DNA of 64,000 nucleotides. Origin: an uncultured Bryobacterales bacterium. Lineage in GTDB: Bacteria > Acidobacteriota > Terriglobia > Bryobacterales > UBA6623. Every line of letters starts with the position of its first letter. The stretch's first letter is position 1. The position numbers were made by a program, and so were the translations under genes. Below are positions 1-64,000 of the stretch, one piece after another. Where the stretch lies: NCBI GenBank assembly GCA_958295955.1, contig OY282420.1, positions 2,618,435 through 2,682,434 on the forward strand. Direction: 5' to 3'. The notes under the pieces were generated by a model. That model saw only the letters and a program-made list of their open reading frames with translations, was not told the origin of the DNA and did no database searches.

Positions 1-455
1 GCCGAACCCGCCGGCAGGCCTTCGAAAAATTCTTGCGCCTCTGCGAGCGAGACGGCTTGCGAAATGCCCGCCGCGACCGGAACGCCGTGTTCCTCGGCAA
101 GAGCCCGCGCGCGCGCTTTATTCCCGAACAGCGCCAGAGCTTCCGGCGGCGGACCGACGAACAGAATGTTTTCGTCCACGCACCGCGCGGCGAACGCGGC
201 GTTCTCGCTCAAAAACCCATATCCGGGGTGAACGGCATCGCAACCGTGCTCCTTCGCTGCCGCAACGATCCGCTCGATATCCAGGTAGGCGCGAGGCCCA
301 TTGCCGGCAAGCGCGGCGGAGCGGTCCGCTCGAAGAACGTGCAGCGAGCGGGCATCGTCTTCGGAATAGACCGCGACGGCGGGAATATCGAGCTCGGCGG
401 CGGCCCGCGCGATCCGAATCGCGATTTCGCCGCGGTTGGCGATTAACAACTTCAT
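1..455 (-). CDS. biotin carboxylase subunit, N-terminal part (runs off the window)
   Basis: The reverse strand from ATG 455 reads MKLLIANRGEIAIRIARAAA, the typical start of a biotin carboxylase. HPGYGFLSENAAFA follows near residue 75, the conserved core of the N-terminal biotin-carboxylase domain. The family carboxylates biotin on a carrier protein with ATP and bicarbonate, as a subunit of acetyl-, propionyl- or methylcrotonyl-CoA carboxylase. The ATP-grasp domain lies outside the window, so the substrate class and any fused biotin carrier cannot be seen. The start is 12 bases downstream of the CoA-transferase gene on the same strand, so the two are probably co-transcribed. That favours an acyl-CoA carboxylase over pyruvate carboxylase (inference). 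Confidence 0.85.
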   Translation of the reverse strand, partial: MKLLIANRGEIAIRIARAAAELDIPAVAVYSEDDARSLHVLRADRSAALAGNGPRAYLDIERIVAAAKEHGCDAVHPGYGFLSENAAFAARCVDENILFVGPPPEALALFGNKARARALAEEHGVPVAAGISQAVSLAEAQEFFEGLPAGS

Positions 456-467
456 CGACGATTTCCT

Positions 468-1346
468 CTATGTCCGGCGGGCGGGCAGGCGCGGCCGATC
501 CCCGATGATCCCCGACTTGGCGAGGTCTGCGATCTCCCGGCCGGATAGGCCCAAGATACCGCCGAGTATCTCGCGGTTGTGCCGGCCTAACGTAGGCGCG
601 GGCCGCTCGATGTCGAACGGCGCTCCGACCAGCCGATACGGCGCCGGCGGGTTCGGTTGGGCGCCGACGAAATCCCGTTCCATGATTCTCCAGTAGCCCC
701 GCGCTTGAAGATGAGCGTCCCGGGTTAAATCCGAGGCCGGCCGGACAACGCCGGACGGAACCCCGGCTGCCTGCAAGCGGTTCATGGCCGCCCAAGCGTC
801 ACGACCGCGGGTCCAGCGGGTGACCGCCGCGTCCAGCTCTCCGCGGCGTTGGAGGCGGTCGGCAACCGAGCCGAAACCGGCAACGAGACCGCCTAGCGCC
901 TCGCGGAAGCCGGCCCACTGCGCCTCGTTCTGCACTTGCACCGCCAACCAGCGGTCGCTGCCGGCGCAACGATAGACCCCGTGCGGGGCCGCCGCGGCGA
1001 GTCGTTCCGGGTTCACGGCCCTGCGGCCTCCGATTCCGCAATCGATTACCAACGCGCTGTCTCGCGCCAACTCGAAAAACTGCGCGGCGTCCTTGGGGCT
1101 GTCCATATCCAACACGATGCTGCGCTTGTTCGTGCTCAAGTAAGAGTGCATCGCGCTCGATTCGGGCGGCGCGGCGCCCGGAACGAAGGGAGCAAGCCCG
1201 CGCGTTGCGAATCCGCTGTCCGGCGGCTCCACCAGAACCACCTCGGCGCCGTGATCCGCGAACAGTTTTCCGCAATAGGCGGCGGCTACGCTGCCGGCAA
1301 CGTCGAAAACGGAGATGCCTGCCAATGCTTGCGTTCCCCGGTTCAT
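468..1346 (-). CDS. CaiB/BaiF-type (class III) CoA-transferase, internally shortened
   Basis: Residues 1-100 match the start of class III CoA-transferases, with the GAEVVLVEPP nucleotide-binding strand and TNKRSIVLDM. The C-terminal part also fits the family, from PHGVYRCAGSDRWLAVQV to GAPFDIERPAPTLGRHNREI. The protein has 292 residues, while the family usually has about 380-410. The missing piece is the middle: the sequence passes from the 'ALVIDCGIGG' region almost directly to 'PHGVYRCAG', skipping the stretch that normally carries the catalytic aspartate. The frame is uninterrupted. It may be an inactive paralogue, a subunit of a split enzyme, or a gene with an in-frame deletion. It precedes the biotin carboxylase in a likely operon. 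Confidence 0.75.
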   Translation of the reverse strand: MNRGTQALAGISVFDVAGSVAAAYCGKLFADHGAEVVLVEPPDSGFATRGLAPFVPGAAPPESSAMHSYLSTNKRSIVLDMDSPKDAAQFFELARDSALVIDCGIGGRRAVNPERLAAAAPHGVYRCAGSDRWLAVQVQNEAQWAGFREALGGLVAGFGSVADRLQRRGELDAAVTRWTRGRDAWAAMNRLQAAGVPSGVVRPASDLTRDAHLQARGYWRIMERDFVGAQPNPPAPYRLVGAPFDIERPAPTLGRHNREILGGILGLSGREIADLAKSGIIGDRPRLPARRT

Positions 1347-1451
1347 CGCTTGCTCGATGTCATTTCCACGGCCGGCGGCGCGCGGCGGGGATCGCCGAGA
1401 TAGACATCGCCATGCTTGCGTTTCGCTCCGCGCGAATGAACGCCTCCCGGC

Positions 1452-2879
1452 TCAGTCCGCAGGCAGCGGCGTCACGGCTCGGTCGAGGTATTGGCGGACG
1501 GCGTCGACCACCGCCCGGTTCTCCGCCGCCACGTTGTTTTCTTCTCCCGGATCGACGGTCAGATCGAACAACTCGAGCGGTTCTTCCGGGCCTTCGCGAA
1601 CGGCCTTCCAGCGGCCCCAACGGACGGCTTCCGCGTTGCCCGCAGTGCCGCCCCAATAGAGAAAGCGGTCGCCCTGTTCCTGCCGGGCGCCCGTCAGCGC
1701 CGGCAGAACGCTGATGCCGTCGATCGCTTCGGGAATCTCGAAACCCAGCAGATCGGCAACGGTAGGCAAAAAGTCGGCGAAATACCAGACGAAATCGCTG
1801 CTTGCTCCGGCGGGCGCTTTGCCCGGCCAGCGCACGATCATCGGGACGCGGATTCCGCCGTCGTGCAGCGAACGCTTATAGCCTTGCAGCGGGCCGTTCG
1901 AGTCGAAGAAAAACGGGTCGTTGCCGCCTTCTTTGTGGGGGCCGTTGTCGGAGGTGAAAAAGACCAGCGTGTTCTCGTCGATGCCGTGCCGTTTCAGCGC
2001 GTCGAACAGGCGGCCGATGTCCGCGTCCATGTATGAAATCATTGCCGCCGTGCCTTTCTGCGGGCCGGGCCAGTCTTTGCCGGCGTATATCCCGGCATCG
2101 GGGACTTCCATGCCGATCCGCTCGCGGTGAGCGCCGAGATCGGCCTGAACGTTTTGCATGCCGGGGTCTCCGCCGCCTTCGCGGGTTCCGGCTTGGTTGT
2201 TCGCGTGGGGAATAGTCAGCGCCAGATACAGAAAAAACGGTTCGGACGCATGCTTTTGCAGCCAGTCCAAGGTTTCTTCCATCAGCAGGTCGTGCGCATA
2301 ATCGACCCGCTTCACGGCAACGCCGCTCATGCCGTTGTAGCGGCCGGAGGGAACGACCTCGTTGCCCAGGGGCACGCGGTCGGCCATGCGCATCAAGAAC
2401 TGCGGATAGTAATTATGCGCATGCCCCTGGCTCAGATAGCCGAAGAAATGGTCGAAGCCCTGCCGCCACGGAGCGCCCGGAGAATCTTCCATGCCCAGAC
2501 CCCACTTGCCGATCAGCGCCGTCGCATAACCCTGCTCTTTGAGCAGTTCCGCCACGGTCACGTTTGCATCGAGCAGGCCCGGCGAGCCGTTGCGCCGCAC
2601 GCGGGTATGGCCGGTGTGCTGTCCCGTCATCAGCACGCTTCTCGACGGCGCGCAGACGGTAAAGCCCGCATACACGTCGGTAAAGCGTATGCCCTCCGCC
2701 GCCATGCGGTCGAGATGCGGCGTCTGGATTTGCGTTTGGCCGTACGCGCCGAGGTCGCCGTAACCGAGGTCGTCGGCCATGATCCAGACGATGTTGGGCT
2801 TGGATGTCCCGGGTTCGGGCGCCTCGCCGCCGCAGGCGGCAAGAACGGCGAGCCCGCAGAAAAAGCGAACGGAGCGCAT
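1452..2879 (-). CDS. lipoprotein sulfatase (formylglycine type I)
   Basis: Predicted hydrolase of sulfate esters. From ATG 2879 the protein starts MRSVRFFCGLAVLAAC, a lipoprotein signal with lipobox cysteine 16. I therefore prefer this start to the in-frame ATG at 2915, which adds 12 residues that spoil the signal. PNIVWIMADDLGYGDLG carries the metal-binding aspartates near residue 36. The formylglycine signature C76-A-P-S-R is followed by SVLMTGQHTG, and a DNGPHKEG metal-site motif lies in the second half. Length 475 is usual for an S1-family sulfatase. It is divergent from the PhoD-like gene. The substrate cannot be inferred. Confidence 0.9.
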   Translation of the reverse strand: MRSVRFFCGLAVLAACGGEAPEPGTSKPNIVWIMADDLGYGDLGAYGQTQIQTPHLDRMAAEGIRFTDVYAGFTVCAPSRSVLMTGQHTGHTRVRRNGSPGLLDANVTVAELLKEQGYATALIGKWGLGMEDSPGAPWRQGFDHFFGYLSQGHAHNYYPQFLMRMADRVPLGNEVVPSGRYNGMSGVAVKRVDYAHDLLMEETLDWLQKHASEPFFLYLALTIPHANNQAGTREGGGDPGMQNVQADLGAHRERIGMEVPDAGIYAGKDWPGPQKGTAAMISYMDADIGRLFDALKRHGIDENTLVFFTSDNGPHKEGGNDPFFFDSNGPLQGYKRSLHDGGIRVPMIVRWPGKAPAGASSDFVWYFADFLPTVADLLGFEIPEAIDGISVLPALTGARQEQGDRFLYWGGTAGNAEAVRWGRWKAVREGPEEPLELFDLTVDPGEENNVAAENRAVVDAVRQYLDRAVTPLPAD

Positions 2880-2949
2880 TGCCGCAAACGGCGCTGAAAC
2901 AGGAGCCTCGATCATCTATCCACTATCCGTTATTTTCGTTGCTTGTTGC

Positions 2950-2955
2950 TACAAT
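2950..2955 (+). promoter_or_regulatory. -10 box for the PhoD-like gene, leaderless geometry
   Basis: TACAAT preceded by TGC (extended -10). Its last T is 8 bases before ATG 2964, so transcription should begin at or next to the start codon. No -35 of TTGACA type is evident. Confidence 0.5.
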
Positions 2956-2963
2956 GCCGCGGC

Positions 2964-5642
2964 ATGAAGAACGAGCTCGACCGCCGCGATTTCCTGAAAG
3001 CCGGCGCGGCTGCATTGACGGCTGCAACCGCGCCCCAGGCTGAAGCAACCGTTACGTCCTTTCATCGGCCGGACACTCTCTATCACGGCGACGACTGGGA
3101 ATCGCTCAACCCCGGCTACTGGCAAATCAAGGAAAACGCTCTGCGCCGCCGCATCCGCAACTACGGAGACCGCGCCCGCCGCACGGGCTTTCCCTACCAC
3201 TACGAAACCCACGGCGACCGGCTCGGCGCTTACGCCATGCCCGTGGACTACGATCCTTCCCTGCCTCCCGGATTTCTCTGGAATCGTAACTGGAAGCTCA
3301 AAGGCAACTATAAGCTCGCAATCAGGGGCCGCATCGCCGCGCTGCCGCATCCCCCGGAGGAGGGCGACGACGCCTCCTGGAAGATGTACCGGCCGGGGTA
3401 CGGGTTCGTCGGCTTGGCATTCGGCTCTTCGACGCTCTACGAATCCTACGGGCAGGCCGGCGGCGGCGGCAAGGCCGCCTGGTTCGCAGCCTGGCGGGAC
3501 GACGGCCGTTTCGGAATTTACGAGCACGGCGCGCAAGCGAGCATTGCCGACAAACGAGCGGCGCGCCCGGTCGGCGGCCGGGAGTTCACGCTCACCGTAT
3601 CCGTCAGCGGAGACGACCCCCTGCTGGCCGATTTGGAGGCCCGACTCGAGATCGCCGGCAGCCCGGGCGTTTACCGCGTCGAGCAGCGTTCCATCGAGCG
3701 CGCCGCCCGCGCCGAAGGGTACGTGGGCGTCGCCGGCCAGGGGCTTCTCGACTTTGAAATTACCGGCTTCACCGTCGAGCCCGGCGAGAATCGGCCGCTG
3801 TCGCCGAAAGTGAACGACTGCCACGTCTGCTACGCGCTGGGAGACACGCTCAAGCAACCGGACGGCGACTGGCGGGTGCGCTTCATCGGCTTGTTCCGCG
3901 CGGACGGGGAAAAGGCCGAGGTGCGCATCAGCGACTCGCCTTCGCCGGCCGGCGGTTGGGCGAGCGTGCCTGCCGCCGGGTCGGGCGCCATCGTCAATAA
4001 CGACTTTCGCCGCAACACTGCGGTTATCGACGCCAAGCTGCCCGGGAACCCCGCGGAAACCGCCTTTTACTACACGGTCTGGAAAGACGGCCGCGACGTC
4101 ACGCCCGATCCGCGCCTGGGCACGGACGCAGTCGGCCTCGGCGCCGGCCAAGTCGGGCGGGTCCCGGACGACGGCAATTACGTCGGACGCCTGCCGCGGC
4201 TGCAAGCCCCCTATAAGCTGTGCGGCCTCTCCTGCCACGCCATCCACGGCGGAGGACCCAAGCTGCCGGACGCCGGCCCCGGAGGCGGATTCTTCGTCCA
4301 CGACCAGCCTACCCCCGACGCCTACAAATACCTCGACGACTATAACTTCCAGGTCATGCTCTGGGAGGACGACGTGTGGTACATGGAGTTGCTGCTCTAC
4401 CCGCCCTCGCCGGACGATGCCTACAAAATCGTCACGACCACTCTCTGCGGCCCCGCCTCGCGCTGGCAGATGATGCGCCACTGGAACGTCATCAACCCCG
4501 GCGACCACGACTACGGCATGGACGACATCAAAGGCCCCGAACAGATCGCCATCCGCAACCACCCCGACCTCGGGCAGGATATCGACTACATGCGGCGCAA
4601 CTTCCAGATCGTGCATCACCTCGTCACGGGCGACGAGTCTCCATCGGGAACCGCAAATCCTAAAAAATGGCGGCGCTGGAAGATGCCCGACCGCGATTTC
4701 AGCCTGCTCGTTCTCGACAGCCGTTTGTGGCGCTCCAGCCAGGACACGAATATCTGGGACGACGAAGGCTGGGGCAATAAGGAAAGCCTCTATACCCGCC
4801 GCGACGTCACCCGCAGCCTGCTCGGAGAAGAACAGTTCGCCTGGCTGAGCGACACCGTCCGCACCGACTCCTCGCCGCTGATCTGCCTCACCGGAATCAA
4901 CGGCATGCATACGATCTGGACCGGCGACGGACGCAAGCCCGGCGCCAAAATCCGACTTTACGAACGCGACCGCGTCGCGGCGGACTACGCCGGATGGGTG
5001 TCCGCGGGAGTCGATCGGATACTCGAAGTCATAGGCTCGCGGGATGGGATCGTCAGTGTTTACGGCGACGTCCACGTCGGCATGATTCTGCGCAATACCG
5101 ACCATCGGGTCTATGAGTGCTCGTTCGGGCCGATAGGCCGCAGCGGCGGCCGCGGCGTCAAGCAGGGCTTCGGCCCCAGGATGCAAGACTTCGACGGCCG
5201 CTCGGTGACGATCGAGGCGCTTTACCACCAGCGCTACGACACGCCCATGCTGGAGAAAAAAGACGGACCGTTCTATTGGAATTTTCTCGAGATGGAGTTC
5301 GACCCGCGGGGCGCGGAACCGCGGTTCGGGCTGCGCGTGCGCAATCTCGTCGACCCGCCGAGCGAAGAGCCGCGGGGAGGCGGGTCCGTTGCCGAATCCG
5401 CCGCCAACACCGGCCGCCCGCCGACATGCCGCATCCCGGCGGTCAAGCTTCCGCCGGATGCCGACGTGCTGATTACCGACAGCATGGGCCGCCCGATCCG
5501 CGGGGGGCGAACGCTGGCCGACGGGTCGCTTCCGATTCGAGGACTCACCGGCGTCGCCGCCGGCGAGATTGTGATTCTGACCGCCCGCAACGGCGGGAGA
5601 GTCTCTTCGCAAGCCGTGACGACGACGGCCGTCGAGGCATAA
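2964..5642 (+). CDS. Tat-exported PhoD-like metallophosphatase
   Basis: Starting at ATG 2964 the protein has a Tat signal, MKNELDRRDFLKAGAAALTAA. An upstream start at 2943 would only prepend seven residues. Residues from about 40 to 270 look like a beta-rich domain of laminin/concanavalin type. The C-terminal half resembles PhoD-type phosphatases: GDHDYGMDD, then PDRDFSLLVLDSRLWRSS, LLGEEQFAWLSDTV and the late YGDVHVGM metal-ligand motif. The length (892 residues) is well above ordinary PhoD (about 500) because of the N-terminal domain. A phosphodiesterase or phosphatase acting outside the cytoplasm is likely. The match is by motif only and the substrate is unknown. It sits between a sulfatase and an arylsulfotransferase. 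Confidence 0.6.
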   Translation: MKNELDRRDFLKAGAAALTAATAPQAEATVTSFHRPDTLYHGDDWESLNPGYWQIKENALRRRIRNYGDRARRTGFPYHYETHGDRLGAYAMPVDYDPSLPPGFLWNRNWKLKGNYKLAIRGRIAALPHPPEEGDDASWKMYRPGYGFVGLAFGSSTLYESYGQAGGGGKAAWFAAWRDDGRFGIYEHGAQASIADKRAARPVGGREFTLTVSVSGDDPLLADLEARLEIAGSPGVYRVEQRSIERAARAEGYVGVAGQGLLDFEITGFTVEPGENRPLSPKVNDCHVCYALGDTLKQPDGDWRVRFIGLFRADGEKAEVRISDSPSPAGGWASVPAAGSGAIVNNDFRRNTAVIDAKLPGNPAETAFYYTVWKDGRDVTPDPRLGTDAVGLGAGQVGRVPDDGNYVGRLPRLQAPYKLCGLSCHAIHGGGPKLPDAGPGGGFFVHDQPTPDAYKYLDDYNFQVMLWEDDVWYMELLLYPPSPDDAYKIVTTTLCGPASRWQMMRHWNVINPGDHDYGMDDIKGPEQIAIRNHPDLGQDIDYMRRNFQIVHHLVTGDESPSGTANPKKWRRWKMPDRDFSLLVLDSRLWRSSQDTNIWDDEGWGNKESLYTRRDVTRSLLGEEQFAWLSDTVRTDSSPLICLTGINGMHTIWTGDGRKPGAKIRLYERDRVAADYAGWVSAGVDRILEVIGSRDGIVSVYGDVHVGMILRNTDHRVYECSFGPIGRSGGRGVKQGFGPRMQDFDGRSVTIEALYHQRYDTPMLEKKDGPFYWNFLEMEFDPRGAEPRFGLRVRNLVDPPSEEPRGGGSVAESAANTGRPPTCRIPAVKLPPDADVLITDSMGRPIRGGRTLADGSLPIRGLTGVAAGEIVILTARNGGRVSSQAVTTTAVEA

Positions 5643-5657
5643 GCGCCGGACGAAGCC

Positions 5658-7298
5658 CTACGGGCCGACCCGGTCGATGCGTTCCGCTCCGAACAACGTC
5701 CAGCCCATCTTGGGGTCTTCGCTTTGCAGCACGACCTCGAAAACGACTTCCGGAGGATCGGTGCGTTTGTATTCGCGCATCCGCGTCCACTGGCTGAACT
5801 GCATACGGGAGCGCGACATCCAGCCCACTTTGCCGAACGCCTCGGGCACGATCAACGCGCCGTACGCCACCAGAATGTTCTCGGTGGCCGGCAGCCAATC
5901 CACGTCGCCCATTGCAACGCTCACGACGCGGTCCGGCCCGAACGATTCCGACTCCCACTTCTCCCGCACCGTCATGTTTTCTTCGTCGATCGCATACTCG
6001 ACCGCGCGGGAGTATGTCTTCTCGATATCGACGGGCTTGCGGAACGGCCGCGCCTGATAATTGCCGTTGTCGTAGATCAGCAGCGTCCCGTTCGGCGTCG
6101 GGTTGGGAGAGTGCTGGTGGTAAGGCCATTTGACGGGGCCGTCCGCCCGCAGCACTTTGTCCGAGAGCTTCCCCCAGCCGGTCGGCTCGCCGAAGATCCA
6201 CTTGATCTCCTTCGTCTTGCGGTCGATCTTCATCGCCGCCGCCTGATACCGGAAGTTCACCACGATGGAATCGTCGGCCTCGTCGTAGAGCAGATTGTTC
6301 GCGTGGCTCCAGTCGATCGTGTCGGGGAACCCGCGGCGGATCCAGTAGTTCGAAAACGTTTCGTACCCGATACGAAACGGGTCCATGTGGTCGAACGCGC
6401 GCCACTCCCAAACGATGTTGCCGCTCTCGCGCTCGAACTCGACGATCACGTCGCCCATGACCTTCTGCTTCTTGCGCGGCGCCCGCTCGTTGTACTCGTC
6501 GGTGTAATAGTTGTCGATCTCTTTCCATTCGCTCGACAGCACGATGATGTTGCCGTCGGGCAGCTCGTCGATCTCATGATGGAAGGTCAAGGCATCGACC
6601 GCGACGCCCTCCTCGGGAGGCCCGCCGGGACGGTTCTTTGCATACCACTGATTCACCGTATTGCCCAACCAATCGGTCTCGATCAACCGGAAATCGGCGG
6701 TGCAGAAGATGATATTGCCGTTGCGGACTTTCTCGAAGTCGCTGATCCGCGAATCGACCTTGTAGTACCACACCACCTCGCCCGCCGCATCCACGGCCAT
6801 CAACATGCCGAAGTTGGCGTTGAAGTCCGTGGTCTGCCGGTCGCTGCCGACTTTTCTCCGGCGCGGGTTGAACAGCGTCACGCCCGGCTCCATCTCATCC
6901 GGTTTGCTCAGGCGAACATCGAGCGGAGGAAACTCGACGCCCACGCCCGGAAGTCCGGGAGTGGTGAAATCGAACGGGCCGGCCGTCGCGCTGCCGGCGG
7001 CATCGTCGATCCGCACCTCGATGCGATGGCTGCGCTCGGGCCGCATCCCGACGACGGCTAGACCGGCCGCCGGGTCCGCGGACTCGTCGTAGTTCAATTC
7101 CCACTCGTGAGACCCGTCGGAAACATGAATCGTTGTCGCGACCGGCCCCGACGCCTCGAAGGCAACCACCGCGGCCAACGGCACGTTTGGATTCTGATTC
7201 GCCGCAACCGTAACCTCCGAGGTGAACGACGGCCCCGAAGAGCAGCCGAGCAAGGCGCCGCAGACAACCGCCGAGACCGCAAACCGCATCGTAAACAT
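5658..7298 (-). CDS. lipoprotein arylsulfotransferase (AssT-like)
   Basis: Likely PAPS-independent arylsulfate sulfotransferase, moving sulfate from one phenolic ester to another outside the cytoplasm. Start ATG 7298 is set by AAAGGAGG ten bases upstream and gives MFTMRFAVSAVVCGALLGC, a lipoprotein signal. A short Ig-like region (residues about 25-120) precedes a propeller with the family motifs TFHHEIDELPDGNIIVL, DWSHANNLLYDE, MKIDRKTKEIKWIFGEP and PYHQHSPNPTPNG. These histidines are candidates for the sulfohistidine nucleophile and its partners. Length 546 fits the family. It converges on the PhoD-like gene with a 15-base gap. Its presence among five sulfatases suggests shared sulfated aromatic substrates (inference). 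Confidence 0.8.
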   Translation of the reverse strand: MFTMRFAVSAVVCGALLGCSSGPSFTSEVTVAANQNPNVPLAAVVAFEASGPVATTIHVSDGSHEWELNYDESADPAAGLAVVGMRPERSHRIEVRIDDAAGSATAGPFDFTTPGLPGVGVEFPPLDVRLSKPDEMEPGVTLFNPRRRKVGSDRQTTDFNANFGMLMAVDAAGEVVWYYKVDSRISDFEKVRNGNIIFCTADFRLIETDWLGNTVNQWYAKNRPGGPPEEGVAVDALTFHHEIDELPDGNIIVLSSEWKEIDNYYTDEYNERAPRKKQKVMGDVIVEFERESGNIVWEWRAFDHMDPFRIGYETFSNYWIRRGFPDTIDWSHANNLLYDEADDSIVVNFRYQAAAMKIDRKTKEIKWIFGEPTGWGKLSDKVLRADGPVKWPYHQHSPNPTPNGTLLIYDNGNYQARPFRKPVDIEKTYSRAVEYAIDEENMTVREKWESESFGPDRVVSVAMGDVDWLPATENILVAYGALIVPEAFGKVGWMSRSRMQFSQWTRMREYKRTDPPEVVFEVVLQSEDPKMGWTLFGAERIDRVGP

Positions 7299-7376
7299 CG
7301 CCGAATATCCTCCTTTTCCATGATGCATCACAGCGCGCCGCGGGAACCGCGGCTGCAGCGTCCGCCCGCCGACTGC

Positions 7377-7382
7377 TACAGT
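7377..7382 (+). promoter_or_regulatory. candidate extended -10 box upstream of the coiled-coil gene
   Basis: TACAGT preceded by TGC. Its last T is 7 bases before an in-frame GTG at 7390, giving either a leaderless start there or a leader of about 67 bases to the Shine-Dalgarno-supported ATG 7456. Confidence 0.35.
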
Positions 7383-7455
7383 AACTTGCGTGCAGCGCCT
7401 GCGGGCCGAGCGATTGCTCGCGCCCGGCTGCCCTGTTCGAGAAGGAGAATTTCCG

Positions 7456-7794
7456 ATGCCTGCCGGCGCTGCGCCTCCCGAGCCGCCCGCCGATGCCATT
7501 TACCGCGCTTGGCGGTCCGCCCAAGTGGACCCCGATCTCGCCTATGAAGCCACCGAGCAAATCCGTGCTCAAGCCGGCCACAACGTCATCACCGTCGTGG
7601 AATCGCGCTTCGTCGAATTCGGCGCCCGCTTCGGCGTCATGGAATCGCGCTTTGTCGAATTCGGAGCCCGCCTCGACGCTCTGGCCGACCGTATCGATAC
7701 CCTCCAGAAAGTGCTTTGGCCGCTGGTCATCGCCCTATGCGTGACGCTGCTCAGCGCGGTTGGCGGCGGCCTGTTCGCGCTCTTCGGGAGTTGA
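7456..7794 (+). CDS. small coiled-coil protein with C-terminal membrane anchor
   Basis: Unknown function, 112 residues. ATG 7456 is chosen because GAAGGAG lies 8 bases upstream. An alternative GTG at 7390 adds 22 residues and has its own -10 box. The middle holds two copies of a 14-residue unit, ESRFVEFGAR plus four residues, followed by LDALADRIDTLQKV. Together these should form a coiled coil. One hydrophobic helix (about residues 86-108) ends the protein. The layout (tail-anchored coiled coil) resembles small DUF1640-like proteins, but I cannot assign a function. The neighbour on the other side is a DedA-like membrane protein on the opposite strand. Confidence 0.7.
   Translation: MPAGAAPPEPPADAIYRAWRSAQVDPDLAYEATEQIRAQAGHNVITVVESRFVEFGARFGVMESRFVEFGARLDALADRIDTLQKVLWPLVIALCVTLLSAVGGGLFALFGS
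7599..7682 (+). repeat. 42-bp tandem duplication inside a coding gene
   Basis: Two near-identical 42-base units begin GGAATCGCGCTT at 7599 and GGAATCGCGCTT again at 7641. They encode the two 14-residue ESRFVEFGAR units. The differences are mostly silent or confined to the last four codons, so the duplication looks fairly recent or maintained. Confidence 0.8.
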
Positions 7795-7842
7795 TCCCTG
7801 TTCCCGAGTGGTGTCCCGCCAACCGGCAGGATGAGCGTAATG

Positions 7843-8439
7843 TCAGGCGCGGGGGCTGAGCCGGCTGTTGCTCCAACGGTTGACGCAATAGAACGCCGCG
7901 GTTAAAGCGACGCACAATAGAGCGGCCGCGAGAGCATGCTCCTCGGCGAAGGCCAATGCGTCGCCGCCGAAGCGCAGTGTCAAGTAGGCAACGCCGAAAT
8001 ACCGCAGGACGCGCGCAAAAACGATCGCGGCGCAGAACGGACCGAGCGGCATTTGGAAGATGCCGGCGGCCAGCACGACCGGCTTCATCGGCAGCGGCAG
8101 CGGAATCGCCGCGGGCGGAATCAGCGCCGCGGCGCCGTATTCCTCGATCGTCTGCTGCATGCGCCGCATGCCGGCCTCGGAAACGCGTTTGCGCAGCATC
8201 GCGGCGCCGGCCTTCCGCGCCAGGAAATAGAGGACGACCGAGCCGATCAGAGACCCGGCCACGCCAAGACCCGCAGCAAGGTAAACCGTCGAAGGAGCGG
8301 CAAGCGCCTGAGCGACCAGCAGCGCGTCCACGCCCTGCGGAAACGGGATAAAGGCATTATCCGCCAGGGCCGCGAGAAAGATCCCCCAAGGGCCCAGCAC
8401 CGCCGCCGCGGCGGCCAGCCGTTCACCGAACTGTCCCAT
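7843..8439 (-). CDS. DedA/VTT-domain membrane protein
   Basis: Polytopic membrane protein of 198 residues with the VTT (SNARE-associated, DedA) pattern. It opens with an amphipathic segment and FIPFPQGVDALL, continues with a glycine-rich GLGVAGSLIGSVVLYFLARKAG segment, and then has a loop with IPPAAIPLPLPMKPVVLAAG. The last is the re-entrant loop that in DedA proteins carries the F/Y-x-R-x-x-P motif. Here the arginine is not obvious, so it is a divergent member. The family is linked to lipid (undecaprenyl phosphate or phospholipid) flipping. It is transcribed away from the sigma-factor operon. Confidence 0.75.
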   Translation of the reverse strand: MGQFGERLAAAAAVLGPWGIFLAALADNAFIPFPQGVDALLVAQALAAPSTVYLAAGLGVAGSLIGSVVLYFLARKAGAAMLRKRVSEAGMRRMQQTIEEYGAAALIPPAAIPLPLPMKPVVLAAGIFQMPLGPFCAAIVFARVLRYFGVAYLTLRFGGDALAFAEEHALAAALLCVALTAAFYCVNRWSNSRLSPRA

Positions 8440-8572
8440 GAAGATCCAATCGCAGGAGGAACTTTCTATCTTAGCCGTACAACGCTCGCCGCCGTCCGCG
8501 GCTCGAAAGCGATCTTTTGGAAAGAAACCGGAAAGAAACCGGAGTTGCGCGCGTATCTATCTGTGAAACTGT

Positions 8573-9130
8573 ATGTCGGTGTTTCCTGCGATCGATTCTC
8601 CCCTGCCGATTGCCCGCCAAACGGCAGCCGTGGAAGCAGAGCATTGCGGCCTCCTGTTCCGCGAATACCGCCTGCGGGCTTACCGTTTCGCGCTGCAGCT
8701 CGTGGGCAATCCCGAGGATGCGATGGACATCACCCAAGAGGCGTTTCTGCGCATTCACAAGCATTGGAGCCGGCGCGACAAGTTGCGCCCGTTCGCTCCC
8801 TGGCTCTATTCGATCATCCGCAATCCGGCGGTCGATCTGTACCGCAGGCGAGGCGCGCGCAAGGAAACGAATTGGGACGAGACGCAGCCGCAAGAGTCGC
8901 CGCATCCCGACCCGGAAGCTCTGCTCGAGAAGGATGAGTTGAAAGAGCGGGTTTGGCGGGCGATCCATCGGCTTTCTCCGGAGCAAAGGGAAGTTCCGGT
9001 GTTGCGCGACATGCAGGGATTCGCTTATAAAGAAATCGCCGCGATTACCGGCAATTCGTTGACGACCGTGAACTCGCGGCTCCACGATGCCCGTGAAATC
9101 CTGCGCCGCAAGCTCGGGAGGTACCTGTGA
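8573..9130 (+). CDS. ECF RNA polymerase sigma factor
   Basis: Region 2 is clear: LVGNPEDAMDITQEAFLRIH contacts core polymerase and the -10 DNA. Region 4 follows near residue 150, FAYKEIAAITGNSLTTVNSRLHDAREILRRKL, a helix-turn-helix for -35 recognition. The 185-residue length and lack of regions 1 and 3 are typical of extracytoplasmic-function sigma factors. The adjacent downstream gene encodes a membrane protein with an anti-sigma-like N-terminus, so release of the sigma factor by an envelope signal is likely (inference). ATG 8573 is the first suitable start and no convincing Shine-Dalgarno precedes it. Confidence 0.92.
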   Translation: MSVFPAIDSPLPIARQTAAVEAEHCGLLFREYRLRAYRFALQLVGNPEDAMDITQEAFLRIHKHWSRRDKLRPFAPWLYSIIRNPAVDLYRRRGARKETNWDETQPQESPHPDPEALLEKDELKERVWRAIHRLSPEQREVPVLRDMQGFAYKEIAAITGNSLTTVNSRLHDAREILRRKLGRYL

Positions 9131-9134
9131 AGCC

Positions 9135-9566
9135 ATGAGCGAGAAACCGATCGAGAGCATGCTGTCAGCCTATCTTGACGGCGAACTGACCCAAGCCGAG
9201 CAGCAGCGAGTCCGCATCCACCTGGAAAACTCTGACGCTGCGCGAGAAAAGCTCCGGCAACTTCAGACGCTGAAAAAGGCAACTTCGGAACTGGCCTTCC
9301 TCCCGCCGTCGGACGACCGCATGGACGAGCTGGAGCAGCGGCTGTCGGTGAAGGCGCCGCGGCGGGTCGGCTGGGTTTTGTTCGTTATCGGCGCCGTTGC
9401 CGGCGTGCTCTACAGCGGTTACCTGTTCGTTACCTCGGACATGCACTGGTTGCGCAAGAGCATCGTCGGCTCTATTCACGTGGGGCTGCTTCTGTTGCCG
9501 GCCTCCGTGGCCCGCCAACGGATACTCGAGTTGCCGCACGACCGCTATCGGGGAGTCAAGAGATGA
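9135..9566 (+). CDS. membrane anti-sigma factor, zinc motif lost
   Basis: ATG 9135 starts 4 bases after the sigma-factor stop; GGGAGG at 9116-9121 lies inside the sigma gene. The N-terminus, MLSAYLDGELTQAEQQRVRIHLENSDAAREKL, has the helical pattern of ZAS anti-sigma domains. However, the usual H-x3-C-x2-C is replaced by HLENSDAAR, so no zinc can be held. Two membrane segments follow (about residues 78-100 and 113-130). Function as the partner of the sigma factor is inferred from position and pattern. Its stop overlaps the next start (ATGA), indicating translational coupling. Confidence 0.75.
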   Translation: MSEKPIESMLSAYLDGELTQAEQQRVRIHLENSDAAREKLRQLQTLKKATSELAFLPPSDDRMDELEQRLSVKAPRRVGWVLFVIGAVAGVLYSGYLFVTSDMHWLRKSIVGSIHVGLLLLPASVARQRILELPHDRYRGVKR

Positions 9567-9916
9567 TCGTCGTCACTACCGAGAGCATCGCGGGAAAATC
9601 AATCGTCCGCACGCTCGGATTCGTTCGCGGGAATACCGTTCGCGCCCGCCATTTGGGCAAAGATATCCTGGCCCTGTTCCGCAATCTTGTCGGCGGGGAG
9701 GTGTATGAATACACCAAGTTGCTTGCGGAGAGCCGCGAGCATGCTCTCGACCGCATGGTCGCCGAGGCGCAGCAACTGGGAGCCAACGCCATCGTCGGAT
9801 CTCGCGTCGCGACTTCCTACGTCGCGGCCAACATGGCGGAGATTCTGATCTACGGCACTGCGGTAGTCGTTGAGGACGAGCCGCCGGGTCAACCTTTCGC
9901 TAAAAGCCGCTTGTAG
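9563..9916 (+). CDS. UPF0145 (YbjQ-like) protein
   Basis: 117 residues matching the UPF0145/DUF74 family: MIVVTTESIAGKSIVRTLGFVRGNTVRAR, then AEAQQLGANAIVGSRVATSYV and a short terminal beta-strand region. Members form ring-shaped pentamers and are often called putative heavy-metal-binding, without firm function. The ATG overlaps the anti-sigma stop by four bases, so it is the third gene of the sigma operon. Its 3' end overlaps the bshA 3' end, transcribed in the opposite direction, by 28 bases. Confidence 0.88.
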   Translation: MIVVTTESIAGKSIVRTLGFVRGNTVRARHLGKDILALFRNLVGGEVYEYTKLLAESREHALDRMVAEAQQLGANAIVGSRVATSYVAANMAEILIYGTAVVVEDEPPGQPFAKSRL

Positions 9917-11010
9917 GCGTCGATGTAGCGGGGAATGACGGCCTCGCTGTTGAAGCGGGCGCAGGCGGTTGCGCGGGCCGCGGCGCTCATGCGTCGAAAC
10001 GTCTCCGGCGACGAAAGGATCGCGACGGCGGCAGCGGCCATCGCTTGCGGGTCTCCGGGAGCGACCAGGCGCCCGTCGTGACCGTCGGTGACGACCTCCG
10101 GGAGGCCCCCGACCCTGGAAGCCACCGGCGGAGCGCCGCAGGCCATCGCTTCCAGGGCCGCGAGGCCGAAAGACTCCATTGCGCTGGGCAAAAGCAGCAG
10201 ATCCGCAACCGCCAGAAGCGGGGCGATCCGTTGCTGCTTGCCGGCGAATACCGCGCGGCCGGCCACGCCCAGCTCGCGCGCCAGCTTCTCGGCGGGAACG
10301 CGGTCCGGCCCGTCGCCGATCAGCAGCAGCCTGGCCGGCAGCTTCCCGGCGATTTCCGCGAAGGCGCGTATGCAGTCCGCTACCCGTTTCACCGGACGAA
10401 AGTTGGAGAGATGTACGAGAAGCTTCTCCTCCGGACGGGCATAACGCGCCCGCAACCGCGGATCTCCCTCCGTGCGGTACAACCCGCAATTGACGAAGTT
10501 CGGGATCACGGCGATCTCCCGCGTTACGCCGAAGACGCGCTCGGTTTCCTCCCGCAAGTGCTCGCTGATGCAAGTCACCGCCGGGCTTTTTTCGATCGCA
10601 AACCGCGTGATGGGCAGGTACGAAGAATCCGCGCCGACCAGCGTCACGTCCGTACCGTGAAGCGTGGTCAGAAACGGCAGCCGCCCTTCCATCATCTGCG
10701 CGGCGAGCAAGGCGCTGACCGCGTGCGGGATGGCGTAGTGTACGTGCAGCAGGTCGAGTCGTTCGTTCTCCGCCGTCTCGACCATGCGCGACGCCAGGGC
10801 CAGGCTATACGGCGGATACTGAAAAAGCGGGTAGTCGCTGACCTCGACCTCGTGATAGAAGACCCCGGGGTGGCTGTCGGTCAGACGGATCGGGTTCGCG
10901 TAGGTAATGAAGTGGACTTCGTGCCCCCGCGCGGCGAGCTCCATGCCGATTTCTGAGGCGACGATGCCGCTGCCGCCGTAGGTGGGGTAACACGTGATTC
11001 CGATTTTCAT
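9889..11010 (-). CDS. bshA: BshA, N-acetyl-glucosaminyl L-malate synthase (bacillithiol pathway)
   Basis: GT4-family glycosyltransferase of 373 residues, predicted to join UDP-GlcNAc to L-malate in the first step of bacillithiol synthesis. The signature is strong: MKIGITCYPTYGGSGIVASE at the start, HVHYAIPHAVSALLA, TLHGTDVTLVG, and the C-terminal GT4 motif ESFGLAALEAMACGAPPVAS with the acidic E-x7-E. I start at ATG 11010, which gives the exact BshA N-terminus; upstream in-frame starts would add about 22 unrelated residues. bshB and bshC are not in the window. It is divergent from a sulfatase across 47 bases. Confidence 0.93.
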   Translation of the reverse strand: MKIGITCYPTYGGSGIVASEIGMELAARGHEVHFITYANPIRLTDSHPGVFYHEVEVSDYPLFQYPPYSLALASRMVETAENERLDLLHVHYAIPHAVSALLAAQMMEGRLPFLTTLHGTDVTLVGADSSYLPITRFAIEKSPAVTCISEHLREETERVFGVTREIAVIPNFVNCGLYRTEGDPRLRARYARPEEKLLVHLSNFRPVKRVADCIRAFAEIAGKLPARLLLIGDGPDRVPAEKLARELGVAGRAVFAGKQQRIAPLLAVADLLLLPSAMESFGLAALEAMACGAPPVASRVGGLPEVVTDGHDGRLVAPGDPQAMAAAAVAILSSPETFRRMSAAARATACARFNSEAVIPRYIDAYKRLLAKG

Positions 11011-11042
11011 CGCCAACCCGAGGGGCTCGGCGGCCGGACAAG

Positions 11043-11048
11043 TAAAAT
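11043..11048 (+). promoter_or_regulatory. -10 box for the cytoplasmic sulfatase, near-leaderless
   Basis: TAAAAT whose last T is 9 bases before ATG 11058. No Shine-Dalgarno sequence lies between. Confidence 0.45.
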
Positions 11049-11057
11049 ACGAGTTCC

Positions 11058-12491
11058 ATGCCGGACGAGCGCCCAAACATTATTTTCATCATCACAGACC
11101 AGCAACGCTTCGACACGATCAACGCCTTGGGCTATCCGCATGTCGATACGCCCAATCTCGACCGCCTGGTGCGCGAAGGCGTCACTTTCACGCATTGCTT
11201 CATTCCGGCCGCTTCCTGCGCCCCGTGCCGCGCCAGTCTGTTCAGCGGCCAATACCCTCATGCTCACGGCGTGCTGCGCAACGGCGACCGCTGGCGCTAT
11301 TGCTGGGTCGAGAAGCTCAAGGAGGCCGGCTACAACACGATCAACATCGGCAAGATGCATACCTTCCCCTACAACGAGTTGTTCGGGTTCAGACAGCGCT
11401 ACACGGTGGAAAACAAAGACCGGCATCTGGAAGGCCGCTATTACTTCGACGAATGGGACAAAGCGCTCCAGGCCCGCGGCCTGCGCAAGCCCGGACGCCT
11501 CGTTTACCGCGGCTTGCCGGACTACAAAGAGCGGCTCGGCGCCTTCGAGTGGCCGCTTGACGAAGACATGCACCCGGACGCTTTCGTCGGCGATCTCGCC
11601 AAATGGTGGCTGAAGAGCTATCCGCGGACGGAGCCGTTGTTCCTTGAAATCGGCTTTCCGGGGCCGCATCCTCCATACGACCCGCCGGCGCGTTTCGCGG
11701 CGCCCTATATGCAGCGCGAGCTTCCCCTGCTTGCAGTGACGCAGGATGAATTGGACAACCAACCCCGGGCGTACCGCGGCATGATCCGGCACAACTGCGA
11801 GGTCGATCACGACTCGGTCGTTCATCAGCAGCATCCTTCGCCGGAAGCTCGGCATCGCCAGCGCGCCTACTACCTGGGCAACGTGACTCTGATCGACGAA
11901 AAAATCGGAGAGATTCTCGAGACGCTTGAAGAAACGGGATATCTCGACAACACGGTCGTCATCTTCACTTCCGACCACGGCGACTGCTTGACCGACCACG
12001 GACACAGCCAGAAATGGACCATGTACGACACGGTGACGAAGATGCCGGCGATCGTTTGGGCTCCGGGCAAGATCGAGGGCGGCCGCACGGTCGAAGAATT
12101 GTGTTCGCTGATGGACCTCGGTCCGACGATTCTGGAAATGGCGGGGCTCGACCCGCTGCCGAAGATGGCGGCGCGGTCGCTCATGCCGGCGATTCGGGGC
12201 GAAGAGTTCTCGGGCCGCGATTATGTGTATTGCGAGTCGGCGCGCGACGTCAATTTCACGACAAACGACTACCAGACGATGATCCGCAGCCGCGGCTGGA
12301 AGCTGGTGTGCTTCGTCGGGGAAAACGACGGGCAACTGTTCGATTTGAAAAACGACCCCGACGAGGTAAGCAATCTCTGGGCGGACCCGGCCTGCGCGGA
12401 AAAGAAGCGGGAGTTGCTGGACGCTCTGCTCGAATGGCGCATCCGCAGCCAGTGCGACCATGCCGGTTGGGAGTTCGATTATTTGCGCTAA
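11058..12491 (+). CDS. sulfatase without signal peptide
   Basis: 477 residues, starting directly with MPDERPNIIFIITDQQRFDT and so lacking any export signal. It is probably cytoplasmic, unlike the other four sulfatases here. The formylglycine signature is C54-A-P-C-R, followed by ASLFSGQYPHAHG. A late FTSDHGDCLTDHG motif supplies metal ligands. The alkaline-phosphatase fold and the DQQRFD start resemble choline-sulfatase and phosphonate monoester hydrolase relatives, so a small sulfate or phosphonate ester taken up by the cell is plausible (inference). Its -10 box is immediately upstream. Confidence 0.88.
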   Translation: MPDERPNIIFIITDQQRFDTINALGYPHVDTPNLDRLVREGVTFTHCFIPAASCAPCRASLFSGQYPHAHGVLRNGDRWRYCWVEKLKEAGYNTINIGKMHTFPYNELFGFRQRYTVENKDRHLEGRYYFDEWDKALQARGLRKPGRLVYRGLPDYKERLGAFEWPLDEDMHPDAFVGDLAKWWLKSYPRTEPLFLEIGFPGPHPPYDPPARFAAPYMQRELPLLAVTQDELDNQPRAYRGMIRHNCEVDHDSVVHQQHPSPEARHRQRAYYLGNVTLIDEKIGEILETLEETGYLDNTVVIFTSDHGDCLTDHGHSQKWTMYDTVTKMPAIVWAPGKIEGGRTVEELCSLMDLGPTILEMAGLDPLPKMAARSLMPAIRGEEFSGRDYVYCESARDVNFTTNDYQTMIRSRGWKLVCFVGENDGQLFDLKNDPDEVSNLWADPACAEKKRELLDALLEWRIRSQCDHAGWEFDYLR

Positions 12492-12511
12492 CCGGAGCCG
12501 GCGCGGCCGCC

Positions 12512-12572
12512 GGCCGGTGGATAGTGGATAGCAAAACAGCACGATGCCCTCGGGCGCCACTCACCACCGGCC
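12512..12572. repeat. 9-bp inverted repeat after the sulfatase gene
   Basis: GGCCGGTGG at 12512-12520 is complementary to CCACCGGCC at 12564-12572, with a 43-base loop. There is no T-tract, so it is not a classical intrinsic terminator. It might fold at the end of the sulfatase transcript or be chance in high-G+C DNA. Confidence 0.3.
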
Positions 12573-12601
12573 GCGCAGTGGCCTGCCCGCGGCAACTCCG
12601 A

Positions 12602-12607
12602 TATACT
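12602..12607 (+). promoter_or_regulatory. -10 box for the serine hydrolase, leaderless
   Basis: TATACT with its last T 7 bases before ATG 12615, predicting initiation at the start codon. No Shine-Dalgarno is present. Confidence 0.55.
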
Positions 12608-12614
12608 GCTTTCG

Positions 12615-13856
12615 ATGGCTCAACGAATCGGCGCCCTTTTTCTTGTTTTGGCCTTTGCCCTTCCGGGCGGGGAACTTCCGCGCGCAGCTCCCGAAGCGGT
12701 CGGCCTCTCGTCCGATCGGCTTGCCCGCATTACCCGGGCCATGGAAGATGACGTCGCCGCAGGACAACTCGCCGGCGCCCTCGCCGTTGTTGCCCGCAAA
12801 GGCAAGATCGCCTATTGGCAAAAAGTCGGCATGGCCGATCGGGAAGCCGGCAGAGCGCTCCGGGACGACGACATCTTCCGCATCTACTCGATGACCAAGC
12901 CGGTCGTCGGCGTCGGTCTCATGATGCTCTACGAAGAGGGCAAGTTCCGGCTCGCCGACCCGGTCAAGCGGCATCTTCCCGCAATGGCCGGCGTCGAAGT
13001 GCTCATCGACGGCCAATCCCGCAAGCCCCGCCGCGAAATGACGGTGCAAGATCTCATGCGCCACACCGCCGGACTGACCTATGGGCTTTTCGGCAACAGC
13101 CCGGTGGACAAGCTGTACACGGAATCCGGGGTGCTCTCCGGCAACCGCTCAATCGCCGAGTTCATGACCAAGCTGGGCAAGCTTCCGCTCAAGCACGAGC
13201 CGGGCGCGATCTGGGATTACAGCGTCGCCGTCGATGTCCAGGGGCGGTTGATCGAAGTCCTTTCCGGCATGGACCTCGACCAATACCTCGCAGAACGCAT
13301 CTTCAAGCCGCTCGATATGAAAGACACCGCGTTCCGCGTCCCGCCGGACAAGAAGCAGCGTCTCGCACGGCTCTATCTTCGCGCGCAGGACAAGAAATCC
13401 ATCCGGGCCGCGCCCGCGGGCCGCTCGGCCGGGTATTTCGATTATGAGAGCAAGTGGTTTTCCGGCGGCGGCGGGCTGACCTCGACCGCGCGCGACTATC
13501 TGCGGTTCGCGCAGATGCTGCTCAACGGCGGCAAGCTCGACGATGCGCGGCTGCTCAGCCGCAAGACGGTCGCGCTGATGACGATGAACCACCTCGAGGG
13601 GCTGCAGGTCGGTTCGCGGATTCTTCGCCCCGGCTACGGCTTCGGCCTCGACTTCGCGGTCCATGTCGATCCGACGAAAAGCGGCCTCAACGGCTCGGTC
13701 GGCGAATACAACTGGGAAGGCTTGGCGGGGACGTTGTTCTGGGTCGATCCGCAGGAAGAAATGATCGGCCTGTACATGATTCAGATGCTGCCGCCGCGCA
13801 TCGGCGACCACCGCTTGAAGTTCAAACGGCTGGCCTATCAGGCCATCGCCGATTAA
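12615..13856 (+). CDS. exported serine hydrolase of the class C beta-lactamase family
   Basis: 413 residues with an N-terminal signal (MAQRIGALFLVLAFALPGG). The catalytic S92-M-T-K95 lies in FRIYSMTKPVVGVGLMMLYEEG. A tyrosine motif, W-D-Y202-S-V, follows where the family has Y-x-N, and KWFSGGGGLTSTARDYLRFAQ is the conserved late segment. This group (beta-lactamase/transpeptidase-like, PF00144) contains esterases and D-amino-peptidases as well as beta-lactamases. The imperfect Y-S-V favours an esterase-type enzyme. It converges on a sulfatase gene with a 10-base gap. Confidence 0.85.
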   Translation: MAQRIGALFLVLAFALPGGELPRAAPEAVGLSSDRLARITRAMEDDVAAGQLAGALAVVARKGKIAYWQKVGMADREAGRALRDDDIFRIYSMTKPVVGVGLMMLYEEGKFRLADPVKRHLPAMAGVEVLIDGQSRKPRREMTVQDLMRHTAGLTYGLFGNSPVDKLYTESGVLSGNRSIAEFMTKLGKLPLKHEPGAIWDYSVAVDVQGRLIEVLSGMDLDQYLAERIFKPLDMKDTAFRVPPDKKQRLARLYLRAQDKKSIRAAPAGRSAGYFDYESKWFSGGGGLTSTARDYLRFAQMLLNGGKLDDARLLSRKTVALMTMNHLEGLQVGSRILRPGYGFGLDFAVHVDPTKSGLNGSVGEYNWEGLAGTLFWVDPQEEMIGLYMIQMLPPRIGDHRLKFKRLAYQAIAD

Positions 13857-13866
13857 CGGCTGCCGG

Positions 13867-15195
13867 CTATTGCGCGGCGTAGCGCGCGCCCAGTTGCCGG
13901 GCAACCGGGTCGTCGATTGCGGCGCCCCAGGCAGCGAGCATCCCGGCCAATTCCTCGACCTTGCCCGCATGCGCCGGATCGGCAATCAGGTTGTTTCGCT
14001 CGGCAGGGTCGGCGGACAAGTTGTAAAGCTCGTCCATGCGCGGCAGGCGCGGGCGGTTGAAGCGGCGCGCGATCAGCTTCCATTCGCCGAAGCGCACCAT
14101 GCGTTCGTCGTGGGGACCGCCGTCGACGCCCGGCTGCGTGCGGTTCTGCTGAAAAACGGGCTCCTTCCAACCAACGTCGCCCGAGAGAATTTCAGCAATC
14201 CTGCTCTTGCCCTGCACGCGACGCGGAATGTCCAGACCCGCGGCTGCGAGCATTGTCGGCATCAGATCGAGCGTCGAGACGCCGCCTTCGTAAACGATGC
14301 CGGCGGGAAGCCGCGCCGGATAGCGGACGATCATGGGCACGCGGGCGCTTTCCTCGTAGCCGACGCGCTTGTTGCTGCTCAGCGGCCGCTTGCGAAACGC
14401 CTCGCCGTGATCGGATGTAAAGACGACCATCGTATTTCCGGCCAAGTCGAGCTCTTCCAGCTTTGCGAGCAAGCGGCCGATGTAGGCGTCCAGCGCCGAG
14501 CAAGCCGCGTAGTATTCCATGAATTCCAAATCCCGGCCTGCGTAAAGAGCATGGAACTCTGCGGGCGCTTCGTAGGGCGCGTGCGGCGGATAGTAAGAGA
14601 TTTCCAGGAAGAACGGCTTGCCGCGGTTTTCCTCCAGGAACTCGATCGCTTGGCCGGTTTCGACCTCGGAACGATACGGCGATTCGTATTTTTCGCCCAT
14701 CCAGTGCGGGAGCTGCGAATTGTAGCCGCCCCAAACGTCGAACAAACCCGGGTCGCCCTCACCGAGATGCCACTTGCCGATATATGCCGTGTAATAGCCC
14801 GCCGCGCGGAACAATTCCGGGTAGTTGGGGCGCAACTCGTACTCCGGCAGCGCGAAAACCGACTCAAACCCATAGACGTTGTCGTCGAGCCGGTGCGTCG
14901 TGGGATAGACCCCGGTCAGCAACGAGGCGCGGGACGGCGTGCAAACCGCTTGCGCAACATAGGCGTTGGCAAAGCGAACGCCCTCCGCGGCGAGGCGGTC
15001 GAGATGCGGCGTGTGGATGAATGGATTGCCGTCCGCCCCAATGGCGTCGCCGCGCCACTGATCGGCAAGAATGAACAGAAAATTCGGCCGCGGCCCGGCT
15101 GCGGCGGGCGGCTGCTCCGGCCCGCCGCAGCCGCACTGCAAAAAGAGGCCCGCGGCCAAAACGAGCGGCCCCGCCGCTAACGTTCGCCGGTTCAT
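13867..15195 (-). CDS. lipoprotein sulfatase
   Basis: 442 residues from ATG 15195. This start gives the export signal MNRRTLAAGPLVLAAG followed by LFLQC/CGC lipobox cysteines; the longer frame adds an arginine-rich stretch without signal character. RPNFLFILADQWRGDAIGAD contains the first metal ligands. The formylglycine site is C85-T-P-S-R, followed by ASLLTGVYPTTH. VVFTSDHGEAFRKRPL gives later ligands, and the C-terminal YNLSADPAERNNL region is typical of arylsulfatases. It has its own TACGGT -10 box upstream. Confidence 0.9.
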   Translation of the reverse strand: MNRRTLAAGPLVLAAGLFLQCGCGGPEQPPAAAGPRPNFLFILADQWRGDAIGADGNPFIHTPHLDRLAAEGVRFANAYVAQAVCTPSRASLLTGVYPTTHRLDDNVYGFESVFALPEYELRPNYPELFRAAGYYTAYIGKWHLGEGDPGLFDVWGGYNSQLPHWMGEKYESPYRSEVETGQAIEFLEENRGKPFFLEISYYPPHAPYEAPAEFHALYAGRDLEFMEYYAACSALDAYIGRLLAKLEELDLAGNTMVVFTSDHGEAFRKRPLSSNKRVGYEESARVPMIVRYPARLPAGIVYEGGVSTLDLMPTMLAAAGLDIPRRVQGKSRIAEILSGDVGWKEPVFQQNRTQPGVDGGPHDERMVRFGEWKLIARRFNRPRLPRMDELYNLSADPAERNNLIADPAHAGKVEELAGMLAAWGAAIDDPVARQLGARYAAQ

Positions 15196-15203
15196 CCACA
15201 GGA

Positions 15204-15209
15204 ACCGTA
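15204..15209 (-). promoter_or_regulatory. -10 box for the sulfatase at 13867-15195
   Basis: On the reverse strand TACGGT, preceded by TGT (extended -10). Its last T is 8 bases before ATG 15195. Confidence 0.4.
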
Positions 15210-15328
15210 ACAAACCGCCGGGCTCCGGGTAAACCCTCGGCAGCCGTTTTTTCGCGGTCGCAATGGATTCCGATTCGGGTTCCGCAGGTGGCAATAGGGC
15301 CATGGGTTGGGCGACGGTCCTTTGAGCG

Positions 15329-15690
15329 CTACCGCCCCGTCGCCCGCGCCGCGATGTCCGCCTGCTTCTCGTCCCACCACTCCCGCGAGGAACGCTGCCA
15401 TAGCCGCGGCCTTCCCGTTTCAGGAATCAGAGACCGTGCATCTCCTGCAGCGGGGAAGGGATGTACGCCGAGCCGTCGCCGATCATTGTTTTGTCGATGT
15501 CCGCGAGCGTGGCGCTGAGAATCGGGCCGACGGGGTCGGAATGCCTTGAGCGCGAAGTTCGCGCGGACCTTGTAAGCGGCAGTGTAGGGCGCGGCTTGCG
15601 ACACGCTGATCGCCTCCCCCGGCACGATCGCGTCGGCTTGGTTCGCCGGATTGAGGATGCGGGCCGCCTGCGCTCGGTTTCCAAGGCGGC
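15329..15690 (-). pseudogene. possible frameshifted gene remnant
   Basis: The space between thiG and the next sulfatase is about 500 bases, and part of it reads as protein only if the frame changes twice on the reverse strand. One frame gives ILNPANQADAIVPGEAISVS and then AAYKVRANFALKAFR. The next frame continues DPVGPILSATLADIDKTMIG and SAYIPSPLQEMHGL. The first frame then resumes with RLWQRSSREWWDEKQADIAA to a stop at 15329. Each piece has normal residue composition, while the frame it abandons is arginine-rich. I do not recognise the family. It could equally be non-coding DNA that happens to read well. The 133 bases from here to 15195 show only the sulfatase promoter. Confidence 0.35.
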
Positions 15691-15693
15691 GCG

Positions 15694-16464
15694 CTAAGCC
15701 ACGAGTCCTTCGAGCGGCGAGCTCGCGCTGGCGTAAAGCTTTTTCGTCATGCGGCCCGCCTCGTAAGCCAGACGCCCGGCCTCGACCGCAAGCTTCATCG
15801 CCGCGGCCATCTTTTCGGCGTCTTCGGCCAGCGCGACGGCCGTGTTCATCAGCACTCCGTCCGCGCCGAGCTCCATGGCCACCGCCGCGTCCGATGCCGT
15901 GCCTACGCCCGCATCGACAATCAACGGAACCGCGGTGATCTTTTCCCGCAGAATGCGCAGGTTGGCCGGGTTTTGCACGCCCAAGCCGGAACCGATCGGG
16001 GCGGCAAGCGGCATGACCGCGGCGGCGCCGGCGTCGATCAGCTTGCGCGCCATGATCAGATCGTCGTTGGTGTACGGCAACACAACGAAGCCCTCTTTCA
16101 CCAGAACGCGCGTGGCTTCCAACAGTCCCTCGTTATCGGGGAACAAGGTGTCGGGGTCGCCGATGACTTCCAGCTTGACCCAGTTCGACAAACCGACTTC
16201 GCGCGCCAGACGCGCGGTGCGCACCGCTTCGTCCGCGCTGTAGCAGGCAGCCGTGTTCGGCAAGATGAACATGCGCTCGCGGTCGATGTAGTCGAGCAGC
16301 GATTCTTTCGACTTGTCGCTGAGGTTTACCCTGCGGACGGCCACGGTGACCATATCCGCGCCGCTCAATTCGTGGCAGCGCTTCATTTCCGCGAAACTGC
16401 GGTATTTTCCGGTACCTACAATCAGCCGCGAGGAAAATTCGCGGCCGGCGATGCTGAGGCTCAT
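15694..16464 (-). CDS. thiG: ThiG, thiazole synthase
   Basis: TIM-barrel enzyme that condenses deoxyxylulose 5-phosphate, dehydroglycine and ThiS-thiocarboxylate into the thiazole of thiamine. 256 residues. Family hallmarks are [15 protein letters not shown] (the family usually has TGKY followed by the same helix), [35 protein letters not shown] with the Schiff-base lysine in VKLEV, and [30 protein letters not shown]. No thiS, thiH/thiO or thiF is adjacent and no TPP riboswitch fits upstream, because the -10 box sits 6 bases before the ATG. Confidence 0.97.
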
Positions 16465-16470
16465 ACCAAG

Positions 16471-16476
16471 ATGGTA
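16471..16476 (-). promoter_or_regulatory. -10 box for thiG, leaderless
   Basis: On the reverse strand TACCAT, with its last T 6 bases before ATG 16464. This leaves no room for a leader or riboswitch. Confidence 0.4.
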
Positions 16477-16511
16477 ACCCCCGCCGGCCGCGGCGCTTCC
16501 GCCGCGGACCG

Positions 16512-16811
16512 TCAGCGCTGCGCGTTCAGGTACTCGTCGCGGGTTTTCTTCGATTCGAAATAATGCGTCGCGCCGTCGATTTCAGCGGCAACGGCAACGG
16601 CCGGGTCGATGTAGGTTCCCGTTTGCGGGTCCTTCACGAGTTTTCCGACGACTCCGGCGCCGGCGCTTTCCGCCGCCGCGGACGGGGCCGCGGTCGATTT
16701 CCTGTTGCCCCCGCCCATAGACCGCGAGACGGCGCGGGCGATGTCGCGGACAATGCTGCGGACGATCGCCAAGGCGATTACCGCGGCGATCATCATCAAG
16801 ATCGTACGCAA
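16512..16811 (-). CDS. small membrane-anchored YHS-like protein without cysteines
   Basis: 99 residues from TTG 16811, chosen because GGAGGAGG lies 8 bases upstream. ATG 16796 is the alternative. One N-terminal membrane helix (about residues 5-18, [16 protein letters not shown]) is followed by a basic stretch, an Ala/Ser linker and a C-terminal YHS-like domain: [20 protein letters not shown], then [14 protein letters not shown]. Relatives have DPVCGTYV and YFCSEECR-type cysteines. Here both positions are changed (DPQTG, FESKKT), so metal binding looks lost. Function unknown. It lies between thiG and a TPR protein on the same strand. Confidence 0.7.
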
Positions 16812-16890
16812 GCCCCGGCCCTCCTCCGAGAAGGGCGCAAGCCAAAGCCCACGCCCTTCGGGTTCCGTCGATGCGCAGCGAAAACGCCGG

Positions 16891-18024
16891 TCAAGACTTT
16901 TTCTTTTTCTTCTTCGGGTTCTCGAATGTGGTTTCCAGGGTGCCGGAAAGGCTCTGAACCATCGCTTGAGCGCTCGCGGCATACGGTCCGGAGGGCTGCA
17001 ATTCCAGGTATTTGCGATAGGCTTCGACCGTACCCGGCGCAGGAACGATGGAGCCGTCTTCCTTCATCGTCGCGGTGCCGACCAGCGCCGTGGCGAGCTG
17101 GTAGTAGGCATCGGCATGGTCGGGCTGAACCTCCGTCGCCTTGCGGAAAGCGTCGATCGCCCCTTGCGCATTCCCGCTGTTGACCATCACGGCGCCGAGG
17201 TTGAAGTAATATCTGCCGCCGTTCGCGGGATCCAATTCCGCGGCGGTCTGCAACTCGGCCTTGCCTTCCTCCGCCTGCCCCGCCTTGATCAAAGCGAGTC
17301 CGAGGTTGTTGTGATACGCCGCATCGGGCTTCAAGGCCAGCGCCTGGCGGTAGGCGTCGATCCCCGCTTCGACGGCCGCCGTGCGCTCGTCGCCCGTCTT
17401 GGTCCCGGCCAGATTCGAATAGGCATCGGCAAGGTTCGCCCAGACGACATCCTGCTCGGGGTCGATCTCCGACGCCTTTTTCAAATGCATCACCGCGACG
17501 GGGTAGTCCTTCAGCCGCCGCGCCTCCATGCCGGCATTGAAGGCCGTGTTCAACTCCTTGTTCTTGGTAAGCTGCTGCTGACGAGCTTTCAGCGCTTTCT
17601 CGTATTCCTTGCGCTGCTTTTCGCTCATGGCGGCAAGCTGCTCTTTCGAAGGCCCCGCGCCGGACGCCTGTCGGGCTTTCTGTTCCTGCTGGATCTCGGC
17701 CAGACTGAAGTCCAAGGGTTTGTCGTCGCCCATCTTGATCGGATAGCCGTTGATCCTTTGCACTTCCTTGCCGTCGATCTCGAGGTAAACGACGTATTGT
17801 CCAAGCGGCAGGCCCGCATGGAAATAGTCGCCCTTCTTCTTGGTTTTGACCTTGTAGTTGCCTCTGACGCCCTGACGCTCCAGATAGACCATTGCGTCCT
17901 TGACGGGTTGGCCGTTTTCGTCGGTGACTCTACCGCGAATCGACCCTGTCTGGGCAAATGCGGCCGCGGTCAGCACGAACGGCGCCGCGGCGGCAAACAC
18001 GATTCGAAATATCTTGGCTTGCAT
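16891..18024 (-). CDS. exported TPR protein with carboxypeptidase-regulatory-like domain
   Basis: 377 residues from ATG 18024, supported by GGAGGG seven bases upstream. The signal peptide (about residues 1-24, ending AAAFA) is followed by a beta-sandwich domain, GSIRGRVTDENGQPVKDAMV, of the type often found at the N-terminus of acidobacterial outer-membrane proteins. A charged linker comes next, then four or five tetratricopeptide repeats (about residues 170-350): YPVAVMHLKKASEIDPEQDV, AAYHNNLGLALIKAGQAEEG and RYYFNLGAVMVNSGNAQGAI. It ends in KKKKKS. Probably a periplasmic scaffolding protein; partners unknown. Confidence 0.85.
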   Translation of the reverse strand: MQAKIFRIVFAAAAPFVLTAAAFAQTGSIRGRVTDENGQPVKDAMVYLERQGVRGNYKVKTKKKGDYFHAGLPLGQYVVYLEIDGKEVQRINGYPIKMGDDKPLDFSLAEIQQEQKARQASGAGPSKEQLAAMSEKQRKEYEKALKARQQQLTKNKELNTAFNAGMEARRLKDYPVAVMHLKKASEIDPEQDVVWANLADAYSNLAGTKTGDERTAAVEAGIDAYRQALALKPDAAYHNNLGLALIKAGQAEEGKAELQTAAELDPANGGRYYFNLGAVMVNSGNAQGAIDAFRKATEVQPDHADAYYQLATALVGTATMKEDGSIVPAPGTVEAYRKYLELQPSGPYAASAQAMVQSLSGTLETTFENPKKKKKKS

Positions 18025-18343
18025 GGAAAATCCCTCCAACTGCTTTTCCTAAGTAAGCATACAACATCTTTGGCGGCGCCGTGAAGGATTGGGTTTCGCC
18101 CGGGCATCCCGGCCAAAAAATTTCGCTGCGGCAACCCGAGCGCCCGGCGCGTTTGCGGGCGCCGCCGCCGCCAATACGGGCGTTGCGAGGCCGTTTCCGC
18201 GTTGATCCGCGCTGCGGGCCTCAAACGCAACGCGCGGAGGGTGTAAACTTTTGGGGTATCCGCTTTGCTCTTGCACGGCAACGGCTGTTCCATGCGGAAT
18301 TGCAATCCGGCGGTATTGAGAGGCTTCTCCAGTGGGTAACAGG
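18025..18343. other. 319-base divergent intergenic region
   Basis: Separates the TPR gene (minus) from the 1136-residue secreted protein gene (plus). It contains the TPR-gene promoter at 18056-18085. Towards the plus-strand gene I see a TAAACT at 18242-18247 that could be a -10 for a leader of about 95 bases, but no matching -35. I see no RNA gene, repeat or small reading frame that I can support. Confidence 0.4.
18056..18085 (-). promoter_or_regulatory. sigma-70-like promoter of the TPR gene
   Basis: Reverse-strand TTCACG (18085-18080), 18-base spacer, TATGCT (18061-18056). Predicted start near 18049 leaves about 25 bases of leader containing the Shine-Dalgarno GGAGGG. Confidence 0.45.
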
Positions 18344-21300
18344 ATGAAACGACTTATCCTTGCCGTTCTGGCCGGCGCCGTTGGGGCTTTCCCGGTTCCT
18401 CTGGCGGGCGCCGTCGCAGACGCGCTGCGGCTGGAGCGGGAAGGCCGCATGATGGAAGCGCGCATCGAGTTGGCCCGCTCGGTGGAGCGAGCGTCCGACG
18501 ACGCGGAAGCGCGCATCGCCTGGGCCGAATTTCTCGACCGCCACGGCGGCGCCGGCGTTGTCGAAGCCTATCGGCAGGCCATCGAGAAGCTGCCGCGCAG
18601 CGAAGCGGGCAAGCGCCGGGAGATGCTCCGCCGCTTGGTTCCGGCGGCGCTGCTCGCCGGGGACGCGGACGCCGCGCGGGAAGCGCTTAACCGGTTGCGC
18701 GGCGAAGACCCGTCGATCTGGCCGGACGCGGCGCGCGCGCTGCAGGCGCCGGCATCGTTCGAGAGCACGGCCGGCAACCACGTCGTCGTTCCCGGCGTGC
18801 TGAATTCGTTTCTGCGCATGGCCGCCCTCTCGACCGATCTGCGGCTCGAAGAGTTGCTTCCGGCGCTGGCGCAAAACATCGTCACCGGCGGTTATCGGGC
18901 AACGGGCGGCCCCGCGGGCATGGAGCCCACCGAGTATTTGAAACTCATCATGCAATACCTGTCGCAGGCCCGCGAGTTGGAGCAGTTCGCCGGCGCGGAC
19001 AACACGATCGACGTGCCGGCGTGCGAGTCGATGGAAACCGCGCAGTTGCTCAAAATCCTCGGTTTCCGCTTGCGCGGCGAGTGCGGCGCCGGGGCCGTTC
19101 TCGAGACCGTCAATCCCTCGCGCGCCTTCCTGTCGATCGACTCGGCGTTTCCGCTGGCCGACCTGGAAGCCGCCTATCAGCGCGACGAGGCGTTCCATCT
19201 CGATTACCGCGCCAGCGAGCTGCCGATCCTGTTCGACCGCGATTATTGGCTTGCGGGCGCCAAGAAAGCCGAAGGCGACTTTCTCGATATCTTCCTCGGC
19301 GACCCGGGACTGGCCAGGCTCTATGTCGCCATGAGCCGCCTCCACCGCCCCACCGCCGAGGCGTTGAAGGCCGTGTCGCCGGTGGACCGCCTGAAAGACT
19401 ACGCCAACGTCCTCGATTTTTTCGGAGCGGCCTTCGAGGTCGAAAGCGGCCGCGCCGTAGCGCCCGGCGGCGACAGGGCCAAAGCCGCCTGGGAGAAATT
19501 GGCGGGGCAATCCACCGCCGACGGGGGCAGGTTTTTTCAGCGCCTGATCGAACTCGACGACGGCTGGCTGGCGGCCTTCTACGACGCCCTGGCGCGCACC
19601 GGCGGCCCGGCCCGCGACTACCTGACGGAACCGCAACGGATCGAGCGCTTTTACGCCGCGGTCCGCGGAAAAATCACCAGCCCCGGGCCCGCGCGGCCGA
19701 TCTTCCGCGCCAACGCGGAACTGTTGCTGCTGGCCACGCGGCTCCACTTCAACAGTGACGGAAGCCCGTACATTCCCGGGGGCGTCGAGCCCTGGAAGAA
19801 TCTTTTCGTCAAGCATCCGCACGGCAAGTACGACGGCAGGCTGACCCGCTCGGCGAATACCTGGAGATCAGCGGACGACGTCATCGAAGCGATGTTCGCG
19901 CTGTGCCGCAAGGCCATCGAAAACGAGCCGCTCAAGATTTTCCTGGCCGTCTCGAATATCGACCGCCGCCGGTCCGTTCCGTTGGCCCCGGCGACCGTGG
20001 AACGCCTGATTCTCGCGTTTCCCTTGCACGGCGAGCAGTTCGCGCTGTACAACGATTCGCCGAACCTGAGCGACGCAGCGATTACGGCGCACCTCGACGC
20101 CATGCCGCGGCTGGACAAAATCAACTCTTACGTGCGCCGCGCGGACGCCACGGGCGCCTTCCAGGCGCTCATCGGACTCTGGCAGGTTCTCCGCCGCAAC
20201 GGCGCGATCCCCGAGGCGCAAGCCGACGAGTCCTTACGGGCAATTCTGGCGCCGTTCGCGCAAATCCGCAATCAGCAGGCCGTATTCGAAGCCGGCCGCA
20301 ACGGCGTTCTTGCCCTGTTGCGCGCTGCCGGACACGAAGCGACCGAAGCGCCCCAGGAAGTTTTAATCGAGCTTTTGGCCGGCGACTTCGGGCCGGGCGA
20401 AGACGTCGTCCACCGCGAGCTCGTCGAGCGCATGAACCGTTTGTTGAATCTGCAGAGGCTGATCCCGCTCAAGACGCTGTTCGACTTGGCCGACCACCTC
20501 GAGCGCGTCTCGCGCGGCGAGGCGTTCAACGTCGCCATGGCCAACCGCTTGGCCGCCAACATCTCGGAAATTCGCCTGCCCTACGCCACGCTTTCGTCGG
20601 CCGAGTCGAACACGCTGACGCAAGGGCACTGGGTCGAGCGCCACATCCGCGATCAGCGGACGCTGAATCTGCGGCGGGCGGTTGACCGGGCGAGAGAGAA
20701 TCCGGCGCAACTGCTCGAGATTCGCGGCGACTTGGCGCCGATGCTGCGCGATTCCCTGGTCGGGCTGCTCTACGCTTTTTATTCTCCTCCGGGCGCGGAA
20801 ATCATCCAGGCCAACCCGCTGTTCATACGCAGCCACGATTTTCTCGGCCCCGAAGCGCGGCGCGGCTGGTCTCGAGCGCGCATCCAGGGCTTCGGTTGGC
20901 CCAACAGCGGGGGCGGACGCATCGTCGGCTCGTTGATGACGCTGCCGTACGGTCTTGCTTCCGCCGAGCAGAACTTCATGGTTCCCACCGAGCGCCAAGC
21001 GCTCATCTGGCAAGACCTCGCTCCGCAAATGCTGCTCGGCGCGACGGTTCCGCGATGGTGGAAAATCGATCCGGCGGAACTGCAGTTCGTCGGCCTCCAT
21101 CTGCGGCTGGGCAAGCTGCTGCTGGCGCGGGCGGCGCTCGACCCCGCCGTGCTCGGCGAGGTCATGGGGCATCTCCGGCGGCGCGTCGAGCCGAGCCGCT
21201 TGTGGAAAATCGGGAATGCATTCCGCAACGGCGCGGTCCGCGACGGCGTAGACGTCGTCACGCCGGCGGAATTGTTCGCTCTGGCCAAGCGCGCGCGGGA

Positions 21301-21754
21301 GTCGAGCCGCGGCTTGGCGGCCGCCGCCGCCGGCCCGCATCTGGAGGCGATCGAGCGGCTTGCCGCCCGCGACCCGTCGAAGTTCAACTACGACCGCGCG
21401 GCGCGGCTCTTCGGCATGCCGCATCCGCGGCTGGCGCGGTCGTACAGCCTCGAACTGCTGAATCTCCCGCTCTTCCCGACGATGATGGGCTACTCCAGCC
21501 GCATCCTGGCCGAAAGCTGGGAATCGAACAACCTTTTCTGGGCGGCGCTGGCCGACGAGTTGCACATCGCGCCGGCTCAACTGAATCTGCTGATTCCCGA
21601 ATGGACGCAGCGCTCGCTGGAGCGAATTTTTGCGACCCATCTCGATGACTGGCCGGCCCTCTGGAGGTCGCTGCGATTGATTGCAGACGAGGTGCGCAAA
21701 CAGCAGCGGCCGCGGCTCGAACAGGAAGTACAAACGGCGCTTGCGTCCAACTGA
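18344..21754 (+). CDS. very large exported protein of unknown function
   Basis: 1136 residues from ATG 18344, which gives the signal peptide MKRLILAVLAGAVGAFPVPL; a GTG at 18332 would only add four residues. After the signal, residues about 25-130 look like TPR or related helical repeats (EGRMMEARIELARSVERASD, then AWAEFLDRHGGAGVVEAYRQ). The remaining thousand residues are mostly helical, rich in Ala, Leu, Arg and Glu, and show no motif I can name. I see no membrane segment after the signal and no enzyme signature. The next gene, 23 bases downstream, is a VWFA-type secreted protein, so the two probably form one transcript. A conserved acidobacterial envelope function is plausible but unproven. 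Confidence 0.8.
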   Translation: MKRLILAVLAGAVGAFPVPLAGAVADALRLEREGRMMEARIELARSVERASDDAEARIAWAEFLDRHGGAGVVEAYRQAIEKLPRSEAGKRREMLRRLVPAALLAGDADAAREALNRLRGEDPSIWPDAARALQAPASFESTAGNHVVVPGVLNSFLRMAALSTDLRLEELLPALAQNIVTGGYRATGGPAGMEPTEYLKLIMQYLSQARELEQFAGADNTIDVPACESMETAQLLKILGFRLRGECGAGAVLETVNPSRAFLSIDSAFPLADLEAAYQRDEAFHLDYRASELPILFDRDYWLAGAKKAEGDFLDIFLGDPGLARLYVAMSRLHRPTAEALKAVSPVDRLKDYANVLDFFGAAFEVESGRAVAPGGDRAKAAWEKLAGQSTADGGRFFQRLIELDDGWLAAFYDALARTGGPARDYLTEPQRIERFYAAVRGKITSPGPARPIFRANAELLLLATRLHFNSDGSPYIPGGVEPWKNLFVKHPHGKYDGRLTRSANTWRSADDVIEAMFALCRKAIENEPLKIFLAVSNIDRRRSVPLAPATVERLILAFPLHGEQFALYNDSPNLSDAAITAHLDAMPRLDKINSYVRRADATGAFQALIGLWQVLRRNGAIPEAQADESLRAILAPFAQIRNQQAVFEAGRNGVLALLRAAGHEATEAPQEVLIELLAGDFGPGEDVVHRELVERMNRLLNLQRLIPLKTLFDLADHLERVSRGEAFNVAMANRLAANISEIRLPYATLSSAESNTLTQGHWVERHIRDQRTLNLRRAVDRARENPAQLLEIRGDLAPMLRDSLVGLLYAFYSPPGAEIIQANPLFIRSHDFLGPEARRGWSRARIQGFGWPNSGGGRIVGSLMTLPYGLASAEQNFMVPTERQALIWQDLAPQMLLGATVPRWWKIDPAELQFVGLHLRLGKLLLARAALDPAVLGEVMGHLRRRVEPSRLWKIGNAFRNGAVRDGVDVVTPAELFALAKRARESSRGLAAAAAGPHLEAIERLAARDPSKFNYDRAARLFGMPHPRLARSYSLELLNLPLFPTMMGYSSRILAESWESNNLFWAALADELHIAPAQLNLLIPEWTQRSLERIFATHLDDWPALWRSLRLIADEVRKQQRPRLEQEVQTALASN

Positions 21755-21777
21755 GAGCGAACGAAGGGATACCGCAC

Positions 21778-22797
21778 ATGACCCGCGCGCAACTCCAAAC
21801 CGCCAAGCTTTTTCTTGCGGCAATGCCGCTCGGCTTCATGCTGCCCCAGACGGCAGGCCAGCAAACCGACCTGACCGACGAGCCGACCGCCATCTTCGAG
21901 GTCGAAGTCGATCTGGTCATGCTGAACGTCGCGGTGACCGACCGCCGCGGGCGCTATATCACAGACCTCAAACCCGAAGATTTCCGCATCCGGGAAGACG
22001 GCATCGAGCAAACCATTGCCTCCTTCGGCGAAGGCAACGCGGCGCCGCGGCAGATCTCGCAACTGCGCACCCGCAGCAGCGCCGCGCCCGAAGCGGACGT
22101 GCGCAGCGCGGTGGACGATGCCGTCGGCGGCTCTCTCGCGGGCGCTAATGTTTTCGTGCTGTTCGATACGAGTAATTTCATGTACCGCTCGTTCGTTTAC
22201 GCCGAAGACGCCATCGCGGACTTCATCCGCGGCCTCGACAGCGCGGACTCCGTGGCCTTCTACGGCTTCAGCAGGAATTTGACGCGGCACACCGTATTGA
22301 CGGCCGCGCACGGCGATGCGCTCAGGGGACTCCGGCGCTCGGTCGCCGGCGACGAGACGGCTCTTTACAATTCGCTGCTGCTGACGCTGCGCGACGCGGC
22401 CAAGGTGTCCGGGCGAAAGGTCATCATCGTTTTCTCCAACGGCCCCGACAACGCCAGCACTATCGCGCCCGACGACGTCGGAGCGATCGCCGAAGACGAG
22501 GGCGTCCCGATCTACGTCATCAGCACCAAGGAACTCAACAAAGATCCGATTTCCAGCAACGCCTTTCGCCGCATCACGGAGCGCACCGGCGGCAAGGCGT
22601 ACTTTGCGAAGACCTGGCAGCGCCAATCGGAGGCATTTGTCCAAATCCGCGAGGAGTTGGCCAATTCCTACACGATCACTTACTATCCGCAGCCGAATCC
22701 GAATCGAGGCTGGCGCAGCATCAGCGTGGAATTGGCGGGCGAAGAGCATCGGCGGCGCCGCGTCAGGACGCGCGCCGGCTACAGGCCGAAGTTGTAA
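21778..22797 (+). CDS. VWFA-related acidobacterial-type secreted protein (TIGR03436-like)
   Basis: 339 residues. After a signal-like N-terminus comes the family's opening beta domain (VDLVMLNVAVTDRRGRYITD, LKPEDFRIREDGIEQTI), then a von Willebrand A domain (ANVFVLFDTSNFMYRSF) and the C-terminal strand YTITYYPQPNPNRGWRSISV. This order is characteristic of TIGR03436, a family greatly expanded in Acidobacteriota. The metal-site loop, normally D-x-S-x-S, reads D130-T-S-N-F134, so the last serine is missing and metal binding may be weak. GAAGGG precedes the ATG, and the gene follows the 1136-residue protein by 23 bases. Confidence 0.88.
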   Translation: MTRAQLQTAKLFLAAMPLGFMLPQTAGQQTDLTDEPTAIFEVEVDLVMLNVAVTDRRGRYITDLKPEDFRIREDGIEQTIASFGEGNAAPRQISQLRTRSSAAPEADVRSAVDDAVGGSLAGANVFVLFDTSNFMYRSFVYAEDAIADFIRGLDSADSVAFYGFSRNLTRHTVLTAAHGDALRGLRRSVAGDETALYNSLLLTLRDAAKVSGRKVIIVFSNGPDNASTIAPDDVGAIAEDEGVPIYVISTKELNKDPISSNAFRRITERTGGKAYFAKTWQRQSEAFVQIREELANSYTITYYPQPNPNRGWRSISVELAGEEHRRRRVRTRAGYRPKL

Positions 22798-22861
22798 GCG
22801 GCCTGCTCTCGGCGTTCGCCGCGCCGGCCTCGTGCAACACTTGAGAGAGGGTTGCAGCCCG

Positions 22862-24178
22862 GTGGCCGCAAGCATGGCCGAAGCGATTGTCAGGCGCCTG
22901 CGCGAAAACGGCTACGAAGCCTATTTCGTGGGCGGCTGCGTGCGCGACCGGCTGCTGGGCCGCAAGATCGAAGATTACGATGTGGCGACAAGCGCCGGCC
23001 CCGAGCAGGTTACGGCGCTGTTTCCCGGCGCGAAGACCGTGGGCGCCCGCTTCGGCGTCGTGCTCGTACACGGCGTCACGGGATGCGTGGAAGTGGCGAC
23101 CTACCGCACCGACCATGCTTACCGCGACGGCCGCCGCCCGTCGGGCGTGACGTTTTCCGCAAGCAAGAAAGAGGATGTTCGGCGCCGCGACTTCACGATC
23201 AACGGAATGCTGCACGACCCGTTCAGCGGCGAAATCATCGATTTCGTCGGCGGGCGCGCCGATCTCGACAAGCGGTTGATCCGCGCCATCGGCTCGCCGG
23301 GGCGGCGGTTTCGGGAAGACCATCTGCGCATGCTGCGCGCGGTGCGCTTCGCCGCAAGCCTCGCCTTCGACATCGAAAGCGAAACCATGCGGGCGATCCG
23401 GTCTCACGCAGGCGAGATCGCCCGCACGGCGCCCGAGCGCGTTCGTGGCGAGTTGAGCCGCATCCTCACCGAGGGCGGCGCGCGCCGGGGCTTCGAGCTG
23501 CTCGACGCATCCGGGCTGCTGCCGCACGTTCTTCCGGAGGTCGCCGCCTTGCAGGGCGTCCGGCAGCCGCCTCAATTTCACCCCGAAGGCGACGTCTGGA
23601 CGCACACCCTCGCGATGCTCGAAGGTCTTGCCGCCGGGACGCCGGCGACGCTTGCCTGGGGGACGCTGCTCCACGACGTAGGCAAGCCCGACACGTTTAC
23701 CGAAACCGACCGCATTCGGTTCAACGGCCACGCTGCGCGCGGGGTCGAGATCGCCGTGCGAATTTGTAGGCGCCTGCGTTTTTCCAACGAGGAAACGAAA
23801 CGGATTGCGGGGTTGATCGCCGACCACATGAAGTTCATCGAAGTGAGCCGCATGCGGCCCGCCAAGCTCAAGCGCTTCCTCTGGCAGCGGCATTTCGACG
23901 AGCGCCTCGAGCTGCATCGACTGGATTGCCTGGCAAGCCACGGCAATCTTGCCAATTACGAATTCGCCCGCGGCAAGCTCGCCGAGCTCGAGCGGGAGCA
24001 ACCCGCTCCGCCGCCGCCGCCGATTACCGGCGACGATCTCAAGAAAGCAGGCTACGCGCCCGGTCCGTTATTCCGCGAGATACTGTCCGCGGTCGAGGAA
24101 GAGTACCTGGACGGCCGGCTGACGGGCAAGGAGTCGGCGATGCAGTTCGTCCGCGAACGGTTCAAGCCGTCAGGCTGA
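22862..24178 (+). CDS. CCA-adding tRNA nucleotidyltransferase (class II) with HD domain
   Basis: Class II nucleotidyltransferase (CCA-adding or poly(A) polymerase head) of about 438 residues. The head has FVGGCVRDRLLGRKIEDYDVAT with catalytic D38 and D40, TYRTDHAYRDGRRP and RRRDFTINGML. RFREDHLRMLRAVRFAASL is the nucleotide-selecting neck. An HD-type domain follows, with LLHDVGKPDTF at H271-D272 and a second histidine in IADHMKF. Start: GTG 22862 after GAGAGAGG, with ATG 22874 equally possible. The HD domain suggests additional phosphatase or phosphodiesterase activity, as in enterobacterial CCA enzymes. The 3' end overlaps the next gene on the other strand by 9 bases. Confidence 0.9.
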   Translation: MAASMAEAIVRRLRENGYEAYFVGGCVRDRLLGRKIEDYDVATSAGPEQVTALFPGAKTVGARFGVVLVHGVTGCVEVATYRTDHAYRDGRRPSGVTFSASKKEDVRRRDFTINGMLHDPFSGEIIDFVGGRADLDKRLIRAIGSPGRRFREDHLRMLRAVRFAASLAFDIESETMRAIRSHAGEIARTAPERVRGELSRILTEGGARRGFELLDASGLLPHVLPEVAALQGVRQPPQFHPEGDVWTHTLAMLEGLAAGTPATLAWGTLLHDVGKPDTFTETDRIRFNGHAARGVEIAVRICRRLRFSNEETKRIAGLIADHMKFIEVSRMRPAKLKRFLWQRHFDERLELHRLDCLASHGNLANYEFARGKLAELEREQPAPPPPPITGDDLKKAGYAPGPLFREILSAVEEEYLDGRLTGKESAMQFVRERFKPSG

Positions 24179-25018
24179 AAGCTCCAAAAGCCGATCCACC
24201 CTGCGGCCGATATCGGCAAGATATTCCCGGTCGCCGCCGCGCAACTCGACCGTCGCCTCGCCGGCGTAACCGACTTCGGCGAAAGCCTTGCGCACCTCGG
24301 GCCAGTTCACGTCGCCCTCGCCCAAGTTCACGAATCCCTTTTGCCGCGAATAATCCTTCAAGTGAACTTTGACGATTCGCGCGCCCACGGTTCGGATCCA
24401 GTGCTCGGGCACTCCGTAATGCACGATATTGCCAACGTCGAAGTACGCTCTGACGAGAGGATGGTTGAACTCGTCCACGTAGCGGGCAAAGTCGCGGGGC
24501 GTCAACAGAAACTTGTTCCAAACCTCTTCGACGGCGATGATCACGTCGTGCGCCTCGGCCTCGGGGATCAGCTTGCGAATCTGTTGCTGCGAGCGCTCCC
24601 AGGCTTGCTCGTAGGTCGTGTCCGCGCGAACGACCGCCGGAACCAGCAGCACCGTATCGGCGCCGTAAAGCTTCGCTTGGCGCATCGAAGCGCGTATGCC
24701 ACGCACGCAGGCATCGACTTGAGCCGGGTCGGGGCTTGAAAGCGGGTCCCTCCAGTGCGACATGTTCATCACCGAATGGATGCGCAGCCCGGCTTTGTCG
24801 GCCGCGTCCTTGATCCGTTCCGCTTCGGCATCGTCCGCGACCGTCCGCGCCTCCATCGCATGAAAGCCGATATCGACCGCGAGCCGGAACCGTTCCAGGT
24901 AAGACAACTCCTGCGGGAGCATGTTGATCAAAATTGCGCGGTCGATCTTGCTCTCGGCAGCGCGCGCATTCGCCGCCGCGAAACCGGCCGCCGCGGCCAT
25001 CCACTCTCTGCGGTTCAT
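24170..25018 (-). CDS. exported sugar-phosphate isomerase/epimerase-like TIM barrel
   Basis: 282 residues of the xylose-isomerase-like TIM-barrel superfamily (AP endonuclease 2 fold). The N-terminus MNRREWMAAAAGFAAANARA is a Tat-like signal. Recognisable strands are GFHAMEARTVADDAEAERIK, HSVMNMSHW, VIIAVEEVWNKFLLTPRDFA, RAYFDVGNIVHYG and VKVHLKDYSRQKGFVNLGEG. Conserved E, D, H and E positions would bind a divalent metal. Substrate unknown, probably a sugar or cyclitol. Its -10 box lies immediately upstream. Confidence 0.82.
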   Translation of the reverse strand: MNRREWMAAAAGFAAANARAAESKIDRAILINMLPQELSYLERFRLAVDIGFHAMEARTVADDAEAERIKDAADKAGLRIHSVMNMSHWRDPLSSPDPAQVDACVRGIRASMRQAKLYGADTVLLVPAVVRADTTYEQAWERSQQQIRKLIPEAEAHDVIIAVEEVWNKFLLTPRDFARYVDEFNHPLVRAYFDVGNIVHYGVPEHWIRTVGARIVKVHLKDYSRQKGFVNLGEGDVNWPEVRKAFAEVGYAGEATVELRGGDREYLADIGRRVDRLLELSA

Positions 25019-25024
25019 GTCAAT

Positions 25025-25030
25025 AGACTA
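25025..25030 (-). promoter_or_regulatory. -10 box for the TIM-barrel epimerase, leaderless
   Basis: Reverse-strand TAGTCT preceded by TGG (extended -10). Six bases separate its last T from ATG 25018, so +1 would be at or beside the A of the start codon. Confidence 0.5.
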
Positions 25031-25048
25031 CCACTCCGCCGGCAGGAT

Positions 25049-25861
25049 TCAACCCGCGGTCGTGCGGTTCATCAGGCGCGGCCGGCTGTCGTCGTAGTCG
25101 TATTCCGCGTAGTGCATGACGCAACGGTTGTCCCACATCACAACGTCGCCCGCGCGCCAGCGGTGCCGATAGACGTTGGCGGCGACGGTTGCGCGCGCGG
25201 TGAGGTCGTCGATCAAAGGGCGGCTTTGCTCGCGGTTCATGCCGGCGAAGCGCGTGGTGAAGTACGGGTTCACATAGAGCGCGGGCCGCCCGGTTTCCGG
25301 GTGCCGGCGAATGACCGGATGCTGCGCCGGTCGCGGAATCGAGTCGATCGGACGCGCATCGCTGCCTGCCGCCTGCCTTGCCCGCTCGGCCAATTTTTCG
25401 CTCGAATGGAATGCGCTCAACCCTTCCAGCCGCGCCTTCATGCCCGCCGGCAGCCGGTCGTAGGCTGCGTACATGTTGGCAAACAGCGTATCGCCCACTC
25501 CTTCCGTCACGCGCAGAGCATAAAGGATCGACGCCTGCGGAGGCTTGGCGGCAAAGGAAATATCGGAGTGCCAGAAATCGTTCCTGGCGCCCGCCCGCCC
25601 GGGTTTGTTTTCCAGCACGAGCACCTGCGGAAACCCTTGGCGATGAACGCGGGCGCCCAAAGGGTGCGGCTGCGCAGGCCCGAACCTTTCGGTGAACGCC
25701 ACTTGCTGCGCGGGCGTAATCTTCTGCTCTCGGAAAACGATCGTCAAGCGCTCCAGGAACGCTGCATGAACCCGTGCAAAGTCCGCCTCGCTGAGATGCC
25801 CAAGCGAGACGCCCGATATTTCCGCTGCCAACGCCGTATGCAGCGGCCGAACTTCAATCAC
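25049..25861 (-). CDS. TauD/TfdA-type Fe(II)/2-oxoglutarate dioxygenase
   Basis: 270 residues from GTG 25861 (VIEVRPLHTALAAEISGVSL aligns with the family start; TTG 25885 would add eight residues). The iron ligands are visible: W-H98-S-D100 in NDFWHSDISF and the distal histidine in WDNRCVMHYAEYDYDDSRP, with the 2-oxoglutarate-binding arginine in RPRLMNRTT. TauD relatives release sulfite from taurine or sulfonates or cleave aryloxyacids, and here a sulfonate fits the sulfur-rich neighbourhood only as inference. The VanZ-like gene is 33 bases upstream on the same strand. Confidence 0.87.
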   Translation of the reverse strand: MIEVRPLHTALAAEISGVSLGHLSEADFARVHAAFLERLTIVFREQKITPAQQVAFTERFGPAQPHPLGARVHRQGFPQVLVLENKPGRAGARNDFWHSDISFAAKPPQASILYALRVTEGVGDTLFANMYAAYDRLPAGMKARLEGLSAFHSSEKLAERARQAAGSDARPIDSIPRPAQHPVIRRHPETGRPALYVNPYFTTRFAGMNREQSRPLIDDLTARATVAANVYRHRWRAGDVVMWDNRCVMHYAEYDYDDSRPRLMNRTTAG

Positions 25862-25894
25862 AACCGAGCGCCCCCGACAATGCAATCCGACAAG

Positions 25895-26251
25895 TCAAGC
25901 AAGATGGCGGCGCCGGCTCGCGATGCCGCGGGCGGCGAGAACGGCCAGGGCAATGCCCGCGGCGTTGGCGGCGGCGTCCGCCACGCTCATGAAGCGCTGC
26001 GGGTGCAAGCTCTGCACGACCTCCAACGCTATGCCGAGCGCCGCCAGGCCCGCGGCGATGCGCAACTCGCATTGCGGCGCGCGGAACGCGGGGTAGCTTG
26101 TCGCCATCAGCGCGAAATAGGAGGCCACATGCTTCCATTTGTCGAGAATTCCGCTTAGCGGGTCGTGTTGCGGCGGCATCAGCGATGTCACGCAAACGGC
26201 GATCGCGCCGCCCCAGAAAACGAGCTTCCAGAATGTCTTTGCCCGCAACAT
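25895..26251 (-). CDS. VanZ-like membrane protein
   Basis: 118 residues with four predicted membrane helices. Family signs are LDKWKHVASYFALMA (the conserved D-K-x-x-H-x-x-A-Y pattern) and ALEVVQSLHPQRFMSVADAAANAAGIAL (E-x-x-Q ... D-x-x-A-N-x-x-G). VanZ relatives have no firmly defined activity; the name comes from teicoplanin resistance. ATG 26251 gives the natural amphipathic start. Confidence 0.8.
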   Translation of the reverse strand: MLRAKTFWKLVFWGGAIAVCVTSLMPPQHDPLSGILDKWKHVASYFALMATSYPAFRAPQCELRIAAGLAALGIALEVVQSLHPQRFMSVADAAANAAGIALAVLAARGIASRRRHLA

Positions 26252-26410
26252 CCCATCTATGACAGCACAATTTCAACGGCCGATGGGCTGCAGCTTCCGC
26301 CCGATTTTCACCGGCAGGCGGACGGCCCGCCCCGGCGCGACCGCACGGCAACGATCGGACAAGAGCAGTGGTAAGCTTTTGAGCACGGCTGCCGCCGGCG
26401 GAGTACCGAC

Positions 26411-27997
26411 ATGACCCGATTCCAGCTTGCGCTTGCGACCGCGACCGCGGCGATATTTTCGATCGAAACGCTTGCAGCCCGCGACTGCGCGGCGCTGACC
26501 GGCCTCGATCTTCCCGGCATCCGCATCGACAAGGCCGCAACTTCCCCCGGCGAGGAAGCCCGGCCCGAAAACCTGCCCGCGGGCGTGCCGTCGAGGCTTT
26601 CGAAGGCTGTCGCGCCCCATTGCCGAGCCGAAGGAGTCATCGGCGACGAGATTCGTTTCGAGCTCTTGCTTCCCGACGATTGGAACGGCAAATTCCTGAT
26701 GGGCGGCGGCGGCGGTTTCGCCGGCAGCTTGGGGTCCCAGGGGCGTTTTGCAGTCAACCGCGGCTACGCAACGGCGGGGACCGACACCGGCCACCGTTCC
26801 CCCGGCATCCGCGCCGACTGGGCCCGCAACCACCTTGAACGCCAAGTCAATTACGGCTATCTCGGCGTCCACCGCACGGCCGAGGCGGCCAAGGCGGTCG
26901 TCCGTTCCTATTACGGCGCGGCCGCAAGGTATTCCTACTTCTACGGCTGCTCCAACGGAGGCCGCCAGGCGATGATGGAAGCCCAACGGTATCCGCAAGA
27001 CTTCGACGGCATCGTGGCCGGAGCGCCGGCCCACGACCTTACGGGCGTCCTGGCCGCCTTTGCCTACAATATCCAGCGCATTTTCCCGGATCCGCAGGAT
27101 GTCGAAAATCCCGTCATCACGCCCGCGAACCGCAAGCTGTTGCAGGCGGCCGTTCTCGAGCGGTGCGACAAGCTCGACGGCGTCGAAGACGGCGTGCTGA
27201 ACGACCCGCGGGAATGCGGGTTCCGCCTGTCGAGCTTGCCGCTCTGCCCCGGCGGCAGCGCCGCGCCCCATTGCCTGACGGTTGCGCAAAGAGAAGCGAT
27301 CGCCGCGGTCTATGCGGGACCGCGCAATCGCGACGGCCAAATCTACCCCGGGTTCCCGCTTGGCGGCGAAGCCGAAGGCCCCGCCTGGCAAGGTTGGATC
27401 ACCGGCCCGAGCGCCAATCTGCTGAAGGCTTACGGCGAACCGAGTTCGCAGTTCGGCTTCGCCACGCAGGGGTTCAAGTATCTGCTGTTCGACGACCCGG
27501 AATGGAACTACGCAAGCTACGATTTCGAGACATTCGAGCGCGACTCCGCAAGACTCGCGTCGATCGCCGACGCGACCGATACCGACCTTTCCGGACTCAA
27601 AGCCGCGGGCGGCAAGCTGATCCTCTGGCACGGTTGGGTGGACGCCGCCCTGACCGCGTACGCGTCGATCGACTATTTCGAGGCCGTCGAAAAATCGGAC
27701 CCGGACGTTCGCGACTACTTCCGCCTCTTCATGATGCCCGGCGTTTTCCACTGCGCCGGAGGCCCCGGCCCCGACCGCGTCGATTGGGTTTCCGCCATCG
27801 AAGACTGGGTGGAGCGGGGCAATCCCCCCGAGCAGCCGCCGGCATCGCGCGTAATCGACGGCAAGCTGCAAAAAACCCGGCCGCTCTGCGTCCACCCGGA
27901 ACGCGCGGTTTACAAGGGCGGCGGCAACCCGAACGAAGCTGCGAATTTCGCGTGCAAGGCCCCGCCCGAGCGGTTAAAGAACGTCACCGACCTGTAA
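26411..27997 (+). CDS. exported tannase/feruloyl-esterase family hydrolase
   Basis: 528 residues with a signal peptide (about 1-22, ending in LAARDC). The nucleophile elbow G-C-S181-N-G-G lies in YFYGCSNGGRQAMMEAQRYP, with the acid at D411 in LWHGWVDAALTAY and the histidine at H447 in GVFHCAGGPGPD. The cysteines next to the serine and histidine form the CS-D-HC disulfide characteristic of this family. DWNGKFLMGGGGGFAGS and GYATAGTDTGHRSPG are further conserved blocks. It should cleave ester links of gallic, ferulic or related aromatic acids to plant polysaccharides or tannins outside the cytoplasm. GGAG lies 8 bases before the ATG. Confidence 0.9.
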   Translation: MTRFQLALATATAAIFSIETLAARDCAALTGLDLPGIRIDKAATSPGEEARPENLPAGVPSRLSKAVAPHCRAEGVIGDEIRFELLLPDDWNGKFLMGGGGGFAGSLGSQGRFAVNRGYATAGTDTGHRSPGIRADWARNHLERQVNYGYLGVHRTAEAAKAVVRSYYGAAARYSYFYGCSNGGRQAMMEAQRYPQDFDGIVAGAPAHDLTGVLAAFAYNIQRIFPDPQDVENPVITPANRKLLQAAVLERCDKLDGVEDGVLNDPRECGFRLSSLPLCPGGSAAPHCLTVAQREAIAAVYAGPRNRDGQIYPGFPLGGEAEGPAWQGWITGPSANLLKAYGEPSSQFGFATQGFKYLLFDDPEWNYASYDFETFERDSARLASIADATDTDLSGLKAAGGKLILWHGWVDAALTAYASIDYFEAVEKSDPDVRDYFRLFMMPGVFHCAGGPGPDRVDWVSAIEDWVERGNPPEQPPASRVIDGKLQKTRPLCVHPERAVYKGGGNPNEAANFACKAPPERLKNVTDL

Positions 27998-28208
27998 CGA
28001 CACGGGGCGAAAATCAGTGTGAAACAAGGCCCCGGCGGGCGTCCTGTTCGCTTTGGCGAGCGCCCTGATTCACTGCCGAGTGAAAGTCGAGATGGTCGGG
28101 GATAGGCTTACGACCCGCGGCAAACCGCGCTGCGGCGGTTCCGTTCCCAGGAATTTTTGTGAGCGCGACCGCTCCGTTTCTGCAATGTGGCGGATCGACC
28201 CCGCGCCG

Positions 28209-29084
28209 TTACAATAACTCGGCAGGCTCCCACTCCGGCGTCGCTCCGGCTTTGCCGGCGACCAGCGCCCCGGCGCGGTTCGCAAAATCGCCGATCCGCT
28301 CGGCGTCCCAGCGCAGCGACCATCCGTGCAAAAACGCCGCGGCGAAAGCGTCGCCCGCGCCGACGGTATCGACCACGCGAATCCGCCGCCCCGGCCGCTC
28401 CGCGTACCGGCCGTCCAGCAGCAACGCGCACCCCTGCCCGCCACGGGTCACGCACACGCCGCGCCAACCGAAGCGCTCCGTTCCCGCGCGGCAAAACCGC
28501 TCCGGGGAACCGCCGGCGAAACCCAGCGCCTCGCCCAGCTCGGCCGCCTCGGCCTCGTTCAGCTTGACCGCGTCGGCCAGCCCCAGCAACTCCTTGACCA
28601 GGTCCGGGCGATAGCAGCCGCGGCGCAGATTGACATCGTAGAAACGCCCCGCGGCGGGATTCGCATCCAGCAGCCGCCGGGTCAGCCGGCGGGCCGCCTC
28701 GGCGGTCTGTTGCAGCGTTCCGAAATAGATCCAATCCGGTTGAGCCGCCGTCAGCGCGGCGATCTCCTCGTCCGCCAAGAAAGGAAAATCGTAAGCAGCG
28801 GGCCTGCGGATCGAATAACCGGGTTGGCCCGCGCAATCGACGGCGACATCGACAACGCCGGTTTCCCGTCCGGGCGCATATTTGATCAGAGCGGTCGAAA
28901 GCCCGCGCCGCGCCGCCTGCGCCAACGCCCGCTCGCCGCGCGCGTCGCTGCCTACTGCGCTGACAAACGAAACATCGTGCCCCAGCCGCGCCGCATGCAG
29001 CGCAAAATTGAAAGGCGCCCCGCCCAGGCGCTCTTCGCCTGCAATCCGATCCCAGAGTATCTCGCCGATGCCGACGATCTTCAT
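28209..29084 (-). CDS. PfkB-family carbohydrate kinase (fructokinase-like)
   Basis: 291 residues of the ribokinase/PfkB family: MKIVGIGEILWDRI, GGAPFNFALHAARLGHDVSF (sugar-binding loop), KLNEAEAAELGEALG and the PfkB signature VDTVGAGDAFAAAFLHGW with the catalytic aspartate of GAGD near residue 243. The family phosphorylates fructose, ribose or related sugars with ATP; fructokinase is the best fit by the GGAPxNxA loop. It lies 40 bases downstream of the exported unknown at 29125-29979 and may share its transcript. Confidence 0.88.
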   Translation of the reverse strand: MKIVGIGEILWDRIAGEERLGGAPFNFALHAARLGHDVSFVSAVGSDARGERALAQAARRGLSTALIKYAPGRETGVVDVAVDCAGQPGYSIRRPAAYDFPFLADEEIAALTAAQPDWIYFGTLQQTAEAARRLTRRLLDANPAAGRFYDVNLRRGCYRPDLVKELLGLADAVKLNEAEAAELGEALGFAGGSPERFCRAGTERFGWRGVCVTRGGQGCALLLDGRYAERPGRRIRVVDTVGAGDAFAAAFLHGWSLRWDAERIGDFANRAGALVAGKAGATPEWEPAELL

Positions 29085-29124
29085 AGCAGCAGCGGCAGCT
29101 TGCCGGCCGCCTCCATTGGCGGGC

Positions 29125-29979
29125 TCAGAAATCGATGGACACTTTCAAAACCTGCTCGATCGGCCGCACGGTCAATTCCACCGTATGGCGGCCCTGCAGC
29201 GGCTCCTCGCCCGGCGTATAGACGAAGCGCACTTTGCCGGATCCGCCCGCCGCAATCCGTTCCGGCAACACAACCCGCACTCCCGGAGGCAAGCTGCCGC
29301 GCACCTTCAGATCGAGCGGGCCGGCCACCCGATTTTCAATGGAAATCGACTGCTCGCCGGGTTCGCTCCCGGACATGCGCAACTGCGTCCGGTCGGCGCG
29401 GAACATGTTCGCGAGCGAATCCAGCGTCGGACGGGCGCCCGCGGGCGGAAACGGCCCGCCGCTACTCGCAGCGCCTGTATTCGCAGCGCCTTTCATCGGA
29501 CCGAAAGGCGTCTGGATCGATCCATCCGGAGACCTGCGCGGCCCAAAATGCATGAACCAGTCGCCGTTCCGCCAATGCCACTCGCTGTTTATCGGAACGT
29601 CGAGAGACTTGAGTCCCATCATGGGGACGGGCATCTTGCACGTCACGGCCACTCGGGCGAACTTGAAATCCTCGGCAAACTCCAGGCTCTTGATGTCGAA
29701 CCCAAAAATACGGATCTTCGTGATGTTGTAGTAGACATCGCGCGACTCTTCCGTGACGAGCGCCTCGGCGTCCCTGAATTTACCGGCTTGAAAAAATTCA
29801 TAGAACGCGCTGACTCTTGCCGCGAGCGATTCCTTCACGGCGTCGGGCGCCGAGGCGCCGTACTCGCGCCGCGCAGCCGCTTCCTCGGCGGCCGCGGCGC
29901 AGACGGCAAACAGCAGCAGCGCCAATACGCTGCGGCTCAACACGGCGCGGGGTGCGATGGTCATACCGACGATTGCCAT
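29125..29979 (-). CDS. exported two-domain protein of unknown function
   Basis: 284 residues with a signal peptide (about 1-30, ending VCAAAAEE). ATG 29979 follows one TATAAT; a second ATG 29964 follows another. The N-terminal half (about residues 45-155) looks like an NTF2-like or SnoaL-like domain, with VSAFYEFFQAGKFRDAEALV and SEWHWRNGDWFMHFG. A proline/glycine linker follows, then an Ig-like or cadherin-like beta domain: SISIENRVAGPLDLKVRGSL and KVRFVYTPGEEPLQGRHTVE. No catalytic motif is visible. It may be a sensor or binding protein of the periplasm. Confidence 0.7.
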   Translation of the reverse strand: MAIVGMTIAPRAVLSRSVLALLLFAVCAAAAEEAAARREYGASAPDAVKESLAARVSAFYEFFQAGKFRDAEALVTEESRDVYYNITKIRIFGFDIKSLEFAEDFKFARVAVTCKMPVPMMGLKSLDVPINSEWHWRNGDWFMHFGPRRSPDGSIQTPFGPMKGAANTGAASSGGPFPPAGARPTLDSLANMFRADRTQLRMSGSEPGEQSISIENRVAGPLDLKVRGSLPPGVRVVLPERIAAGGSGKVRFVYTPGEEPLQGRHTVELTVRPIEQVLKVSIDF

Positions 29980-29994
29980 TATAAGGCCATTATA
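29978..29994 (-). promoter_or_regulatory. tandem TATAAT boxes at the start of the exported unknown
   Basis: The reverse strand carries two perfect TATAAT hexamers, at 29994-29989 and 29983-29978, 11 bases apart. The second overlaps the ATG at 29979. The first has 9 bases to that ATG; the second would serve ATG 29964. Confidence 0.5.
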
Positions 29995-30050
29995 AAGGCC
30001 GCGGCGCGGTGCATGGCGCCGTCAACGCCGCCCCTGCCGGGAACCCGAGA

Positions 30051-31280
30051 TCACAAGTTCTTCATGCGGTCGCCGCCGAAAAGGAAATAGCCCGCCGCGA
30101 GAATCAGGGTTGCGCCGTTAACACCCATGACCCGCGCGGCGCCAAGCTTATCCGCGACGAAACCCGAGGCCAGGTTGCCGACAGGCATCGCTCCGCGAAA
30201 CGCAGTGTTGTAAACGCTCATGACGCGCCCGCGCAAGTCCTCATCGACATTGAGTTGGACCAGCGAGTTGATCATCGCGAAGACGGCCAGCAGCGCCCCG
30301 CCCGAGATCAACAGCAGCGCCGCGCCGACATAAAGATTTTCCGTCAAGGCGAAAAGCGCCACCGCGGCGCCCAACAGGATTTGCATCAGCAGGGAGTGGC
30401 GGCCCTTCCCCGGAGCGTTGCCGAGCCGCGCCACGATGAGCGCTCCGAGCACCGCGCCCAAGCTGACGATCGCCATGAGCACGCTGAATCCGCGGGCGTC
30501 GAGCCGGAACGTGTCCCGCGCGAAAACCGGCAGAAGCGTCAGCAGCGGCACGCCGCAAAACGCGGTGATAACCGACAGCAGCATCAACGAGCGCATCGGC
30601 GGATTGGAGGATACCGACCGCAACCCCTCGACGAGACTGCTCAGCATGTTCGCGCGCGCCGGTTTGGGCACAAAGCGCACGCGCACGATCAGCAGGGAGA
30701 AAATCACCGCCAGGAAACTCAGGCCGTTGACAAAAAAACAGGCCGTAGGGCCGAGATATTTGAACGCGGCGCCCCCGATCGGACGTCCGATCACCCCGGC
30801 CAAATTGAACTGGATCGAAATCAACGCGATCGCGTTCGGCAGGTGCCGCCTCGGCACCAGAGAGGGAATGATCGCCTGGTAGGCAGGGCCGCCGAACGCC
30901 TGCCCCAAGCCGGCGGCGAAGGCCGCCGCCATGATGTGCCAAATCGCGATCCGCTCCGTAAAAAACAGCAGCGCCAGAGCCAGCGCCGCCGTCATTTGCA
31001 GCACCTGGGAACCGATCAGCAAATGCCGGCGGTCCATGCGGTCGGCCAGCACGCCGCCGAGAACGGAGAACAACAGAATCGGCATCCCGTTCAGGAACGC
31101 CGTCAGCCCCAGCAGCCCCGAGCTGTCGGTTTGGTCGTAGATGTACCAACTCTCGGCTACCTGCTGAACGAAAAATCCCGTGGTGGAGGTAAATGCTCCG
31201 AACCACATCCAGCGAAAATTTCTATACCGGAATGCCCGAAAAGTCTGTACGAGGAGTCCGAGTTTGGGTTGTTCGGGCAA
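30051..31280 (-). CDS. MFS transporter, EntS-like (MFS_3) exporter
   Basis: 409 residues with about twelve hydrophobic helices. The family pattern is FRAFRYRNFRWMWFGAFTST at the start, GGVLADRMDRRHLLIGSQVL (the loop 2-3 motif), and the mid-protein RGRVMSVYNTAFRGAMPVGN. This group (PF05977) includes enterobactin exporter EntS and many drug or small-molecule exporters. The start is TTG 31280, since no in-frame ATG occurs before residue 25. The MaoC gene diverges across 128 bases. Confidence 0.85.
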   Translation of the reverse strand: MPEQPKLGLLVQTFRAFRYRNFRWMWFGAFTSTTGFFVQQVAESWYIYDQTDSSGLLGLTAFLNGMPILLFSVLGGVLADRMDRRHLLIGSQVLQMTAALALALLFFTERIAIWHIMAAAFAAGLGQAFGGPAYQAIIPSLVPRRHLPNAIALISIQFNLAGVIGRPIGGAAFKYLGPTACFFVNGLSFLAVIFSLLIVRVRFVPKPARANMLSSLVEGLRSVSSNPPMRSLMLLSVITAFCGVPLLTLLPVFARDTFRLDARGFSVLMAIVSLGAVLGALIVARLGNAPGKGRHSLLMQILLGAAVALFALTENLYVGAALLLISGGALLAVFAMINSLVQLNVDEDLRGRVMSVYNTAFRGAMPVGNLASGFVADKLGAARVMGVNGATLILAAGYFLFGGDRMKNL

Positions 31281-31395
31281 AGGAATGCGGGGGATGAACG
31301 CAGACGGCGGGCGCCTTATTTTCCCACACTCCGCCCGGCCCTCGGGATTTTACCGACCGGCAATTTTTCGGGAGTTGCCGCGGCAAGGCATGCAG

Positions 31396-31401
31396 TACAC
31401 T
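31396..31401 (+). promoter_or_regulatory. -10 box for the MaoC gene, leaderless
   Basis: TACACT with its last T 7 bases before ATG 31409. TTGCCG at 31375-31380 could be a weak -35 (15-base spacer). Confidence 0.5.
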
Positions 31402-31408
31402 CTTGGGC

Positions 31409-31870
31409 ATGGCCAAACGTGAAATACCCGTCGAAGAAATGAAGGCGCTTGTCGGTCGGGAGGTGGCGGTCGGCGACTGGATCGAAATCAGCCAGGAGCG
31501 CATCGACCGCTTTGCCGACGCCACCGAAGATCACCAGTGGATTCACGTCGACAGCGAACGGGCGGCCAGGGAATCCCCTTTCAAAACGACCATCGGCCAC
31601 GGTTTCCTGAGCCTCTCGATGCTGTCGAAGATGTCGTACGATACGGTGCGCGTCAAGGGCAAGTTCAAGATGGGCATCAACTACGGCCTGAACCGCGTGC
31701 GCTTTCCGGCGCCCGTTCCGGCGGGATCGAAGCTGCGGGGCCGGTTCACGGTGCAAGCCTTCGACGAGCGCGACTGGGGCATCCAGACGACTTGGGGCAT
31801 CACGGTCGAGCTCGAAGGCTCGCCGAAACCATGCGTGGCCGCCGAGTGGGTGACCCGCGCCTATTACTGA
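31409..31870 (+). CDS. MaoC-type (R)-hydratase
   Basis: 153 residues of the MaoC hot-dog-fold hydratases. FADATEDHQWIHVDSERAAR provides the catalytic D-x4-H pair, and TIGHGFLSLSMLSKM the conserved glycine loop. These enzymes add water to trans-2-enoyl-CoA to give (R)-3-hydroxyacyl-CoA in fatty-acid or polyhydroxyalkanoate metabolism. The exact acyl-CoA is unknown. ATG 31409 is preferred to TTG 31403 because of the spacing from its -10 box and the usual family N-terminus. Confidence 0.9.
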   Translation: MAKREIPVEEMKALVGREVAVGDWIEISQERIDRFADATEDHQWIHVDSERAARESPFKTTIGHGFLSLSMLSKMSYDTVRVKGKFKMGINYGLNRVRFPAPVPAGSKLRGRFTVQAFDERDWGIQTTWGITVELEGSPKPCVAAEWVTRAYY

Positions 31871-31897
31871 CCGTTCGCCGTCGTCCGCTGAATTGCC

Positions 31898-34720
31898 ATG
31901 CGTTACCGTTTTGACACGCTTCGTTTCCTGTTGGCCGGGCTCGCCGCTTTTCTCCCGCTCGCGGCGCAAGCCGAAACCGCCTGCTTGCGCATACGCTTCG
32001 GCCTGACCGACGCCGCGCCCCGCTCCTGGAACGGCTCCGTGCGGGTCTCCGGCGGCGCCGTGACGATGCTGCAAAGCTGGCGGCCGCGAAAAACCGACCG
32101 CATCGAGGGAACGGCCTGGAAGCTGGCCACTACGGAAGGAAGGAAATTCCGTTACCGCGCCTGGGAACCGGAGCCGTCCACTCCCGTCCCCGACTACGTC
32201 AACGTCGCGGGGCTGATTCTCACGGTCGAGACCGCGGCCGACGCCGAGATCGACATATCCACGGTCAACGGCGATTTCTCATTCCGTCTCAGCGAGGTTG
32301 CCCGCAAGAGAATGCTGAGCTTCCTTGACGGCGGCGCCGTTGTCGAGCGGGCCGCGCCCCCCGAGCGGATCACGAGCGGCCCGGCCCAAAACGATTTCCC
32401 CGACCTGATCTCCGACGGAGCGGGCGGATTCTGGACCGCCTGGATCGCCTATCGGTCGGCGGGCAATGCCGTCATGGCCCGCCGCGGCAAGCCCGGCTCG
32501 TGGTCCGAACCCGTTCTCCTAAGCGCTCCCCGCAGCGACGTTTACCAAACGCGCCTCGGCCGCGACGGAGACCCGAACGGCAAGTTCCCCGGCGACTTGG
32601 GGGTCTGGGTCGTCTGGTCGCAGCAAGTCGAAGGCAACTTCGATCTCTACGCCCGGCGCTTCGACGGCAACCAATGGGCCCGCGTCGAAAGGCTTACCGA
32701 TGCTCCCGGACCGGACATCCACCACGTCACGGCTGCGGATTCCCTGGGGCGGCTGTGGCTGGTCTGGCAGGGTTTCCGCGGCGGGCGGTCGCACATCCTT
32801 GCCCGTCGCTTCAACGGGGTCCAATGGTCGCCGGAAGAGCGGGTTTCGATATCCGCCAACGACGACTGGAGCCCGGCCATAGCCGCCGACTCCCAAGGCG
32901 GCGTCTATGTCGGCTGGGACACCTACGACAAAGGCAATTACGACATCCTCATGCGCCGCTACGACGGCGAAGCGTGGTCCGACACGATGCCCATTGCCGA
33001 CTCGCTGCGCCATGAAGCCTACGTCAGTTTGACCTGCGATGCCGAAGACCGCCTGTGGGCGGTCTGGAACGAAAGCGACATGCAATGGGGCAAAGACACC
33101 GGCCTGCTGGTGCGCCGCCCGGCAACGCAGCTTTACCAATCGCGTTGGATGCGGGCAGCGGCCTACGCCGGCGGCGAGTGGCGCCGGCCGGCCGCCGCGC
33201 TGGAGACATCGCTGCCGGCCGACCTCCGCGGCTTCAACGACCTGCCGGCGATCGCCATCGACCCGCAGGGCCGCCCGGCGGTCGTTTTCCGCCACCGCCT
33301 GCTGCGCCAACGCGAGGTACCCTTTACCGCCGCCGCGCACCGCGCCTCGTGGGAAACTTACGTCACGGCGCTCGCCGGCGAGGAATGGACCCATCCGCTG
33401 CCGATCCCCGTAACCGGCGGCCGCTCCGATCATCTCACGCGCATCGCCCGCGGCGGCCGGGGGCGGCTCTTCGCCGTCTGGGCTACCGATCACCGCAACT
33501 ACGACGATTACCTCTTCCAGAAAGCGGACGTCTATTTCGCCGCCGTGCCCGGCCTCGGCGGCAGCGCGAATCCTGCGCAACTCGAACCGCCCCGCAGCCT
33601 CGAAGCCCTGAGAATCTTCACCCGCCACCCCAACGAAGCGGAAAACCTGGCCCGCATCCGCAATTACCGGATCGAATCCGAAGGCAAAACCTACCGCATC
33701 TTTCGCGGCGACACGCACCGCCACACGGAGTGGTCGGCGGACGGCAATAACGACGGCTCCATAACGGACACCTATCGTTACGCGCTCAACGCGGCCGAGC
33801 TCGACTACCTCGGCTTGAGCGAGCACCACAACAACGGCGGCCCGAATATCGAATACATCAACTGGCTATTGGGCCAAAGGGTCGATGTTTACACCGTTCC
33901 CGGCCGCTTCGTCCCGATCTACGGCTATGAACGCGGCGTCGGCTACCCCAACGGCCACCGCAACATCTTTTTCGCCACGCGGGGCAACCCCACCTTCCCC
34001 GATCGGCCGGGCGAAAGAGAAACCTCGAGCGGTCAAGTCGGCCTCTTCGACTATCTCAAGAAATACGACGGCATCTCTATCCCGCACACGTCGGCGACCA
34101 ACATGGGCACCGACTGGCGCGACGACGGCGGCGACTCCGAGCCGCTGGTCGAGATCTACCAGGGGGACAGGGTCTCGGCCGAATACGAAGGGGCGCCGAA
34201 AGCCGCCTCGGCCTACGACGAAACCTCGCACGCCGGAGGCTTCCGCCCCGCAGGCTACGTCTGGAACGCTTGGGCGAAAGGCTACAAGCTCGGCGTGCAG
34301 GCAAGCTCCGACCATCTCTCGACGCACATTTCCTACGCCTGCGCCATCGCCGAAGAGTTCACCCGCGAGGGCTTGCTCGATGCGATGCGCAAACGCCATA
34401 GCTACGGCGCGACCGACAACATCGTCCTCGACTACCGCCTGCAGGCGGACGGCAAGGAATATATTCAAGGCGATATCGCTGCAGTTTCCTCGCGCAAGCC
34501 CAAGCTGGTCGTGAAGGTAATCGGAACGGCCCCCATCCGCCGGATCGACATCGTTCGCGGTCAAGAGTTCATTCATACCGTGCAGAACCAGGATTCCGAG
34601 ATCGCCATCGACTTCGTCGACAACGACGCTCCGGCCGGCGATACCTACTACTACGTGCGCGTCCTGCAAGCGAACGAGCAGATCGCCTGGTCCAGCCCGA
34701 TCTGGATCGCTGCGCCCTGA
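31898..34720 (+). CDS. exported DUF3604 protein: propeller plus PHP-like domain
   Basis: 940 residues with a signal peptide ending near residue 26 (ALAAQA-type). Residues about 160-560 contain propeller-like repeats with recurring FDLYARRFDGNQWARVERLT, HILARRFNGVQWSPEERVSI and YDILMRRYDGEAWSDTMPIA. The C-terminal part (about 600-870) is a DUF3604/PHP-like metal site: FRGDTHRHTEWSADGNNDGS, YLGLSEHHNNGG, GISIPHTSATNMG and QASSDHLSTH. PHP domains are phosphoesterases. DUF3604 itself is uncharacterised. The gene follows MaoC by 27 bases but is probably unrelated in function. Confidence 0.8.
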   Translation: MRYRFDTLRFLLAGLAAFLPLAAQAETACLRIRFGLTDAAPRSWNGSVRVSGGAVTMLQSWRPRKTDRIEGTAWKLATTEGRKFRYRAWEPEPSTPVPDYVNVAGLILTVETAADAEIDISTVNGDFSFRLSEVARKRMLSFLDGGAVVERAAPPERITSGPAQNDFPDLISDGAGGFWTAWIAYRSAGNAVMARRGKPGSWSEPVLLSAPRSDVYQTRLGRDGDPNGKFPGDLGVWVVWSQQVEGNFDLYARRFDGNQWARVERLTDAPGPDIHHVTAADSLGRLWLVWQGFRGGRSHILARRFNGVQWSPEERVSISANDDWSPAIAADSQGGVYVGWDTYDKGNYDILMRRYDGEAWSDTMPIADSLRHEAYVSLTCDAEDRLWAVWNESDMQWGKDTGLLVRRPATQLYQSRWMRAAAYAGGEWRRPAAALETSLPADLRGFNDLPAIAIDPQGRPAVVFRHRLLRQREVPFTAAAHRASWETYVTALAGEEWTHPLPIPVTGGRSDHLTRIARGGRGRLFAVWATDHRNYDDYLFQKADVYFAAVPGLGGSANPAQLEPPRSLEALRIFTRHPNEAENLARIRNYRIESEGKTYRIFRGDTHRHTEWSADGNNDGSITDTYRYALNAAELDYLGLSEHHNNGGPNIEYINWLLGQRVDVYTVPGRFVPIYGYERGVGYPNGHRNIFFATRGNPTFPDRPGERETSSGQVGLFDYLKKYDGISIPHTSATNMGTDWRDDGGDSEPLVEIYQGDRVSAEYEGAPKAASAYDETSHAGGFRPAGYVWNAWAKGYKLGVQASSDHLSTHISYACAIAEEFTREGLLDAMRKRHSYGATDNIVLDYRLQADGKEYIQGDIAAVSSRKPKLVVKVIGTAPIRRIDIVRGQEFIHTVQNQDSEIAIDFVDNDAPAGDTYYYVRVLQANEQIAWSSPIWIAAP

Positions 34721-34774
34721 CGGCCCGCGGCAAAAGGCGCGCGCAGGGGGGGGCGCCCGCTTTTCGCCGCGCCG

Positions 34775-35554
34775 TCAGTTCTTGAGGATGTCGATCGAGC
34801 CGTTCACGGTTGAAAACGAAAAGCCGGCGTCGCCGTCGCCGAGTTGGGCGTCGATGGATTTCTTGCCCCAGTGCTTGCGTTTCCGTACTTCCAGCGGAAA
34901 GTCGGTCTCGATGGCGCCGTTGAGGGTGCTTGCCCGGAATTTTCCGCTGACGCCCGGGGGCAGGGAAACCCGCAGCGAGCCGTTGACCGTCTTGAACGAA
35001 TAATTTTTGCCCGCCGCCGCGTCCGCAATGCCCGCCCGCACGGCGCCGTTGACCGTTTTGGCCGCGACCGCGCCGCCCGCGCCGCGGATCTTCACGGCGC
35101 CGTTGACCGTTTCCGCGTCGATGCCGCCTTGCACGTTTTCGATCGTGACCTCGCCGTTGACCGAAGCAGCCTTGGCCGCCGCGCCGCGTGGGACGGTCAG
35201 TTCATAAGCGACGCTTGCGTTGCAGCCGCCCCAGGAGAGCCAACTGCGTTTGTCGTGCTTCGTTTCGATCCGCAGCGTGCGGGCCTTGCCGTCCGCCGGC
35301 GCTGCGTCGATGGCGATCGTCACGGTTTCGAGGCAATCGGCGTTGTCCGCGGTCTTGACCGCGCGCAGGACGACCCGGCTGCCGTCCGCCGCCTTGATGG
35401 CGATCGAACCGTTGACGTTGGCGACGGCGACGCTGCCGCCCGCGTCGAGTTCGAAAGTGCGTTCGAAGTTCTCGCCGGCCTTGGCGGCGAGCGGGGCGGC
35501 CGTCAGGCAGAGGGTTGCGGCGAGAGCAAGCGCGGTTCGTCGGGCGCGAGGCAT
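34775..35554 (-). CDS. exported DUF4097-type beta-repeat protein
   Basis: 259 residues from ATG 35554, which follows AAAGGAG by 8 bases and gives the signal peptide MPRARRTALALAATLCLTAA. The open frame continues far upstream but that extension is not genuine protein. At least six repeats carry the T/S-V-N-G core: ANVNGSIAIKA, SVNGEVTIENV, TVNGAVKIRG, TVNGAVRAG, TVNGSLRVSL and TVNGSIDILKN. This is the right-handed beta pattern of DUF4097 proteins. Function unknown, with an extracytoplasmic location. It converges on the DUF3604 gene. Confidence 0.82.
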   Translation of the reverse strand: MPRARRTALALAATLCLTAAPLAAKAGENFERTFELDAGGSVAVANVNGSIAIKAADGSRVVLRAVKTADNADCLETVTIAIDAAPADGKARTLRIETKHDKRSWLSWGGCNASVAYELTVPRGAAAKAASVNGEVTIENVQGGIDAETVNGAVKIRGAGGAVAAKTVNGAVRAGIADAAAGKNYSFKTVNGSLRVSLPPGVSGKFRASTLNGAIETDFPLEVRKRKHWGKKSIDAQLGDGDAGFSFSTVNGSIDILKN

Positions 35555-35683
35555 GGGGCGGTCTCCTTTCGGGCGGGGCGGCGTGCTGCATGGAACTACG
35601 AGGGGCGAGCCCTTTTTGTTCCCGCTTCCTGCCGGCGGACGCGCAAAATCGCGGTCGGTTGGTGAAAGAATAGTGCTTTTGCC

Positions 35684-36469
35684 GTGCCGTCCCGCGAAAG
35701 CGAAGCCCTGATTTTGCGCAGCTATCCGTTTCGCGAAGCCGACCTCGTCGTGAGCTTCTTCGCGCGCGACCGGGGCAAGCTGCGGGGCGTCGCGCGCGGC
35801 GTCCGCCGCCCCAAGAGCCGCTTCGGCTCGTCGCTCGAACGCTTGGCGCACTCCCGGCTTTTCTACGTGCAAAAGGACACGCTGGAGCTCGTGCGCCTCG
35901 ACCGCGCGGAGTTGCTGGGGCCGCCGGCGTTGCTGCGGGCGGACTACCCGACGAGCGTCGCCCTCGACTTGATCGCCGAGACGGCCGAGCGGCTCTTGCC
36001 CGAGCACGAGCCGAGCGACGCCCATTTCCGGCTGTTGAAGATTGTCGTCGAAGAGTTCCGGCGAGGCATCCTGGAACAGTCCCGAGGCGGCGGCCCGGCG
36101 GACGGCAAGATCGCCGACCGGGCGCAGCGCGCGCTGCTTTATTACCTGTTGTGGGCGGTGCGCCTCGGCGGCTGGCTGCCCGCGCTCGACCGCTGCATCG
36201 TCAGCGGCGAGCCGCTGCCGCCCGACGGCACGGTTTACTTCAGCCGCTCGCGGCCGGGACTGTTCGACAAGCGCTATAAAAACCGCGAAGCCTGCGCCAT
36301 GGCCCCGGAATCCCGCCGGCTCGCCGCGCGGATGCTGCGCGCCAAGCCGGCCGAGATCGCTGCCGAGCGCCGCAACGCCGCGGATCTGCGGCGCTTCCTG
36401 GTGCAGCGCGTGGAGGCGCAATGCGAAGGCGCTCTGTACAGCGCGGCCGCTTTGGATGCGCTCGCCTGA
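35684..36469 (+). CDS. recO: RecO, DNA repair mediator
   Basis: 261 residues from GTG 35684. The N-terminal OB fold, ESEALILRSYPFREADLVVS and FFARDRGKLRGVARGVRRPK, is diagnostic for RecO, which loads RecA with RecR at gapped DNA. The helical part follows (ALDLIAETAERLLPEHEPS). The usual C-terminal four-cysteine zinc cluster is reduced: only single cysteines in LDRCIVSGE and EACAMAPE remain. Possible -10 sequences (AATAGT/TAGTGC) lie just before the GTG. Confidence 0.9.
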   Translation: MPSRESEALILRSYPFREADLVVSFFARDRGKLRGVARGVRRPKSRFGSSLERLAHSRLFYVQKDTLELVRLDRAELLGPPALLRADYPTSVALDLIAETAERLLPEHEPSDAHFRLLKIVVEEFRRGILEQSRGGGPADGKIADRAQRALLYYLLWAVRLGGWLPALDRCIVSGEPLPPDGTVYFSRSRPGLFDKRYKNREACAMAPESRRLAARMLRAKPAEIAAERRNAADLRRFLVQRVEAQCEGALYSAAALDALA

Positions 36470-36498
36470 CGGCGCCGCCGCCGCCGCCGCCGCTCGGC

Positions 36499-36504
36499 TA
36501 AACT
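36499..36504 (+). promoter_or_regulatory. -10 box for the exported unknown at 36512, leaderless
   Basis: TAAACT with its last T 7 bases before ATG 36512. No Shine-Dalgarno is present. Confidence 0.5.
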
Positions 36505-36511
36505 GAGAACC

Positions 36512-37618
36512 ATGCAGGCCCTGCGCGTTGCCCGCCGCTTGCCGGCCGCTTGCTTGGCGGCCGCGCTCGTTCTGGCCGCGCAAACCGCCCTCGACTACGA
36601 CCGGCTGCGGGATTTTCTCAAGTCGTCCATCGAGCAGGGTTTCAAAGACAAGCAGATCGCCAACTACCTGAAAACCCAGAAATTGAAGTTCGCCCTGAGC
36701 GACAAGCTGATCGAAGAGTTCGTCGGTTGGGGCATCGGTCCCAGGACGCTGCAAGCGCTCGAAGCGCTGCAGCCGTTGACCGCCGGCCTGCCCGCGCCGC
36801 GCCTCGTTGCCGAAACCGGCCGGCGGACCCAACAGCCGCCCCCGCCGTCCCTCGAAGAGCAGCGGCGCATCGTCGCCGAGGCCCGCGCCAACGCCAAGGC
36901 ATATACCGCCGGCCTGCCGGATTACATGTGCCTGCAACTTACCCGGCGCTACGTCGACCCCAGCGGCCTGGAAATGGATTGGCTCAAGTACGACGAGATC
37001 AAGACGCGCGTGAGCTATGTCGAGGGCAGGGAACGCTACGAGTTGCTCAGCGTCAACGACCGCGCCTCGAGCAAGTCGTTCGACCAACTCGGAGGGGCCG
37101 TCAGCAGCGGCGAATTCGGCTCGACCCTCGCCGGCCTCTTTGCCCTCGAAACCAACGCGGCATTCACCTGGGCGCGCCACTCGCTCTTGCGGGGGCGTCC
37201 GGTTTACGTCTTCAACGTGGAAGTGCAGCGCAGCCGCTCGAGTTGGTCGCTGACCTCTCACGGCGCCGCAGAAGGACTCCCGGAGCGCACCATCCGCACC
37301 GCCTACAAGGGTCTCGTCTATATCGACAAGCAATCCGAAAGGGTGCTGCGCATCGTGATGGAAGCGCGCGGCATCCCCCGCGATTTTCCCATGCAGGAGG
37401 CCCGCTCGCGCCTCGACTACGACTTCATCGACATCAGCGGCCAAGACTTCCTGCTGCCGCTCAAGGCGCAAGTTTTCATGCGCGACGGAAAAATACTCAG
37501 CCGCAATGAAGTCGAGTTCCGGCTCTACCGCAAGTTCACCGTCGAAGCGACGATCTCGTTCGAGGAGATCGAAGACATCCAGCCGTTGCCTGCCGAAGAG
37601 CCCGAGACTCCCCGCTGA
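36512..37618 (+). CDS. exported protein of unknown function
   Basis: 368 residues. A signal peptide (about 1-24, LAAALVLAAQTA) is followed by a helical region (DFLKSSIEQGFKDKQIANYL), a proline-rich linker near residue 110, and a C-terminal beta-rich domain with EIKTRVSYVEGRERYELLSV, KGLVYIDKQSERVLRIVMEA and VEFRLYRKFTVEATISF. The last blocks recall lipid- or lipoprotein-binding half-barrels of LolA/LppX type, but I cannot place it. One cysteine (DYMCLQL) is conserved-looking. It stands alone between recO and a tRNA gene. Confidence 0.7.
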   Translation: MQALRVARRLPAACLAAALVLAAQTALDYDRLRDFLKSSIEQGFKDKQIANYLKTQKLKFALSDKLIEEFVGWGIGPRTLQALEALQPLTAGLPAPRLVAETGRRTQQPPPPSLEEQRRIVAEARANAKAYTAGLPDYMCLQLTRRYVDPSGLEMDWLKYDEIKTRVSYVEGRERYELLSVNDRASSKSFDQLGGAVSSGEFGSTLAGLFALETNAAFTWARHSLLRGRPVYVFNVEVQRSRSSWSLTSHGAAEGLPERTIRTAYKGLVYIDKQSERVLRIVMEARGIPRDFPMQEARSRLDYDFIDISGQDFLLPLKAQVFMRDGKILSRNEVEFRLYRKFTVEATISFEEIEDIQPLPAEEPETPR

Positions 37619-37637
37619 TTCCCCGCTTTGGACGCGA

Positions 37638-37714
37638 TGGCAGGCGCGCCAGGACTCGAACCTGGGACCCTCTGCTTAGAAGGCAGATGCTCTATCCGAC
37701 TGAGCTACGCGCCC
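37638..37714 (-). tRNA. tRNA-Arg (anticodon TCT)
   Basis: The reverse strand from 37714 folds as a complete cloverleaf: acceptor GGGCGCG with CGCGCCT (G1-U72 wobble), a D arm with AGCTCAGTCGGAT-AGAGC, anticodon stem TCTGC/GCAGA around CTTCTAA (anticodon TCT), and T arm CCAGG-TTCGAGT-CCTGG. Discriminator G and CCA are encoded. 77 bases. Confidence 0.95.
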
Positions 37715-37848
37715 GTTCCTGCGCCGCGGCGCCTTGCTTAGTCTAACAAGCGTCTTGTCCGGCAAGAGGCGGGGCCGAGCGGACGGCAACCGCTTGCAGG
37801 CAATGCGCTAAGATCGCGTAAGGTCGAAACCGTCCGCAAGATACCGAC

Positions 37849-38793
37849 ATGAGCCGCTCGTGGGAACCCATACGCGACTATGACGCCGCGCCGGAAGAGC
37901 TTGCGCAAAGCGAGTTGCGGACTCTGGAAAACGTGTGGCGGGAGCAGCGCGAACGGCTTGAAAGGCGGAACGAGTTCCAGCAGTTCAACGAACGGCTGAA
38001 GCGCGAGTGGGCTATCGAAACCGGCCTGATCGAGCGGCTGTACGTCCTCGACCGCGGCATCACGCAACTGTTGATCGCGCGCGGCATCGACGCTTCCTTG
38101 ATCCCGCACGGCGCGGTGAGCAATCCCGAGGCCGTAGTTTCCATGATCGGCGATCACCAGGCGGCAGTGGACGGCATCTTCGATTTCGTCAAGGGCCGCC
38201 GCGTCTTGTCCACCGGCTATATCAAGGAAATGCATGCCCTCATTACCCGTCATCAGCATACGGTGGAAGGCGAGGATCAATACGGCAGGAAAACCGGAGT
38301 TCCCTTGATTCGCGGCGACTACAAACGCCTGCCGAACAATCCCCGGCGGCCGGACGGCGAGATGCACGAGTATTGTCCGCCGGAACACGTTGCCGCGGAG
38401 ATGGACCGTTTGATCGCCATGCACCGCAGTCATATGCACGCCCCGCCCGAGGTAGAAGCCGCTTGGCTGCATCATCGGTTCACGCAAATCCATCCTTTCC
38501 AGGATGGCAACGGGCGTGTTGCGCGCGCTCTGGCGACGTTGGTTCTGATCAAGAGCGGCTGGTTTCCGCTGGTCGTGCGCGATCGGGACCGCGGCGCATA
38601 CTTCTCTGCCTTGGAGACCGCGGACGCCGGCAACCTTGCAGACCTGGTCCGGTATTTTGCGGATATACGGAAAGGCGAGTTCATCGCAGCGCTGAGCATC
38701 GCGCGGGACGTGCCGGAGTCCGCCCGGGCGGAAGATGCGATTCGCGCCGTGCGCGGAGATCTGCAGCGAAGAAGATCGAGCGCCAAGGGGTAA
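37849..38793 (+). CDS. Fic-family protein AMPylase
   Basis: 314 residues with the Fic motif H215-PFQDGNGR-223 in HHRFTQIHPFQDGNGRVARA. The histidine deprotonates the target hydroxyl, the aspartate binds magnesium and the loop binds the nucleotide. Upstream, EWAIETGLIERLYVLDRGIT and LSTGYIKEMHALITRHQHTV are typical of the FicD-like family with HEYCPPEHVAAEMDRLI. These enzymes transfer AMP (some UMP or phosphocholine) to Ser, Thr or Tyr of proteins. An inhibitory S/T-x3-E-G/N motif is not clear. No adjacent FicA-type antitoxin is visible, so a stand-alone regulator is more likely than a toxin-antitoxin pair. Confidence 0.9.
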   Translation: MSRSWEPIRDYDAAPEELAQSELRTLENVWREQRERLERRNEFQQFNERLKREWAIETGLIERLYVLDRGITQLLIARGIDASLIPHGAVSNPEAVVSMIGDHQAAVDGIFDFVKGRRVLSTGYIKEMHALITRHQHTVEGEDQYGRKTGVPLIRGDYKRLPNNPRRPDGEMHEYCPPEHVAAEMDRLIAMHRSHMHAPPEVEAAWLHHRFTQIHPFQDGNGRVARALATLVLIKSGWFPLVVRDRDRGAYFSALETADAGNLADLVRYFADIRKGEFIAALSIARDVPESARAEDAIRAVRGDLQRRRSSAKG

Positions 38794-38889
38794 GGGCTCG
38801 GTTGCCGTTCCGCGAGTCGGGCGCCGCCGGCGCTTCGGCGGCTGCTATTCTCATTGCATACGCCGAGAGCGGCCGCTACGGGGGTGGTC

Positions 38890-40989
38890 ATGCAGTGGAT
38901 TCGAAGAAAACGTCTCATTGACTGCTCGGCCGTTTTGGCCGTGTCGTTGGCCTGCGCGGCCGCGCCTGAGTTGCGCGCCCACGAAGGCGCCGCCGCCGTT
39001 GTATCGGGCGCCGGCTTCGTCGCCGAGCAACCGGTGGCGCCGAACTCGATCGCCGCCGTGTTCGGGGGCGAGTTCGCGGCGCAAACCACGGTTGCCCCTG
39101 CCGGGGCCGAGTTGCCCTATGAACTCGACTCGGTCTCGGTCGTCATCGAGGACAGCGCCCAAGTCGAGCGCCGCGCAAGAATCTTCGCCGTTACGCCGGC
39201 GCAGCTCAACATCCTGATTCCCGACCTGCCCGCGGGCACGGCGCACGTGCGGGTGATGCGCGGCGGCGCGTCCGTGGCCGATGGGGAATTCGAGGTCCGG
39301 CTCGTCAGCCCGGGGTTGTTTTCCGCCGCGAATACCGGATCGGGACTGGCGGCTGCGGTCGCCGCGCGCGCGAATGCCGACGGAACCCAAAGCCATGAGA
39401 ACGTAGCGGTTTACAATGCCGAGCGCGGGGCGTGGGAGCCGCTGCCGGTCAACCTCGCCGCCGGCCAAGTCTATTTGAGCTTGTTCGGCACGGGCCTGCG
39501 CAGCGGCTCGGAGCTTGCGGCGGCGGTCGGCGGAGTTCCGGTTGACGTGGCCTATCACGGCGCGCATGCACGCTTTCCCGGTCTCGACCAGGTCAATATC
39601 GGCCCCTTGCCGCTCGAGTTGAGCGGCAGGCCGGCCGTCGACATCGTGCTGACCGTCGACGGGATCGAAGCCAACAAGGTGCAGGTCGCGTTCTCCCTCG
39701 GCGGCGGCGAAGCGGTCACTTTCAACAACCGCATCGTCCGCCTGTTCCAGGCGCGCTGCCAGGTCTGCCATCACCCGGGCGAGGTCGCCCCGTTCTCGCT
39801 CATGGACTACGCCTCCGCCAAGCCTTGGGCGCAGGCGATCAAGCGGGAAACCGCCGCCCGCCGCATGCCGCCCTGGAAACCGGTTCCGGGGCACGGCGAG
39901 TTCATTGACGAGCGTCGCCTGGAGCAGGCCGAGATCGACCTCATCGCGCGCTGGGCGGACGCCGGCGCCCCGCAAGGAGACCCGGCCGACCTGCCCGAGC
40001 CGCTGGTTTTCAATGAGCAATGGACGCTCGGCGAACCGGATCTGATCCTGGAGACTCCCGAGTACGCGCCCGACCCGAATGCCGAAGACGATTACCGCTG
40101 CTTCAGCATTCCCGTGCCGACAACCGAGGCCAAGAGCATCGTCAAGGTCGAGGTGCGGCCCGGCAACCGCGGCATCGTCCATCATCTGATCCTGTTCGGC
40201 GACCCGACCCATCAATCGGCGGCGCTCGAAGCCCGAACGAGCGACGGAAAACCGGGATACCAGTGTTTCGGCGACGCGGGGTTCAACTTCGGGGGCGTTC
40301 CGGGCGTGGAATCGGTGATGCAGGGCGGCTGGGTGCCCGGCTACCGCCCCCAGGAGTTGCCCCCGGGCTCAGGCTACTACCTGCGTCCGAATGCGCGCAT
40401 CGCGGTGCAGATCCACTACCATCCCGACGGTACGCCGCAGAGCGACCGCACCCGCGTCGGCCTGTACTTCGCCGATGAATTGACCGCCGAAAACGCGCAG
40501 GTCGTGCCGGTGTTGAATACGCGGTTCACGATCCCGCCCGGAGAGAAAAACTACGAAGTGACCGCCGAGCTCGATTTGGACGGCGCGCAGTACCAGCTGC
40601 TCGACGGCGTTCTGCGCAGCCTGGGCAAGGGCGGACTCTATCCCGCCGAGGTCATTTCCGTGTTGCCGCACATGCACCTGCTCGGGCGGGAAATCCGCAT
40701 GGACAGAGTCTCCGCATCGGGCGAGGAGACGCCGATGGTCTATATCGACGATTGGGACTTCGACTGGCAGGATTGGTACTCCTACGCCGAGCCTTTTCAA
40801 CTTCAGCGGGGCGATACGCTCAGGGTGCGCGCCCGGTACGACAATTCGGCGTCAAACCCGCGCAATCCCAACAATCCCCCGGTGGCGGTCGGCTGGGGCG
40901 CGGGGACCAACGACGAAATGTGCCTCGTCTTCATCCTTGCCAAGATCCCCGATATCTGCGCGTCGCCGCTCGTTGCCTGCCCAAGGTAA
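38890..40989 (+). CDS. TIGR03437 domain / cytochrome c / copper type II monooxygenase fusion
   Basis: 699 residues from ATG 38890, giving the signal peptide MQWIRRKRLIDCSAVLAVSL. Residues about 45-285 match the TIGR03437 'Solibacter' domain: ARIFAVTPAQLNILIPDLPA and LSLFGTGLRSGSELAAAVGG. A haem c site C290-QVC-H294 follows, then a copper type II monooxygenase-like part with H431-H432 (VHHLILFGD), H509-Y-H511, H594-M-H596 (LPHMHLLGRE) and M677 (NDEMC). Order and spacing mirror the two copper sites of peptidylglycine hydroxylating monooxygenase. It probably oxidises an organic substrate in the periplasm with electrons passed through the haem (inference). TIGR03437 is N-terminal here rather than in its commoner C-terminal place. 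Confidence 0.8.
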   Translation: MQWIRRKRLIDCSAVLAVSLACAAAPELRAHEGAAAVVSGAGFVAEQPVAPNSIAAVFGGEFAAQTTVAPAGAELPYELDSVSVVIEDSAQVERRARIFAVTPAQLNILIPDLPAGTAHVRVMRGGASVADGEFEVRLVSPGLFSAANTGSGLAAAVAARANADGTQSHENVAVYNAERGAWEPLPVNLAAGQVYLSLFGTGLRSGSELAAAVGGVPVDVAYHGAHARFPGLDQVNIGPLPLELSGRPAVDIVLTVDGIEANKVQVAFSLGGGEAVTFNNRIVRLFQARCQVCHHPGEVAPFSLMDYASAKPWAQAIKRETAARRMPPWKPVPGHGEFIDERRLEQAEIDLIARWADAGAPQGDPADLPEPLVFNEQWTLGEPDLILETPEYAPDPNAEDDYRCFSIPVPTTEAKSIVKVEVRPGNRGIVHHLILFGDPTHQSAALEARTSDGKPGYQCFGDAGFNFGGVPGVESVMQGGWVPGYRPQELPPGSGYYLRPNARIAVQIHYHPDGTPQSDRTRVGLYFADELTAENAQVVPVLNTRFTIPPGEKNYEVTAELDLDGAQYQLLDGVLRSLGKGGLYPAEVISVLPHMHLLGREIRMDRVSASGEETPMVYIDDWDFDWQDWYSYAEPFQLQRGDTLRVRARYDNSASNPRNPNNPPVAVGWGAGTNDEMCLVFILAKIPDICASPLVACPR

Positions 40990-41040
40990 CGGGCAAGCCG
41001 CCGGCAGCGGCGCGCGGGCCGTTGAAGAAACGCGGAGGAG

Positions 41041-41117
<77 letters not shown>

Positions 41118-41221
41118 ACTTCAAGATAGCACAACCGCAAAGCCGCTTGCGCGCCCGGCGGATAATAAAAATAGTGAAGGGCAAGACCGCGGGCGCGGGC
41201 ATGCAAGGCGCCGCGGATTGC

Positions 41222-41227
41222 TAGACT
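41222..41227 (+). promoter_or_regulatory. -10 box for the Gfo/Idh gene
   Basis: TAGACT preceded by TGC, with its last T 9 bases before ATG 41237. Here the interval also holds AAAGGAG, so both leaderless and Shine-Dalgarno use are possible. Confidence 0.45.
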
Positions 41228-41236
41228 AAAGGAGTT

Positions 41237-42502
41237 ATGCCCGACTCGATAACCCGCCGCACGTTCGTTTCTTCGTCCGCCGTCGCCGCTCCCGCGCTGC
41301 TCTCCGCCCAATCTTCCGGCTCCAAGGTCAATGTCGGTTGGGTCGGACTCGGCAACCGCGGCGGCAAGCACATCCGCACCCTGATGAAGGTCTCCAAGGA
41401 CGACGCCCGGGTCAAGGCCATCTGCGATACTTTCAGCCCGCGTCTGGCGAAAACGAAGGACGACGTCATTACCGATCAAGGCTCCGCGCCGGATACCTAC
41501 GACGACTACTACAAGATGCTCGAAGACAAGTCCATCGACGCCGTCTTCATCATGACTCCCGAGCATCTGCACCACGAAATGGCGCTGGCGGCGCTCGACG
41601 CGGGCAAGCACGTTTATTGCGAAAAGCCCTTGGCGCACACCATCGAAGAGGGCGTCGATATCGTCAACGCCGTCAAGAAGACCGGCAAGAAGTTCCAGGT
41701 CGGCACGCAGCGCCGCAGCTCCCGCGTCTATGCCAAGGCGCGCGAAATCTACGAGTCCGGCGTGCTGGGCAACGTTGTTTACGCCAAAGCCTTCTGGTAC
41801 CGCAACAGCCCGCTGACCAACCCGGCCTGGCGCTATGCGATTCCCGACGACGCGGCGCCGGCGAACACCGATTACAAGCGTTTCCTGGGGCCCGCCCGCA
41901 ACACGTCGTTCAACAAGCAGCGCTACTTCCAATGGCGCCTCTACTGGGATTATTCCGGCGGCATCTCCACCGACCTGCTCGTCCACCAGACCGATGCGCT
42001 GCACATGATTACCGGCCGGCATTATTGCGAGTCCGTCGTCTGCAACGGCGGCATCCATCACTGGATTCAGGACGACCGCGAAGTTCCCGACACCGTCACG
42101 GCCGCATACGAATACGACGACCATTTCCATATTTCCTATTCGGCCGCCTTCAGCACTTCGCACTACGGCTACGGCGAGCAGCTTTGCGGCAGCGAAGGCA
42201 CGATGGAAATCATGGGCATGCGCTATCTCAACGTGTATCCCGAAAAGGCCCGCGGCCTGCCCGAAAAGGTCTCCTCGCGGCCGGAAATGCACTTCGACGC
42301 GCGCAAGGACTTCAACGAAACCAACTCGACCAACGACCACATCAAGAACTTCATCGACGCCGTCGCGCACGGCGCGAAGCTGAACTGCCCCGTGGAATTA
42401 GGCCACGAAGCGGCGATTACCGGCCACCTGGCCACCATGGCGCTGCGCAAGGAAAAGAAGGTTTTCTGGAACCAGCGCGAGGGGACGCACCACTTCGGCT
42501 GA
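41237..42502 (+). CDS. Tat-exported Gfo/Idh/MocA-type oxidoreductase
   Basis: 421 residues. The Tat signal ITRRTFVSSSAVAAPALLSA is followed by an N-terminal Rossmann domain, VNVGWVGLGNRGGKHIRTLM, and the family signature CEKPLAHTIEEGVDIVNAV, whose EKP lysine is catalytic. The C-terminal GFO_IDH_MocA domain includes YSGGISTDLLVHQTDALHMI. Members oxidise or reduce sugars and inositols with tightly bound NAD(P). Exported forms are common in polysaccharide-degrading bacteria. The final codons CACTTCGGCTGA are repeated once just after the stop. Confidence 0.9.
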   Translation: MPDSITRRTFVSSSAVAAPALLSAQSSGSKVNVGWVGLGNRGGKHIRTLMKVSKDDARVKAICDTFSPRLAKTKDDVITDQGSAPDTYDDYYKMLEDKSIDAVFIMTPEHLHHEMALAALDAGKHVYCEKPLAHTIEEGVDIVNAVKKTGKKFQVGTQRRSSRVYAKAREIYESGVLGNVVYAKAFWYRNSPLTNPAWRYAIPDDAAPANTDYKRFLGPARNTSFNKQRYFQWRLYWDYSGGISTDLLVHQTDALHMITGRHYCESVVCNGGIHHWIQDDREVPDTVTAAYEYDDHFHISYSAAFSTSHYGYGEQLCGSEGTMEIMGMRYLNVYPEKARGLPEKVSSRPEMHFDARKDFNETNSTNDHIKNFIDAVAHGAKLNCPVELGHEAAITGHLATMALRKEKKVFWNQREGTHHFG

Positions 42503-42514
42503 CACTTCGGCTGA
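42491..42514 (+). repeat. 12-bp tandem duplication of the Gfo/Idh gene end
   Basis: CACTTCGGCTGA, the last four codons including the stop, occurs twice head to tail at 42491-42502 and 42503-42514. Confidence 0.85.
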
Positions 42515-42530
42515 CGGGGCGCGTCACAGC

Positions 42531-42641
42531 GGGTAATCACTGTGGGTAATCGCCCGGGATGCGCCATTCAAAGCGAAGGAACACGAAGGAACGCGAAGGA
42601 AAGGGGCGTCACTGCGGGTAATCGCCCGGGATGCGCCATTC
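42531..42641 (-). repeat. duplicated 3' end of the neighbouring sulfatase gene
   Basis: A 26-base sequence starting GGGTAATCGCCCGGGATG is present at 42544-42569 and again, 72 bases on, at 42616-42641. A shorter GGGTAATC copy lies at 42531-42538. The copy at 42616 holds the last codons of the sulfatase (EWRIPGDYPQ on the reverse strand), so the extra copies lie just past its stop. Confidence 0.85.
42571..42600 (+). repeat. three 10-bp units between the duplicated sulfatase ends
   Basis: AAGCGAAGGA, ACACGAAGGA and ACGCGAAGGA follow one another without gap. Confidence 0.75.
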
Positions 42642-44090
42642 CGGGGGCGCCCGGAACAAGGAGCCTTCCCGCCCCTGGTTGTAGGGCGGCACCGCATCCG
42701 CCGGCTGCAGCGCCCGGAATTCCTTGATTTTCGCGTACATCTCGGCCGTTTTCTGCGGATGCTCGGCGGCAACGTCGCGTTCCTCGGCCATGTCTTCGTC
42801 GATGCGGAACAGCATCCGCCGCCGCCGCGCATCGTCCGCCGCTTCGTCGGTGACGGCCGGCCCCAGCACGATGAGCTTCCAGGCGTTCGTCATGTAAGAG
42901 ATTTGCTCCGTCTCGGGTCCGGCCTGGCCGATGTAGTTGAAAAGCTCGCGGTCGAGGCTCTGCCGTTCGCCGGTCAGCACATCGAGGATGTCCAGCCCGT
43001 CGAGCGGTTTTCCGCCGCTGTCGGCCACGCCCGCGAGGCGCATCACGGTGGGCAGCACGTCGATGTTGGCCAAGGGCGCGTCGATCACGCTCCCGGCGGC
43101 GATCTTGCCCGGCCAGCGCGCCGCGGCCGCCACGCGGATGCCGCCCTCGAAAACCGAAGCCTTGGCCCCGCGCAACGGAGCGTTTTCCCCGACTCCGCCC
43201 ACGCCGCCGTTGTCGGAGGAAAACAGCACGAAGGTGGAAGCGGCGATTCCCGCTTCGTCGAGCGCGTCCAGAATACGCCCGACGCCCCGGTCGAGCGCAT
43301 GCGTCATCGCCCCCAGGATGCGGCGGTTGGCCAACCGCCGCTCGGCTCCCGCAGGCGCATTGACTTGAGCCGCGCCCGTCCAATTGCCTTCCGCCGCGGC
43401 GAGGTCGGCGTACAACGGCAGATCTTCCTCTTGCGCCTGGAACGGGCTGTGTACGGCATTGAAGGGGACATAGCACAGGAACGGCGCATCGCCCGCCGCC
43501 TGCTTTTCGATGAAGCGCGCCGCCGCCGCGGCGATCAGGTCGGTCGAGTAGCCTTCGTCGTAATTCGACTCGTACCCGGCATGCCAATCCAACTCGCCTT
43601 CGCGCTCGTGGGTAAAGTAGTCGATCGCCCCGTTGTAGTGGCCGTAAAATTCGGTAAACCCGCGCCGCAGCGGATGGTATTGCAGCCCGCCGTGCCCCAG
43701 GTGCCACTTGCCGAAGACGCCCCGGCGCTCGTATCCGGCGGTCGCCAGCACGTCCGCCATCGTCGTTTCGGAAGTATCCATTCCGCCGTCGCGCCACGGA
43801 GGATAAACCGCGCGCATGGCGCCGAAGCGGATCGGATAGCGGCCGGTCATCAGCCCCGCCCGCGTCGGCGAGCAGACCGGCGCGACGTAATAGCGGTTGA
43901 GTTGCGCTCCCTCGGCCGCGATGCGGTCGATGTTGGGCGTGGGAATGTTGCCGCCGTGAAAGCCGACGTCCGTCCAGCCCAGGTCGTCGGCGAGCAGGAT
44001 CACGATGTTGGGCTTGGCGGCTTGCGGTTGCGGGTCGCCGCCGGAGCAGGCAGCCGCGAGGAGCAACGAAAAGAGCGATGCATAACGCAT
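42609..44090 (-). CDS. lipoprotein sulfatase
   Basis: 493 residues from ATG 44090 (MRYASLFSLLLAAAC, lipobox cysteine 15). Two further ATGs lie within 18 bases upstream, but 44090 sits 7 bases after a TATGAT -10 box and gives the cleanest signal. NIVILLADDLGWTDVGFHGG has the metal aspartates. The formylglycine site is C73-S-P-T-R, followed by AGLMTGRYPIRFG, and VLFSSDNGGVGG is a later ligand loop. Arylsulfatase type; substrate unknown. Its terminal codons have been copied downstream into the gap to the Gfo/Idh gene. Confidence 0.9.
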   Translation of the reverse strand: MRYASLFSLLLAAACSGGDPQPQAAKPNIVILLADDLGWTDVGFHGGNIPTPNIDRIAAEGAQLNRYYVAPVCSPTRAGLMTGRYPIRFGAMRAVYPPWRDGGMDTSETTMADVLATAGYERRGVFGKWHLGHGGLQYHPLRRGFTEFYGHYNGAIDYFTHEREGELDWHAGYESNYDEGYSTDLIAAAAARFIEKQAAGDAPFLCYVPFNAVHSPFQAQEEDLPLYADLAAAEGNWTGAAQVNAPAGAERRLANRRILGAMTHALDRGVGRILDALDEAGIAASTFVLFSSDNGGVGGVGENAPLRGAKASVFEGGIRVAAAARWPGKIAAGSVIDAPLANIDVLPTVMRLAGVADSGGKPLDGLDILDVLTGERQSLDRELFNYIGQAGPETEQISYMTNAWKLIVLGPAVTDEAADDARRRRMLFRIDEDMAEERDVAAEHPQKTAEMYAKIKEFRALQPADAVPPYNQGREGSLFRAPPEWRIPGDYPQ

Positions 44091-44097
44091 GGCCATG

Positions 44098-44103
44098 ATC
44101 ATA
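44098..44103 (-). promoter_or_regulatory. -10 box for the sulfatase at 42609-44090, leaderless
   Basis: Reverse-strand TATGAT with its last T 7 bases before ATG 44090. Confidence 0.45.
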
Positions 44104-44175
44104 ACGCCGCCGAGCGGCCGGCGGTATGCTCGTGTAGGGAACGGCCCGTCATCTGCGACGCGCCGCCGGAGCGCG

Positions 44176-44823
44176 ATGGAAAAGCATCGGTTCGTACGCT
44201 GGAGCGCGCCGGCCGTTCTGTTGGCGGCGTTCATTCTCGTCCCGTTCGCGCTTTACGAGCATCAGGCGGAGCAGGCGGTCGCAGGCTATATCGCTGCGCA
44301 ACGGGGGGCGCAACGGTCGCCGGCGGCGGCGCTCGTTCTTGCCGCGCTGCTGTGCGCCGACGTTTTGCTGCCGATTCCGTCGAGCCTGGTCGCGGCCGCC
44401 TCGGGCTTTCTGCTGGGTTGGCCGCGCGGCGCTCTGGTCAACTGGCTGGGCTTGAACGCCGGCGCCGTTCTTGGTTACTCGATCGGTTCGACCGCCGGCC
44501 GCGCGGCGCTGCGGCGCTTCGTCGGAGAGCGCGGACTTGCGCGCGCCGCCGGCGCGCATCGGCGCTGGGGAGACTGGTCGCTGATCGTCTCCCGCGCCGT
44601 GCCCGTCTTGGCGGAGGCCGCGGTCGTTTTCGCGGGCGCGGCGCGCATGCCGCGGGCGCGGTTCGCCCTGTTGGTCGGCCTGTCCAATGCCGCGGTCGCG
44701 CTGGTCTATGCGTCCGTGGGCGCGTTGGCGCTCGAGACGCAAGCGTTTCTGCCGGCTTTCATCGGCGCCGTCGCGCTGCCGGGGCTGGCGATGCTGCTCA
44801 GCCGCGAGAAAAAGGGCGCCTGA
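44176..44823 (+). CDS. VTT-domain (TVP38/DedA-like) membrane protein
   Basis: 215 residues from ATG 44176, with GGAG just upstream; longer in-frame starts add a soluble arginine-rich stretch. Hydrophobic helices include VLLAAFILVPFALYEHQ and the VTT core VLLPIPSSLVAAASGFLLGWPRGALVNW. SLIVSRAVPVLAEAAVVFAG carries the R-x-x-P of the family's re-entrant loop. VTT proteins are linked to lipid scrambling or transport. It is divergent from the sulfatase. Confidence 0.82.
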   Translation: MEKHRFVRWSAPAVLLAAFILVPFALYEHQAEQAVAGYIAAQRGAQRSPAAALVLAALLCADVLLPIPSSLVAAASGFLLGWPRGALVNWLGLNAGAVLGYSIGSTAGRAALRRFVGERGLARAAGAHRRWGDWSLIVSRAVPVLAEAAVVFAGAARMPRARFALLVGLSNAAVALVYASVGALALETQAFLPAFIGAVALPGLAMLLSREKKGA

Positions 44824-44975
44824 GGCGGGCCCGCGGGCGGCTTGTCTGCGGGAAATTTTGCGGATTGAGTTTTTTTTCCGGTTTGGTTGTTGCGTTGACG
44901 GGGGGATTGTTTTATGCTGCGGGTGTTGACGTGGGCGCGGGGCGAAAAAAAATCTGAAAAAAGTTCTGCGGGCGG

Positions 44976-45005
44976 TTGCATTGTCTGCGGAGTTTGTTCT
45001 AAGCT
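44976..45005 (+). promoter_or_regulatory. promoter of the secreted surface-like protein
   Basis: TTGCAT (44976-44981), 18-base spacer, TAAGCT (45000-45005). Predicted start near 45012 leaves a leader of about 85 bases, ending with AAAAAGGAG before ATG 45097. The 150 bases upstream are unusually A/T-rich for this window, with an 8-base T run near 44869 and an 8-base A run near 44945. Confidence 0.45.
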
Positions 45006-45096
45006 GGCGTTAACATGGTTGAGCGAGCGCCTCTCGTAAGGGCGTAGTATCTTTCTTGTGGTTTGTTTTTGGAAAGAAAAAAGGAGAAACAATCAA

Positions 45097-46764
45097 ATGA
45101 TGGGTTCGAGAAAGTTCTTTGTGCTGTCGATGGCGCTGGCTTTGGCGCTGGTCGGCAGCGGTACGGCGCTGGGGCAGCAGTTCTGCACCGTCAGCGCTCC
45201 CAATGGGGGTCTCCAGGTGCGCGCCTCGGGGCTCACCGAGGTGGTGGACGAGATTCACATGATTTGCCTCGCCGGGCAGGTGGCCATTAAAAGCAACTAT
45301 AAGGTCATCGTCGATATGGGCGCCGCGAAGATCACCAACAGGATCGACTCCAGCAAGGAAACCGATAGCGGCGACGTCACATTGACGATGTTCAACACTC
45401 CCGCCGCATTTGATGCTGCAGACCCTAGCACCGTCACGGCTAACTGGGTGGCGGCCACCACCGGCAAGCTGATCCGCAGCAACAGCGCGGTGCAGTTCGA
45501 GCTCAACACCTTGGCCGTTGCCGCGACCACCGGCCGGTTTGCGTTGAAGATCAAAGGCATTCGCGTCAACGCCGCGGCCGTGGGCGCGGGGAACCTCGTC
45601 ACGGCGACCGTCTCGGCCGTGGGCGCTTCGATCTTCGACGACAACGCCATCGTTGCGCGTCCGGTAGCCGGGCTGGTAACCAAGGCGATCGGCGTCCCCA
45701 CCGTCACGGGAAGCGGTCCCGTGCAGGGCTTGGCCTGCGCCGCCAGCAGGAATCTCACGGCTCTGAATACCGTCGCCAAGGTCGGCAATCTCAATCACGC
45801 CGACGAGGTCTTCGATATCGAGGTCAAGGAGGGTTTTGCGAGCGCCTTCGAGCGGGACAACGGGAAAGCGCAGCGCATCCAGTTGCGTTTCGATGACATT
45901 CCCGACGGAGTCAAGGTTTACCTGCGGCCCAGTCCCAGTTGCCAGGACACTAATGGCGGTAATGGCGCAGAGAGTGGCGAGAATCAGCTGGCGATAACCT
46001 TGCTGAGCGGCGTGAACGCCAACGGGGCCGGAGACGGCTCGACTGCCGTTGCCCCTGCCCAAAACTACGTACAGGTCCCCTTGTCGGGCGGTTCGGGCGC
46101 TATGGTTTACCAGATCGGAACTGCTGATGCTAGCCATACCGACGCTGCGCAGATGAATGGCGGCGCCGGTAGGGTCGAAAACTGCGATATTCCCATCGCG
46201 TTTGTCTGGACGGGCAACGTGGAGCTTGGCGCCGGCACGGTGAGCGTGGGCTTCGCGCCGCTGAGCAGCGCCGCTGCGGCGCACGTGGATGCGGTGATTC
46301 CGCGCTTTATGGAAAGCGGCAGCGCCATTGAGGCGATCACCGTCGGCGAGTGCTCGACGACGCTGTTGTTCCCGTTCGTGACCAACCAGGCGGGTTACGA
46401 AACGGGCATCGCCATCTCGAACACCTCGCAAGATACGTTCGGGACGACGGAAAGCTCCGGTTCCTGCGAGGTTTTCTTCCACGGTTCGATGATGGGCGGA
46501 GGAGCCGCGCCGAGTTCGGAGACCTCCGGTTCCATTGCCGCCGGCGAGCAGTGGGTTTTCGGGTTGTCCCAAAAAGCCGCGGGCTTCCAGGGCTACCTGA
46601 TGGTGGATTGCGACTTCCAGTTCGCCCACGGCTTGGCCTTCATAACCAACGGCTTCGGCGGCGGGGTTCCGACTTTGGCGCAGAGCTACCTGGCTTTGGT
46701 GGTGCCGTTGGATCACGGTAGGCGCCCCATAGGCGTCGGCGGCCACGAGATGCTGAACAACTAG
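45097..46764 (+). CDS. secreted surface-like protein, probably highly expressed
   Basis: 555 residues. ATG 45097 follows AAAAAGGAG by 10 bases and gives the signal MGSRKFFVLSMALALALVGS ending at ALG-QQ. The mature protein is rich in Ala, Gly, Thr, Ser and Asp and mostly beta. About nine cysteines in FCTVSAPN, MICLAGQ, GLACAAS, SCQDTN, ENCDIP, GECSTT, GSCEVFF and VDCDFQF could form disulfides. The last 130 residues, LLFPFVTNQAGYETGIAISN through FITNGFGGGVPTLAQSYLAL, look like a separate C-terminal beta domain. I do not know the family. Strong Shine-Dalgarno, long leader and a near-perfect terminator fit an abundant envelope or S-layer-like protein (inference). Confidence 0.75.
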   Translation: MMGSRKFFVLSMALALALVGSGTALGQQFCTVSAPNGGLQVRASGLTEVVDEIHMICLAGQVAIKSNYKVIVDMGAAKITNRIDSSKETDSGDVTLTMFNTPAAFDAADPSTVTANWVAATTGKLIRSNSAVQFELNTLAVAATTGRFALKIKGIRVNAAAVGAGNLVTATVSAVGASIFDDNAIVARPVAGLVTKAIGVPTVTGSGPVQGLACAASRNLTALNTVAKVGNLNHADEVFDIEVKEGFASAFERDNGKAQRIQLRFDDIPDGVKVYLRPSPSCQDTNGGNGAESGENQLAITLLSGVNANGAGDGSTAVAPAQNYVQVPLSGGSGAMVYQIGTADASHTDAAQMNGGAGRVENCDIPIAFVWTGNVELGAGTVSVGFAPLSSAAAAHVDAVIPRFMESGSAIEAITVGECSTTLLFPFVTNQAGYETGIAISNTSQDTFGTTESSGSCEVFFHGSMMGGGAAPSSETSGSIAAGEQWVFGLSQKAAGFQGYLMVDCDFQFAHGLAFITNGFGGGVPTLAQSYLALVVPLDHGRRPIGVGGHEMLNN

Positions 46765-46776
46765 ACTCGTTCTTCC

Positions 46777-46803
46777 GCGGCGTTTGCCGAACGCGAACGC
46801 CGC
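46777..46803 (+). other. hairpin after the surface-protein gene
   Basis: GCGGCGTT (46777-46784) pairs with AACGCCGC (46796-46803), 8 bp with an 11-base loop and no T run. It may protect the mRNA 3' end or assist termination 20 bases further on. Confidence 0.5.
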
Positions 46804-46821
46804 GCCATAACCAACCTCGGC

Positions 46822-46853
46822 GGGGAGGGCCATGCGGCCCTCCCCGTCTTTTT
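46822..46853 (+). terminator. strong intrinsic terminator
   Basis: GGGGAGGGCC (46822-46831), loop ATGC, GGCCCTCCCC (46836-46845), then GTCTTTTT. The stem is ten perfect base pairs. It ends the surface-protein transcript. Confidence 0.92.
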
Positions 46854-46914
46854 GCTTTCCCGATCTCCCCGCTTATCGCCCGGAGGGCGCATCGCCAGGG
46901 CCGCGCCGCTGTAG

Positions 46915-46920
46915 TATCCT
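46915..46920 (+). promoter_or_regulatory. candidate -10 box for the TPP enzyme
   Basis: TATCCT with its last T 9 bases before ATG 46930; TAGTAT overlaps just upstream. Confidence 0.4.
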
Positions 46921-46929
46921 ACTGAGTTT

Positions 46930-48600
46930 ATGCCTACCGGGTCGGAACTGTTCGTCCGCAGTCTGCAAAGCCAGGGCGTCGATACGCTCTTCACCCTCGT
47001 CGGAGACCACCTGAACGACGTCTTGCAGGTTGCGGCGCGCGAAGGGATGCGCATTGTGGACACGCGCCACGAATCCGCCGCCGTACACATGGCCGACGGC
47101 TGGAGCCGCATGACCCGCAAGCCCGGAGTCTCGCTCGTTACCGGCGCTCCCGGACACACCAACTCGATCACCGGCATCGCCACCGCCGCGGCGACGGCCG
47201 TGCCCATGCTGGCGGTCAGCGGCATGAGCGCCTCGCAGGCGCGCGATTGCAACGCCTTCCAGGATCAGGATCAACTCAAGCTCGTCCAGGGCATCACAAA
47301 GTATTCCGCCGTGCCGGCGCATGCCGGGCGGATACCCTTCCATGTCAAGCGCGCTTTCCTCGAAATGCGCAACGGGCGCCCCGGCGTGGCGCACCTGAGC
47401 ATCCCCGTCGACCTGTTCAAGCAAGCGGCGGACGCGCATTACCCCGTGCCCCAAGAGCCGCTCGAGCCCCATCGCCCGGGCGCGGACGGCCGCGATATCG
47501 ACCGCGTCATCGACCTGCTGCGCGCGGCGCGGCGGCCCGCGGTAATCGCCGGCGCCGGCGCCTACTGGTCCGGCGCCGGCGGCGAGTTGCAGGCGTTCAT
47601 CGAAGCCGCCGGCGTCCCGCTCTTCACCATCAGCCTGGCGCGCGGGCTGGTATCCGACGACCACCCGCTCTGCTTCGGTTACGCCGACGCCACGCTCAAC
47701 CGCGGCGCGGAAACCGCGCTGCGCCAAGCCGACCTGGTCATCGTCGTCGGCAAGCGCATCGACTACCGCCTGCGTCTCGGCGGCGCGCAGCTTTTCGACG
47801 ACGCAGCAAAATTCGTGCAGATCGATATCTGCGGCGAGGAATTGGGGCTGAACCGCAAGCCGGCAGTCGGCCTCGCCGCCGACGCCAAGACGGCGCTGGC
47901 GGCGCTGGCCGAGGCCCTGCGGGGCGCGGCCGTTCCCGACCGTTCCGACTGGCTCGCTGAAGTCCGGCGCGGCTGCGCTGCGTATGCCGCGGAGGTCGCC
48001 GCGCTGGCGGCCGAGCCCGGCGACCCGATGCACTCGCTGCACGTCTATCGGGCGCTCAAGGACAAGATGCCGCCGGACGCCACGATCTGCTGGGACGGCG
48101 GCGATTTCGTCCATTGGGGCCGGTATTCGCTGCCCGCCCGCCGCCCGGGCTACTGGCTGCGGCTCGGCGCGCTGGCGGGGCTGGGCGTGGCCTTGCCGAT
48201 GGGGCTTGCCGCCAAAATTCTGCGGCCCGATTCCCCCTCCGTGGTCATCACCGGCGACGGCTCCGTCGGTTTCTATATCGGCGAGTTCGACACCGCGGTC
48301 CGCTTCGGCCTGCCGGTCGTCGTCATCGTCGGCAACGACGGCGGCTGGGGCATCGAGCGCGAGTTGCAGCAAGGCTTCTATCCCGATGCGCCGACGGTAG
48401 CGTGCGAGTTGCGCCGCACCCGCTACGATCTGGTCATGAAGGGCTTCGGCGGCGACGGCGAGCACGTCACCTGCCCCGAGCAACTGCCCGCGGCGCTCGA
48501 CCGCGCGTTCCGCAGCGAAGTCCCCTTTCTGCTGAACGTCGATATCGCCGGCGCCGGCTCGCCCTTCACGCAGTACCAATTGCGCAATCTGCGCAGGTAA
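46930..48600 (+). CDS. thiamine-diphosphate enzyme (acetolactate-synthase-like)
   Basis: 556 residues with the three-domain plan of acetolactate synthase-like enzymes. The N-terminal pyrimidine domain carries the catalytic glutamate E48 (DTRHESAAVHMADGWSRM). A central Rossmann-like domain spans about residues 190-330. The C-terminal domain has the cofactor motif G-D-G (442-444) ... N469 (SVVITGDGSVGF, GNDGGWG). The pattern VTGAPGHTNSITGIATAAAT fits this superfamily; oxalyl-CoA decarboxylase and benzoylformate decarboxylase-like enzymes are alternatives. Substrate unknown. The cytochrome gene follows after 7 bases, so they are probably co-transcribed. Confidence 0.85.
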   Translation: MPTGSELFVRSLQSQGVDTLFTLVGDHLNDVLQVAAREGMRIVDTRHESAAVHMADGWSRMTRKPGVSLVTGAPGHTNSITGIATAAATAVPMLAVSGMSASQARDCNAFQDQDQLKLVQGITKYSAVPAHAGRIPFHVKRAFLEMRNGRPGVAHLSIPVDLFKQAADAHYPVPQEPLEPHRPGADGRDIDRVIDLLRAARRPAVIAGAGAYWSGAGGELQAFIEAAGVPLFTISLARGLVSDDHPLCFGYADATLNRGAETALRQADLVIVVGKRIDYRLRLGGAQLFDDAAKFVQIDICGEELGLNRKPAVGLAADAKTALAALAEALRGAAVPDRSDWLAEVRRGCAAYAAEVAALAAEPGDPMHSLHVYRALKDKMPPDATICWDGGDFVHWGRYSLPARRPGYWLRLGALAGLGVALPMGLAAKILRPDSPSVVITGDGSVGFYIGEFDTAVRFGLPVVVIVGNDGGWGIERELQQGFYPDAPTVACELRRTRYDLVMKGFGGDGEHVTCPEQLPAALDRAFRSEVPFLLNVDIAGAGSPFTQYQLRNLRR

Positions 48601-48607
48601 TCCGGCG

Positions 48608-49162
48608 GTGAAGAGCGAACCCCTGCGCCAAGCGCCGGCCGCGCGGGCGGCGTTCGTCTTCGCAGCCCTGGTTTGGACGGCGGCCCCGGGCGCCGCGCAA
48701 GCCCCAGCCAGGTACCGCCCGCCGCCCGAGCGCCTGCCCCGAGAGGTCCCGCCGCAGCCCGTGCGCTTCAACCACAAGCTGCACGCCGCGGCAAAGATCG
48801 CCTGCGCCGACTGCCATCCCGGCGCCGAGACCGAAGCCCGCGCCGGGCTGCCGCAGCGTGAACAATGCATGCTCTGCCACGCAGCGATCGCCGCCGACCG
48901 CGAAGAAATCCGCAAGCTCGCCGCCCTGCCCGCCGCTGAGACGATTCGCTGGCGGCGCCTCTACCGCGTCCCCGACTTCGTCTTCTTCAGCCACCGCAGC
49001 CATGCCGCGGGCGGGGCGTCCTGCGCCCAATGCCACGGCCCGGTCGCGGCGCGCGAAGTCCTCACGCAAGAGCTTTCGACCGGCATGATCGCCTGCATGA
49101 ACTGCCACGCCGACCGGCAGGTCTCGAACGAATGCTTTTTATGCCACGACTTGGGGCAATAA
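48608..49162 (+). CDS. penta-haem periplasmic cytochrome c
   Basis: 184 residues from GTG 48608. After the signal peptide (about 1-31, GAAQA-PA) are five haem-binding CxxCH motifs: CADCH, CMLCH, CAQCH, CMNCH and CFLCH. Additional histidines (FNHKLHAAAK, FFSHRSHAAG) are likely distal ligands. This resembles cytochrome c3/c7-type electron carriers (class III). Its position 7 bases after a TPP-dependent enzyme gene is unusual, and the pair may link an oxidative decarboxylation to a periplasmic electron chain (speculative, since the TPP enzyme has no export signal). Confidence 0.88.
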   Translation: MKSEPLRQAPAARAAFVFAALVWTAAPGAAQAPARYRPPPERLPREVPPQPVRFNHKLHAAAKIACADCHPGAETEARAGLPQREQCMLCHAAIAADREEIRKLAALPAAETIRWRRLYRVPDFVFFSHRSHAAGGASCAQCHGPVAAREVLTQELSTGMIACMNCHADRQVSNECFLCHDLGQ

Positions 49163-49264
49163 AGTTTTTTTGCGGCCTGCGGCGGGAGCGCAGCGAATTT
49201 ACCGAAAAAAAATACGCTTGCGGCGCGTCTCTATTCATGACGGGGAAAAACCGGGCGGCCGATA

Positions 49265-49270
49265 TATACT
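49265..49270 (+). promoter_or_regulatory. -10 box upstream of the nfeD-like gene
   Basis: TATACT within TATATACT; predicted start near 49277 and a leader of about 17 bases to ATG 49294. No clear -35. Confidence 0.4.
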
Positions 49271-49293
49271 GGGAGCAAGCGGGGGCAGCGGGA

Positions 49294-49725
49294 ATGGACT
49301 GGTGGATTTGGATCGTTGCGGCGCTGGCGCTGCTCGGAATCGAGATCGCGGCCGGCAACACGTTTTATGTGATATTCTTCGCCTTCGGCGCTCTGCTTGT
49401 CGGCATCCTGCAAGCCGTCGGCATCGCCGGCCCGCTCTGGTTGCAGATGGTTTTGTTCGCCGTGTCGTCCGCGGCGGCGCTGGTCGTCTTCAGACGGCCG
49501 CTGTTCGACCGCATTCGCGAAGGAACCGCGCAGCGCACGGTGGACGACGTTACGCAGGAGATCGCCACGGCCGTCGAGGCCATCGAGCCGAACGCCGGAG
49601 GCAAAGCCAAGTTGCGCGGCGTCCCTTGGGACGCGCGTAATGTCGGCGACCGCTCGATCGCCGCCGGCTGCAAGTGCGCCGTCGAAAAGGTGGACGGCCT
49701 GACGTTGTGGATTCGAGCGCAGTAA
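49294..49725 (+). CDS. NfeD-like membrane protein
   Basis: 143 residues. Two or three N-terminal membrane helices (MDWWIWIVAALALLGIEIAA, then FFAFGALLVGIL) are followed by the NfeD OB-fold: GGKAKLRGVPWDARNVGDRS and VEKVDGLTLWIRAQ. Short NfeD proteins partner with slipin/stomatin homologues, and exactly such a gene follows after 37 bases. The pair is thought to organise membrane microdomains. ATG 49294 starts the membrane segment naturally. Confidence 0.88.
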   Translation: MDWWIWIVAALALLGIEIAAGNTFYVIFFAFGALLVGILQAVGIAGPLWLQMVLFAVSSAAALVVFRRPLFDRIREGTAQRTVDDVTQEIATAVEAIEPNAGGKAKLRGVPWDARNVGDRSIAAGCKCAVEKVDGLTLWIRAQ

Positions 49726-49762
49726 CGATCGCATCAAGACAAGGAAGAGAGGTCGATTGAAC

Positions 49763-50695
49763 ATGGAAGTCGGCGGTTTATTGGTTACCGGTCTGCTGGT
49801 TATTCTGGCGTTTGTCGTTTTGTCCCGGATCGTGGTCGTCGTTCCTCAGCAAAACGCCTACGTCGTCGAGCGCTTGGGGCGGTTCAGCGGGATATTGGAA
49901 CCCGGGTTCCATATTTTGATGCCGTTCGTCGATGTGATCCGCTACCGCCACTCGCTGAAGGAGGCGACGATCGACATCCCGGAACAAATCTGCATCACGC
50001 GCGATAACGTGCAGGTTGCGGTCGATGGAGTGCTCTACCTCAAGGTCATGGACCCGGAACGCGCTTCCTACGGAATTGCGAACTACATCTTCGCCATCAC
50101 CCAACTCGCCCAGACGACGCTGCGCAGCGAGGTCGGCAAGATCGTTCTCGACCGCACCTTCGAAGAACGCGGCGCCATCAACGCCCAGGTTATCGGCGAG
50201 CTTGACCTGGCTACCGGACCTTGGGGCGTCAAGGTGCTGCGTTACGAAATCAAGAACATCACGCCCCCGCGCGACGTGCTCGACGCGATGGAGAAACAGA
50301 TGCGCGCCGAACGCGAAAAACGGGCGACGGTGCTGGAGTCCGAGGGCTTCCGCGACTCGGCGATCAATCAGGCCGAAGGCGAAAAGCAGAAGGTCATCAA
50401 GGAATCGGAGGCGTCCCGCACGCAACGCATCAACGAGGCCGAAGGCCAGGCCCAGGCCATCGAGACGGTTGCCCGGGCGACGGCTGCGGGCATCCGCGAG
50501 GTCGCCGACGCCATCGGGCAGCCGAACGGCCTGGAATCGGTGCAAATGCGCGTTGCCGAGCAATACGTCCGCGAGTTCGGCAATCTGGCCAAGACGAACA
50601 ACACCATGATCCTGCCGGGCAATCTGACCGACATCGCCGGAACCATCGCCACCGCCATGAAGGTGATCGACCGCGCGCAGCCCGCGAAGAAGTAA
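49763..50695 (+). CDS. SPFH/Band 7 (slipin/stomatin, QmcA-like) protein
   Basis: 310 residues from ATG 49763, after GAAGAGAGG. One N-terminal membrane helix is followed by the Band 7 domain: RIVVVVPQQNAYVVERLGRF, FHILMPFVDVIRYRHSLKEA and TLRSEVGKIVLDRTFEER. A long charged coiled coil (about residues 170-250, MEKQMRAEREKRATVLESEG) and a hydrophobic C-terminal tail complete it. It should oligomerise at the inner membrane together with the NfeD protein encoded just upstream. Confidence 0.93.
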   Translation: MEVGGLLVTGLLVILAFVVLSRIVVVVPQQNAYVVERLGRFSGILEPGFHILMPFVDVIRYRHSLKEATIDIPEQICITRDNVQVAVDGVLYLKVMDPERASYGIANYIFAITQLAQTTLRSEVGKIVLDRTFEERGAINAQVIGELDLATGPWGVKVLRYEIKNITPPRDVLDAMEKQMRAEREKRATVLESEGFRDSAINQAEGEKQKVIKESEASRTQRINEAEGQAQAIETVARATAAGIREVADAIGQPNGLESVQMRVAEQYVREFGNLAKTNNTMILPGNLTDIAGTIATAMKVIDRAQPAKK

Positions 50696-50742
50696 GCCTG
50701 CGCCGCCCGCAAGACGGCCGGTCCCGGCAGCGGCCGGCCGTC

Positions 50743-50748
50743 TATACT
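50743..50748 (+). promoter_or_regulatory. -10 box for the xylose isomerase gene, leaderless
   Basis: TATACT with its last T 8 bases before ATG 50757. Confidence 0.5.
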
Positions 50749-50756
50749 TGAGGGTT

Positions 50757-51986
50757 ATGGCGCCGATCGCAAAAGAGAAACAGCGTTCCTTGATTGACCG
50801 CCTGGTCGCGGTTTCGGGCGGAAGCTACTCCCCCGAGGAAAGGCGCAAATACTACATCAGCGGCCCTCAGTGGGCCGGCGCATACGAGGGACAGGCGCTC
50901 TTCCACGCGCCCACGCGCGAGCCGGTCGGCTTCGAGGAAGTCATCCGCAATCTCGGAGAACTCGGCGTCTCCTGCTGGGCGACGCACGACAGCGACGTTA
51001 TCGGCGCGGACGACTTGCTGACCGACCGGCAGTGGGCAATCGTCGCGCGCATCGACAAGGCGCTCGACGACAACGGCGTCCGTTGCTCGATGGTGACCTG
51101 CGAAACGTTCTTTCACCCGGTCTTCGCCGCAAGCGCCGCCGCCGAGGCCCCGGAAATCCGGCGCTACGGCGTCCGCCGGCTGCAAAACACCGTCGATATC
51201 GGACACGCGCTGGGCGCGCATTACGCGGTTTACTGGCCGGGCACCTTGGGCTACATGGTGCAGGGCGCGGTCGAAGAAACGCAGATGCTGCGCTGGTTCG
51301 CCGACGGCCTGAACGCCGCCTGCAAACGCGACATCGAGGTCGCGCGGGAGAAAGGCCGCCCGACGCTCAAGCACTGTCTCGAAGCCAAGCCGTTCGAGCC
51401 GCAGGCGCAGATCATTCTGCCTTCCAGCGACGCCATGCTCGCCTTTATTTCGAGCGGGCTGCTCGACCACCCCGAGATGGTCGGCCTCAACCCCGAATAC
51501 CTTCACGAGTTGATGTGGGGAGGCGCCGCGCGGGCCGTGCTCGCCCGCGCGCTGCTGTGCAAGAAGCTGTTCCATTTCGACATCAACGACGGCTACCCGC
51601 TCAAGCACGACGTCGATCTGGGCGTCGGCATCGTCAATCCGCTCGATTGGCTGAACGTCCTCGTGCTGCTGCGCTCGCACGGCTACGAGGGGCCGTTCAA
51701 TCTCGACTTCAAGCCGCCCCGCACCACGTCCAATTACGGCGTTTGGAAAGTGAGCTTTCCGAGCGCGGTCGACCGTTTCATCACGCTGTGGAACATCGCC
51801 GGCGAGGTCATGGAAGACCCGGTGATGCAGGAAGCCGCCGCGGCGCTCAAGGCGGGCGGCGGCGGCGCGGAAGACGTCGATGACATCGTAGCCGCCAACA
51901 AGGAGTTGCTCACGCTCCACGAGCTCATGGGCCACCGCATGTTCCAGTTGTTGATCGGGCAGCACCGCGGCCGCGCATTCGGCTAG
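50757..51986 (+). CDS. xylA: xylose isomerase family protein
   Basis: 409 residues from ATG 50757. Active-site blocks of class I xylose isomerase are in order: WATHDSDVIGADD (catalytic His and Asp), LEAKPFEPQAQIILPS (metal Glu), VGLNPEYLHELMWGG (Glu and His), KKLFHFDINDGYP (Asp) and FNLDFKPPRTTS (last metal Asp). The enzyme interconverts D-xylose and D-xylulose (or glucose and fructose). It is cytoplasmic and needs two divalent metals. No xylulokinase is adjacent, so a related aldose could be the substrate. Its stop lies 6 bases from the end of a convergent sulfatase gene. Confidence 0.82.
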   Translation: MAPIAKEKQRSLIDRLVAVSGGSYSPEERRKYYISGPQWAGAYEGQALFHAPTREPVGFEEVIRNLGELGVSCWATHDSDVIGADDLLTDRQWAIVARIDKALDDNGVRCSMVTCETFFHPVFAASAAAEAPEIRRYGVRRLQNTVDIGHALGAHYAVYWPGTLGYMVQGAVEETQMLRWFADGLNAACKRDIEVAREKGRPTLKHCLEAKPFEPQAQIILPSSDAMLAFISSGLLDHPEMVGLNPEYLHELMWGGAARAVLARALLCKKLFHFDINDGYPLKHDVDLGVGIVNPLDWLNVLVLLRSHGYEGPFNLDFKPPRTTSNYGVWKVSFPSAVDRFITLWNIAGEVMEDPVMQEAAAALKAGGGGAEDVDDIVAANKELLTLHELMGHRMFQLLIGQHRGRAFG

Positions 51987-51992
51987 CGGCGG

Positions 51993-53453
51993 CTAGGTCA
52001 GCCACTTCAGTTCCGGACCGCGGACGTCGCGGCAATGATCCGTGACCTCGACGCGCAGGCTCGCGACTACGGCGGCGTGAGCCGGGTCGGCGAACAGGTT
52101 GTTCGTCTGCTGCGGGTCATTGCGGCGGTCGAACAAGATGCCGTCGCCGCCTTGCACAAGCGCAAACTCCCAATCCGGAGTAAACACCCCGGCGCGCTGC
52201 AGCGAACTGTGATGAATCCAGGCGCGGTCGCCGGCCGAGCCGTCGAACATGCCGCGCCCTTCTTCCCGGCCGGCTGTGCTTACGCCGGCCAGGCGGCAGA
52301 CCGCGGGTAGAAAATCGACCGTTGCGACCACGTCGTCAACCACCGTGCCCGCCGCGATCTTCGCCGGATAACGCGCCAACATGGCGACATGGTGCGCCGT
52401 CTCGTAAAGCTGGTTCTTGTTGTAGAGGCCGTGCTCGCCCATGTAGTTCCCGTGGTCGGAGGTGAACAGCACGATGGTGTTGTCGAGTTGATCCGCTTCG
52501 CGCAGCGCGGCCAGGATGCGCCCGACGTTGTCGTCGATGCAGCGGATCATGCCGCAGTACCGGGCCATGCGCTGCTGAAAGACCTGCACCCGCCGCGGAT
52601 CGAACGGGCCGTCCGCTTTCTCGCCGGCCGGCTTCGCCGTCCTGGCCTCCTCCGCCCAATCGGGCAAATCCTTCTCGAACAGCGTTGCCGGAGGCTCCAT
52701 GTCCTCGGGACGGAACATCGTGTCGTAGGGCGGCGCAACGCTGTACGGCGTATGCGGATCGGGGATGCTCAGGTAGTAGAAGAAGGGGCTGCTGCGCGGC
52801 CGCCGGATGAATTCGATGCACTTGTCGGCGAGCCAGTCGGTGAAGAACTCGCCCTCGGCGCCGACGTCGTAGTCCACGTCCGGCATTCCGTCGGGCTCGC
52901 TCGGGGTTATCAGACGCTTGCCCTGGCGCGCCGTCGAGCGGTTCTCCGGCCGGCCCGCGGGCCGTTCGACAACGCGCTTCCAGTGGCCGGTGTTGTACAT
53001 CCACTTGCAATCGTCGAAGCCCATCGAGCGCTCGACGGGCATCCACCCCGGCTTCGCCGCGCCGTCGAGATGCCATTTCCCCGCCATGCCGGTTTCGTAG
53101 CCGGCTCTGCGGAACAATTCGGCGATCGTGACGTTATCGCTGCCGAGCTCGACATAGTTGCGGTAGGCGCCGTGCCGGTGCGGGTAGCGCCCCGTCATCA
53201 AGCAGCCGCGCGACGGCGTGCATACCGCGCTGTTCACGAAAAAATTGTTGAAGACCGCTCCTTCGCGGCCGATTGAATCGAGATGCGGCGTGCCGGCGAC
53301 CTTCCCGCCGTAGGCGCCCAGCGTCCAGTGCGAATGCTCGTCGGTATAGAGCAGCAAGACGTTGGGCTTTTTCGCCCGCCGCTGCTCGGTACGGCCGCAG
53401 CCGGCCGCGCCCGCCAAGGCGGACCCTGTCTGCAAGAACTCCCGTCGATTCAT
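51993..53453 (-). CDS. Tat-exported lipoprotein sulfatase
   Basis: 486 residues. MNRREFLQTGSALAGAAGC is a Tat signal (R-R-E-F-L) that also ends in a lipobox cysteine at 19. PNVLLLYTDEHSHWTLGAYG opens the catalytic domain. The formylglycine site is C78-T-P-S-R, followed by GCLMTGRYPHRHG, and VLFTSDHGNYMGEHGLY supplies later metal ligands. Arylsulfatase/choline-sulfatase type; substrate unknown. Convergent with the xylose isomerase gene, and its own -10 box lies just upstream. Confidence 0.9.
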   Translation of the reverse strand: MNRREFLQTGSALAGAAGCGRTEQRRAKKPNVLLLYTDEHSHWTLGAYGGKVAGTPHLDSIGREGAVFNNFFVNSAVCTPSRGCLMTGRYPHRHGAYRNYVELGSDNVTIAELFRRAGYETGMAGKWHLDGAAKPGWMPVERSMGFDDCKWMYNTGHWKRVVERPAGRPENRSTARQGKRLITPSEPDGMPDVDYDVGAEGEFFTDWLADKCIEFIRRPRSSPFFYYLSIPDPHTPYSVAPPYDTMFRPEDMEPPATLFEKDLPDWAEEARTAKPAGEKADGPFDPRRVQVFQQRMARYCGMIRCIDDNVGRILAALREADQLDNTIVLFTSDHGNYMGEHGLYNKNQLYETAHHVAMLARYPAKIAAGTVVDDVVATVDFLPAVCRLAGVSTAGREEGRGMFDGSAGDRAWIHHSSLQRAGVFTPDWEFALVQGGDGILFDRRNDPQQTNNLFADPAHAAVVASLRVEVTDHCRDVRGPELKWLT

Positions 53454-53460
53454 GAGGCGG

Positions 53461-53466
53461 ATTGTA
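53461..53466 (-). promoter_or_regulatory. -10 box for the Tat sulfatase, leaderless
   Basis: Reverse-strand TACAAT preceded by TGC (extended -10), with exactly 7 bases to ATG 53453. Confidence 0.55.
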
Positions 53467-53493
53467 GCAGCCTGCGCGGGAGGCCGTTGCCCA

Positions 53494-54561
53494 TCAGTCG
53501 CGGAGGCCGTACTCGTCGGCGATCCGTTCGGCGAGGTAGTTGCGGATCGACGCGCCGCTGCGCTCGACGTCGAAGAAGGCGGCGCGCAGCAGTTGCCTCT
53601 TGCGGTTGGCGACCCTGTCGCGCAGTTGCTGCTGCACGGCGGGATCGGAAAACTCGCGGCGGCCGGCGGTTTCGATCGAGAGCAGCCGCAGAATGCGGTA
53701 CTGCCCGTCGGTCTCTACGATGTCTGAAATCTCGCCGGGCTGCAGCGCCGCCACCGCCCGGCGCAAGTTGATATGAGCCTTTTCCAGCGACGACTGAGCC
53801 AGATAGCCCATGTCGCCGCCGTTCGGGGTGGAGTCAGGGTCCTCGGAATAGTTTTGCGCCAAAATCGCGAAGTTTTCCCCATTTTGGAGCCGCTCGTGCA
53901 GCATTTCGATTTTTTCCCGCGCCGCTTTGCGGTCGGCGGCGTCGTCGTTGAGCAGGTTGGGGACGGGCGCCTCTTCAACTTCCGTGACCAGGATTTGGGC
54001 CAGGTGAACCTGCTGCTCGGGAAAGGTAAATGCCGCGGCGTTCTGCTCGTAGTCGGCTCGCAGCTCTTCTTCCGTCACCGTTACGCGCGAGGATATCTCT
54101 TTGTTGAACAGCTTGCGGATGGTCAGGTTGCGCCGGGTTTCCAGCCGCAAATCCGCCGGCGTCATGCCGCGCTCGGCCAGGGAAGCGAGGAATTCCTCGT
54201 TGCCGTCGAACGGGGAGCGGTAGCCTTCCAGTTGTCGTTCGACCTCGTCATCGACAGCCATGAGTCCGAGGGACTCGGCTTTTTGCAGCATGATATGACG
54301 GTCGATCAACTCCCGCAGCAGGTTGAGGCGCAGCATCTGCGCCTGTTCGGGGTTTTCGGGTTGCTCGCGATCGCGGTGTCGAGAGGCGTAGTAGGCTTCA
54401 AACTCGGCAAAGGTGATCTTGTAGCCGTTGACCGTCGCCGCGATGCCGCCGCCGGCGTCGCGGCAGGCCGGCCCCGACAACGCAAGCAGGGCGGCGAGCA
54501 GCATGACCGCCCGCGCCGCCGCCGGCCCCGGAGCGCTCGTCTTGACCGTTGCAACCGGCAT
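53494..54561 (-). CDS. lipoprotein PpiC/SurA-type peptidyl-prolyl isomerase
   Basis: 355 residues. ATG 54561 follows GGAGGAGG. The lipobox is near residue 33 (LLALSGPAC). A SurA-like N-terminal helical part (TVNGYKITFAEFEAYYASRH, LLRELIDRHIMLQKAESLGL) precedes a parvulin domain (about 185-295): VHLAQILVTEVEE, AILAQNYSEDPDSTPNGGDM and GEISDIVETDGQYRILRL. It should assist folding of exported proteins in the periplasm. It is the last gene of the ribosomal run, 32 bases after rplQ. Confidence 0.88.
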   Translation of the reverse strand: MPVATVKTSAPGPAAARAVMLLAALLALSGPACRDAGGGIAATVNGYKITFAEFEAYYASRHRDREQPENPEQAQMLRLNLLRELIDRHIMLQKAESLGLMAVDDEVERQLEGYRSPFDGNEEFLASLAERGMTPADLRLETRRNLTIRKLFNKEISSRVTVTEEELRADYEQNAAAFTFPEQQVHLAQILVTEVEEAPVPNLLNDDAADRKAAREKIEMLHERLQNGENFAILAQNYSEDPDSTPNGGDMGYLAQSSLEKAHINLRRAVAALQPGEISDIVETDGQYRILRLLSIETAGRREFSDPAVQQQLRDRVANRKRQLLRAAFFDVERSGASIRNYLAERIADEYGLRD

Positions 54562-54593
54562 GCGCCGCCTCCTCCGGGAACCCGTGCGGGGCG

Positions 54594-55073
54594 TTATTGC
54601 TTTTCGTCTTCCGCTTCGCCGCCGTCAGCGGTTGCTTCTTCGGCTTCCGTTTCTTCCTGCTTGGCCTTCATGCGCTCTTCCTTGCGCTTCTTCTTTTCCT
54701 CGGCCTTCTTCTTGAGTTGCGTTCCGAGCAACTCGATAATCGCCAGTTCGGCGCCGTCGCCCCGGCGCGGGCCCAGACGGACAATCCGCGTGTAGCCTCC
54801 CGCGCGGTCGGCGAAGCGCGGTCCGACCGTGTCGAACAGCTTTTTCACCGCGGCGGGCTCTTGCAAGTAGGCCGCGGCCTGGCGGCGCGCATGCAAAGTG
54901 TCGCGCTTGGCCAGGGTGATGACCTTCTCGATCTGCGGGCGCACGGCCTTCGCCTTGGTGATCGTCGTTTCGATGCGATCGTGCAGGATGATGCTGGTGG
55001 CGAGGCCGCGCAGCAACGCACGCCGCGCAGACGGGTCGCGCTGCAGCTTGTAGCCGCCTTTCCTGTGTCTCAT
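54594..55073 (-). CDS. rplQ: 50S ribosomal protein L17 with long charged tail
   Basis: 159 residues. [20 protein letters not shown] through [20 protein letters not shown] is canonical L17 (about 118-127 residues). The remaining 40 residues are a Lys/Glu-rich extension ([20 protein letters not shown] and further Glu/Ala). It follows rpoA in the alpha operon, as in most bacteria. Confidence 0.96.
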
Positions 55074-55097
55074 GGTAGCTGCAATCTCTTTCGATTC

Positions 55098-56099
55098 TTA
55101 GAATTCTTCCGTTTCGTCCGGCGTCCCCGGAATCAACCGGCCGTGCTCGGTGAAGCGCATGCCCAGACCCAAGCCCATCGCGCCGAGCATTTCGCGAATC
55201 TCGTTGAGCGATTTGCGCCCGAAATTCTTGGTCTTGAGCATGTCGGCCTCGGTGCGCACAACCAGATCGGCAATGGTCTGAATGTTGGCGTTTCTGAGGC
55301 AGTTGTACGAGCGGACGGAGAGCTCCAGCTCTTCGACCGAGCGGTTGAGGTGCTCGTTGTAACGATCGCTTGCCGTATCGGCGGCAAGCTCTTCCACCGC
55401 GGTCTCTTCCTCGAAGTTGATGAAGATCTGCATGTGGTCTTTCATCAGCTTGGCGGCCAGGCCGATCGAGTCCTGCGGGGTTACGGCGCCGTTCGTCCAG
55501 ACTTCGAGCGTCAACTTGTCGTAGTCGGTCATCTGGCCGAGACGCGCCGCCTCGACGGTATAGTTCACCTTGCGGACCGGCGAATGCACCGAGTCGATGG
55601 GAATGTATCCCAGGGCGAGATCGTCGTCGAAGTTCTTTTCGGCGGAGACGTAGCCGCGGCCCAGCTTGACGCGCATCTCGATGTCGAGCACGCCGCCCTC
55701 GCTGACGGTCGCGATATAGACGTTTTCGTCGAGAATCGCAACTTCGGAGTCCGCTTCGATCGCCGCGCTGTAAACCGGGCCGGCTTCGGTCACGCGCAGC
55801 CGGACCGTGCGGGCGCTGTCGCTGTGCAGCTTGAGCGGAATCTGCTTGAGACTCAGGATGATGTCGGTAGCGTCTTCGACGACGCCCGGAATCGGGCTGA
55901 ACTCGTGCGAGATGCCCTCGATGCGGATGGCGGTGACGGCGGCGCCTTCGATCGAGCTCAGCAGCGCGCGGCGCAGGGAATTGCCGATGGTCGTGCCGAA
56001 TCCGCGCTCGAACGGTTGCGCGCTGAATTTCCCGAACGTCTCGTCCAAAGTGTCTCCGTCAACAGCCAGTCGCTTGGGTTTCTGAAATCCTTTCCACAT
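55098..56099 (-). CDS. rpoA: RNA polymerase alpha subunit
   Basis: 333 residues from ATG 56099 ([20 protein letters not shown]), with AGAGGAT upstream. The N-terminal dimerisation domain includes [20 protein letters not shown], and the C-terminal domain has [20 protein letters not shown] and [20 protein letters not shown]. It assembles the polymerase core and contacts UP elements and activators. The open frame extends about 68 codons upstream of the ATG without coding character. Confidence 0.98.
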
Positions 56100-56126
56100 A
56101 TGCGCTAATCCTCTTTTCAGGCTTGC

Positions 56127-56145
56127 AGCGGCAGAACGGGCCGCT
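56127..56145 (-). other. hairpin in the rpsD-rpoA gap
   Basis: AGCGGC (56127-56132) and GCCGCT (56140-56145), 6 bp with a 7-base loop, lying directly before the rpoA leader. Confidence 0.4.
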
Positions 56146-56158
56146 TGCTTCCGGTTGT

Positions 56159-56177
56159 GCTCTCCGCTTTGGAGAGC
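56159..56177 (-). other. second hairpin in the rpsD-rpoA gap
   Basis: GCTCTCC (56159-56165), 5-base loop, GGAGAGC (56171-56177). No T-tract follows on the transcribed strand, so attenuation or mRNA processing is more likely than full termination. Confidence 0.45.
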
Positions 56178-56185
56178 CGACTTAT

Positions 56186-56839
56186 CTACCGCGAATAAAG
56201 CTCGACGATGAGTTGAGCATTGATCATGGTGGTCTTCAGATCGTCTTTGCTCGGGGAGCCGAGCACCTTGCCCCGAAAGTTCTCGTGATCGGCCTCCAGC
56301 CAACCCGGCGGAGCCGTCATGGCGGATGTCTCCAAAGCCAGCAGGACGCCGCCGTGCTTCCGCCTGCGGCTCTTCTCGCGCAGTTCGACAACGTCGCCCG
56401 GACTGACCAGGTACGACGGAATATCGACCTTTTGACCGTTAACCTGCAGGTGCCCGTGGGCTACGATCTGGCGGGCTTGCCGGCGGGAGACCGCGAAGCC
56501 CAAGCGGAAGGTGACGTTGTCGAGCCGGCGTTCCAGCAGGCTCATCAGGTTGTCGCCGACGACGCCGGGCATTTTGGCCGCGCGCTTGTAGTAGTTGCGG
56601 AACTGCCGCTCGAGCACGTCGTACATGAAACGCGCGCGCTGTTTCTCTTGAAGCTGCAGGGCGTAGCCGAGCATCTTTTTCGGACGCCGCGTTTTGCCGT
56701 GCTGGCCGGGCGCAAAGCGGCGTTTCTCCAATTTCCGCTCCGACTTGGGATCGAGCGGCACATCCTGTTTGCCCGATTGATCGGGACCCAACCCCAAGCG
56801 GCGCGAGCGGCGGAGGACCGGACCTCTATTCCTTGCCAT
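56186..56839 (-). CDS. rpsD: 30S ribosomal protein S4
   Basis: 217 residues, [16 protein letters not shown] start, with the S4 RNA-binding motif [20 protein letters not shown] and [20 protein letters not shown]. The N-terminus lacks the four-cysteine zinc site (C-minus type). In E. coli S4 represses the alpha operon; whether it does so here cannot be told. Confidence 0.98.
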
Positions 56840-56856
56840 GGATTCTTCTCGTTTCC

Positions 56857-57258
56857 TCAGACGCGGCGCTTTTTCGGCGGCCGGCAGCCGTTATGCGGCA
56901 TCGGCGTGACGTCGCGGATATGGGTAACCTGAATGCCCGCGGCCGTCAGCGCGCGTACAGCCGCCTCGCGTCCGCCGCCGGGTCCCTTGATGCAGACCGA
57001 GACTTTGCGCAAACCGTGTTCCTTGGCGGCGTTGACCGCGGTCATGCCGGCCTGCTGCGCGGCAAACGGAGTGCCTTTCTGCGATCCGCGGAACCCCAGC
57101 GAGCCGGCGCTCGACCACGAAACGGTCTTCCCTTCGACATCGCAGATGGTGACGATCGTGTTGTTGAAAGTGGCCTGCACGTGAACGACGCCGACGGGGA
57201 TATTCTTCTTTTGCCGGCTCTTGAACTTCTTTTTGCCTTTGGTTTTCGCTTTTGCCAT
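56857..57258 (-). CDS. rpsK: 30S ribosomal protein S11
   Basis: 133 residues: [40 protein letters not shown] and [20 protein letters not shown], the canonical S11 C-terminus. It lies between rpsM and rpsD in the usual alpha-operon order. Confidence 0.98.
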
Positions 57259-57277
57259 GTTTCCCTATCCGCTGCGC

Positions 57278-57658
57278 TTACTTGGTTGCCTTTTTCTTGT
57301 TGGCGATCTGGCCGCGGCGCGGGCCTTTACGCGTGCGCGCGTTGGTGTGCGTGCGCTGACCCCTGACCGGCAGGCTGCGCCGGTGGCGCAATCCGCGGTA
57401 GCAGCCGATCTCCATCAAGCGCCGGATGTTCATCGAGACTTCCTTGCGCAGGGCGCCCTCGACCGCTCCTTCGTCTTCGAGCAGCTGGCGCAGAGCCGTG
57501 ATTTCGTGATCGTCCAGCGCGCCCATCCTCTTGCCGAAATCGATTCCCGCGCGGTACAGCAAAGACCGCGCGCGCGCCGGACCGATTCCGTAGAGATAAG
57601 TAAGCGAGACTTCCGCCCGCTTGTTGTCGGGAATATCGACACCTTCGAATCGCGCCAT
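57278..57658 (-). CDS. rpsM: 30S ribosomal protein S13
   Basis: 126 residues: [33 protein letters not shown] and the basic tail [20 protein letters not shown]. First gene of the alpha operon proper, 12 bases after rpmJ. Confidence 0.98.
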
Positions 57659-57670
57659 GATGAACCTTCT

Positions 57671-57784
57671 CTAACCTTGCCTTTGCTTGTGTTTGGGGTT
57701 GCTGCAAAGCACGCGCACGATGCCGTGCCGGCGGATGATCTTGCAGTTCTTGCAGAGTTTTTTTACCGATGCCCGAACTTTCAT
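57671..57784 (-). CDS. rpmJ: 50S ribosomal protein L36
   Basis: 37 residues on the reverse strand: [20 protein letters not shown], then [17 protein letters not shown]. The zinc ligands C11, C14, C27 and H32 are intact, so this is the zinc-containing form. Canonical position before rpsM, but without infA in front of it. Confidence 0.96.
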
Positions 57785-57842
57785 GATGTTTTTCGTCCGA
57801 TGATGCGTCCGTGGGCCGCGCTCGGTCTTTCTCCTATTTTGC

Positions 57843-58649
57843 TTAGACCTCGGTCAGAATCCAGGGCCCGTTATCGGTGACGGCCACGCAGTGCTCGAAG
57901 TGAGCGGCATTCGAGCCGTCTTCGGTGACCGCAGTCCAGCGGTCCGAGAGCAAGCGCGTCGCGGGCGATCCGGCCACGACCATCGGCTCGATGGCCAGCA
58001 CTATGCCTTCGCGGAGACGCGGATTGCGGATTTTGGGATCGATGTAATTCGGCACCTGCGGCGCTTCGTGGAGCTGCTTGCCGATGCCGTGGCCGACAAA
58101 CTCGCGGACTACGGCATAGCCGCTCGCTTCGACGTGCTTCTGAACCGCGCCGCAGACGTCGAAAAGACGACGCCCGTCAACCATCTGGTCGATGGCGAGG
58201 TCGAGCGCCTCGCGGGTAATTTTCATCAGGCGCTCTGTAGCCGGCGCGATCTCGCCGACTGCGATCGTGGTCGCCGAGTCGCCGTAATAGCCGTCGAGCA
58301 GAACGCCGCAGTCCACTTTGACGATATCGCCTTCTTTGAGAATCCGCTTTTTCGAGGGAATGCCGTGAACGATCTCTTCGTTGACCGAGGTGCATAGAGC
58401 CGCCGGGAAGCGCTTGCCCACTGCGGGGACATAGTAACCCTTGAACGCCGCCTTGGCGCCCGCCTCGCGAATCATCTTGTCCGCGACGACTTCCAGGTCC
58501 ATGGTCGAGACGCCCGGAGCGACCAGGGAGCGCACCGCGGCCAGGACGCGGGCCACGCAACGGCCGCTTTCGCGCATCTTCGCCAGTTCGGACGGACTCT
58601 TGCGCACGATGATGCGCGGCGCGGTTTTGCTGAGAAATGTCCGGGTCAT
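57843..58649 (-). CDS. map: methionine aminopeptidase type I
   Basis: 268 residues from ATG 58649 (TTG 58676 would add nine). Metal ligands are in [19 protein letters not shown] (two Asp), [16 protein letters not shown] (His), LAIEPMVV (Glu) and a late Glu in the C-terminal [14 protein letters not shown] region. It removes initiator methionine from nascent proteins. It lies between secY and rpmJ. Confidence 0.96.
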
Positions 58650-58742
58650 CGTTTTCGAGGTTGCCTTCGGTTGCAATCGGCGTGCGTCGTTGGCCAGGTT
58701 TTCTCCGTGTGAACTCGATTTCCGGCGGGGCGGCCCCGGCGG

Positions 58743-60131
58743 TCAAACGGCCGACGAGCGGCGGCCGCGGATGCGGCCGGCTCGAGGCGTAAACCCTTCG
58801 TAGTGACGCATAACGAGTTGCGCTTCGACCTGATTGACGGTGTCCATCGCAACGCCCACCACGATCAGCAGCGAAGTTCCTCCAAAGTAAAAATTCACGT
58901 TGAGGCCGTCGAGTATCCAGCGCGGCATGCTGGCGTCGGCCCAGTCTCCGATCAAGGGCAGGTGATGGAATTTGGCGCCGTTGATCATCAGGTCGGGAAT
59001 CAGTGAAATCAACGCCAGATAGAGCCCGCCCACCAGCGTCAGTTTCGTCAGGATGTCGTTGATGTGCTCGGCGGTGGGCTTGCCCGAGCGGATGCCGGGG
59101 ATAAAGCCGCCGTGCTTGCGCATGTTGTCGGCCACTTCCTTCGGGTTGAAGATGATCGACACGTAGAAAAAACAGAAAAAGACGATGCCCGTGACGTAGA
59201 GCAGTTCATACAACGGCTCGCCGTAGCGCACCGTCTCGAAGATGCTGGTCAGGATCGGGCTTTCGGCGACAACCATCGAGAGCGTCTGCGGCAGAGAAAG
59301 AATCGACGAGGCGAAAATAACCGGGATCACGCCGCCGGCATTGACCTTGAGCGGCAGATGGGTCGATTGTCCGCCCATCATGCGCCGGCCGACGACGCGG
59401 CGCGCGTACTGCACGGGTATGCGCCGCTCGCCGCGCTCCACGAAAACGATAAAGCCGACGATCGCGATCATGACGACCAGGATCAGTCCCGCGGCCGCGT
59501 AGCTCCATTGCTGGGTTACGAATACGTTGTCGTAAACGCCTTGAATCGCTCCCGGCAAGCCGACCACGATGCCCGCGAAGATGATCAGCGACATGCCGTT
59601 GCCGATGCCGCGCTCGGTGATCTGCTCGCCGAGCCACATGATGAAAGCGGTTCCGGTGGTGAGCGTCAGAATCGTCATCAAGCGGAACCCCCAGCCCGGG
59701 TTGTAGGCCAGGTTTCCTTGGACCACCAATTGCGAGAAGGCGAAAGACTGCACGATGGCGATGCCGATGGTCAGGTAGCGCGTCCACTGCGTAATTTTGC
59801 GGCGGCCGAGCTCGCCTTCCTTCTGCAGCTTTTCCAGCGAGGGGATGGCGACGGTCAGCAGTTGCAAGATGATCGACGCGGTGATATAGGGCATGATGCC
59901 CAGCGCGAAGATCGTGAGTTGGCTCAACTGTCCGCCGGAGAACAGATCGAGAAACCCCAGCGCCGTGCCCTGGGCGGCCTCGAACATCCGCTGCAACTCG
60001 GCGGTGTTCACGCCCGGGGTGGGGATGTGGCCGCCGACGCGGTACACGGCGAGCATGCCGAGCGTAAAGCCTACGCGGCGGCGCAAGTCCGGAATGCGGA
60101 AGACGTTTACGATTGCCTCAAGCCACTTCAT
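58743..60131 (-). CDS. secY: SecY, protein translocase channel subunit
   Basis: 462 residues, ten membrane helices. Signatures are [36 protein letters not shown] and [20 protein letters not shown]. Its start overlaps the rplO stop by four bases (60128-60131), as expected for translational coupling. With SecE and SecG it forms the Sec channel. Confidence 0.98.
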
Positions 60132-60592
60132 GATGCGTCGGAAGGCTTCTTGCCTTCAATGACTTCGGCCTTGCCGCCTGCTTTCTCGATTTTTTCTCTT
60201 GCCGCGGCCGAGAACTTGTGGGCCGCGACGGTGACCGCGCGGGTCAATTCGCCGTTGCCCAGGATTTTGAGCCCGTCGGCAAGCTTGCTGATCACGCCGC
60301 TCTCGAGCAGCGATTGGGGCGTGAACGCATCCCCTGCGAGCTCTTCGAAGCGCGCGACGTTGACGACTGCGTATTCTTTGCGGAACGGATTGTGAAAGCC
60401 GCGTTTCGGCACGCGGCGGACGAGCGGCATCTGGCCGCCCTCGAACCCGCGCTTGCGCCTGTAGCCCGAGCGCGACTTTTGACCCTTTTCGCCGCGGCCT
60501 GCCGTCTTGCCGGTACCCGAGCCCGGTCCGCGTCCGACGCGCTTGCGCGGCCGGCGCGAGCCCGCGGCGGGGTGCAGTTCGCTGAGATTCAT
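60128..60592 (-). CDS. rplO: 50S ribosomal protein L15
   Basis: 154 residues: [20 protein letters not shown], then [20 protein letters not shown] and [15 protein letters not shown]. Overlaps rpmD by four bases and secY by four bases. Confidence 0.97.
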
Positions 60593-60783
60593 TCCGTCAC
60601 CTCCGGCTCAACGACTTCGACGAGATGCGGAACCTTGGCGATCATGCCGCGGACCGCCCGGTCGTCCGGCCGCTCGACCGTCTGGTCGATTTTACGCAGA
60701 CCGAGGCCGGCGACGACCTTCTTGAGTTTCGCCGGCGCGCCGATCGTGCTGCGCTTGAGTCGAATCGTAATTTTATCCGCCAT
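60589..60783 (-). CDS. rpmD: 50S ribosomal protein L30
   Basis: 64 residues from ATG 60783 ([20 protein letters not shown]), with AAGG upstream. [20 protein letters not shown] is the L30 core. Overlaps rplO by four bases. Confidence 0.96.
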
Positions 60784-60792
60784 CGTCAAGCC

Positions 60793-61299
<507 letters not shown>

Positions 61300-61305
61300 A
61301 TCCGA

Positions 61306-61701
61306 TCAGCTTTCCCGTTCCTTTGCTTTGCGCTCGCGGCTCGCGGGCAGCAGGCCCGCCTCGCGCACCGCCTCGGCCAGAGCTTTGACGCGGCCGTGGT
61401 AACGGTGGCCGCCGCGGTCGAACACAACCTTTTCGATCCCGGCCGTTTTGGCGCGTTCGGCGACCCGCGCGCCCACCGCCGCCGCCGCCGCGGCATTGCC
61501 CCCGTAACCTTCGCTTTCCTTGTCGGTTGACGAGGCCGCCGCCAGAGTCCTGCCGGCGTTGTCATCGATCACCTGAGCGTAAATGTGCTTGAGCGAGCGA
61601 AAAACCGCAAGCCGCGGGCACTCGGCGGTACCGTGGAGTTTTCTGCGGATCCGGGCGTGGACATGGCGCCGGCTCGCATCGCGTTTCGGTCTCGAATACA
61701 T
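61306..61701 (-). CDS. rplR: 50S ribosomal protein L18
   Basis: 131 residues: [40 protein letters not shown] and [20 protein letters not shown]. Binds 5S rRNA. Ends 6 bases before rpsE. Confidence 0.97.
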
Positions 61702-61736
61702 TTCCCGTTCGCCTCTTCAATGGCAATTCCAACGCC

Positions 61737-62270
61737 TTAGGAAGCGCCGGTCTTTCCTTCCTTCTTGCGCAGCTTCTCGCCGGCGTAGCGGATGCCTTTT
61801 TGCTTGTAAGGGTCCGGCTTGCGCAAGCCGCGGATATTGGCTGCGGTCTGGCTGACCAGTTGCTTGTCGATACCGGACAACTCGATCTTGGTGTTTGCCG
61901 TGATCTTGATGTCCACGCCGTCGGGCATCAAGACCTCGATCGGGTGCGAATAGCCAATGTTGAAAACCGCGACGCGCCCCTGCGCCTGCGCGCGGTAGCC
62001 GACGCCGACGATTTCGAGGCGCTTCACGAATCCCTGCGTGACTCCGGTCACGCAGTTGTCGGCCAGGGAGCGCGTCAAGCCGTGCAGCGCCGCCTTGGAG
62101 TCGTTTTTTCGCGTGATGCGCAGCTTCCCGTCGTCGAGCTCTGCGCCGACCCCTTCCGGAATCGGCGCGCTCAGCGCGCCCTTCGGACCCTTGACGCGCA
62201 GCAGGCCGGCTTCGATCTGCACTTCCGTTCCGGCAGGAATGGGAATCGGTAATTTGCCTATTCTCGACAT
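61737..62270 (-). CDS. rplF: 50S ribosomal protein L6
   Basis: 177 residues: [40 protein letters not shown] and [20 protein letters not shown], the canonical L6 C-terminus. Confidence 0.98.
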
Positions 62271-62300
62271 TGCGCTCTCTTGTTCGTCTCGGCTCCCCGC

Positions 62301-62696
62301 TCAATACACCGTGCAGAGAACTTCGCCGCCTACGCCCTGTTTTCCGGCTTCCTTGCCGGTCATCACGCCCTTCGAAGTCGTCAGGATGCAAACGCCCATG
62401 CCGCCGATGACCCGCGGGATATTGTTCGAGTCGGCGTAAACGCGGCGGCCGGGTTTCGATATCCGCTTCAATTCCGAAATGATCGGACTGCGGTCGGGGC
62501 GGTATTTGAGATAAACCTTGATAGTCTGCTTGTGGTCCTCGTTCGCTACGCGGTAGTTGGCCACGTAGCCCTGCTCTTTGAGGATGCGGGCAATTTCGAC
62601 CTTCACCTTCGAGCCGGGGATATCGACTTTGTGGTGACGAGCCGCCAGCCCGTTGCGGATGCGGGTCAGCATGTCCGAGATGGGATCGCTATGCAT
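62301..62696 (-). CDS. rpsH: 30S ribosomal protein S8
   Basis: 131 residues: [37 protein letters not shown] and [20 protein letters not shown]. Confidence 0.98.
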
Positions 62697-62721
62697 GCGG
62701 TCTTCTTTCCTCTTGCGCTTG

Positions 62722-62907
62722 CTACCAACTGCTCTTGGTCACGCCCGGCAACTCGCCGCTTAACGCCAGGTTGCGAAAGCAGATGCGGCAGAGCTCGAAC
62801 TTGCGCATGTATCCGCGCGGCCGCCCGCAAATCCGACAGCGGTTGCGGAAGCGGACCTTGAATTTCAATTTCTTGCGCTCGCGCGCGATTTTTGCCTGTT
62901 TGGCCAT
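62722..62907 (-). CDS. rpsN: 30S ribosomal protein S14 (zinc type)
   Basis: 61 residues with the two zinc pairs C24-RIC27 and C40-RIC43: the short type Z form. The C-terminus [13 protein letters not shown] is canonical. Confidence 0.97.
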
Positions 62908-62928
62908 CTTTTCGATTCCTGACTTGCT

Positions 62929-63471
62929 TTAGCTGCGGAACGGCATGCCGAGCAGCTTGAGCAGTCGAAAGCCTTCCTGATCAGTGGTTGCAGTGGTAAT
63001 AAAGGTGATGTTCATACCCTTGATCTCATCGACCTTGGTGTAATCGATTTCCGGGAAAATCGCATGTTCGCGGATGCCTAGCGTATAGTTGCCGCGGCCG
63101 TCGAGCTTCGGCGAAACGCCGCTGAAGTCGCGCACGCGGGGCAGAGCCACCGCAAGCAGCCTGTCGATGAACTCCCACATGCGCGTCCCGCGGAGCGTGG
63201 TCGTGCAGCCGATCGCAACGCCCCCGCGCAGCTTGAAGGCGGCGATCGGTTTGCGCGCCTTGGTGACGACCGGCTTCTGCCCGGCAATCGACGCCAACTC
63301 GGCAACGGCGCTGTCGAGCAGCCGCGAATTGCCGATCGCCTTGCCCATGCCCATGTTCAGCTTGACCGCGGCGATGCGGGGAACCGCCATCGGCGACTTG
63401 TAGGCGAACTCCTGCAGCAAACCCGGAGCGACTTCGTTGCGATACTTTTCTTGCAGCCGCGGCGTCGTCAT
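62929..63471 (-). CDS. rplE: 50S ribosomal protein L5
   Basis: 180 residues: [40 protein letters not shown] and [20 protein letters not shown]. Overlaps the rplX end by four bases. Confidence 0.98.
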
Positions 63472-63704
63472 GATTCAGTCACCAGCTTGACGTTCGAGAG
63501 ATCCATCGCCGATTCTCTTTCGGCAATGCCGCCCTTGACCTGTTTTTGGGGATTCGGACGGACGTGCTTCTTGACCATGCTGCAGCCTTCGACCAAAACT
63601 TTTCCATGCTTGCGGTCGACCCGCAGCACGCGCCCGCGCTTGCCCTTGCTGCGCCCGGCAATCACCAGGACCGTGTCGTTCTTCTTGATCTGCGTCTTGG
63701 ACAT
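63468..63704 (-). CDS. rplX: 50S ribosomal protein L24
   Basis: 78 residues: [20 protein letters not shown], a KOW motif, and [20 protein letters not shown]. Lies 8 bases after rplN. Confidence 0.97.
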
Positions 63705-63712
63705 TTCGATGC

Positions 63713-64000
63713 TTAGAGAACCTCCGGAGCGAGCGAGACGATTTTCATGAAGCGCTTGTCGCGAAGCTCGCGGGCAACCGGCCCGAACACGCGCGTGCCG
63801 ACCGGCTCGCCGAGCTCGTCCACCAGCACCGCGGCGTTTTGATCGAAGCGGATGTAGCTGCCGTCTTTGCGGCGGGTTTCCTTGCGCATGCGCACGATTA
63901 CGGCGCGGACAACCGAACCTTTCTTCACGTTCGAATCCGGCGCCGCTTCCTTCACCGAAGCCATGACGATGTCGCCCAAACCGGCTTTCTTTCCGGTCGA
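63713..64000 (-). CDS. rplN: 50S ribosomal protein L14, C-terminal part (5' end outside window)
   Basis: The frame is open to the window edge and reads [20 protein letters not shown], then [20 protein letters not shown] and [20 protein letters not shown]. About 95 of the usual 122 residues are present; the N-terminus lies beyond 64000. Confidence 0.96.

Follow-up and report, generated by a model that had tools for sequence, protein, structure and literature searches.

The H-V locus

Two open reading frames of 1136 and 339 codons lie on the same strand, 23 nt apart, in the window (the whole stretch of 64,000 nucleotides that was analysed, from an uncultured Bryobacterales bacterium), and the gene pair proposed in an earlier note on this DNA is therefore real. 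The first gene, H (18344..21754, +), opens with ATG and encodes a large protein of 1136 aa that is predicted to be exported and whose core belongs to no known family. An in-frame GTG at 18332 (+) would give a product of 1140 aa and, judged from the sequence, may be the actual start of H; an AGAGG motif stands 8 nt ahead of this GTG and no clear ribosome site is found at the ATG at 18344. The H stop and the start of the second gene are separated by a gap (21755..21777, +) in which no terminator-like site was seen, and V (21778..22797, +) encodes a VWFA protein of 339 aa, also predicted to be exported, which was assigned to TIGR03436 by profile matches.

Both proteins begin with a hydrophobic, signal-like segment in a simple hydropathy scan, which in H covers residues about 1-23 (18344..18412, +), reaches a hydrophobic peak of 2.25 and has a start that aligns across orthologues. 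The same scan found no clear membrane-spanning stretch past the N-terminus of either protein, the V maximum outside this region being 1.57 at residue 38. The signal-like N-termini suggest that H and V are secreted by the Sec route. H is single-copy in this genome and occurs in 17 of 18 family genomes, counting this one. Its frame is not a product of chance, because 16 of the 17 other family genomes have full-length orthologues (54-65% identical).

Divergent from H is a gene (16891-18039, -) for a protein with carboxypeptidase-regulatory-like and TPR segments (CpReg-TPR), which is upstream of H in close relatives only and is 66-70% identical there. Its domain order resembles the N-terminus of a natural H-V fusion described below (L073; E 0.001). 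We considered this gene as a further component of the system and rejected it, as the similarity is weak and relatives beyond the family have not retained it.

Structure and conserved residues of H

The earlier note had described H as a helical protein with a TPR-like N-terminus and no recognisable domain. With regard to the N-terminus, residues about 17-137 (18392..18754, +) have a TPR fold, matching many TPR chains with Z 11-13 over about 100-120 residues (VIA-align), and the description is thus borne out by structure even though the Pfam TPR models miss this head; sequence models detect TPRs in longer relatives only. The head also varies among H proteins, being absent at two loci (L036/L037) and forming part of a much longer TPR region at two others (L070 and L077). 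An AlphaFold2 model of whole H (pLDDT 71, pTM 0.53) is mostly helical, so the claim of helicity holds for most of the chain, but not for residues about 146-295, which are mixed alpha/beta. Following the head is a core of residues 140-740 (18761..20563, +), comprising the alpha/beta part and then helices, and a C-terminal helical part of residues 741-1136 (20564..21751, +), delineated from the model and from conservation, that includes a poorly predicted segment at about 815-903.

The absence of a recognisable domain was confirmed, in that no Pfam or NCBIfam family matched H above cut-off. There was also no match to a PADLOC family, and the best match among PDB sequences (E 0.0032) was restricted to residues 27-102 and was not convincing. 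A profile built from a phylum-wide alignment of 25 H sequences found nothing among PDB sequences, and family profile searches with the aligned members yielded only TPR repeats, in a few of them. No recognised enzyme family emerged from either the Pfam/NCBIfam or the H-alignment profile searches. Matches of H to CBP_BcsQ (E 0.024) and BcsC (E 0.29) were below cut-off and were rejected. A C-terminal beta-barrel, as in TPR outer-membrane exporters of the BcsC/PgaA type, is not predicted, the C-terminal half being predicted as helical and free of strands, with low confidence at about 815-903.

Foldseek and VIA-align matches of whole H were dominated by the TPR head and the core was therefore compared alone. 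Modelled by itself, the core was predicted with confidence (AlphaFold2 pLDDT 86.5, pTM 0.76), and the structure-prediction check suggested earlier found no known fold for it: as one unit against the PDB the best Foldseek E was 0.44 and the best VIA-align Z was 5.8, a value that for helical repeats may reflect just a common arrangement. Comparison with PDB and viral structure libraries gave weak, scattered helical matches only. Accordingly, a match of H to a known family of unrelated role, which would have counted against the earlier proposal, did not appear, and we regard the modelled core as unmatched and as a candidate for an unseen fold, without calling it a proven new fold.

Five positions are invariant in the 25 phylum-wide sequences. 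Three phylum-wide invariant residues, Y810, H831 and G862, lie in or beside the poorly predicted segment. Elsewhere, strong conservation is seen mostly at Gly, Trp and Pro. In addition, C227 and C247 in the alpha/beta part are invariant in 20 aligned Terriglobia sequences. The presence of Y810 and H831 among just five invariant positions, together with the two cysteines, is what might be expected if H were an exported enzyme of a new family, with an active site at about 810-862 and with V as its substrate-recruiting or anchoring subunit. We consider such an enzyme unlikely, given that H resembled no enzyme in the family and fold searches and that its remaining conserved positions are of the kind seen in structural cores; the model of the C-terminal segment is too weak for a pocket to be judged.

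V and its metal site

V matches TIGR03436 over model positions 3-322 of 324 (E 2.5e-43, 148.8 bits against a cut-off of 81.25), in agreement with the identity first proposed for the downstream gene, and also matches Pfam VWA_2. The same genome has about a dozen further TIGR03436 copies, some of them close together; one (G000:C1:3362418-3362912) appears to be broken by two stop codons. Across the genomes counted, copy numbers range from about 12 to over 50, among thousands of genes.

In most H-linked VWFAs of other lineages, the three motifs of the MIDAS-type metal site read DxSxS, TALYD and [ST]DG. The corresponding motifs of V in the window (22165..22449, +) are DTSNFM (130-135), DETALYN (192-198) and SNGPD (220-224). 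With DxSxS, the downstream Thr and [ST]DG taken as the ligands, the Thr is kept and the other two motifs are lost, such that V does not qualify as having this site. All examined Terriglobia H-V orthologues follow suit: their first motif is DTSN[FY]M (one has DSSN), the Thr site is occupied by T, A, S or E, and the third motif is SNGPD, whereas most H-linked VWFAs outside the Terriglobia orthologues have an intact site (DxSxS-like, TALYD-like and [ST]DG). Since the MIDAS is degenerate in Terriglobia V, metal-dependent VWA binding by V is unlikely in this genome, as far as the motifs can tell.

VWA domains are classic adhesion modules. It is conceivable that H projects from the cell and that V is an integrin-like module for an external ligand rather than for H, and several features are compatible with this: both proteins have export-signal-like N-termini, TIGR03436 is expanded in these genomes and the MIDAS is intact at most loci outside Terriglobia. 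However, in Terriglobia the metal site has been lost from all V orthologues while the sequence is still about 50-77% identical to V of the window. Furthermore, V has diverged less than H (mean distance 0.33 versus 0.44), unlike many surface adhesins, and no surface-anchor motif is apparent. A role in surface adhesion is thus, in our estimate, improbable, and somewhat more so than the enzyme considered above.

Distribution and adjacency of the pair

Of 396 Acidobacteriota genomes sampled, 49-53 have H according to profile searches. The 19 H loci from named genome contigs all belong to Acidobacteriota, and the search for distant relatives, which covered Acidobacteriota genomes and plasmids, gave no plasmid match. 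The H frames examined are about 830-1840 aa long and their identity to H of the window falls to about 15-20%. Nevertheless, a VWFA gene on the same strand directly follows H at every locus whose contig continues (about 79). This figure is made up of 17 family orthologues, 3 distant paralogues, 9 loci on other contigs, 19 class-level loci, 18 distant loci and 13 held-out loci, and some genomes may be counted in two of these collections. The held-out loci are those whose H was not part of the profile, and there too a VWFA adjoins H in 13 of 13 cases. The phyletic and synteny check proposed earlier therefore shows a pair conserved across Acidobacteriota.

Chance adjacency at every locus is not credible, because about 12 to over 50 TIGR03436 copies sit among thousands of genes. 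We also considered that adjacency might reflect descent only, that is, inherited synteny or common regulation with no joint function. Gene order around the pair is indeed largely common to close relatives, the CpReg-TPR gene and a CCA transferase gene being part of it. However, these neighbours are kept in close relatives only while the H-V pair persists phylum-wide; among 48 distant loci no gene family recurs besides H, V and a VWFA-TPR gene (see below). This reading is hard to reconcile with the held-out loci, or with the joint absences and the fusion presented in the next section. We disfavor it, and regard it as largely refuted and scarcely probable.

Two observations concern individual loci. 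In some genomes of the family there is another, distant H-V pair (L018-L020; 23-24% identical), which has a long extension at the N-terminus, genes that overlap by 4 nt and a VWFA with near-canonical MIDAS motifs. At another locus (L083, G379:C12) the C-terminal part of H is in another frame, which suggests a frameshift or an assembly error, and V is still downstream.

Co-inheritance, co-loss and fusion

In a tree of 37 H-linked VWFAs and 39 unlinked TIGR03436 paralogues, the H-linked proteins form one branch, apart from 38 of the 39 unlinked paralogues; the branch has moderate support (81/95) and includes one unlinked, long-branch sequence (L144). Distances among H proteins and among V proteins correlate at 0.99, a value uncorrected for relatedness.

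We searched 27 genomes of one Terriglobia family with a profile of the V orthologue; the 21 of them without H are near-complete. The orthologue was found in all six H-positive genomes (419-448 bits) and in none of the 21 H-negative genomes, where the best match, of 111 bits, is taken as a paralogue. Because both states, H-positive and H-negative, occur inside each of two genera, the pair has probably been gained or lost jointly more than once, a reading that comes from uncorrected counts in related genomes.

At one locus (L073) H and V are joined in a single uninterrupted frame of 1281 codons. Its order is CpReg-like and TPR segments, the H core minus part of the C-terminus, a Pro-rich linker and the VWFA domain. 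Non-conservation of the pair, which the earlier note had named as grounds for dismissing its proposal, is thus not what we find: the pair occurs phylum-wide, is lost jointly and has been fused once.

Many non-Terriglobia loci have a third gene, which was found at about 16 distant loci. The encoded VWFA-beta-TPR protein is roughly 900-1000 aa long and comprises a divergent TIGR03436 domain, a central region that appears beta-rich from its sequence and C-terminal TPRs. Two loci (L075 and L077) have a fusion of the two VWFA parts, and at one (L081, positions 462-3377) the gene runs convergently to H-V, outside their operon. No full copy of the third gene turned up in the genome studied here, where VWFA and TPR proteins matched it just in part.

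A model for H and V

Functional coupling of H and V is strongly supported, and the two very probably form one undescribed cell-envelope machine. The direct results on the pair are its adjacency, co-inheritance, co-loss, fusion, MIDAS pattern and H core model; we infer its export, direct binding, location and job. We favor the possibility, to which we give a probability of about 0.55, of a single exported envelope complex to which both proteins are dedicated, H as the scaffold and V as the docking subunit. In this working model H would be a large scaffold, with a TPR head for binding peptides or proteins and a long, mostly helical platform on which the VWA subunit V docks. Outside the Terriglobia orthologues, where the MIDAS is complete, docking could be metal-dependent and reversible, by way of an acidic residue of the partner; in these lineages a third, probably exported protein, the VWFA-beta-TPR product, is often encoded alongside. 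In Terriglobia, including this genome, the metal ligands are lost and the contact between H and V may have become permanent and metal-independent. The likely job of the complex would be to assemble or hold other proteins of the envelope, as a scaffold without enzymatic activity in the periplasm or at the surface. Counted in favor of a scaffold are (i) the TPR fold of the head, (ii) the mostly helical, unmatched core and (iii) the lack of a recognised enzyme family.

Some points weigh against this model. Co-inheritance also fits proteins that act in the same pathway without contact, the H-linked VWFA branch has only moderate support and includes an unlinked sequence, and the invariant Y810, H831 and G862 leave room for an active site in H. 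Whatever the job of H-V, it is not universal, because H occurs in just 49-53 of the 396 sampled genomes.

A bolder version of the model is that H is a new fold, that H-V, with or without the VWFA-TPR protein, is a categorically new Acidobacteriota machine, and that a metal-dependent docking switch was ancestral and is frozen in Terriglobia. We hold this only tentatively, at well under even odds. The H sites aligned to 688, 910 and 1061 have acidic residues in other lineages and mostly lack them in Terriglobia, and would be candidates for the lost ligand, a lead that comes from sequence comparison and from one evolutionary branch. The notion of an undescribed two-protein envelope system, as first put forward, accordingly stands with regard to the conserved pair and a core of no known family, but has to be amended in that many non-Terriglobia lineages have three genes and that V of this genome, with its degenerate metal site, cannot be presumed to bind in the classic metal-dependent VWA manner.

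Comparison with known systems

In the open-access library searched we found no paper on the H-V pair, and none that names the TIGR03436 model or reports a function for it. Of known structures, TPR solenoids are closest to H; residues 17-121, for example, match the C-terminal domain of LpoP (6w5q) with Z 13.4 (104 aligned, rmsd 2.7). However, only the head of H is TPR, the other 1000 or so residues are unmatched and unrelated proteins often match TPRs as well.

There is precedent for a pairing of envelope VWA and TPR proteins in the Bat (Bacteroides aerotolerance) operons of Bacteroides and spirochaetes, which contain VWFA, TPR, DUF58 and MoxR ATPase genes (PMC5700661). Bat function is also unproven, and deletion in Leptospira biflexa gave no growth or oxidative-stress phenotype (PMC3557215). 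One could thus suppose that H-V belongs, as a diverged branch, to the Bat / MoxR-VWA envelope systems, where the partners of VWA and TPR proteins are a MoxR AAA+ ATPase and a DUF58 protein; V also weakly resembles the BatA_Lepto model (E 1.6e-5, below cut-off). This is disfavored and, in our view, very unlikely: MoxR ATPase and DUF58 genes recur with Bat but not at the H-V loci (48 distant loci, with the comparison limited to the loci themselves), H fits no Bat model, and V has no clear membrane anchor outside its N-terminus in the simple hydropathy scan, as opposed to three membrane-spanning segments in the Bat VWA protein BB0173 (PMC5700661).

The preferred reading, a scaffold with a dedicated docking subunit, also bears on the family to which V belongs. 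Acidobacteriota rank among the most abundant bacteria in soil. V matches nearly the whole of the NCBIfam model TIGR03436 (acidobact_VWFA), but differs from the family at large in belonging to the H-linked branch, separate from nearly all tested copies, and in having a degenerate MIDAS. One branch of TIGR03436 now has a dedicated, co-inherited partner, whose core is itself a candidate for an unseen fold, and this provides a concrete handle on the VWFA expansion.
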